The notes under the pieces are model-generated. The model was given only the letters and a program-made list of their open reading frames with translations, was not told where the DNA came from and did no database searches. Positions 1 through 30,221 of a stretch of 30,221 bases of DNA are shown here, in pieces. The position numbers and the translations under genes are program-made. Numbering within the stretch: position 1 is the first letter of the stretch; each line of letters begins with the position of its first letter. The stretch is taken from the IMG/VR virus record IMGVR_UViG_3300028410_000044, positions 1 through 30,221 of that record; one strand, 5' to 3'. Source of the stretch: a virus.

Positions 1-3000
1 CATCACCGATAGCAACCTTTGTGTTATCCTGTGAAGCAGACAACCCTTTTGCATAATCTGATTCTGCATTGTTAGGTGCAGGGTTTATGATGTTGTTTGT
101 CTGAGAATATACTTCTTGATTCTCATATACTGTCCAATTGTTATACGAATCGCCATCTACCCAAATACGCTGACTAGGTGATAACTGCTGTTGTACAACC
201 GTCTCAGCTTGTTCTAGGTCTGTTACTCGCACACTTCTTAAAGTACTAACGTAACCGAACACATCCTCTTCTTCGTCTTCGATGTTGGCGCCTTCTGGTA
301 TTGTTACTGTCGCAGTATCCGAGGTCAAGTTATCAATACGATAGAAGTTGTTATTGCCTTCTGTAAGATTTTGAACGCCGATAAACTGTCCATCAGATAA
401 ACTGTTGGTGTTTGTGTTAAACGTAAGCTCGGCTTGTGTATCACTTATACTTGTTACTTTTACTACGTTCAGAACAGTTCTTACGTGCTCTAGTACGTCC
501 CAGTCCTCGTCGAGTCCGACTACCCAGATATAATCTCCATAAGCTACGCTATCAACGTTGCCATCAAGGATATCAATTGCGTTAGTTACCCTATAAGCAA
601 CATCGTCTTCACGAACATACCCTGCTGATCTTAGTTCAAAAGGATCTGACGTTACAGTAGTAAACGGCTTGCTGTCATAATTTTCTGGTGCAGCATATAT
701 TTCAAACGGACGCTGACGGTAGACGTTGTCTACAGCATTCTCTGGCAACCTATTAACAAGCTCAATCGGCTGCGGTGACAGTCTGAATTTAGACTCGTCC
801 AAACGGAACTCAATAACCTCTGCGTTATCTGTATCGCCGTAGCGCCCTAAACGTATCGCCCATTCTTCGTAGAATTCTAAGCTGTCTTTATCAGACGAAC
901 CAAGTGCATCAAACAAATTAGTTAGCGCATTTCTAGTGCCTTTGTCTTGTATAAATCCTTGATAGAACTTATACTGTGAAACATCATCATTAATAATATT
1001 TTGCAGATACTGACGCTTCTGGTAACCTGTTAGGTGCTGAGCATGTTTCTGTTGCTCAACGTCAAAGTTATCAGAATCTAAGTCATAGAAGTCTGCAAAC
1101 TGATTGATCTTGTAGTCAAAGTTTGGTATAAGTTTAGCTTCTGGACGCTCTCTTAAGCGTTCCCATGCATTTGTATCAAACGAGCTTGAACCTGAAATAT
1201 CAAACAGAGAAACATAAAAGAACTCTTTGTACTTGACTAGTGTACCAATTGCATAGTCTGTCCATTGTTCCCAATCAACAACTACTGCACTATCGTAAAC
1301 AAAGCCTGGGATGTCTAAACCACCGTTCCACTTATCGCTTCTGTATCCTGTTACGCGAATTCGTTCTTGTCTGTAACCAGCTTCCTGATCATAGATGATA
1401 TCATCAAATACCGAACGGTTGTCAAGTAAGATAACGTGCTCTTTCTGTACCAAAGGTAGTTTGATATTGTAGATGCCAGCCGCTGTATTAACTGAGCGCA
1501 GGCCAAACTCGTTCTGGTTGCTACGAGTTGTGCTGCTAAACCTTCTGTCTAGCTTTCTGCCATCGGCTGCTAGCAGTGAATAAGGGTAAAAGTTGTCAAA
1601 AACATCATCTACTACAACAAAGTCACGCTCGAACATCACCTGTTCAGCGCCTGGGCTGAGTGTGATAATACTACCTGCCGCCCAGTTCTGTGTGGTCCAG
1701 AATAGGAATTCTTTGACACTGTATGTCCAGTCTTCTACCTGACTACTTTCATTATTAAAGAACTCGAACTTAAACCCGATCTCTTTGAGTCTAGCTTCGT
1801 ATCCTAACATGAAGTCTACAACACCTTGAATAGTAGGCAATACTGTACCGTACGAGATTTCACTAATTCTTGACTCGAATGTTTTTCGTAAAACAGCATC
1901 ACGTCCGCCGACTTGAGGAAGTGAATTAATTCTGCGGAACTTTGTGCTGTCAAAGGTGTCTGAGCTAACATGAGACTCAATAACTCTGTAAAATAAGTTG
2001 TCATACCTTACATTCTGGCCTTTGATGTACTGCTTCGCTCCGCTCCAGTTTACAAACTGTTCACTAACGCCACCGATGTTTATTACAGGATCAGTTGAAG
2101 CCTGTATCGGAGCATAGTATTCAAACGTTGGGTTCTCTCGATCGTAACCTTTAACAATAAAACCACTTGAAACTTTTTCAATAATAACGCCGCTATAAGA
2201 TACAACATCTATCGGCGAACTTGTGTTTAGGAATACTTGGAAGTTCTCTGTTGGCAAGAACACGTTTCCTTCGTTCGACGGATTACGACTATCAAGAATT
2301 AGGTTAAACTTTTCTTTCTCAGTAAAGCCGCCTACCTTAATGCACAATTGGTTGTCAACTCTAGTCAACTGGTCTTTATATGTTTCGTGCTGACGCTGAA
2401 CGCTGCTAGCAAGATAATCAAAAACGTAGTTTATAAGACCACTTGTACTAACACGAACGTCGTCGTCAGTTCCGTTTGGAAACGCAATGTCAGCCAAGCG
2501 CAACACTTTGCCTGTTTCAGTGTAAATGATCTGACCGACTTGGTTACGCTTCATGCGCGACAAGTCAAACCCTGTTGCAAAAGTAGTGTTTGGCTGATTC
2601 AGTACTCTTGCAGTTATTAAACTGAAAGGATACTCTGAACTACGACGCCACGCGGTTTCTACAGGAGTATGGTCACCGAACTTGTACCTGTCTCTAGTGA
2701 GCCTTTCTACAAAGTTACGAGCATAGTTACTGTCAAGCGGGCTTAGTAGATTGCCGGACTCGTCCACAGGAATATGCGATAGCAGTCCTGGACGCTTGTA
2801 CTTGTCATTACGTTTTTCAGCCTGTCCTGGCTCACGTACAATACCGTTCTGAAGATCAGTCCATAGGATCAAGTTGTTGCTTGTGTATGGTGCTGCACCA
2901 TACACATCCTGCCACCATACAGGCTCAATAGAAAACCCTAGCATCTCCCATGGATGAGTGTGCGGACGGTCTGTGTCATACGCTTGTATATAAACAGATC

Positions 3001-6000
3001 TCCAGTAACCGTTTAGTGGCTTGCCTGATGGTGAAAGCCCGCCGGTATAGTTATATGTGAATGAATTAGTTCTCTGGTACAATTCATTTGTAGTATAGTC
3101 TGGGTTACCAGCAATAGTAGTCCATTCAACAAAGTCTGCGATCATTGAACGGTCAATCGAATCTTTTGAATAACCTGTTGTTCTAAAATCACTAGGAACA
3201 AATTTATCTAGGTCGAACAGGTCAACGTTATACGATTGCTTCAAGTTGTTGTAGATTCGATTTTCAAATTCAAGAATAATATCATCACGGAAGTCGTCGA
3301 ATGCAAGTACGATACTGCCGTCGTGGCCTTGAATCACTGTTCTAGGTTCTTGATATGTTGTGTCAACAAACTTTTGTGGCACAAATGCTGGATATAGCCC
3401 TAGCTTTGTAGGAGTTGCCGGAATATACGAGCCGTCTGTAGTGTCACACTCAACAACCTGTATTAGATCATCTTGTACCAAATCTACACTAACGTTTACA
3501 AAACCTTCGTTACTAAACGTGTAATCTCTGCCGTGGATCAACTGCTCTGAGTTAAGGTAGACAAGAACTGATCTAGGGCTTAGCTCGTCTAACGAAAACG
3601 GTTCGGTTAACGCATAGAAGTTATTGCCGCCGGCTGGAACTTTATAATCTATAACACGTGAAGCAGCTACGCATAGCATATCTGTGAAATAGAACGGCAT
3701 CGAAGTAGTCTTGCTAGCATTGACTCGACTTAATGTTAGGTCAAGTAACTGTCTTGGTGTTCCGTCGAAGCCTAAGTTTTCAGCGGTTTGCAGCAAAGTT
3801 CTTTTGAACTTTGCATACTCTACACGGTTGAAGCGCAATGCCTTGATGATGTTTGCATCTTTGTCAGTAATGTGATAATTCGCTAAGTTCAAAGGACCAG
3901 TATGCTGTACAAAGCGACGACCGAATGAATCTAGTTGACCAAGGTCGCGTAGGTTATTTGCTCCTGGGAACTTGCCTTCGAAGCCTCTAATGTTTTCTGC
4001 AATAGTTTGTACGTGGTCGTTAACTTCGCCTAGAGTAAACTCTCCTATCTTATTGTTAAGAGGATTTCTTTCTAGGTTATAAGCCATTTCATAATAACCG
4101 TTATCGTTCTTTGAAGTACTACTTTTTACTTTTAAGATAACGTTTGAATCTACAGGCAGCACTTCGTTAAACACAACAACTGCATTTTCTCTGCTGCGGT
4201 CGATTGTATAATCAGTTTCTAGTAATTGTAGATCTTGGTTCAGTAGAACTTTTACACTGAGGTCTGTCACTGAACTACTGCGATCGTAAACATCGATTTC
4301 AAAACGGGCTGTTGGTTCTTCTACAACGAACTGTCTAATTACTGCTTGATCACTATTCTTGTTAGTCTTTGCCCAGCCATTCTGAACCGTGAACGTTTCA
4401 CGGTCAGTGTACTTTCTCAAGTAACCAATGTCCGTAGCCTTTGTGAACAAAGTCTGATCAACTCGATAAACAAAGCTCTTGTTAACGAGAGAGAAGTTAA
4501 ACTGTAGATCGCCGACGTTTTCGATTGTTCTGTAGCTTAATGGGAAACCAAGTTCTGAATCCGGTGACCCTTCACCTTGTTTGTATTCAAACACGGTGTT
4601 ACCAGTGAACGAAGTTTCTTCGTAAACAGTAACATCACTAAACGCATTACCTGCACTGTCGTAAAGCTCAAAACGTGGCGACTGATTGTTGTCTGTTTTC
4701 TCTTGTGCTTTTGCCCAAGTAGTACCGTTGTACCAGTAAAACTGGCCAGCGTTCTCGTTACCGTTTGTAACTAGAACTACTTCGTCTTCGTGGGGAACAG
4801 CATCTGGTTCTTCAATCAAAGATATTTGATTTCTGTTGTTAACTCGCAAGAAGGTAACACGGTAAATCTTTCCGTTCACTCTCTGATCAGGATCGGCAGA
4901 AAACAATACTCTTTGTCCTTGTGTTAACGGAACTCCGTCAACGTTATAACCTACCTGGCCTTCAACATTAGAAAACACATCAGTTGTGAAGTCGTCAACC
5001 AAGTCGATGTCTCTTTTAGCTTGAGTACCAAAATTGTATAGCCGTAGACCAAGGTCAAACTCTATTATAGGTCGAGTTGCTCTAGCAGACTGGTCCAACT
5101 CTTCAGCAACGTTGTTGTATCTCGCTGCGGCTGCAATAGTGTCTGTATGGAACCATCGGTTGTAGCGTGACCAAGCATTTCTATCCACGCTTGCTCTATT
5201 AACAACAATGTAATCTTTTGTTCCAGCAAAACTGCTGGCATTGTCAAACGGTAGTCTGTCCCATTTTCCTGAGCCAAAAGGTACTAAAACATCGTCTGCG
5301 TATGCAGCCGGAACTAAAAGGGTTGCTTCACTTACTAGTTCAATTTCTGTTCCAACACCTTCAACATACCAGTCGCCAGTGCCGTAAATTGACGGAGTCA
5401 CTTCGCCTAAGAACGTTACTTTTAAGCCGTTAGTGAATTCTACACCGTTGGCACTTGTGTATGTTGACTTGCCAATAATCTCTTCTTCAACATTAATACT
5501 AGTATTTTCTTCGATGTCGAATATCTTAATGAAGCCGCTTGTGTTGATGTCGCTTTCACTTAGGTAAAACAAATGGTTCGGTGCCTGTAGCGGCACAGTA
5601 AACTCTATAACACCTTCTTCGATATATTGCGGCGCAACTTCGTTGCCGTCAGCATCGAAGAACTTCTGCCCTTTAGTGTATTCGCTAGATACATTCTCGC
5701 TTTCTTCATTTGGATCTGGCACAGTAAAGTTGCTGTCGACCGTAAACGCAAGAGGAAAACCTGGAGTATCGATTTCAAACCTATAAGTTTGTCCGCGATA
5801 CAAAGTTAGGGTTGGATTAGCAGCGAGTCTGTTTGAGAACTTGTAAGTAGAGTTGTCGCCCTGATCTTGTACTGTAACCTTGTAAGTACTGATAATCTCT
5901 TTTGCCTGACCGGTAACACTAACAGTTTGAGGACCATTAGGCAACCAGAAATACTCACGAAAGTTTGCTAGCTTATCCCAGTCTACGTTAGGATTCCATG

Positions 6001-6391
6001 CATAGAACTCCTGCGTGTTGAGTAAACTATGGTTTGAAACATCACCGTTAAAAGCACTTATCTGATTAATAAAGTCAGGATAGTCGCTGAAGAACTCAAC
6101 GTTATCTAAGTCATCTTTAACCACCGTAGCCGGATCTAACTGACGATTTTGTCTTTGCTCGCTAACATCTTCAATATAAGTATCGTCTGCTTGATACGCT
6201 TTTGCAGTAGTACGACCATAGAAGCCTGAGATTTTTTCAGCAACACCGGGTTGAACTAACTGATCTAAAGTACTGCCTAATATTTTTTCATTAGCTTTAG
6301 TCCTAAAATACTTAGGTAGGTGATTTGCACTCTTTCTGTCTTGATCGCCGCCTGCTGGTAGCGGGAAATCGTTTTGGTCAGTATTAGCCAT
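1..6391 (-). CDS. Very large virion structural protein, baseplate-associated (partial, C-terminus beyond left edge)
   Basis: An uninterrupted minus-strand reading frame starts with ATG at 6391 and stays open to base 2, giving at least 2130 codons. The start overlaps the gp6 stop by one base (TAATG), so translation is probably coupled to gp6. The protein begins MANTDQNDFPLPAGG, has YFWLPNGPQ near residue 150 and an aromatic stretch with PVWWQDVYG near residue 1160. It contains many short beta-rich Asp/Asn/Thr segments and no enzyme motif that I recognise. The last visible residues (KGLSASQDNTKVAIGD) resemble the first blade of an FG-GAP-type beta-propeller. It is last in the baseplate operon, where T4 carries gp7/gp8. 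From memory, similar giant structural proteins occur in marine T4-like phages. A peripheral baseplate or fibre-attachment role is inferred from position and size. Confidence 0.75.
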   Translation of the reverse strand, partial: MANTDQNDFPLPAGGDQDRKSANHLPKYFRTKANEKILGSTLDQLVQPGVAEKISGFYGRTTAKAYQADDTYIEDVSEQRQNRQLDPATVVKDDLDNVEFFSDYPDFINQISAFNGDVSNHSLLNTQEFYAWNPNVDWDKLANFREYFWLPNGPQTVSVTGQAKEIISTYKVTVQDQGDNSTYKFSNRLAANPTLTLYRGQTYRFEIDTPGFPLAFTVDSNFTVPDPNEESENVSSEYTKGQKFFDADGNEVAPQYIEEGVIEFTVPLQAPNHLFYLSESDINTSGFIKIFDIEENTSINVEEEIIGKSTYTSANGVEFTNGLKVTFLGEVTPSIYGTGDWYVEGVGTEIELVSEATLLVPAAYADDVLVPFGSGKWDRLPFDNASSFAGTKDYIVVNRASVDRNAWSRYNRWFHTDTIAAAARYNNVAEELDQSARATRPIIEFDLGLRLYNFGTQAKRDIDLVDDFTTDVFSNVEGQVGYNVDGVPLTQGQRVLFSADPDQRVNGKIYRVTFLRVNNRNQISLIEEPDAVPHEDEVVLVTNGNENAGQFYWYNGTTWAKAQEKTDNNQSPRFELYDSAGNAFSDVTVYEETSFTGNTVFEYKQGEGSPDSELGFPLSYRTIENVGDLQFNFSLVNKSFVYRVDQTLFTKATDIGYLRKYTDRETFTVQNGWAKTNKNSDQAVIRQFVVEEPTARFEIDVYDRSSSVTDLSVKVLLNQDLQLLETDYTIDRSRENAVVVFNEVLPVDSNVILKVKSSTSKNDNGYYEMAYNLERNPLNNKIGEFTLGEVNDHVQTIAENIRGFEGKFPGANNLRDLGQLDSFGRRFVQHTGPLNLANYHITDKDANIIKALRFNRVEYAKFKRTLLQTAENLGFDGTPRQLLDLTLSRVNASKTTSMPFYFTDMLCVAASRVIDYKVPAGGNNFYALTEPFSLDELSPRSVLVYLNSEQLIHGRDYTFSNEGFVNVSVDLVQDDLIQVVECDTTDGSYIPATPTKLGLYPAFVPQKFVDTTYQEPRTVIQGHDGSIVLAFDDFRDDIILEFENRIYNNLKQSYNVDLFDLDKFVPSDFRTTGYSKDSIDRSMIADFVEWTTIAGNPDYTTNELYQRTNSFTYNYTGGLSPSGKPLNGYWRSVYIQAYDTDRPHTHPWEMLGFSIEPVWWQDVYGAAPYTSNNLILWTDLQNGIVREPGQAEKRNDKYKRPGLLSHIPVDESGNLLSPLDSNYARNFVERLTRDRYKFGDHTPVETAWRRSSEYPFSLITARVLNQPNTTFATGFDLSRMKRNQVGQIIYTETGKVLRLADIAFPNGTDDDVRVSTSGLINYVFDYLASSVQRQHETYKDQLTRVDNQLCIKVGGFTEKEKFNLILDSRNPSNEGNVFLPTENFQVFLNTSSPIDVVSYSGVIIEKVSSGFIVKGYDRENPTFEYYAPIQASTDPVINIGGVSEQFVNWSGAKQYIKGQNVRYDNLFYRVIESHVSSDTFDSTKFRRINSLPQVGGRDAVLRKTFESRISEISYGTVLPTIQGVVDFMLGYEARLKEIGFKFEFFNNESSQVEDWTYSVKEFLFWTTQNWAAGSIITLSPGAEQVMFERDFVVVDDVFDNFYPYSLLAADGRKLDRRFSSTTRSNQNEFGLRSVNTAAGIYNIKLPLVQKEHVILLDNRSVFDDIIYDQEAGYRQERIRVTGYRSDKWNGGLDIPGFVYDSAVVVDWEQWTDYAIGTLVKYKEFFYVSLFDISGSSSFDTNAWERLRERPEAKLIPNFDYKINQFADFYDLDSDNFDVEQQKHAQHLTGYQKRQYLQNIINDDVSQYKFYQGFIQDKGTRNALTNLFDALGSSDKDSLEFYEEWAIRLGRYGDTDNAEVIEFRLDESKFRLSPQPIELVNRLPENAVDNVYRQRPFEIYAAPENYDSKPFTTVTSDPFELRSAGYVREDDVAYRVTNAIDILDGNVDSVAYGDYIWVVGLDEDWDVLEHVRTVLNVVKVTSISDTQAELTFNTNTNSLSDGQFIGVQNLTEGNNNFYRIDNLTSDTATVTIPEGANIEDEEEDVFGYVSTLRSVRVTDLEQAETVVQQQLSPSQRIWVDGDSYNNWTVYENQEVYSQTNNIINPAPNNAESDYAKGLSASQDNTKVAIGD

Positions 6392-9300
6392 TAGTAACTA
6401 AAACCTCCTGTGCTGTTAAGAGTACCAACTGACGGAGAACTTTGTAATCCTTTGTTTGTTGATATATCTGATGTTGTAACGACATTGCCGTTAGCATTCA
6501 AACGTGATGCTGTTATTTCGTCTATTAGTAGAACGTCATTTACTGTTGCGCCGCTAATAAAAATTTCGTCTGGTTCAGAACGTATTTCAAACAAGCTACC
6601 GAATGCCTGTTCTAGTTGGTTCGGAACAATTATAAATGTAACTAAGTCTGGTGCCATTCTATTCATAACATAAGTTGCTAATTCTTGGAAGAAGAATGTG
6701 TCACCGAAGTCCCAGTTTTCTATAGCAAAGTACTGATTAACAAGTCCAATGATACGTGTTTTGATGTCGTTGTCATTTAACACTTGGTCAGGGTTCTTTA
6801 CTGCTTTAAATGTTGCTTGCAAATCTTCGTTCGCCTTTGAGCCAAATAATACTTTGTACTTAACCGGATGATAAATCACTTCGTCACTGATTGACTTAAT
6901 CTGATTAAGTTTTGCGCCGAACGATCTAAACAACTGATCCGAGCTCGGTGGCAGTGGTCTTGTTTCTAACTGACCGTCTAAGAATAGCCTATACTGTCTA
7001 TCGTAGCCTCGTGTTAGCAGGTATGTGTCCATTACGTTACTTGCACTCGGATCTATTCTATTGTTCGGGTCTGCTGTATGCACATACTGAAACTTCAAAT
7101 TATCACGGCCAGTAAATGCTTTATAATCGCCTGTTATAGAAAAAGTTAATGTATTAGCGTTGAATCTTTTAAACAAATCTACATCGTAAAAATAAAACAC
7201 TGCGCCGTCATCAAGTTCACTTAGAACAAGGTCGTCACTCTGTGTCATACGAAGTTCGACACCAGCTTCTTCAGCATTAACATACCTAAAGTCTTCAGTT
7301 CCTGCTGACGTTACATACTTTTCTTGTACTATAGTCTTACTTAGTATAGTTGTATTTCCCGTATTTGGGTCGATATACTCAGGATTAACAATCTCCTCAA
7401 ACAATGCAGGATCATCTGATACTCCATCGTCGTCACTGTCAAAGAAAGTAAGTTCAACTCGAGTACTGTCTACATAACTTTCTTTATCTCTGTACTCAGA
7501 TAATATTTCCCAGGTATAGTCATTAGTAAACGGAGCTAGGCTGTCTGGCGCATTGTTAATATTCAAGACTGTGATCTTGTCTTTGATAATCTTTCCTGTA
7601 CGACTATCAAATATCTTGTCTGACGAGTCGTAAAAGAATCGTATCTCTTCGTCACTTTCGAATACATATCGAAGTCCACGATAAAAGACCTTGTATCTTT
7701 CACCCGAGGTTTCAAACTTAATCAGCCAGCTCGCATCTAGACCCTGGCCGCTGGTATCGCCAGCAAAGCCTGTATTAAAGTCAGCATTAGCATTTAGGTT
7801 CGAAGCTCTAATTATTTTCCAACGCTGGTCGTCGACATCGAACCTCAGTCCGAAGTTGTTAAACGCAAATGCTTGATCAATAACTTGTCTTTTTACATCG
7901 TCAAGTAGCGAACCTGCCAACTTAGGACGTATCTCAGTCAATATTGCACCTGTTGGTATATCATCACTGAGTGCAATACCGCCCGATGTCGAAGTAATAA
8001 GTTGGTCTACACCGTTACCTGCAACATTAAAAACTTTTGTCCAAAGTTCAGTCTTGTGTCCAACTTCGTTTGGCGTTCCTACTTGTAATGCGTTATCTTT
8101 ATCGAAGTACCTTCCTGAAGGAGCAACAAACTTTAATAAGCTGGCTGACTTCACATATCGAAGGTTCGATGTAGTAAAGGTTCCAACTCTAGCATATCCG
8201 TCAGACGGAGTTGTTTGGTTGTCACTAATAAATCCTGTGAATGTGTTATTATCTTTAGATATCGAAACCCAAAATACATTTAAGTCTTCTGCACTGATCT
8301 CAGGATACTGATCAAAGTAAAAATGATTTACTCTTTTGTCTTTAAAGATTGGTTCGATCTCGTTAATAATAACGCCTTCTATATCAGTTTGTGTCTGAAA
8401 CGAAAAAGAAGTAGACCTGTCAATAAATTCCTTATAAACAATACCATCATTACCATAAAGGTTAGTACTACTGTACTTGCCAGTTGCATCAACTAAGTCA
8501 AAGTAACGAGAAATACCACTCGATGTACGGTTAACTGATTTAACTTTTACAATTTCTTGGCTAACTGCTAGAGGAGCAACGTTGTAGTCCTCACCTGTAA
8601 TCATTCTGTTCTGAGTGTAGTAAGTTGCAGGAGCATTAGCTTTAATACTAGCGTTAGTCTCGCTTACTGTTGAGTTTGATACCGTGGTCTGTAGACTAAC
8701 AGTAAATGTAATTTCTTCTTGTTTACCTTGCTTACTTAGGTACGGTATACTAAAGTTGATACCTGAGAGAGCAGAAGGAGTAATAATCATACTTCTGTTT
8801 TCACTTACCCTGTAATATGTTCTGAAGTTACCTTTTGGCAACTCGCCAAATACACCATCAGAAAAGATCAAGTTAATTCTATCATCAACACGAGTTAGTA
8901 CGCTGTACACATTTCTGATGTTATTGTTGATACTGTTATAGATAATATTGTTACCTTCAACTGAATCAACCTTTGTCCATAGTTCTTGTTCGTTACCGTT
9001 TGCATCTAACTTGTAGAGCCAAACGTCTGTATCGTTAATGTTAGTTGTGTCAACAGCAACAGTTTGATTAGCTACAGGCTGAGTTACTGAAAACTGTCCG
9101 TTATCAAGTGTACCTTGACGGAAGTGTGCAAAGAAACCTGTGTTAGTACTGCTCGGTCCACGCCCGTCATTCTTATAAATGAAAGCAAAGTTGTTACCGG
9201 CTAGTGGTGGCTCTTCAAGCAAGTTGCCATCTTCGATATCTGTTGATACAATCTGGAACGGTGTGTTTTTACCTTCAACTGCTTTTTGGAAACTGAAGAC

Positions 9301-9891
9301 CGGCACTGTTGTATTAAGACCGTTAACTCTGTACTGCTCAGTAGGAACGCCTGCAACGTCTTCTCTCTTGACTGGCTGACCGAACACACCGTTTAATGGC
9401 AATGCAGTGTTTAGAACCTTAATAAACTGTTCAAACCAGTTTGCGTTTGTGCTGTCGTTCCACTGGATAGACTGGCCTTTTAGATTCACGCCGTTGCTGT
9501 CTATCAAGTCTTCTGATGTACGTACAGCGGTAAATCTTAAGAAGCCGTTAGCTGCTTGGTTTCTGCTTGGGTTGTAGCTGATAAGCCTAGCAAGGCGCAG
9601 AACACTTTCACGACGCTCTGCCAATTCGAGAAAGTTCTCACGAGCGTTTAGGTCTATACGAAACGCAAGGTTCTGACCTAAGAAAGCAATCAGGTCAATC
9701 AACGCAAGGTATTCAGACGATTCGATGTAATCATTAAAATCTTCTGGATAGTTCTCACGCAAATATGAGATCATAGTGCGTCTTAAATTGTCGAAATCGT
9801 AGCTTTGAAAATCTGCATTACGAAATGTTTGGTAGACTCTTTTCCAGTCCTCTGCGACTAGTAAACGATTCTGACGATCTGTAGCTGACAT
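6391..9891 (-). CDS. 6: Baseplate wedge subunit gp6
   Basis: The 1166-aa protein is the gp6-type wedge subunit, which in T4 forms the continuous ring of the inner baseplate and rearranges on sheath contraction. The N-terminal part is typical of the family: residues about 35-125 hold LRENYPEDFNDYIESSEY, LIDLIAFLGQNLAFRID and an arginine-rich stretch. The C-terminal part (YFAIENWDFGDTFFFQEL, then RMAPDLVTFIIVPNQ) also looks like gp6/J-type baseplate proteins. It is well above the about 660 residues of T4 gp6, with the extra length in a beta-rich middle section. The start is ATG at 9891, with AGAGGAAA just upstream and a late octamer at 9914-9921. Its stop overlaps the start of the next gene by one base. 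Confidence 0.9.
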   Translation of the reverse strand: MSATDRQNRLLVAEDWKRVYQTFRNADFQSYDFDNLRRTMISYLRENYPEDFNDYIESSEYLALIDLIAFLGQNLAFRIDLNARENFLELAERRESVLRLARLISYNPSRNQAANGFLRFTAVRTSEDLIDSNGVNLKGQSIQWNDSTNANWFEQFIKVLNTALPLNGVFGQPVKREDVAGVPTEQYRVNGLNTTVPVFSFQKAVEGKNTPFQIVSTDIEDGNLLEEPPLAGNNFAFIYKNDGRGPSSTNTGFFAHFRQGTLDNGQFSVTQPVANQTVAVDTTNINDTDVWLYKLDANGNEQELWTKVDSVEGNNIIYNSINNNIRNVYSVLTRVDDRINLIFSDGVFGELPKGNFRTYYRVSENRSMIITPSALSGINFSIPYLSKQGKQEEITFTVSLQTTVSNSTVSETNASIKANAPATYYTQNRMITGEDYNVAPLAVSQEIVKVKSVNRTSSGISRYFDLVDATGKYSSTNLYGNDGIVYKEFIDRSTSFSFQTQTDIEGVIINEIEPIFKDKRVNHFYFDQYPEISAEDLNVFWVSISKDNNTFTGFISDNQTTPSDGYARVGTFTTSNLRYVKSASLLKFVAPSGRYFDKDNALQVGTPNEVGHKTELWTKVFNVAGNGVDQLITSTSGGIALSDDIPTGAILTEIRPKLAGSLLDDVKRQVIDQAFAFNNFGLRFDVDDQRWKIIRASNLNANADFNTGFAGDTSGQGLDASWLIKFETSGERYKVFYRGLRYVFESDEEIRFFYDSSDKIFDSRTGKIIKDKITVLNINNAPDSLAPFTNDYTWEILSEYRDKESYVDSTRVELTFFDSDDDGVSDDPALFEEIVNPEYIDPNTGNTTILSKTIVQEKYVTSAGTEDFRYVNAEEAGVELRMTQSDDLVLSELDDGAVFYFYDVDLFKRFNANTLTFSITGDYKAFTGRDNLKFQYVHTADPNNRIDPSASNVMDTYLLTRGYDRQYRLFLDGQLETRPLPPSSDQLFRSFGAKLNQIKSISDEVIYHPVKYKVLFGSKANEDLQATFKAVKNPDQVLNDNDIKTRIIGLVNQYFAIENWDFGDTFFFQELATYVMNRMAPDLVTFIIVPNQLEQAFGSLFEIRSEPDEIFISGATVNDVLLIDEITASRLNANGNVVTTSDISTNKGLQSSPSVGTLNSTGGFSY

Positions 9892-9895
9892 GTGC

Positions 9896-9921
9896 TTTCC
9901 TCTGTTATCATAGTATTTATT
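9896..9921 (-). promoter_or_regulatory. Late promoter and ribosome binding site for gp6
   Basis: The 53-bp gap between gp25 and gp6 contains, on the minus strand, AATAAATA (9921 to 9914). This fits the T4-type late octamer NATAAATA. It is followed by AGAGGAAA (9903 to 9896), 4 bases before the gp6 ATG. This suggests that gp6 and the giant structural gene can be transcribed separately from the upstream baseplate genes. Confidence 0.6.
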
Positions 9922-9944
9922 TGAAAGAGAAAACTACGTATATT

Positions 9945-10397
9945 TTATGCAATCAAGCCGTTGGCTTCATCAAATTGTAAGCGTAGATACTCGGATATGT
10001 TGTAGTCTAGGAAGGTTAGAACGCACTCGATTTGTATGCCGTTGAAGTAGCTGTCAACAATAACCCTGTCTACAGCAACCCTTGGGTCTGAGTTAATTAT
10101 AGTTTCGACGTTTTCAATAATAACCTGCTTGAGTGCTTCTGTTAGAGGCTCGTAAAGAACTTCCCAAATAATAGTTCCAAACTCTGGATTCTCTAGTTTT
10201 TCGCCCTGGCGAATGTTAAAGTGATTTATTAAGTCCTGCTTGATAATAGCGATATCGTAAAGACGAAATCCGTCGTTTTCTATATTGACAGTACTGATGC
10301 CACGATAGATTGTATTAGGCACAGATTCTCTGTTGCTGTTAGCACCAGACTGTCTAGACTGTACTCTCTTGTAAAGGTTTTTCTCTAATGAGCTCAT
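9945..10397 (-). CDS. 25: Baseplate wedge subunit gp25 (GPW/gp25 family)
   Basis: This 150-aa protein belongs to the gp25/GpW family, small wedge proteins that sit at the base of the sheath and link the baseplate core to the first sheath ring. Family features are visible: an N-terminal basic region, then FRLYDIAIIKQDLINHF, GEKLENPEFGTIIWEVLYEPL near residues 70-90, and the SDPR segment that corresponds to the family's EPR-like core. A C-terminal beta segment follows (YFNGIQIECVLTFLDYN). Length is close to T4 gp25 (132 aa). The start at 10397 lies 8 bases after the gp5 stop. AGAGG lies about 11 bases upstream, and a weak late-like GCTAAATA overlaps the gp5 stop. The neighbours gp5 and gp6 support the call. 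Confidence 0.92.
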   Translation of the reverse strand: MSSLEKNLYKRVQSRQSGANSNRESVPNTIYRGISTVNIENDGFRLYDIAIIKQDLINHFNIRQGEKLENPEFGTIIWEVLYEPLTEALKQVIIENVETIINSDPRVAVDRVIVDSYFNGIQIECVLTFLDYNISEYLRLQFDEANGLIA

Positions 10398-10405
10398 GGT
10401 AATAT

Positions 10406-12226
10406 TTAGCCTCTACTCGGTATGCCTTTGTTATCGCCTTCGGTAGACTGAGCTGCTATGCCTGCACCTGTTCCAGACGTAGTGCGGTTCTTTCTGAACG
10501 TGTCTACTGATCTTACATACTCAGAGTCGTCAATGGCTGCGGCGGCAGTTATGTCTGTCTTTGCAGGCAAGAAGTCTTGCGGACTTAGATTTTCGTGATG
10601 TAACCAAGGTTCGTGTCCAGGCATACGTTTTACTATAGACTCTACACTGACTGTAGACATATCTTCTGGCAAGATTTGGCTGTTTGTATGTACCAGCAAC
10701 GGCTCGAATATCTCCGCAGGTAGTGCAAGTTCTGCAGGTGCCGCTGGCCCTGCTAACCCGCTGTTAAGGTGTGTTAATGACCCGTCTAATGCAACTACTC
10801 CGTCACTTAGTACATTGACCCCGGCCGAACCATTGAGATTCATATTGGCTCCTGAAAGCGCATTAAAAACTGCACCAGATTCTACATTAAAGTTAGTTTC
10901 TGCTTTTTGGTTAATATTAACACCTGCAGATTCAAATATCGAAGCTTCAACTTTAGTATGAAGACCGGCGCCAACACTAACGAACCGGTTCGCGCCCACT
11001 GTAGTATCTTGTTGCATCTTAACATCAACCTTCATGTTTTCTTCAACAAGCAGGTGAGTGTTTCGCTTGCTTTCAATTTGAATGTTGCCACCGTCTGGTG
11101 TCTCTTCTCCTGTTGCATCCCTTGATCTTGCTCGCATGTTTATATTGCGACCACTCTCTATGTTTACATCTCTGTCGGCTGTAAAATTTAAGTCTTGATC
11201 AGAATGAACACTTATGCTATCATTAGCGTAAATATCAATCTTACCGTTAGAACTCATTTCGATCCACGAGGTACCGCGGGCATTACCTATGTAAATTAGA
11301 TCCTCTGAATTGTGCATAAGGATCTGGTGTCCAGTACGAGTTCGCAAGCGCATTAATTCGTTTTGAGGAATTGTCCTCTCGCCTGCGGTCTCACCTTTTT
11401 CAACGTTTGAATACTCAGGCGGGCCTTCACTAGCAGGTGTCTTGCGGATAAACTTATCATCGCCGTCATCCATTACAAAACTTGAGCCGCCTAGTCTGTT
11501 TACAAAGACATTTGCTTTTGCTTCAAACTCGCCATACTGTCCTTTAGGAGCTCCTTGGCGCTTGTCAATCGGGCCAGGTGTGCTGATACCAAATACTGCA
11601 CTAGGAACCTCGCGGCGTGCAGAACTGGTTGTAGTTCCTCGGTTTTCGTCGTCAATTAATCCTTGTGTTACTAATGAATCAGAAAAATCTGAGTTGTAAG
11701 GTTTCGCATACAAAGTAGGATCTTTATTTTCTGACGTAGTACGCTTGTTATACTCGCCTACCGGTAGCTTCTTGCCTTTTAAATCGCCGGGTGTGCCTTG
11801 AGTCGTAATCTCTGTGCTAGCTCGTCCATCAGGTAACATAAAGTTCATGTACTGATCTTGTACGCAGCCTATCCAATAGCCTCGAGAGATATCACCTTCT
11901 GCAAAGATAACAAGAACCCTTGTTCCAGAGTCAGGCGGAACAAACCACATACCGTAAGACTTTTGCGTGTTTTCGTATCCGTCATTTGCAGTTGCGTGGT
12001 CTTTATTTGTAACGCCGTAGAAAGGACTTAGGTAACTAACTTCAATAGTAGTACCTGCCCTTTCCTTAAACGACCCTGCCTTGTTTTTACGCAACAGATC
12101 TACTTTGAGTGACCCCATATAACCCGGATCTAAGTGACTAACGACTATCGCTTCGAAAGGGCCTGAACCAGTAAGTCCGAGCTCCTTTAGCGACCGTTGT
12201 GCACTTCTTCTTGATTGATTTGGCAT
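10406..12226 (-). CDS. 5: Central baseplate spike gp5-like (OB fold plus beta-helix, no lysozyme domain seen)
   Basis: The 606-aa protein has the layout of a gp5/VgrG spike. The N-terminal OB-fold region spans about residues 20-135, with IVVSHLDPGYMGSLKVDLL, then GMWFVPPDSGTRVLVIFAEGD and YWIGCVQDQYMNFMLPDGR. A hydrophilic linker follows. From about residue 295 to 480 there are short repeated beta strands ending in Asn, Asp or Gly (IDIYANDSISVHSDQDLNF, DVNIESGRNINMRA, FNALSGANMNLNGSAG) typical of the trimeric beta-helix needle. T4 gp5 carries a T4-lysozyme domain between these parts; I see nothing like it here. The C-terminal about 120 residues are low in recognisable motifs. The start is ATG at 12226 with TAGGAT upstream. 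The gene lies between the hub-like gene and gp25. Confidence 0.82.
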   Translation of the reverse strand: MPNQSRRSAQRSLKELGLTGSGPFEAIVVSHLDPGYMGSLKVDLLRKNKAGSFKERAGTTIEVSYLSPFYGVTNKDHATANDGYENTQKSYGMWFVPPDSGTRVLVIFAEGDISRGYWIGCVQDQYMNFMLPDGRASTEITTQGTPGDLKGKKLPVGEYNKRTTSENKDPTLYAKPYNSDFSDSLVTQGLIDDENRGTTTSSARREVPSAVFGISTPGPIDKRQGAPKGQYGEFEAKANVFVNRLGGSSFVMDDGDDKFIRKTPASEGPPEYSNVEKGETAGERTIPQNELMRLRTRTGHQILMHNSEDLIYIGNARGTSWIEMSSNGKIDIYANDSISVHSDQDLNFTADRDVNIESGRNINMRARSRDATGEETPDGGNIQIESKRNTHLLVEENMKVDVKMQQDTTVGANRFVSVGAGLHTKVEASIFESAGVNINQKAETNFNVESGAVFNALSGANMNLNGSAGVNVLSDGVVALDGSLTHLNSGLAGPAAPAELALPAEIFEPLLVHTNSQILPEDMSTVSVESIVKRMPGHEPWLHHENLSPQDFLPAKTDITAAAAIDDSEYVRSVDTFRKNRTTSGTGAGIAAQSTEGDNKGIPSRG

Positions 12227-12238
12227 GTATATCCTATG

Positions 12239-15118
12239 TTATCTGTTCGCTCGACGATTGCCGCCTGGTCTATATTCTTCAACGTTTTTTGTTACAGGCT
12301 TAGTTCCCGATGCAAGTGCATCGCCTATTGCACTAAACGCGCTGCTCGCTGCATCGCCTATTGCTGCGGCTCCTGAAGACGACGGTGGTACTCCAAGTGT
12401 TTGTGCGCGGCCAAGATTTCTTTGAGGAACTGCCAGCGGATTGTTTTCTCTAGGGTTTGCTCCTGGTGTTTGAGCAGCAAAGCTATTAGGTGGCGGTCCT
12501 GGAGTTTGCTCTGAGAAGTTGCTAGTATTAGCTGTAACAGGCTGTGTACCAGACGACGAACTTGCGGCAGTCGATCCAGGAGATCCTGTTTGGCCCGGGC
12601 GGCCGCCGTTGTTGTTGCCAGAAGACGAAGGATTCTGCTTTTCGACAATGCTTTTGCCACCTACACCATCTAGCGTTTGGTTTCTACGTCTAATCAGTTC
12701 AAGTGTCTGTGTAAACTTGTTACCGGTAATAGATGTTTCAACAGTAGTCACTCTATAAAACCCACTGAACCCGTTAATCTTTGTAGTCTCAGACTGGAAG
12801 GACATATCGCCGCCAGCTCGGTAGTCTACAGGTGTCCTAAAGTTTATCAAGATGTCAATTTCATTTCTCTGATAGTCTATAGACCCGTCTTCTGTTAACG
12901 TTGCTTTAACTCCGCTATTCCTAGAAGAATAGTTACCCATGCCGCTATCAGGCAAATAATAAGGGTCTCCCCATATTTCTAAATTAGCAGTGATTAAGTC
13001 AGCTTTACTGTTTAATAAAGAATCATGAAACTGTTTAGCCAAGTTTACTTTAGCGTCTTGTTCACTGCCGCCGCCTGTATAAGTACCGCCTTCGACACTC
13101 TCTAGTGAATAATCAGGCACTCTGTCACCTGGCGACTCGTCTGCGCCTCGTTCAACTTGTTCGTCTGTTTGGTTTCTTTTTGTACTGTTGCCTTTCTTGT
13201 CGCCGTCGGCAGCCGTTGCACGATCTGATCTTATTGCTTCAAAGAACGCTGTTCTAAACTGAATGTCAAAGTTAAGAACATCTTTGTTTTGTCCACTATA
13301 GATATAGTCGTATTTCTTTGAAACTTGTTTAGCTAATTCTTCTGCGCCTTCGACACCTTTGTTCGGCGCTGCTTGAATACCACCGTGCACTCTATAAGGA
13401 ACTACATTGTACACGTACACCTTAGGCTTACGGCCCAGAGCTTCTTCAACTTCCGGGCTGTTCAACAGATAACACTCTACTTCAATCTTAAACCAAGTTG
13501 CCATGCCTTCCTTGTCAAGATTCTTTGTTGCGTTGGCTCCGTAGTTACTGATAAGAACTATCTCTTCAATTATCTTTTGTATTGTCATTCCCTGTGGAAA
13601 CTTGAAAACACGCTCGTCGTCACTTAGACTTAGTTCAATACCGTCACGTCTATAAACTTGAGCCTCTTCGTCGTAAGTGTATAAGCCACGAGGAAACGGA
13701 TGGTTACTACCTTGGTTGTAATCTTCGACCATCTGACTACTGCCAATGGCGTTAACATCTGTTGTTGTTTCACCGACTAGTGTTTGGTAGATGTTATTAT
13801 TAGCTTCTTGTCCAGCGTCTCCGAAGTAATCAGTAATACGATTCTTGAACTGCGAAGTCTTAATAACTGTACTGTTACCTGAGTTCTCTCTACTGACTGT
13901 TGCACTTTGGTCATCAGTCGGACTGCTATTAACAGTACCAGCCTTTACTCTTGATTTAGGTAATCTAATAACGTACAAATCGCTTAGAGGTAGTTCATCT
14001 TTTTCTGCTAGTTCTTGTTGTTTCTGGTTAATGATCGCTGTAAGACTTTGTTCTCCGAACGACAGAGTTTCTGCCACCGAAGCACCTCTAATCTCAACAG
14101 GGTCTTTGGTTGTTTGCACCTGATCAGTTAGTGACTGTTCGTTCCAAGGAATGCCTTCTACTTCATACACCGATCCGCCAGTATCAACGTTAAACTCTAT
14201 GTTTGTTAGCATGAACGGAATCTTTCTGCTAGAATACTCAACAGGACTAGCATTACCGTTGTCATCAAACCCTAAGAAACCAATCTCAAGTAGAAACGGA
14301 GCTTTAAGATAATTTTGATACCCTGCTTTAACCGCTGCAATTTCTAAGTTTTGTAAGAAAATCCCTAAACTGTACGGCTCGTAAATCTTAAACGCTAACC
14401 TAGTTCCTAGACTAAGGCCAGTCTGTTGGTTTGGCGCAACAATCGAACTAAGTGTAAAGTCATCGATGAAATATTCTAAGTTACCGTTTTGCTCGAACCC
14501 CGTAGTAATCCTGTTTTCAGTTATGCCACCGCCGCCTGAACGTAAAATAGTATACGTTGGACCGTTTTTTCTATAATTGTTTTGAGGGTCGTTAACGCTG
14601 CTAGGCGACAGAACACCTAGAGTAAAGATACAGTTATAACTTGCAAACTGTTCGAGCTGGTTCCCTACTAGACTGTTTGATCCTGATGCTTTTCCCTCTA
14701 CGTTATCTGACGGAGTGTTGGCATTTCCTAACGTCTCAGACATTGACTGCTTGGCTGTCGGAGCACCTGCATTAGGTCCGCTAAGCGCAACCTTTGGGTC
14801 AATAGTTGCACTTGCTCCTGACTGAACTGAGCTAGACTTACGACTACGAAACTCTTTTGCTCTTTGCTCTTTGTCTACAAGTTGACCTGGGCGTTCGCTT
14901 CCAAGCTCTCCCAAAGAAGACGTAGCTCCTTTTGTAACATCTGTGCGGCCGTTCCCACTTTGATTCGAGATAACTCTAATATCGTCACTAGAGTCAACGT
15001 CGCCTGAACTAGCAGAGAACTGGCCAGGGCGTGGCCCAGAAGTGTCTTGGTTGTCGTTGCCTGTTAACTGAGCAAGTGTTCTAGCTTTCTGCTCTTGTAT
15101 TCTATCAACTCTTGACAT
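12239..15118 (-). CDS. Large baseplate hub-like structural protein
   Basis: This 959-aa protein is encoded between gp53 and gp5, where a hub protein that seats the spike is expected. Residues 1 to about 155 are Ser/Gly/Gln-rich and look disordered. The central part is folded-looking and beta-rich: NCIFTLGVLSPSSVNDPQ, then FIDDFTLSSIVAPNQQTG, then FEVEGIP-like segments with SVYEVEGIPWNEQSL. The section near residues 740-840 ends with INGFSGFYRVTTVETSITG and QTLELIRRRNQ, which is reminiscent of gp27/late-control-D hub domains. The last about 130 residues are again Ser/Pro/Gly-rich. T4 gp27 is only 391 aa, so if this is the gp27 counterpart it is heavily expanded. The start is ATG at 15118 with TTAGGA 6 bases upstream, overlapping the gp53 end. 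The role is inferred mainly from position. Confidence 0.6.
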   Translation of the reverse strand: MSRVDRIQEQKARTLAQLTGNDNQDTSGPRPGQFSASSGDVDSSDDIRVISNQSGNGRTDVTKGATSSLGELGSERPGQLVDKEQRAKEFRSRKSSSVQSGASATIDPKVALSGPNAGAPTAKQSMSETLGNANTPSDNVEGKASGSNSLVGNQLEQFASYNCIFTLGVLSPSSVNDPQNNYRKNGPTYTILRSGGGGITENRITTGFEQNGNLEYFIDDFTLSSIVAPNQQTGLSLGTRLAFKIYEPYSLGIFLQNLEIAAVKAGYQNYLKAPFLLEIGFLGFDDNGNASPVEYSSRKIPFMLTNIEFNVDTGGSVYEVEGIPWNEQSLTDQVQTTKDPVEIRGASVAETLSFGEQSLTAIINQKQQELAEKDELPLSDLYVIRLPKSRVKAGTVNSSPTDDQSATVSRENSGNSTVIKTSQFKNRITDYFGDAGQEANNNIYQTLVGETTTDVNAIGSSQMVEDYNQGSNHPFPRGLYTYDEEAQVYRRDGIELSLSDDERVFKFPQGMTIQKIIEEIVLISNYGANATKNLDKEGMATWFKIEVECYLLNSPEVEEALGRKPKVYVYNVVPYRVHGGIQAAPNKGVEGAEELAKQVSKKYDYIYSGQNKDVLNFDIQFRTAFFEAIRSDRATAADGDKKGNSTKRNQTDEQVERGADESPGDRVPDYSLESVEGGTYTGGGSEQDAKVNLAKQFHDSLLNSKADLITANLEIWGDPYYLPDSGMGNYSSRNSGVKATLTEDGSIDYQRNEIDILINFRTPVDYRAGGDMSFQSETTKINGFSGFYRVTTVETSITGNKFTQTLELIRRRNQTLDGVGGKSIVEKQNPSSSGNNNGGRPGQTGSPGSTAASSSSGTQPVTANTSNFSEQTPGPPPNSFAAQTPGANPRENNPLAVPQRNLGRAQTLGVPPSSSGAAAIGDAASSAFSAIGDALASGTKPVTKNVEEYRPGGNRRANR

Positions 15119-15421
15119 TTATATTCCTAAAAGACTTTTTAGTGTTTCTGGCTTTGGCAGGAAAATAGTAGTACCTGCTACCATATCAAACACCGGATCT
15201 TTGATAACATCCATATTGCGCTGAGCAAAGACCCACCATAACTTCGGGCTACCGTAATAGTCATAGGCCAAAAGGTCAGGCCTATAAGTGTATTGAGTCT
15301 CGAGCGTGTATTTTACGTCATCGCTTTCTGCAGGAACAGCACGAATTGTTAAGACGTCTAGTGCTCCGAGATTAGTTAAGCCTGTATTAGCCCAAGGACT
15401 AGTAGGTGGGTACTTTGCCAT
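15119..15421 (-). CDS. 53: Baseplate wedge subunit gp53
   Basis: The 100-aa protein matches the conserved core of the gp53 wedge subunit. It has YTLETQYTYRPDLLAYDYYG, then PKLWWVFAQRNMDVIKDPVFD, and ends in a LysM-like segment with GTTIFLPKPETL. In T4, gp53 (196 aa) joins the wedges to the hub during baseplate assembly, so this is a short form holding essentially the conserved domain. The ATG at 15421 overlaps the gp48 stop by one base (TAATG), and the stop lies directly before the next start, so the three genes form a tight translational unit. The call is firm from sequence and from its place beside gp48. Confidence 0.92.
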   Translation of the reverse strand: MAKYPPTSPWANTGLTNLGALDVLTIRAVPAESDDVKYTLETQYTYRPDLLAYDYYGSPKLWWVFAQRNMDVIKDPVFDMVAGTTIFLPKPETLKSLLGI

Positions 15422-16335
15422 TATACAAAGCCTCCGCCATTGGTTATGTACGAACCGTTAACAAAATCGTTAAGGTTAAACTGAGACACTGCGGTTCTAC
15501 TGTAAGTAGGCATTACTGTAACAGTTATAAGACTGGTGCTCGGAACCCATGCTGTGCCTTGGCCTCCGCTGTTTGTACGTCCGTCGCCTGCTATTGGAGC
15601 AGTTACATTCATTGGAACAGCTATGTAATCTACATCAGATGGTAGGTCTACAGTAAAGTTCGTTACAACACAAGGAACGTCGTTAAACACATAATCACCA
15701 TAGCCGTTTAGTTTAACTCGTGGCGGTGGCTGGCCGGAATTTTCTCCGTCGCCATAAAACATTTTTGTTACGCTTCTTAAATAATGTATAGCAGCTACCC
15801 AATAACGACCATCATCTGCGTTTTCTACAGTGAAGTCACCAGTAATAACTATCTCTTGTACACTACTGTTTTCATAGATTTGGAACGGATAGTTTGTGTG
15901 TACTGGTTGCAGACTATTATAGTTAGCATTGTGTCCTAGTATTATTGTTGGGGTGTAAGGAAAAACCAATCCACTGTTTTCAGCTAACGGTGCTAACAGC
16001 TTGTCTGCAGAAAACTGACTCGGTAAGCTAAGTTTTACACGCCAGTCTGGGTTGTCTATGGTGTTACGCCATTGAGCTGTTGCTGTACCTTTTTGCTTCT
16101 GAGACGCTGCTTTCGGAATACTCTTCTTGCGAGATTTACTGGCAAGCCCTACTGCTGACGTTATTTCGCTAGCAAACTCTTTACCTTTTTCGATACCACT
16201 GTTAAATGTATCGCCAACGAACTCCGATACACTAGATGTAGGAGGAAGGAGGGAGTTTAAAACATCCTCGTTTACCTCTGATCGTCGCTTGTTGCCTGGT
16301 GGTCCTGGGGTGTCATTGTACGGATTTGTGGCCAT
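15421..16335 (-). CDS. 48: Baseplate tail tube cap / initiator gp48 (gp48/gp54 family)
   Basis: This 304-aa protein resembles the gp48/gp54 group, tube-like proteins that cap the baseplate hub and start tail-tube polymerisation. After a polar N-terminal about 90 residues come family-like segments: DWRVKLSLP, SGLVFPYTPTIILGH, HTNYPFQIYENSSVQEI, then ITGDFTVEN, IHYLRSVTKMFYGDG, PPRVKLNGYG and NFTVDLPSDVDYI. T4 has two such paralogues (364 and 320 aa) and only one is visible here, so gp54 is an alternative name. It is the first gene of the minus-strand baseplate operon. Start is ATG at 16335 with TTGGAGA about 11 bases upstream. Confidence 0.8.
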   Translation of the reverse strand: MATNPYNDTPGPPGNKRRSEVNEDVLNSLLPPTSSVSEFVGDTFNSGIEKGKEFASEITSAVGLASKSRKKSIPKAASQKQKGTATAQWRNTIDNPDWRVKLSLPSQFSADKLLAPLAENSGLVFPYTPTIILGHNANYNSLQPVHTNYPFQIYENSSVQEIVITGDFTVENADDGRYWVAAIHYLRSVTKMFYGDGENSGQPPPRVKLNGYGDYVFNDVPCVVTNFTVDLPSDVDYIAVPMNVTAPIAGDGRTNSGGQGTAWVPSTSLITVTVMPTYSRTAVSQFNLNDFVNGSYITNGGGFV

Positions 16336-16362
16336 CTAAAAGAAATCTCCAATTATATCAAG

Positions 16363-16370
16363 TATTTAGT
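16363..16370 (-). promoter_or_regulatory. Possible late promoter of the baseplate operon
   Basis: On the minus strand, ACTAAATA (16370 to 16363) lies 28 bases upstream of the gp48 start. It differs from the late octamer TATAAATA only at its first two bases. No better sigma-70 promoter in this direction was found in the 90-bp divergent region. The call is tentative. Confidence 0.35.
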
Positions 16371-16398
16371 TGACAAAATTAACCGTGTATATTATAAT
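16370..16398 (+). promoter_or_regulatory. Perfect-consensus sigma-70 promoter of gp55
   Basis: TTGACA (16370-16375) and TATAAT (16393-16398) are separated by exactly 17 bases, so both hexamers and the spacer match the bacterial sigma-70 consensus. This would let unmodified host polymerase transcribe gp55 soon after infection. Confidence 0.85.
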
Positions 16399-16406
16399 TA
16401 TAAATA
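16399..16406 (+). promoter_or_regulatory. T4-type late promoter octamer upstream of gp55
   Basis: TATAAATA (16399-16406) is an exact match to the T4 late promoter, directly abutting the -10 box of the sigma-70 promoter and about 20 bases before the gp55 start codon. The gp55 protein recognises this octamer in T4, so it may re-activate its own gene. Confidence 0.6.
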
Positions 16407-16414
16407 CACTTACT

Positions 16415-16428
16415 AGGAGATCTCATTG
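16415..16428 (+). promoter_or_regulatory. Ribosome binding site that fixes the TTG start of gp55
   Basis: AGGAGA (16415-16420) is followed by 5 bases and then TTG (16426-16428). No ATG or GTG lies at a suitable distance in this frame, so the strong Shine-Dalgarno sequence points to the TTG. Confidence 0.7.
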
Positions 16429-17253
16429 AGAAAAAAGAACTATTTAAACAACAAAGACATACTAGAACAGATCCACAAATCAAAAAATACCTTTTGTAGC
16501 TTTGACCACCCTGACTTTCATCGATATGATATTATCTTAAACTCAGTCAGCGAAATCGACAATGATACTGTTGAACAGGCAAAAGCAAACAAAGCCAAAC
16601 GACTCAGCACTCAAGACTACGAAGCTCGCAAACATGCAGGCGAAAAAGTCAAACAAGCTGAATGCGAAGTAGACCCCCAGTCTATTACCAAAGAAGAACT
16701 TATCTTCCGCATCATGACGTATGTACACATTCCCGATGCGCCCGGCCGTAAACGCACACCTAAAACTGTTGCTGATACTAAAGTCAAGCTCAACTTCCCT
16801 CCCTTCCAGCATTGGAAGTTTGGACATATGAGTGGCGAACTGTATTGTGTGGGCAAGAGTCACTGGAAGGGTGATTTGGAGACTGGACACTTTGACCGAG
16901 AGCACGGACAGGCTACAAACGAGCTAGCTAAGATGTGGATGAAACTGTGTGACAGATATGCAACTAGAGGCAACGTTCGTGGTTATACTTACAACGACGA
17001 GATGCGTGGACAAGCTATTCTTCAGTTGTCGCAAATCGGTCTCCAGTTCGACGAAAGCAAATCACAAAACCCGTTTGCTTACTACACCGCGGCTGTTACA
17101 AACAGTTTTGTGCGAGTTATCAATATCGAGAAACGCAACCAAAACATTCGTGACGACATCTTAGAGATGAACGACCTAACACCTAGCTACACAAGGCAGC
17201 AACAAGGTCAGTGGGAAGCTGAAGTTAAACGCAACGACGAAAGCACGGACTAA
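16426..17253 (+). CDS. 55: Late-transcription RNA polymerase sigma factor gp55
   Basis: The 275-aa protein is the gp55-type sigma factor that redirects host RNA polymerase to the late octamer TATAAATA. The diagnostic part is residues about 190-250: GYTYNDEMRGQAILQLSQIG, then LQFDESKSQNPFAYYTAAV, then NSFVRVINIEKRNQNIRDD, which corresponds to sigma region 2. It is about 90 residues longer than T4 gp55 (185 aa). The excess is an N-terminal charged stretch and a middle segment around residues 120-150. The C-terminus ends in polar residues, and I do not see an obvious hydrophobic clamp-binding tail. Translation starts at TTG behind a strong AGGAGA. Both a consensus sigma-70 promoter and a late octamer precede it, and gp47 follows 57 bases downstream with its own promoter. 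Confidence 0.92.
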   Translation: MRKKNYLNNKDILEQIHKSKNTFCSFDHPDFHRYDIILNSVSEIDNDTVEQAKANKAKRLSTQDYEARKHAGEKVKQAECEVDPQSITKEELIFRIMTYVHIPDAPGRKRTPKTVADTKVKLNFPPFQHWKFGHMSGELYCVGKSHWKGDLETGHFDREHGQATNELAKMWMKLCDRYATRGNVRGYTYNDEMRGQAILQLSQIGLQFDESKSQNPFAYYTAAVTNSFVRVINIEKRNQNIRDDILEMNDLTPSYTRQQQGQWEAEVKRNDESTD

Positions 17254-17261
17254 AAAATCGT

Positions 17262-17304
17262 TTGACATCAACAACTTATTGCTGTACACTTTTAAAATTG
17301 GAGG
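17262..17304 (+). promoter_or_regulatory. Sigma-70 promoter and ribosome binding site of gp47
   Basis: TTGACA (17262-17267), a 17-base spacer and TACACT (17285-17290) form a good sigma-70 promoter in the gap after gp55. GGAGG (17300-17304) lies 6 bases before the gp47 ATG. The implied leader is very short. Confidence 0.65.
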
Positions 17305-17310
17305 ACACGA

Positions 17311-18321
17311 ATGTTTAAGAAAGCGGCTGTATTCACAGACCTGCACCTTGGGTTGAAAGGCAATTCCAAGGTGCATAACCAAGATTGCGAAGAATTTATA
17401 GACTGGTACATTGAAGAAGCAAAGAAGGCCGGTTGCGAAACGGGCATTTTTTGTGGCGATTATCACCATAATCGTAACACAATTAACATCTCTACCCTAC
17501 AGTCATCTTTGCGGATTTTAGAAAAATTAGGCGAATCTTTCGAACAATTTTACTTCTTTCCAGGAAACCATGACCTGTATTACAAAGACAAAAGAGACAT
17601 ACATTCTGTTGAATTTGGCAGGCACGTACCCGGTATAACCATCGTAAACGAGATAATGGTAAAGGATGATGTAGCACTTGTACCCTGGCTTGTAGGCGAT
17701 GAATGGAAGAAGATGTCTAAAATCAAAACAAAATACTTGTTTGGTCATTTTGAACTTCCTAGCTTCTACATGAACGCAATGGTACAGATGCCTGACCACG
17801 GTGACTTAAAAGCAGACCATTTCCAGCATCAGGACTATGTGTTCAGTGGTCACTTTCACAAGCGACAGAAGCGCGGCAAGATACATTACATCGGTAATGC
17901 TTTCCCTCACAACTACGCGGACGCTTGGGACGATGCAAGAGGAATGATGATACTTGACAAAGAGAACGACAAAGAGCCAGAGTACATAGACTGGCCTAAC
18001 GCCCCCAAGTATCGCACAATCAAACTATCGGAACTGCTTGAAGATACTGATAGCATCATCAAATCAAAGATGTACCTCAGGGTCAGTATCGACATTCCTA
18101 TTTCATACGAAGAAGCCAGCTTTATCAAAGAGACGTTTGTTAATCAGTACGACTGTCGTGAGATTGCTCTTATTCCACAAAAGCAAATCGAGGAAATTTC
18201 AACAGACATTGATATCGAGCATTTCGAATCAGTAGACGAAATTGTGTCAAACGAAATTACTGCTATTGATTCTGACAACTTTGATAAGAAGCTTCTACTA
18301 GATATCTACAACGAGCTATAA
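17311..18321 (+). CDS. 47: Recombination endonuclease subunit gp47 (Mre11/SbcD-like)
   Basis: This 336-aa protein is the nuclease subunit of the gp46/gp47 complex, which resects DNA ends for recombination-dependent replication. The calcineurin-like phosphoesterase motifs are all visible in order: DLHLG with Asp10 and His12, GDYHHNR with Asp50, GNHD at 85-88, FGHFE with His146, and SGHFH with His181 and His183. These are the metal-binding positions of Mre11/SbcD. Length is close to T4 gp47 (339 aa). The start at 17311 is supported by an ideally placed GGAGG and a sigma-70 promoter. The gene is followed by gp46 after a single intervening base, so the two subunits are surely co-translated. Confidence 0.95.
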   Translation: MFKKAAVFTDLHLGLKGNSKVHNQDCEEFIDWYIEEAKKAGCETGIFCGDYHHNRNTINISTLQSSLRILEKLGESFEQFYFFPGNHDLYYKDKRDIHSVEFGRHVPGITIVNEIMVKDDVALVPWLVGDEWKKMSKIKTKYLFGHFELPSFYMNAMVQMPDHGDLKADHFQHQDYVFSGHFHKRQKRGKIHYIGNAFPHNYADAWDDARGMMILDKENDKEPEYIDWPNAPKYRTIKLSELLEDTDSIIKSKMYLRVSIDIPISYEEASFIKETFVNQYDCREIALIPQKQIEEISTDIDIEHFESVDEIVSNEITAIDSDNFDKKLLLDIYNEL

Positions 18322-18322
18322 T

Positions 18323-20095
18323 ATGATAAGAATAAAAGATTTAACAGTAAAGAATTTTATGAGTGTAGGCAACGTGTCGCAGGGACTGGACTTCAACAAA
18401 GAAAAGCTAACACTGGTCCTAGGCGAAAACTTAGACCAAGGCGGTGACGACAGTGGCTCTCGTAATGGTACAGGCAAGACTACTATCATTAACGCTCTCA
18501 GCTATGCACTGTACGGCCAGGCGCTGACAAGTATCAAGAAAAATAACTTGATCAACAAGACCAATAGAAAAGGCATGTTGGTTACTCTGCACTTTGAAAA
18601 AGACGGGTTAGACTATCGCATTGAACGCGGGCGTTCACCTAACGTTTTGAAGTTTTACATCAACGATCAAGAACAAGAAATGATTGATGAGTCTCAAGGC
18701 GACAGTCGTAAAACACAAGAGTCTATTAACGACCTTCTTGGCATGACTCACGACATGTTCAAACATATTGTTGCGTTAAACACTTATTCAGAGCCTTTTC
18801 TCAGTATGAGAACAAATGACCAAAGAGCTATCATTGAGCAGCTTCTTGGTATTACGATTTTGTCTGAGAAAGCAGATACCCTAAAAGAGAAGATTCGTCA
18901 TGTAAAGGCTGAAATTGTAGAAGAAACTCTTAAGATCGAAGCTATTCAATCAGCAAACGTTAAGATTGAACGCACCATCGAGAGCTTAGAAACAAAGCAA
19001 AAGGCCTGGAACACAAAGAAGCGACAAGATGCCAAAAAGCTAGAAGGCGCTATTCAAGAGCTTGAACACCTTGACATCGAAAAAGAACTTGAGTCACATG
19101 ACAAGCTAAGCAGGTGGTCAGAACTTAATAACCAGATCACAGCACTGCAAAAAGAAAGAAGCACATTAGAAAATGCTGTGACAAGAGCAGATAAGACTCT
19201 TGACAAGGTCAAGAAAGACATTGACGAGCTCAAAGACGCAACCTGCTACGCTTGTGGTCAAGAACTTCATGCAGACAAGAAAAAAGAAATTCTTGACAAG
19301 AAAACTAAAGAGCTTGAAGACGCAACTGCTTACCAAACTGAGGTAACAGGAAAGTTCGAAAAAGTAATGAACAGCCTTGACGAGATCGGAGACATCGATG
19401 GCAAGCCAAGCACCTTCTACGAAACAGCCAAGGAAGCATACGAACACCAAAATAACGTTACAAGTTTACAACAGGCACTCGAGTCGAAACTACAGGAAGA
19501 AGATCCTTACCAAAGTCAGATTGACGAGCTTAAACAAGAGGCAATCCAAGAAATAGACTGGACTCCTGTTAATGATTTAACTAATGTTAAAGAGCACGAA
19601 GAGTTCTTACTCAAGCTCTTAACCAACAAAGATTCGTTTATTCGTAAGAAAATTATTGATCAGAACCTAGCGTACTTGAATCACAGACTCACATATTACT
19701 TGGACCGTTTAGGTTTGCCTCACCAGGTTGAATTCCAAAACGACTTGAATGTGGAGATTACCCAATTAGGCCAAGATCTAGACTTTGATAACTTATCGCG
19801 TGGCGAACGAAACAGGCTTATACTAGGTCTTAGCTTTGCTTTCCGCGACGTTTGGGAGAGTTTGTATCAGAACGTAAACTTGCTGTTCATAGACGAATTG
19901 ATTGATTCGGGTCTTGACTCAGCGGGTGTAGAAAACGCGCTCAGTGTGCTAAAGAAAATTGGTAGGGAACGTGAAAAGAATATCTTCCTTATCTCGCACA
20001 AAGACGAGCTTGTAGGAAGAGTAAATCACATACTTAAAGTAATTAAGGACGGCGGATTTACATCATACGCTAATGATGTAGATGTAGTTGAATAA
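18323..20095 (+). CDS. 46: Recombination endonuclease subunit gp46 (Rad50/SbcC-like ATPase)
   Basis: This 590-aa SMC/Rad50-type ATPase partners gp47. The Walker A motif is GSRNGTGKT at residues 45-53. A long coiled coil runs from about 180 to 440 and is split by a zinc hook, CYAC, with Cys308 and Cys311, used for dimer linking. The C-terminal lobe has the ABC signature LSRGE at 491-495, the Walker B segment LLFIDE at 520-525 and the switch histidine in LISHKD at 559. All expected catalytic parts are present. Length is close to T4 gp46 (560 aa). It starts one base after the gp47 stop, and its stop is one base before the next ATG. Confidence 0.96.
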   Translation: MIRIKDLTVKNFMSVGNVSQGLDFNKEKLTLVLGENLDQGGDDSGSRNGTGKTTIINALSYALYGQALTSIKKNNLINKTNRKGMLVTLHFEKDGLDYRIERGRSPNVLKFYINDQEQEMIDESQGDSRKTQESINDLLGMTHDMFKHIVALNTYSEPFLSMRTNDQRAIIEQLLGITILSEKADTLKEKIRHVKAEIVEETLKIEAIQSANVKIERTIESLETKQKAWNTKKRQDAKKLEGAIQELEHLDIEKELESHDKLSRWSELNNQITALQKERSTLENAVTRADKTLDKVKKDIDELKDATCYACGQELHADKKKEILDKKTKELEDATAYQTEVTGKFEKVMNSLDEIGDIDGKPSTFYETAKEAYEHQNNVTSLQQALESKLQEEDPYQSQIDELKQEAIQEIDWTPVNDLTNVKEHEEFLLKLLTNKDSFIRKKIIDQNLAYLNHRLTYYLDRLGLPHQVEFQNDLNVEITQLGQDLDFDNLSRGERNRLILGLSFAFRDVWESLYQNVNLLFIDELIDSGLDSAGVENALSVLKKIGREREKNIFLISHKDELVGRVNHILKVIKDGGFTSYANDVDVVE

Positions 20096-20096
20096 A

Positions 20097-20438
20097 ATGG
20101 ATCCGAAAAAGAAAGGCGAACAGATGCGGGCTGCTAAAGGTCCGCATCCAACCCCAAAGCAACAAGAAGAATACAGAACTGTAAGTGACGAAGACTTCAC
20201 TGACAGTCACGATGCTCTTGCCAAGGCTTACCTCGCCTACTTTGATGCATATTTCTTGTATATCAAGAAAGGTTCAATAAGGTCCTACTACGAATGCCAG
20301 AAACAGCTTCGTACCGTCATCGAACAGGCTAAAATAGTACAGAAGGATTGTCAAGATAACTTCTATAAAGATAGAAAACGCCCAGGCGTTCACAAACAAA
20401 GGAAATTAGATGCCCAGCAAAAGCAAAACAAAAGGTAA
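20097..20438 (+). CDS. Small basic protein of unknown function between gp46 and the resolvase
   Basis: I do not recognise this 113-aa protein. It begins MDPKKKGEQMRAAKG, has a central predicted helical pair with many aromatic residues (LAKAYLAYFDAYFLYIKKG, then SIRSYYECQKQL) and ends in a strongly basic tail (KRPGVHKQRKLDAQQ). No Shine-Dalgarno sequence is evident. The ATG lies one base after the gp46 stop, so re-initiation is likely. A TTG at 20088 would add three residues. The 3' end overlaps the next gene by 29 bases in another frame. The basic tail and the location within a recombination gene group would fit a nucleic-acid-binding or accessory role, but that is only inference. Confidence 0.7.
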   Translation: MDPKKKGEQMRAAKGPHPTPKQQEEYRTVSDEDFTDSHDALAKAYLAYFDAYFLYIKKGSIRSYYECQKQLRTVIEQAKIVQKDCQDNFYKDRKRPGVHKQRKLDAQQKQNKR

Positions 20439-20931
20439 GACGTTCGAAAGAGAGATAGCAACTTTTCTATCCCAAGCATACAACGACAGTTTTACAAGAG
20501 TTCCAGACTCGGGTGCCTTTACCGGCGGTAAGAACGCACACAGACGTGACACACTAACTGAAGGACAGGTACGTGCACACAAGGGCGACATAATACCTCC
20601 TGATGATTGGAAACACTTTAACTGCGAATGTAAAAATTACGCAGATTTTAGTTTCCATCAACTCTTTACCAAGAGCCCTGTTCCTATATTGGAGCAATGG
20701 CTTGAGCAAACACTAGAGGCAGCAGACCCAGGCGATTGTAACATCCTATTCATGAAATTCAACCGTAAAGGCAAATATGTGGCATACTTAATGCCCGAGC
20801 CATTCTATACCATCAGGCACTTAGATTATATCGATAAAGGCGGCAACATTTGGCGCATTACAGGCTTTGACGACTTCTTTGAACACAACGCTGTGAACTT
20901 CGAAGGTCGTTGTAAATCACACTCCAACTAA
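20410..20931 (+). CDS. Hjc-like Holliday junction resolvase (PD-(D/E)XK nuclease)
   Basis: The 173-aa protein shows the pattern of archaeal-type Hjc and related PD-(D/E)XK resolvases. It has an N-terminal helix with KGKTFEREIATFL (Glu13), the segment TRVPDSGAFTG that corresponds to the R-x-P-x-S-G loop, then KGDII with Asp60, and CECKNY with Glu73 and Lys75. These are the expected metal-binding and catalytic positions. In T4 the junction-debranching enzyme is gp49 (endonuclease VII), an unrelated fold. Here a PD-(D/E)XK enzyme next to gp46/gp47 could do that job before packaging. The start at 20410 has AAAGGAAA 4-5 bases upstream and overlaps the preceding ORF. A more general restriction-type nuclease remains possible. 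Confidence 0.75.
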   Translation: MPSKSKTKGKTFEREIATFLSQAYNDSFTRVPDSGAFTGGKNAHRRDTLTEGQVRAHKGDIIPPDDWKHFNCECKNYADFSFHQLFTKSPVPILEQWLEQTLEAADPGDCNILFMKFNRKGKYVAYLMPEPFYTIRHLDYIDKGGNIWRITGFDDFFEHNAVNFEGRCKSHSN

Positions 20932-20942
20932 AATTCTCAAAA

Positions 20943-20992
20943 CTTAGGCATACAAAGGCACACTTAGGCATACAAAGGCACACATAGGCAAT
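20943..20992. repeat. Helically phased direct repeat, AGGCA every 10 bp
   Basis: The 20-bp unit CTTAGGCATACAAAGGCACA occurs twice in tandem (20943-20962 and 20963-20982), followed by a degenerate third copy. AGGCA starts at 20946, 20956, 20966, 20976 and 20986, exactly 10 bp apart five times. That is about one helical turn and would present identical sites on one face of the DNA. It lies 12 bases after the resolvase stop codon. Confidence 0.9.
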
Positions 20993-20999
20993 ACAATCA

Positions 21000-21475
21000 G
21001 TACTGTTTGGTCGGGGCTGCTCGACTCATCAAGAGTTTGCGTGTAAACGTCGACGGAGTTGATGAACTGAAAGGCAAATGCTAACTCAAGGCTTAAAAGA
21101 TATGGGCTCTGTGAAAAAGAAACAACCCAGGGGCAAGTGATTCTGCTTAACAAGAATTAACTACCTTCCGTTGATATGTGAAGCTAGAGTAAGGGGTACC
21201 GGTCAACCGCCTCTGTTGTAGAAATACAAATCTCTTTTGTTAAGATGGTGATGCTCACTCAGATGAAATCTGTTTTCTCCATTAATTTCACCCCTAGTAC
21301 GGGTGAATTATGGCTCCTCTATCTAGATGAATATAAGAACAATACACTTCGTGTCTTGCTTAACCACTTAATTCATACACTTTAAAACACAAATACAAAA
21401 GAAACAATAGTTTGAGCGCAAGCGAAAAACTTGTGTTGGCGAAGCAAACACATATACAGTAGCTTCGCAATTGCA
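21000..21475 (+). ncRNA. Candidate structured noncoding RNA, unidentified
   Basis: Many short, well-formed inverted repeats follow one another. TTGTA/TACAA closes a GAAA tetraloop (21216-21229). CAGAT/ATCTG pairs at 21260-21272. TTCACCC/GGGTGAA (21287-21307) is extended by CCAT/ATGG (21279-21313). ACAC/GTGT is flanked by CAA/TTG (21340-21358). GCGAAGC/GCTTCGC pairs at 21439-21468. Near the 5' side, TCATCAA/TTGATGA (21026-21065) and TCGAC/GTCGA (21021-21053) cross each other, as in a pseudoknot or switch. No promoter was recognised and the strand is uncertain, because hairpins are nearly symmetric. It does not read as tmRNA, RNase P or tRNA. It could be a large phage RNA of an undescribed or unrecognised class, or an elaborate 3' untranslated region. 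Confidence 0.35.
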
Positions 21476-21537
21476 TAAATGGATAGCTCTGGATTAATAT
21501 TCTGTTTGTGAATTCTCTTAGATGAGATTGTATAGTC

Positions 21538-21567
21538 AAAAAAAAGCACCTACGTTTGTAAGTGCTC
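21538..21567 (-). terminator. Rho-independent terminator of the gp26-like operon
   Basis: Read on the minus strand, AGCAC and GTGCT form a stem (one mismatch, then GTA/TAC) around a 4-base loop, followed by a run of T residues matching the A tract at 21538-21546. It lies 18 bases beyond the stop of the 75-aa gene and would end that transcript before the structured region. Confidence 0.85.
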
Positions 21568-21584
21568 TGTAATTACTTTAACTC

Positions 21585-21812
21585 TTAAAAGAAAGGCATG
21601 CCTGAGCGTTTCGTATTCTCTAAGTTGTCTTCTATGAGATCTGCTATTAGTTCTCGATCTTCTGGACACAGATAGTAGGCCTCTTCGAGTGTTAGTCCTC
21701 CTCGCATAAACCAACACATCTTTGTTAGCTCTGCTTTAAACTGCTTGGATTGACCGTCTAGGGTTTTAACCTCGTCGAGGATCTGTTTGACGGACCATGA
21801 TAAAACCCTCAT
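21585..21812 (-). CDS. Small tail/baseplate assembly protein, downstream partner in a -1 frameshift
   Basis: This 75-aa ORF starts with ATG at 21812 inside the stop region of the upstream gene (ATGA overlap) and has no Shine-Dalgarno sequence of its own. It is made of short helices and ends WFMRGGLTLEEAYYLCP, then EDRELIADLIEDN and a C-terminal SGMPFF. The size, acidic helical character and position resemble the second part of phage tail assembly chaperone pairs such as lambda gpT. Its frame is -1 relative to the upstream gene, and a slippery sequence with a downstream stem lies at the junction, so it may be made mainly as the C-terminal part of a 364-aa fusion. From memory, marine T4-like phages have similar small proteins next to gp26-like genes. 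The exact T4 counterpart (gp51 or another) is unclear. Confidence 0.75.
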   Translation of the reverse strand: MRVLSWSVKQILDEVKTLDGQSKQFKAELTKMCWFMRGGLTLEEAYYLCPEDRELIADLIEDNLENTKRSGMPFF

Positions 21813-21824
21813 CCGAAAAAATTT
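21760..21824 (-). promoter_or_regulatory. Programmed -1 ribosomal frameshift signal
   Basis: On the minus strand the upstream gene ends ACA AAT TTT TTC GGA TGA. This contains two overlapping slippery heptamers in the correct phase, A_AAT_TTT (21824 to 21818) and T_TTT_TTC (21821 to 21815). Five to eight bases later a 9-bp perfect inverted repeat begins, AGGGTTTTA (21809 to 21801) with TAAAACCCT (21768 to 21760). It encloses a smaller hairpin, CCTCGACGAGG (21780 to 21770). A -1 slip leads straight into the frame of the 75-aa ORF and gives a 364-residue product. Confidence 0.75.
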
Positions 21825-22678
21825 GTTTGATCGAACGTAATTGGAATCTCGTATGTCTCTGGCACCCCAGCTTCGATCTCTTCTTCAGTAGCGTCAACTA
21901 CCATAGGCTTGATTGAGAAACTTTCTTTTTGTGTCTCTAGATGATCTGTAACTTTTTTGAACAAGTCCTTGTCAGCATTGTCAACAAACTCGCTGATGTG
22001 CTCTTTGTTAGTAACTGTTTGGTCTTCAAACTGAACAGCGGCAATACTTGCTTTAAGTGTTCCTACAGTCATGTCAGTTAGCTTAGTGAAGCTGCGGTTG
22101 AAAGCCAATAGTTTTTCTTCCTCTGGCATGTCGTCGTCGTTTACAATGCTGAAGATTCTCTGCTCTTCGAACGTCTTGATGCTCAGTTCAGTAAACTCTC
22201 TGTAGGTAAGAGGACGAAGAATAACCTTCATACCGTCGAGCTCAACTACGTTGTTGTACTCAGCAGCGTTTAGGCTGTCAAGCATTACACGCAGGTCTGT
22301 TTGGAATGTTTTCTCTTCGCCTGTTACAGGAACTTTAATGTGTAGATCCATCATCTCACCGTAGGTTGCAATCCTGATAGCAATTAATATTGCGTCTAGA
22401 TCAAGACTCGGAATTTTCCAACCGTCTTTGATATTAGGCATACAGCTCTCGATAACACTAACTGTTGCTTCACCGTTCAACAATGCATCAGGTGTTTTCA
22501 TAGTCAGTTCATCTTTAGCTGTCATTGCATACACCGGATATTCATTGTTTTCGGTCTTGTCCAGCACTCCCTGCGGGTAGAATTCGCCGGAACTAGGCAG
22601 CGAGACATAGATCTTTGGCTGTCTAAAGTACTTCTGTAAGGGGTTTGAACCCTGATTTGGCGCGTGCATTTCTGCCAT
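21809..22678 (-). CDS. gp26-like baseplate/tail assembly protein (T4_baseplate family, tail-chaperone-like)
   Basis: The 289-aa protein resembles the marine T4-phage proteins annotated as baseplate hub subunit gp26. Visible features are YFRQPKIYVSLPSSGEFYP near the start, MTAKDELTMKTPDALLNG at about residues 50-70, SCMPNIKDGWKIPSLDLDAI, and IAIRIATYGEMM. These are also reminiscent of tail assembly chaperones in other phages. The C-terminal half is acidic and helical. The start at 22678 has AGGAG 6 bases upstream and a late octamer (CATAAATA) at 22727-22720. The frame ends N-F-F-G-stop over a slippery sequence, so a fraction of ribosomes may continue into the 75-aa frame. The divergently placed neighbour is the tape measure gene, which fits a chaperone that coats the tape measure during tail assembly. 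Confidence 0.72.
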   Translation of the reverse strand: MAEMHAPNQGSNPLQKYFRQPKIYVSLPSSGEFYPQGVLDKTENNEYPVYAMTAKDELTMKTPDALLNGEATVSVIESCMPNIKDGWKIPSLDLDAILIAIRIATYGEMMDLHIKVPVTGEEKTFQTDLRVMLDSLNAAEYNNVVELDGMKVILRPLTYREFTELSIKTFEEQRIFSIVNDDDMPEEEKLLAFNRSFTKLTDMTVGTLKASIAAVQFEDQTVTNKEHISEFVDNADKDLFKKVTDHLETQKESFSIKPMVVDATEEEIEAGVPETYEIPITFDQTNFFG

Positions 22679-22689
22679 TTTGTTCTCCT

Positions 22690-22697
22690 GATAAATA
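22690..22697 (+). promoter_or_regulatory. Late promoter octamer for the tape measure gene
   Basis: GATAAATA (22690-22697) fits NATAAATA and lies 57 bases upstream of the GTG start of the tape measure gene. It abuts the ribosome binding site of the divergent gp26-like gene (22684-22689). Confidence 0.6.
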
Positions 22698-22719
22698 CAA
22701 TATAACTATACGTTACACT

Positions 22720-22727
22720 TATTTATG
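22720..22727 (-). promoter_or_regulatory. Late promoter octamer for the gp26-like gene
   Basis: On the minus strand CATAAATA (22727 to 22720) fits NATAAATA, 42 bases upstream of the gene start at 22678. Together with the plus-strand octamer at 22690-22697 it forms a face-to-face pair whose transcripts should overlap by about 10 bases at their 5' ends. Confidence 0.6.
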
Positions 22728-22753
22728 TACGTATATAACCAGGAATCCTTAAA

Positions 22754-25540
22754 GTGGTAGACTCAGTTAACATTGATAACGTCGGTGGCGACACAGGCAT
22801 AGCGTCTGAAGTAACGCTTCAGCGACTTTTAGCTACAATGGAGCTAATGGCCAACAAGACCGGCGCCGATAGTAAGATGGCTGTTAAGAAAGCCAACGAG
22901 CAGTATAAAAAATCTATTCGAGATCTTGACGACGCTACAAAGAAAGCCGCAGAAGAAAAAGAAAAGAACACAAAAGCTACTAAAAAAGCAACCAAGGCTG
23001 CTAAAAGATATGCTGTAACACTTGGCGTAGTTACAAGGACTCTGAGTGCGTTTGTTCAAAGTATTTCTGGATTGACTCAGCAGCTATTCACAGGCAGCAC
23101 AGAACTAGCTAGCTTTACTCAACACATACCTTTAATCGGTCAGCATATATCTGTTCTGTCAGAGTACATCGATGATTCCTTTTCGGCATTTCAAACACTG
23201 TCGTCGTCAGGTGCAGCTTTTAACAACAACCTTAATGAGTTACGATATACTTCTGCAACAGCAAGATTGAGTCTTGAAGACTTTACTGGAATAATACAAA
23301 ACAACACTGACAAGTTAGCAGCACTAGGCGGAACAGCGACTAAAGGTGCAAAAGCAATGGCTAACATGACTGATCAGTTAGGAGCTCAACGTACTCAATT
23401 GTTAAACATGGGTTTCAACTTCGAAGAAATAAACGAAGCCATGATCGACTACGCATACCTAACTCGTACTCAAGGTAGGGTAGAAAACAGAAACACCAAA
23501 CAAGTAGCTGAACGGGCAGCATCTTATGCTACTACACTTCAAACCCTTTCAAAACTTACTGGCGAATCAGTAGACAAGCTAAAAGAAGAACAACAGGCAA
23601 GACAAAACGACGTAGCGTTCCAGCTTAAACTATCAAAGATGGGCGCCGACGAACAAGAAAAAGTCATGAAAGGAATGGCAGAGGCGGCCGCTGCCGGTCC
23701 AGCCGCAGCCGCAAGATTCAAAGAAGTAGTCTTGGGTATGCCTCCGATGTCCAGAGCAACTCAGTTGTTTGAAGCAACTATGGGAGAAGCTGCTACTGGT
23801 ATACGTCGATCAGCAGAAGATGCTATGAACGCCCAAGTAACAACGTCAGACTATGCGGCTATGAGCAGCAGACGAATGGCAGAGATTACCGCCGCTCAGC
23901 TAGAAAGTGCACGAGGTATGGAGAACGTACTGTCGGCTGGTGTAGCGTCTGGCGAAGGTATCGGAGCAGAGCTAGCAGAAATGTTAGGCAACTTGGGCAT
24001 CGATCTAGCACAGTTTGGTGATAAAACTGGCAACGAATTAGTATCAGCAGTAGAAGCAGAAATTGAAGCATCTAAAGAAGAACAGAAAAGTAGATCAGCG
24101 TCAGTTGGCGTGATGGCTAATTTTAACGAGACTCTTGCTAGTGTACGATCATCTTTTGCTAGATTGTTTATTGAAAGCGGTATACTCGACGCATTTGCTA
24201 GGTCTATTGATCATGTGTTGGGCATTCTCAATAAACCAGAGGTAATGGGCAGACTAAGCAAGTACTTGACGTCATTTACTGACAGTCTTAATACATGGTT
24301 GACTGCGTTCAGTAAAGATCCGTCAGGAACGTTAGATAAGATGTGGTCAGACATTGGCGACGGTCTCTTAAAGTCTGTTGGCAGTGGCCTTAAATCTTTG
24401 TTTACTAACCCTTATGTTTTAGGAGTACTTGGAACTTCTATCGCCGCTTTGCTTGCCAAAGATGCAATAGTATCTCGCATGGGAGCTAGCGGCGCTGCCG
24501 GAGCAGCATCAAACGCAGCGCCAGCTGGTGGCAGATCTAGAGGCAGAGGAGGCAGGGGACTAGGCGGAATGCTGGGTAACCTAACTGGAGGAATCCTTGG
24601 AGGCGTAGCAAACGGATTGGTAGCGTTTGCTAATCCGATGGTCATCGCCGGCGCAGTAAACATCGGCTTAGTAATTACTGCAATCGGTGCAGGTATAGCA
24701 GGTGCAGCATGGATAACTGGTAAACTTCTGCCGACGTTTGTTGAAGGCATGAAGAAGTTTGAAGACCTCGACGGCGAAACTTTGGCTGACGTGGGCAAAG
24801 GCCTTCTAGTAATGTCTGGTGCATTAGCAGCATTTGGAGTTGGGTCAGCTGTAGCAGGGTTCGGATCGTTTATTGGAAATATCGGGGAAGGGTTAAACAT
24901 CCTCACCGGCGGCCAATCTCCAGTAGAAAAATTAAAAGAATTCTCAGAACACAAGATAACCGAACAGCAAGTTAACCAGATTGAATTAAATGCACGAGCA
25001 TTTAAAACTTACGCCGAAGCAATGACCGCTGTTGGTGCAGGCAGTGCTATGAGTGCTGTAGGATCAATTGCAAGCAGTATCTCAGGATGGTTTAGTGATT
25101 CTCCATTAGAAAAATTACAAGACTTTGCAGATGAGAATATCAATCATCAAAATCTTAAACGTAACTTGCAGTCAGTTAAAGACTTCCAGGCTGTATTCAG
25201 CAGCATGGGATCAGACAATAACGGTACTATGGGATTAAAGAATCTCGACGTTGATAACGTAATTGACTATGCAGAAGCTATAGAAGAACTAACTGAAGCA
25301 ATAGCAGATTTGAACAAAGAACTTAAAGGAGACAGTGGCGGAGGCTTTGGCCGAGGTAGGTCTCGTGGCGGAAGTTCAGGCGGCTCAGACTACAACGCAG
25401 GCGACTTGTTAGGCCAAATGGACAAGTCGAAGAAAGAAAACGACGTAAATACAACTGACTTGATAAGAGTTTTGGAAGAGATAAAAAACCTAAACAAGCG
25501 TACACTCAGATCAATAAACGAAATAAGGGATTCACAATAA
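22754..25540 (+). CDS. Tail tape measure protein
   Basis: This 928-aa protein has tape measure character: a charged N-terminal coiled coil (about residues 40-90, rich in Lys, Glu and Ala), long Ala-rich helical stretches through residues 100-470, and a cluster of hydrophobic segments around 550-720 (NPYVLGVLGTSIAALLA, then FANPMVIAGAVNIGLVITAI, then GLLVMSGALAAFG). A Gly/Arg/Ser-rich linker near residue 590 and another near 870 interrupt it. The C-terminal helix is again charged. It takes the place of T4 gp29 (590 aa), and the greater length would predict a longer tail. The start is GTG at 22754 with AGGAA 8 bases upstream. It sits beside the chaperone-like gp26 gene and is followed directly by the portal gene. 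Confidence 0.82.
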   Translation: MVDSVNIDNVGGDTGIASEVTLQRLLATMELMANKTGADSKMAVKKANEQYKKSIRDLDDATKKAAEEKEKNTKATKKATKAAKRYAVTLGVVTRTLSAFVQSISGLTQQLFTGSTELASFTQHIPLIGQHISVLSEYIDDSFSAFQTLSSSGAAFNNNLNELRYTSATARLSLEDFTGIIQNNTDKLAALGGTATKGAKAMANMTDQLGAQRTQLLNMGFNFEEINEAMIDYAYLTRTQGRVENRNTKQVAERAASYATTLQTLSKLTGESVDKLKEEQQARQNDVAFQLKLSKMGADEQEKVMKGMAEAAAAGPAAAARFKEVVLGMPPMSRATQLFEATMGEAATGIRRSAEDAMNAQVTTSDYAAMSSRRMAEITAAQLESARGMENVLSAGVASGEGIGAELAEMLGNLGIDLAQFGDKTGNELVSAVEAEIEASKEEQKSRSASVGVMANFNETLASVRSSFARLFIESGILDAFARSIDHVLGILNKPEVMGRLSKYLTSFTDSLNTWLTAFSKDPSGTLDKMWSDIGDGLLKSVGSGLKSLFTNPYVLGVLGTSIAALLAKDAIVSRMGASGAAGAASNAAPAGGRSRGRGGRGLGGMLGNLTGGILGGVANGLVAFANPMVIAGAVNIGLVITAIGAGIAGAAWITGKLLPTFVEGMKKFEDLDGETLADVGKGLLVMSGALAAFGVGSAVAGFGSFIGNIGEGLNILTGGQSPVEKLKEFSEHKITEQQVNQIELNARAFKTYAEAMTAVGAGSAMSAVGSIASSISGWFSDSPLEKLQDFADENINHQNLKRNLQSVKDFQAVFSSMGSDNNGTMGLKNLDVDNVIDYAEAIEELTEAIADLNKELKGDSGGGFGRGRSRGGSSGGSDYNAGDLLGQMDKSKKENDVNTTDLIRVLEEIKNLNKRTLRSINEIRDSQ

Positions 25541-25541
25541 C

Positions 25542-28500
25542 ATGAGCTGGAAAAAACATTTTACACCGGTTCCGACTGGGAACAACAGCACAGGCAGTTT
25601 CTCGCCGCTCGGTGGACAAAGTGGCTCAATGCCAGGACCAGCCACAAGAAATTATACTTCACATCTTCCAGATGTGTACACAGGGTCCCCGAACCGTATC
25701 GAAAGATATAACCAGTACAATACTATGGATCAAGACAGCGAAGTAAATGCTGCTCTTGATATTCTTGCAGAGTTTTGTACACAGAAAGACAGTCAAAACG
25801 GCACTAGCTTTATTATCAACTTTAAACAAAACGCTAGCACAACCGAAACCACTGTTCTTCAAAAGTATCTACAGCAATGGTATAAGCTAAACAAACTTGA
25901 CACAAGAATGTTTCGTATTATTCGAAACACGTTTAAGTACGGTGATCAAATCTTTGTACGTGATCCAGAAACTAAAAAGCTATTCCATGTTGACCCAAGT
26001 AACCTAACAAAAATTATTGTTAACGAAAGTGAAGGTAAAACACCTGAACAGTATATCGTTAAAGACTTCAATCTAAACTTTGGTGAGTTGGTAGCAACTG
26101 CTCCTTACCCACAAGAAGGTCACGTAGGCGATCACGCTACTTCTTATAATAAGGGCGGAAGCTCGCAGGGCTACCTGTCTGGACAGAAAACAGCAGGCGG
26201 CATAGCAGGTACTAGATTCTCGTTAGACCAAACAGAAATTGCTGTTTCTGCTGAAAACGTAGTTCACTTGTCAATGAGCGAAGGACTAGATGTCAACTAT
26301 CCATTTGGTAACAGCCTGTTAGAAACTATATTCAAAGTCTACAAGCAGAAAGAGTTGCTTGAGGATGCGATTATTATCTATCGTGTGCAACGTGCACCAG
26401 AGCGTCGTGTATTTTACGTTGATGTTGGTAATATGCCAAGCCACCTTGCGATGCAATTTGTTGAGCGAGTAAAAACTGAAATACACCAAAGACGCATTCC
26501 AAGTCAGACAGGGGGCGGACAAAACGTAATTGACTCGAGCTACAATCCTCTCTGTTTGGATTTATCTACAAGGATTCCTCTACTTGACGGAAGAACATTA
26601 GCATTAACTGAGTTAATTGCAGAATTTGAGAAAGGAAAAGAAAACTGGGCATACAGTTGTGATCCTGTGACTGGCAAAATAGCGCCAGGCGTAATTAACT
26701 GGGCTGGTATTACTCGCAGAAATACACAAACTATTCAATTAACATTTGATAATGGCGAAACTTTAGTTTGTACCCCAGACCACAAGATACCAGTATTTGG
26801 AAAAGGTATGGTAGAGGCCAAGGACATCGTCGAAACTGATAGTTTAATATCTTTTAATAAAAGAAACAAAAAGATATCGTCTAAATCTAATGACTATGAG
26901 CAAGTTTGGGATCATAGCAAGAAGGAATGGATGTGGACTCATCGAGTTGTAGGCGAGTTTTTTAGAAACTTGAGCAAACATCAGGAATTTACATACCTTG
27001 AACAAAATGTAGGAAAGTCTAAAGCAGTAATACATCACCAAGATTATAATCGCTTTAATAACGATCCACGTAATCTTCAATACATGAATAAAGCTGATCA
27101 CATACAGTACCATGCTGCAAATAAATCAGATTACTGGTCTAATCTATCAGAAGAAGAATTTCAGTTAGTTACAGGAAAGATTTCTAATACGTTAAAAACA
27201 CATTGGAAGAATATGACTATTGTAGAAAGACAATCAGCTCTTTACAATATTAGGTCAGCACAACAGAGATCAGTGTGGATGAGACAGAACGATACTGCGA
27301 CTATGATCAGTTATAAAGAGAACGCTGGCAAATCTAGAAGAGACTACCTTAATAGTAATCCAGCTGCGATGCAACAAGTGGTAAAAAACTTGGAATCTAG
27401 AGTTAAAATAAAAAATCAATCGTTGCGTTTGACATTTGAAATGTTACAGATAGTAGTGGACATAGTTAAAACTCAGTCAACAAACAAGAACACTGTAATT
27501 AATCTTTGTGACAATAACAAACAGTTACTGGATCTATTAAAGAAAGAAAATTCAGTTGCTCTTGATTATAAGAACGCTCAGTGTAAGATTGACTTTACGC
27601 GATTTGGTTATAGCAAACTAAATCGACTTCTTAAGAAAAACGGATACACTAACTGGAAACAGTTTGTAAAAGAGATCGATCAGTTTAACCACAAAGTAGT
27701 AAAAATAGAAGTAGTGTCTAATCGAGATACAGGAACTATTACCATAGACGGTACTGAAAAATGGCACAACTATCACACGTTTGCTATCGAAAGTGGTATC
27801 TTTGTTAAAAATTCGATCAACGAAGACTACTTCTTCCCGCAAACAGCAGAAGGTCGTGGGTCTAAAGTTGAAACACTACCAGGCGGTACTAACCTTGGCG
27901 AAATTGACGACCTTCGTTACTTTACTAACAAGATGGTTAGAGCATTGCGCATTCCTAGCTCATACCTGCCAACAGGTGCTGAAGATTCAAGCAGCCAATA
28001 CAATGATGGCCGAGTAGGCACTGCCTACATACAAGAACTCCGCTTTAACACCTACTGTGAGCGTCTACAAGGGCTGCTGATAGAAGGTTTTGACCAAGAG
28101 TTCAAGCGTTACTTGCTGGAAAAAGGTGTAAACATTGATACGTCGATGTTTGATCTAAAGTTCCAACCACCACAGAACTTTGCTGCTTATCGTCAAAGTG
28201 AAATTGACAATGCTCGTATTCCTACGTTTACGCAGATGTCAGCTATTCCGTTTATATCAAATCGCTTTGCACTCAAGCGTTTCCTAGGCCTAACCGAAGA
28301 AGAAGTTGCAGAAAACGAGCGCCTGTGGAGAGAAGAGAACGAAGACGAGCTAGACACTGGTGCAGGCGATGCTGCTGACGAGCTACAAGGTGGCGGCGTT
28401 ACAGGCGGTGGCCTGGAAGGCGACCTTGATGGTCTTGAGGACGAAGTTGATGACACTGGTGGCGATTTCGGCGGTGACGGTGAACCTCCGCTATCAACTA

Positions 28501-28565
28501 CAGACGAAGCACCAGGCGGCGGCGAAGCCGGCGGTGGTGACGGAGATATCGGCGGCTCGATATAA
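25542..28565 (+). CDS. 20: Portal vertex protein gp20 with an in-frame intein
   Basis: The 1007-residue frame is the T4-type portal, the dodecameric vertex through which DNA is packaged, interrupted by a 420-residue intein at 338-757. The N-extein has portal-like segments YNTMDQDSEVNAALDIL, FRIIRNTFKYGDQIFVRDPE and RVQRAPERRVFYVDVGNMP. The C-extein begins SINEDYFFPQTAEGRGSKVE and has TLPGGTNLGEIDDLRYF and ALRIPSSYLP. After splicing the product would be 587 aa, near T4 gp20 (524 aa). The last about 70 residues form a Gly/Asp/Glu-rich, probably disordered tail. The gene begins one base after the tape measure stop. Splicing is needed because the intein sits inside the most conserved part of the portal. 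Confidence 0.95.
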   Translation: MSWKKHFTPVPTGNNSTGSFSPLGGQSGSMPGPATRNYTSHLPDVYTGSPNRIERYNQYNTMDQDSEVNAALDILAEFCTQKDSQNGTSFIINFKQNASTTETTVLQKYLQQWYKLNKLDTRMFRIIRNTFKYGDQIFVRDPETKKLFHVDPSNLTKIIVNESEGKTPEQYIVKDFNLNFGELVATAPYPQEGHVGDHATSYNKGGSSQGYLSGQKTAGGIAGTRFSLDQTEIAVSAENVVHLSMSEGLDVNYPFGNSLLETIFKVYKQKELLEDAIIIYRVQRAPERRVFYVDVGNMPSHLAMQFVERVKTEIHQRRIPSQTGGGQNVIDSSYNPLCLDLSTRIPLLDGRTLALTELIAEFEKGKENWAYSCDPVTGKIAPGVINWAGITRRNTQTIQLTFDNGETLVCTPDHKIPVFGKGMVEAKDIVETDSLISFNKRNKKISSKSNDYEQVWDHSKKEWMWTHRVVGEFFRNLSKHQEFTYLEQNVGKSKAVIHHQDYNRFNNDPRNLQYMNKADHIQYHAANKSDYWSNLSEEEFQLVTGKISNTLKTHWKNMTIVERQSALYNIRSAQQRSVWMRQNDTATMISYKENAGKSRRDYLNSNPAAMQQVVKNLESRVKIKNQSLRLTFEMLQIVVDIVKTQSTNKNTVINLCDNNKQLLDLLKKENSVALDYKNAQCKIDFTRFGYSKLNRLLKKNGYTNWKQFVKEIDQFNHKVVKIEVVSNRDTGTITIDGTEKWHNYHTFAIESGIFVKNSINEDYFFPQTAEGRGSKVETLPGGTNLGEIDDLRYFTNKMVRALRIPSSYLPTGAEDSSSQYNDGRVGTAYIQELRFNTYCERLQGLLIEGFDQEFKRYLLEKGVNIDTSMFDLKFQPPQNFAAYRQSEIDNARIPTFTQMSAIPFISNRFALKRFLGLTEEEVAENERLWREENEDELDTGAGDAADELQGGGVTGGGLEGDLDGLEDEVDDTGGDFGGDGEPPLSTTDEAPGGGEAGGGDGDIGGSI
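26553..27812 (+). mobile_element. Intein with HNH homing endonuclease inside the portal gene
   Basis: Residues 338-757 of the frame form an intein. Block A starts at Cys338 (CLDLSTRIPLLDGR). Block B has CTPDH with His414 at its expected place. The C-terminal block is HNYHTFAIESGIFVKN, ending in Asn757 before Ser758 as the +1 residue. The usual penultimate His is replaced by Lys756. Between the splicing blocks lies an HNH endonuclease motif at 498-524 (VIHHQDYNRFNNDPRNLQYM, then HIQYH), followed by basic helical DNA-binding-like segments to about residue 720. The insertion point is Asn-Pro-Leu | Ser-Ile-Asn-Glu-Asp-Tyr, a conserved portal motif, as is usual for inteins. The intein DNA looks more AT-rich than the flanking portal sequence, suggesting separate origin. 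The frame is intact, so homing may still be active. Confidence 0.93.
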
Positions 28566-28568
28566 ATA
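28561..28568 (+). promoter_or_regulatory. Exact late promoter octamer overlapping the gp20 stop
   Basis: TATAAATA (28561-28568) is an exact T4 late octamer and contains the gp20 stop codon. A start site about 6 bases downstream would fall at the next ATG (28574), so the first gene would have almost no leader while the following ones would be transcribed normally. Confidence 0.45.
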
Positions 28569-28573
28569 CAGTT

Positions 28574-28816
28574 ATGATACTACGTGAACTTTTCTACTTT
28601 GACCCTGAAACTACCGAACCGACGAAAGACGATTCTTACGAGCCTCAACACGATCAAACTCCAGTTAAGAAATCAGACACTCGGAAAACTAGGTTAACAC
28701 TAGGTCAGCTCAACAGAATAAGAAAATCTAGCGAACTGCACAAAAAAGAACAAGAGAAAGATCTTGTGCATGTTAAACAAATGTATGGCGGCACTGGGGA
28801 AGAAGAGGCACTATGA
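28574..28816 (+). CDS. Small charged protein downstream of the portal gene, function unknown
   Basis: The 80-aa protein begins MILRELFYFDPETTEPTKDD and continues with a charged helix (RLTLGQLNRIRKSSELHKKE, then KDLVHVKQMYGG). It has no domain that I recognise. T4 encodes the 80-aa prohead core protein gp67 at this position, but that protein is very acidic and this one is mixed-charge. The acidic core-like gene lies two genes further on. The location between portal and core genes suggests a small capsid or core component, by inference only. The start lies 8 bases after the gp20 stop, with no clear Shine-Dalgarno sequence and a late octamer just upstream. Confidence 0.7.
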   Translation: MILRELFYFDPETTEPTKDDSYEPQHDQTPVKKSDTRKTRLTLGQLNRIRKSSELHKKEQEKDLVHVKQMYGGTGEEEAL

Positions 28817-28819
28817 TCT

Positions 28820-29434
28820 ATGGAAGAAGTTGCGTTTGTTTTAGGTAACGGTACAAGTAGAGCCCCAGTAGACATACAAAAATTAAGAAAAAACGGACCT
28901 GTTTACGCTTGTAATGCAGTATACAGAACAGACGTTGTAGATCATTTAATAGCAGTTGATGCTAAAATGGTCGCTGAAATAGCTCAATCGGGCTACCAGC
29001 ATAAACATCCAACCTGGACTAACTTCAGAAAAAGTAATAGAAACTATAATGGCTTTAGATTTATAGAACCTCGTCTAGGATGGAGTTCAGGTCCCTCAGC
29101 AATGTTCCTAGCAAGCAGTCACCAAAAGAAACACATATACATCTTAGGGTTTGACTATAAAGGAACTAATAACGGCAAGAATATTAATAACATTTTCGCC
29201 GATACCCAAAACTATAAACAGTCAGAAGCAAAGGCTACGTACTATGGTAACTGGTTAAAACAGACTTGTCAAGTAATAAAAGACAACCCAGGAATACAAT
29301 ACACACGAGTTATCCAGCCTGATAATTACTGCCCGCCGGAGCTAAATAACTTTGAGAACTTTAATACTATCCACGTAGATGAGTTCTGTAATATCCTACC
29401 GCACGAGTGCATATCTCAAAACGAGCCGTTTTGA
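28820..29434 (+). CDS. Rossmann-like protein of unknown function (possibly DUF115/glycosyltransferase-like)
   Basis: The 204-aa protein opens with a beta strand and glycine loop (EEVAFVLGNGTSRAPVDI), then PVYACNAVYRTDVVDHLIAVD and, in the middle, WSSGPSAMFLASSHQKKHIY followed by ILGFDYKGTNNGKNINNIF. The pattern GNGxS at the N-terminus, a conserved ACNA and a later ILGFD strand suggests a Rossmann-type nucleotide-binding fold. I associate it loosely with DUF115/MptE-like and sialyltransferase-like proteins. From memory, related hypothetical proteins occur in marine myoviruses. No substrate can be named. It lies between the portal-linked small protein and the prohead core gene and should be expressed late. 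Start is ATG at 28820, three bases after the previous stop, with AGAGG about 12 bases upstream. Confidence 0.7.
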   Translation: MEEVAFVLGNGTSRAPVDIQKLRKNGPVYACNAVYRTDVVDHLIAVDAKMVAEIAQSGYQHKHPTWTNFRKSNRNYNGFRFIEPRLGWSSGPSAMFLASSHQKKHIYILGFDYKGTNNGKNINNIFADTQNYKQSEAKATYYGNWLKQTCQVIKDNPGIQYTRVIQPDNYCPPELNNFENFNTIHVDEFCNILPHECISQNEPF

Positions 29435-29465
29435 GCGCCTTTATCTGCTATTTTAATGAATCTTG

Positions 29466-29513
29466 TTAAATACAATTGACAGCCTTACCATAGGTACATT
29501 TTGTAACAGGAGA
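29466..29513 (+). promoter_or_regulatory. Probable late promoter and ribosome binding site of the prohead core gene
   Basis: In the 85-bp gap, TTAAATA (29466-29472) is a one-mismatch match to the ATAAATA core. AGGAGA (29508-29513) lies 6 bases before the ATG at 29520. TTGACA at 29476-29481 has no convincing -10 partner at 16-18 bases, so a late promoter is preferred. Confidence 0.4.
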
Positions 29514-29519
29514 ACACAA

Positions 29520-30221
29520 ATGGCAGATTTAAGTAAATTCGAACAAATGCTAGAACGGCTCATCAATGAGGACCGCGACGGCGCACAAGATCTATTCCAC
29601 GAAATTGTAGTTGAGAAATCACGCAGCATCTATGAGTCACTTCTAGAAAGCGACGACGAAGACGAAGAAATGGAAGAAGCTTCAGAAGAAGATGAAGACG
29701 AAGACGATGACGAAGAAGGTTATAACGAAGACTTTAACCTAGACGAGTTTGAAGTCGAAGCTGACGACGACATGATGGGCGGCGACGCTACTGATGACAT
29801 GATCGGCGACCTTGGCGCAGAAGATGGCGAAGACGACGAAGTTGACTTTGACATGGGCGGCGAAGGCGAAGAAGGCGACGTTGAAGATCGCGTAGTTGAC
29901 CTAGAAGACGCACTTGACGAACTCAAAGCAGAGTTTGACAAAATGATAGGCGGCGAAGACGACATGGGCTTTATGCCAGGTGACGGCGACGACGAAGAAG
30001 GCGACTTCGGCGATGACGAAGAAGACGAAGAAGGTGACGAAGAGGAAGAAGACGAAAGTTTCCAATTCGAAGCTAAGAAAGATGACAAGAAAGACGACAA
30101 GAAAGACGCTAAGAAAGATGCTAAGAAAAAGACATCAGGCGAAGAAATGCGTGAATACGTAGAAAAGGTTCAGGGCGGCGACCTAGGCTCAAAGATTGGT
30201 GGCGATAACGGCACTAACACT
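29520..30221 (+). CDS. Acidic prohead core/scaffold protein, gp67/gp68-like (partial, 3' end beyond window)
   Basis: This frame is open from ATG 29520 to the last base (234 codons). The first 40 residues form a helix (MADLSKFEQMLERLINED, then AQDLFHEIVVEKSRSIYESL) like the N-terminus of T4 gp67. About 150 residues dominated by Asp, Glu and Gly follow, with one heptad-like helix (VEDRVVDLEDALDELKAEF). A Lys/Asp repeat (about residues 186-202, units like KKDD and KKDA) precedes a final conserved-looking GEEMREYVEKVQGGDLG. Extremely acidic, low-complexity proteins of this sort form the T4 prohead core and are degraded by the gp21 protease during maturation. It is far larger than T4 gp67 (80 aa). 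The start is fixed by AGGAGA 6 bases upstream. Confidence 0.78.
   Translation, partial: MADLSKFEQMLERLINEDRDGAQDLFHEIVVEKSRSIYESLLESDDEDEEMEEASEEDEDEDDDEEGYNEDFNLDEFEVEADDDMMGGDATDDMIGDLGAEDGEDDEVDFDMGGEGEEGDVEDRVVDLEDALDELKAEFDKMIGGEDDMGFMPGDGDDEEGDFGDDEEDEEGDEEEEDESFQFEAKKDDKKDDKKDAKKDAKKKTSGEEMREYVEKVQGGDLGSKIGGDNGTNT

Follow-up and report, generated by a model that had tools for sequence, protein, structure and literature searches.

How the protein-coding information at this locus is decoded, and what its products do, are the two questions it raises. The window, meaning the whole stretch of 30,221 nucleotides that was analysed, contains a 289-aa gp26-like ORF that ends over a run of T bases and overlaps, as ATGA, a 75-aa ORF in the -1 frame. 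A sequence-only reading had proposed that the two are fused by a programmed -1 frameshift, making a 289-aa and a 364-aa form of a tail assembly chaperone. The comparisons made here, which are of sequences, put the probability of a tail assembly chaperone gene decoded by programmed -1 ribosomal frameshifting at roughly 93%. Its conserved frame, heptamer and extension are strongly supported.

Two reading frames and a candidate slippery site

The locus lies on the minus strand of the window, and comprises the following features:

21809-22678 (-): short form, gp26-like, 289 aa, zero frame; matches PF12322 and phrog_150, and is conserved in 117 loci
21815-21821 (-): putative slippery heptamer T_TTT_TTC, phased with the short form; invariant in 79/79 representatives
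21585-21812 (-): 75-aa ORF, in the -1 frame relative to the 289-aa ORF, as called
21585-21815 (-): -1 extension, 76 codons and a stop, with CGG the first codon read once the shift has occurred; would complete the 364-aa long form

The zero frame terminates as ACA AAT TTT TTC GGA TGA, a sequence that holds T_TTT_TTC in phase and can also accommodate A_AAT_TTT. No Shine-Dalgarno-like sequence was seen, by eye, before the ATG of the 75-aa ORF. The positions of the ORFs, their ATGA overlap, their -1 relation and the missing Shine-Dalgarno sequence are all therefore as originally described, and the length of the predicted long product (288 + 76 = 364 aa) likewise matches the proposed pair of forms. 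The heptamer alone is not rare, as TTTTTTC occurs eight times in the window, against 11.5 expected. Among the 16 gene ends inspected in the window, only the chaperone locus had a heptamer in phase and, beyond it, a -1 frame that stays open over a long stretch.

Identity of the product

The short form matches the family PF12322 (T4_baseplate) at 45.1 bits, relative to a cutoff of 24.5, and phrog_150, named "baseplate hub", with an E value of 3e-15. Both T4 gp26 and T4 gp51 match the same two families, with the C-terminus of gp51 also matching phrog_634. The short form was modelled by AlphaFold with a pLDDT of 85.7, and comparison of its fold linked it to predicted T4-like proteins of the baseplate hub and of hub assembly, among them gp26 of Aeromonas phage 25. 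Solved structures gave nothing useful by sequence, and Foldseek found no match in the PDB; alignment of the short form with the HK97 chaperone 2ob9 by VIA-align (Z 5.8, rmsd 7.8, 88 residues) was within the range of unrelated matches.

The family name invites the reading that the frameshift is real, but that its product is a structural part of the baseplate hub, of which an extended form is rarely made; gp26 was indeed placed in the T4 hub by genetic work that PMC3004832 cites. However, the same review lists T4 gp26 and gp51 among the hub assembly chaperones, and Vladimirov et al. 2022, as cited in PMC10885494, assigned both to the tail assembly chaperones. In addition, the production of short and long forms through a -1 shift is a hallmark of tail assembly chaperones. 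We regard a structural hub component as improbable, and infer from homology and gene position that the locus encodes a tail assembly chaperone. The recasting of this "gp26 baseplate hub" protein as a chaperone, made by the sequence-only reading, is supported by its membership of the T4 gp26/gp51 family and by the position of its gene, which adjoins the following feature:

22754-25540 (+): divergently oriented neighbour, 928 aa, probably encoding the tape measure protein; identified from its position, its hydrophobic stretches and a RaK2 counterpart noted as tape-measure-like

The 928-aa protein had no family match above cutoff in Pfam or PHROG, and a weak match to a virion protein of PA5oct. 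Its position, the RaK2 note and this weak similarity make it likely to be the tape measure protein. The neighbour taken for the tape measure gene in the earlier reading is thus likely, rather than established, to be one, and it is transcribed divergently from the chaperone gene.

Frameshifted tail chaperones are of a textbook kind. In the lambda example, gpG and gpGT, at a ratio of 30:1, bind the proteins of the tape measure and of the tube (PMC5009743). The window resembles lambda in arrangement: two frames overlap, a slippery heptamer for a -1 shift sits close to where the first ORF stops, the C-terminal extension is short, and a probable tape measure gene adjoins. The window differs in its slippery sequence, which would be T_TTT_TTC, in its relatives being T4-type, and in its tape measure candidate running opposite to the chaperone gene.

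Other genes of the window were also recognisable. A T4-type portal gene at 25542-28565 (+), matching PF07230 in two stretches, carries an intein-like insertion, in which residues 347-729 match the PF14890 splicing domain slightly below the cutoff; an HNH-like motif lies inside it. At 17311-18321 and 18323-20095 (both +) are a calcineurin-like phosphoesterase and an SMC/AAA ATPase that resemble the T4 gp47/gp46 recombination nuclease. Near the chaperone locus, 20410-20931 (+) encodes a PDDEXK-type endonuclease (PF24608; the PHROG name is RusA-like Holliday junction resolvase), and in PA5oct and Phosso an annotated Holliday junction resolvase is found a few kb from the chaperone locus.

Conservation of the heptamer

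Two scans of IMG/VR yielded 34 and 80 loci, which with four jumbo phages and the window gave 117 loci, from which 79 representatives less than 90% identical to one another were retained. The patterns used in the second scan lay inside the protein, away from the heptamer, and therefore that scan did not select for the site. Nevertheless, T_TTT_TTC was in phase in 79/79 representatives, with the stop codon 3 nt past it in 74/79 and 9-18 nt past it in the remainder. This invariance contrasts with the overall use of phenylalanine codons across the representatives, which was 1005 TTT to 263 TTC (79% and 21%): F287 was TTT, and F288 was TTC, in all 79. Of the 69 conserved columns with degenerate codons, the other 67, further phenylalanine columns included, contained none that was codon-invariant. 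By this measure, the codons of the heptamer are constrained beyond the need of the protein.

The sequence-only reading had pointed to two phased heptamers, only one of which withstood comparison. A_AAT_TTT fits the window, but the codon preceding TTT TTC varies between AAT, AGT, CAT and ACT across relatives, ruling it out as the slippery site; T_TTT_TTC is thus the site, and A_AAT_TTT is incidental. A disrupted heptamer, an extension in a different frame, or a gap between the two frames was seen in 0/79 homologue representatives. The frameshift reading hence passed each of these sequence tests, which had been set out as ways of refuting it, with heptamer, frame and extension conserved together.

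The -1 extension

Of the 78 complete extensions, 74 have a length of 76 codons, and the median dN/dS over 127 close pairs is 0.08, indicating purifying selection. The value is 0.10 for pairs in which neither member starts with ATG, and such cases are common: from the last stop in the -1 frame through to codon 5, there is no ATG in 61/79 representatives, and none of ATG, GTG or TTG in 51/79. In PA5oct and in one further locus (L143), none of these three codons occurs anywhere in the extension. The presence of ATG at the overlap follows the stop codon of the zero frame, being found in 15/17 cases in which this is TGA, as opposed to 0/62 in which it is TAA or TAG. Therefore the window has an overlap ATG because its stop is TGA.

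These data bear on whether the 75-aa ORF might instead encode a separate protein, translated through termination and reinitiation at ATGA, with the T run being incidental. Such overlaps often couple translation, and 14 other representatives share the overlap ATG with the window. However, a conserved extension that mostly lacks a nearby start, and in two cases any start codon at all, argues strongly against reinitiation as the mechanism of the family. Nor would reinitiation account for the constraint on the heptamer codons, or for the -1 frame being open upstream through the heptamer in every representative. We consider it very unlikely, and return to frameshifting as the means by which the extension would be translated.

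The extension of the window had no family match in Pfam or PHROG. Its AlphaFold model consists of three helices, at a pLDDT of 92.1, and a search with this fold returned weak matches to uncharacterised phage proteins, with a "tape measure chaperone" of phage Moogle ranking low (E 2.5). Comparison with the extensions of cyanophage gp51-like proteins (hhalign E 0.0033, probability 9.8%, 31 columns) is only suggestive of a kinship between the window's extension and this phrog_634 type.

An RNA stem downstream of the heptamer

A stem following the slippery site was another element of the sequence-only reading. Its arms are as follows:

21809-21801 (-): 5' arm, AGGGTTTTA; perfect 9-bp pairing, beginning 5 nt after T_TTT_TTC
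21768-21760 (-): 3' arm, TAAAACCCT; pairs with 21801-21809

The 9-bp stem is perfect and placed as described, while the second hairpin reported within it is weak. By energy alone, the stem in the window is unremarkable for its composition (z of -0.69). Across the relatives, the stem region averages -1.87, compared with about -0.4 for the control, with one truncated sequence left out.

The stem region, window positions 21760-21809, takes in alignment columns 13-23, 36-44 and 52-62. In 21 stem-bearing relatives, the window included, an 11-pair helix was 94% paired, and 16 cells carried changes in both arms, where shuffles gave 3.1, with every slid register beaten; these relatives were chosen for bearing the stem, which inflates the percentage paired, and the double changes less so. 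For the same 5' arm there are two possible 3' partners, 18 nt (six codons) apart, and relatives differ in which of them pairs. Both exist because a similar motif (EIL ... KVL) recurs in the peptide. An 8-pair helix with this 5' arm was present at the window's distal register in 19/79 representatives, at the proximal register, 18 nt nearer, in 22/79, and at no further register in any of the 79. Permutation of the arms gave a mean of 8.8 and a maximum of 15 for the distal helix, which the observed 19 exceeds, and a mean of 17.7 and a maximum of 26 for the proximal helix, over which the observed 22 is no excess. The conserved peptide accounts for most of the proximal pairing. Both helices exceeded shuffles in a 75-sequence alignment, although relatedness inflates this excess.

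Several relatives carry other hairpins, or none. A universal stem can be ruled out, as it is absent or different in many of the 79 representatives, and hence it is not a required part. The expectation that slippery site and stem would hold up together among homologues was consequently borne out for the heptamer, kept in 79/79, and for the stem through compensatory changes in 21 relatives, but not for the stem family-wide. In the window's relatives the stem is probably real and stimulatory, without being obligatory.

Jumbo phages and T4-like relatives

The same T_TTT_TTC is found in the jumbo phages RaK2, GAP32, CBB, Serratia BF, XaC1, Vibrio 2.275, PBECO4, Atu_ph07, Phosso and PA5oct, with T_TTT_TTT in XacN1 and RAS14. 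Among T4-like phages, it also occurs in P-SSM2, S-PM2 and KVP40, with variants in Cr30 (T7), HTVC008M (T8) and phiM9 (T_TTT_TTG). These gp26/gp51 loci of cyanophages, KVP40, Cr30, phiM9 and HTVC008M resemble that of the window in that the last codons of a gp26-like ORF run across T_TTT_TTC or something very near it, and the -1 ORF that comes next spans some 56-63 aa and has a match in phrog_634, named "baseplate hub assembly catalyst". They differ in that this extension is shorter than that of the window, to which its homology is only suggestive. RNA polymerase slippage on the T run, rather than slippage of the ribosome, is likewise very unlikely as the source of the long form, as although the run exists, and reaches T7 in Cr30 and T8 in HTVC008M, nearly all sites consist of T6 followed by an invariant C, which is short for this mechanism, phiM9 has T_TTT_TTG, and the phase X_XXY_YYZ is always kept.

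Classical T4 departs from the frameshift-decoded arrangement. Its gp26 and gp51 belong to the same family as the short form, with gp51 corresponding to a long form with a C-terminal extension, and its gene 26 is likewise divergent from the operon holding the tape measure gene. However, 26 and 51 are separate genes in T4, whereas the window has one gene for both forms. T4 gp26 ends in GAG TTC TTT GAG, and so it keeps the two phenylalanines but encodes them as TTC TTT, meaning the heptamer has been lost. From these sequences, we infer a frameshift ancestor, followed by duplication in the T4 lineage. A broader version can be offered tentatively, and is somewhat more doubtful than not: that the T4 superfamily, including the jumbo phages, descends from one frameshift-decoded chaperone gene using U_UUU_UUZ, which classical T4 lost by duplication, with the stem of the window's lineage having moved between registers 18 nt apart while keeping its 5' arm.

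Proposed mechanism and significance

The mechanism proposed is that most ribosomes would stop after F288-G289, releasing the 289-aa short form. Some would slip back one base on T_TTT_TTC, with Phe-TTT in the P site and Phe-TTC in the A site, and read on through CGG ATG AGG and beyond; the resulting long form of 364 aa would end in a helical C-terminal domain of 76 residues. The RNA stem 5 nt downstream probably helps this slip in the window and a set of its relatives. By analogy with gpG and gpGT of lambda, the short form would serve as a coat on the tape measure protein, while the less abundant long form would bring in tail tube subunits via its extra domain.

The statement that no such case was described in T4-like phages does not hold. 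Beyond the recognition of T4 gp26 and gp51 as chaperones in 2022, as cited in PMC10885494, poly-T slippery sites in the chaperone genes of T4-like phages were called "known" in PMC12846349 (2025). The chaperone locus of the Vandenendeviridae and Andersonviridae described there is alike in that its poly-T slippery site is conserved and the -1 frame beyond it stays open, an extension that annotators overlook, and differs in its GTTTTT motif and in the chaperone gene lying just upstream of the tape measure gene. For the jumbo lineage, no description of the site was found in the titles and abstracts of a literature only incompletely covered. Hence the concept itself is established, and it is the jumbo-phage case that is new, very well conserved and strongly supported.

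The extension is unannotated in PA5oct (locus L002, about 3840-4062) and RaK2 (locus L152, about 2325-2545), and is annotated only as a shortened ORF in GAP32, CBB, XaC1 and XacN1. The long form of the chaperone has thus been missed or shortened in most of the jumbo-phage annotations checked, and "baseplate hub" labels are corrected once the site is recognised. A natural T_TTT_TTC frameshift site, very well conserved, also becomes available for study. Furthermore, these comparisons suggest that it is the textbook phage, classical T4, that is derived and exceptional.

Follow-up and report, generated by a model that had tools for sequence, protein, structure and literature searches.

Introduction

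Class 1 inteins are reported in mycobacteriophages, some of them in the portal gene (PORT, cluster C1) (Kelley et al. 2016, PMC5050341). In some of these inteins the penultimate His is changed to Gly, Lys or Ser, and a Gly variant was shown to splice (PMC5050341). About 5% of functional inteins are stated to have no penultimate His (PMC4031507), and a role of the block F His at position F:13 in Asn cyclisation is proposed for other inteins (PMC5050341, PMC4031507).

Several adjacent intein sites are described in the haloarchaeal MCM gene, and there the +1 residue has to become Ser by co-conversion (Turgeman-Grott et al. 2023, PMC10643990). In T4, short exon co-conversion is given as a known sign of endonuclease homing (PMC2988022). 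T4-like and related phages are reported with inteins in the large terminase (PMC3868846, PMC5259590). Portal inteins and a penultimate Lys are already published, while a limited search of open-access main texts yielded no description of T4-type gp20 inteins, of the present lineage or of its site clustering.

Here, we analyse an insert in the gp20 portal gene of a viral DNA stretch of 30,221 nucleotides, called the window below. Comparison with related loci makes it very probable that the insert is a mobile intein of class 1 with an HNH part, residing in a T4-like portal gene, and from its sequence we infer both splicing and DNA cleavage.

Results

The reading frame at 25542-28565 (+ strand) encodes a T4-type portal protein gp20 as a precursor of 1007 aa with the insert in frame. 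Portal_T4 (E 3e-100) matches both flanks of the insert, and phrog_213 matches with E 7e-105. The N-extein (residues 1-337, 25542-26552, +) ends in SSYNPL and the C-extein (27813-28565, +, stop included) starts at the +1 residue Ser758 with SINEDYFFP. Between them lies the intein of 420 aa (Cys338-Asn757, 26553-27812, +), and its removal would leave a portal of 587 aa. The preliminary description of an intact in-frame 420-residue intein in the portal gene was exact in its coordinates. Ser758 is aligned with a Ser of T4 gp20 (3ja7), so the insertion site is in a conserved portal stretch.

The insert matches TIGR01445, for the intein N-terminal region, above its cut-off (E 1e-6) and Pfam Intein_splicing slightly under the cut-off of 35.8 (32.9 bits, E 7e-8). 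Block labels and the class scheme follow PMC4031507 and PMC5050341, with the positions in the window intein assigned by alignment. Its class 1 features are the N-terminal nucleophile Cys338 (Cys in 73/73 relatives, being part of the search pattern), the block B T-x-x-H as TPDH at residues 411-414 (26772-26783, +; TPxH in 73/73 distinct inteins) and the C-terminal Asn757 before Ser758.

Blocks F and G (27723-27812, +) hold F:4 Thr732, His742, F:13 His745, Lys756 and Asn757. A penultimate His (G:6), which is usual in class 1 though not required, is absent here, and the earlier reading that Lys756 stands in its place is confirmed. A class 3 intein, which lacks the N-terminal nucleophile and has Cys at F:4 with a WCT motif, is ruled out by Cys1 and the F:4 Thr.

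The HNH motif region HHQDYNRFNNDPRNLQYMNKADHIQYH is located where it had been described, at residues 498-524 (27033-27113, +). Here the insert matches the PHROG HNH family phrog_7545 (residues 492-534, E 8e-8) and HNH_3 (residues 493-520, E 0.004, under the Pfam curated cut-off). Among the 14 aligned intein members, 13 match HNH_3, with a best E of 0.00016, so the motif of an HNH homing endonuclease is present.

The AlphaFold model of the full-length window intein is poor, with a pLDDT of 63.6 overall and about 30 at the C-terminus. A natural mini-intein of 147 aa at the same site (L131), modelled with 21 relatives aligned, reaches 91.5. The best PDB matches of this model are inteins, NrdJ-1 (8ubs) with a TM score of 0.88 and NpuDnaE (4kl5) with about 0.8, and the mini form is accordingly predicted to take the HINT fold.

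Next to the portal gene, an ORF at 28820-29434 has weak sialyltransferase-like matches (phrog_4603; CST-I under the cut-off). Similar ORFs are seen by eye near the portal gene also in L118 and L119.

Scanning with the intein added 32 filled loci, and in all 32 the intein shares one ORF with portal sequence, so the arrangement is not due to chance. A scan with the C-extein gave an empty site in 78 of the best 80 portal loci, with one filled (L040) and one cut there (L100). The empty alleles read NPL-S(I/T/M)NEDYFFP uninterrupted, with the hyphen at the insertion site. The same site is therefore found with and without the insert, as the preliminary description had proposed to check, and its refuting case of a fixed portal domain in all relatives is excluded by the empty alleles.

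The closest empty allele, L034, is from about the same phage as the window (flanks 98.8% and 97.5% identical), and its extein is 99.8% identical to the window's. Occupancy differs between L034 and L002, a copy of the window's phage, and likewise between filled L008 and empty L089, and the compared extein proteins are identical within each pair.

It is highly unlikely that the insert is a splicing-dead remnant or a fixed domain that is retained in the mature portal. The joint absence of the penultimate His and the F:4 Asp would suit such a remnant. It is opposed by the empty alleles with identical extein proteins in L034 and L089, by purifying selection on the intein (dN 0.04, dS 0.48 between the window and L009) and by one essential gene holding two or three inserts. 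It is also opposed by Cys1, the block B His, the F:13 His, the Asn and the +1 Ser/Thr in 73/73 inteins, of which Cys1, the Asn and the +1 residue belong to the search pattern.

Mobility is indicated by divergence. The window intein differs from those of L003-L008 by a dS of 0.11 and from that of L027 by 0.02 over 237 codons, against exteins that are near or past saturation on both sides in these comparisons (pS about 0.7-0.8). On a tree of 106 portals, explaining the occupancy of the window's site (site a) by itself takes 7 changes, each of them required by starred branches, and 8 when the double-intein L131 is counted too. The tree omits duplicate loci (L001, L115-L117), L134-L136, L029 with its three inteins and a number of edge fragments; cut inteins may be present in L128 and L129, and the labels of such rows are partial.

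Extremely unlikely is a splicing intein that was inherited vertically, with strong selection on the intein instead of movement behind the pattern. The intein diverges about as much as the extein among the distant L011-L026 (64-67% identity), where old stretches of vertical inheritance are therefore likely. For the close group the idea is already contradicted, as selection on a protein does not lower dS, the near-identical sibling L034 is empty and the extein tree needs at least 7 changes. We reject both the fixed domain and vertical inheritance on the empty alleles, the dS contrast and the extein tree. A recent horizontal acquisition of the site-a intein, with almost identical copies in unrelated phages, is well supported by these sequence comparisons.

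A bacterial origin was considered and set aside, a scan of genome contigs giving only 5 distant loci. One of them, L215, has an intein in a gyrB-like gene, as judged by eye.

The sibling pairs further carry marks beside the insertion. L002 and L034 differ at 12 of the 28 bp that precede it (26525-26552, +) and at 1 of the other 983 bp of the N-extein, a clustering with P 2e-19 by hypergeometric count. The window itself has one additional N-extein mismatch to L034, at a distance of 364, and the first downstream one is at +221. All 12 differences in the putative co-conversion tract are synonymous, the encoded residues being equal in the window and L034.

L008 and L089 differ at 7 positions in the 22 bp before the insertion and at 2 in the 11 bp after it; beyond these come 92 and about 550 clean bases, respectively. 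This pair has a separate second block of 13 mismatches, 115-169 bp upstream of the insertion, in portal genes that are otherwise near-identical, so homing need not explain every tract in it. We take the short synonymous tracts at the L002/L034 junction as a probable co-conversion footprint, and that of L008/L089 as a less clean one.

The flanks of the intein-bearing lineages in general were unconvincing as proof of co-conversion. Their similarity is 0.89 in the last 24 bp, and stretches of this length elsewhere in conserved coding sequence reach up to 0.88. Junction similarity is reached by 87 of 100,000 random sixes of the 68 empty alleles, with relatedness not controlled. Since similarity is barely higher at the junction, co-conversion is supported by the two sibling pairs only.

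The L002/L034 event may be a gain by homing or the replacement of a filled allele. Recombination with another empty phage could instead have removed the intein from L034 or given it a cleavage-resistant coding; this is unlikely but deserves real weight, because the next empty relatives L035-L037 are closer to the window tract than L034 is. Against it, the window's 45-bp flank is best matched among the non-identical loci by intein-bearing L027 (40/45), whose intein is also the closest to the window's. Taken with the empty alleles, the low intein dS and the occupancy changes, the footprints uphold the earlier proposal of a mobile element of the portal gene.

Complete gp20 inteins were counted by site patterns, which would miss inteins at other sites. 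The count gave 73 distinct inteins in 70 distinct portal ORFs, with one copy per identical ORF and both intein ends inside the contig. It leaves out the N-truncated site-a copy of L029, contig-edge fragments, the duplicate loci L001 and L115-L117, L134-L136 and L215-L219.

F:4 and G:6 covary in all 73: Asp and His occur together in 9 and neither in 64. The 64 have Thr or Cys at F:4, and at G:6 they have Lys (56), Tyr (2), Phe (2), Gln (2), Arg (1) or Leu (1). Site b holds every one of the 9, along with two inteins of the other type (L200, L202). On the intein tree the 64 form one clade (94/77), and either trait needs two changes when the outgroup LR756508.1 (Lys, Asn) is included. The covariation thus amounts to one or two events, not 73, and reflects linkage in descent rather than repeated coupling.

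The F:13 His is present in 73/73, in 72 by pattern, and the exception, the site-b intein of L200, has HNF by eye. An additional His three residues before F:13 is in 57 of the 64 inteins of the His-less type and in 0/9 of the other. The absence of the penultimate His appears to be an old trait of the gp20 intein lineage, coupled to the loss of the block F Asp. We infer that Asn cyclisation rests on the F:13 His, leaving the exact G:6 side chain free to drift, and with this His in every intein the earlier suggestion of cyclisation by other residues seems reasonable.

The gp20 insertion sites d, a, b, c and c' are closely clustered. Site b is QT-SEGRGS, site c is LPGG-SNLGEI, site d is SGGG-SN (L207), and c' (L186) is a one-residue variant of c. 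The 73 inteins are distributed as 47 at a, 13 at c, 11 at b, and 1 each at c' and d, and at least 2 are carried by 9 of the 70 portal ORFs.

In L207 (1160-5155; also L208), a single portal ORF of 1332 codons contains an intein at each of d, a and c; these three end in TYN, VKN and TFN, none with a penultimate His. In L029 (3-2480), a stretch of about 25 extein residues takes in the inteins at a, b and c, whose endonuclease parts are all reduced. The site-a copy of L029, cut by the contig edge, keeps the HNH motif but has lost most of the remainder, and the b and c copies of L029 occur once more elsewhere (contig 3300012031_000015; L114). Reduced copies at site a include also L030-L032, without residues 163-262, and the 147-aa L131.

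At site b, the +1 residue is Ser in 15/15 filled alleles and Ala in 98/98 empty ones of the first set. The contrast has exceptions, since loci such as L180-L183 and L193 carry this Ser although their site b is empty. A split portal intein was suggested by site-b matches that stop at residue 112-115, but the ORFs are continuous (374-392 aa) and this was rejected.

In L129, the site-c intein runs into a stop. This may be an error of sequencing, or the essential gene may hold a broken copy. L130 has a GIY-YIG homing endonuclease-like ORF (6942-7790, by eye) among head genes.

Discussion

In the proposed mechanism, Cys338 would attack the Leu337 bond after translation, and the N-extein would be transferred to Ser758. 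Asn757 would then cyclise with the aid of the F:13 His745, perhaps of His742 too, instead of a penultimate His, and the outcome would be the 587-residue portal. In a co-infecting phage, the HNH domain would cut a portal allele that has no intein; repair templated by the donor would then bring in the intein along with some tens of adjacent bases. Later decay of the endonuclease would give mini-inteins.

A wider reading is attractive, but we hold it only tentatively and lean slightly against it in full. The gp20 of T4-like phages would be home to an old intein lineage of its own, in which the block F Asp and the penultimate His disappeared together and splicing runs via a different network, of the F:13 His and, in 57/64, the extra His. 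This lineage would have diversified by moving among sites that lie a few residues from each other, stacking two or three inteins in single genes.

One essential phage gene here displays a natural series of the homing cycle, with empty, full, endonuclease-reduced and stacked alleles, and the sibling pairs mark both the insertion site and the transferred tract. In this large and diverse set F:4 and G:6 change together, so Asn cyclisation without the penultimate His is testable by a two-residue swap. Where gp20 serves as a marker gene in phage surveys, inserts should be expected.

Among the known inteins, NrdJ-1 (8ubs) is the best PDB sequence match (E 3e-9) and also a top fold match. Its PDB entry describes a 150-residue fusion of a split intein that has no endonuclease part, whereas the window intein has an HNH.

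A portal intein of the huge phage LR756508.1 shares Hint and a related HNH with the window intein at 37% identity, but this phage has three inteins at other gp20 sites. In its unannotated 484-kb genome, the Portal_T4 ORF (L135, 1027-5187) has three Intein_splicing matches, one ending in LKN. The intein of Bacillus phage SP-15 similarly has Hint and a related HNH at 31% identity, but its gene differs. It is the HNH intein of SP15_022 (L136, 2626-4290), annotated as hypothetical, and by eye its extein resembles the start of a terminase ATPase.

The window intein resembles the mycobacteriophage ones, as described in PMC5050341, in its class 1 type, its portal gene and its penultimate Lys. The 45-70 kb region of Mycobacterium phage ET08 had no gp20-like or otherwise related intein, and the C1 portal intein was not located there.

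Like haloarchaeal MCM as reported in PMC10643990, gp20 has adjacent sites and a similar constraint on the +1 residue. The two differ in that MCM is an archaeal helicase gene with mostly double inteins (PMC10643990), whereas gp20 encodes a structural protein of phages and carries as many as three inteins per ORF, several of them reduced in the endonuclease.
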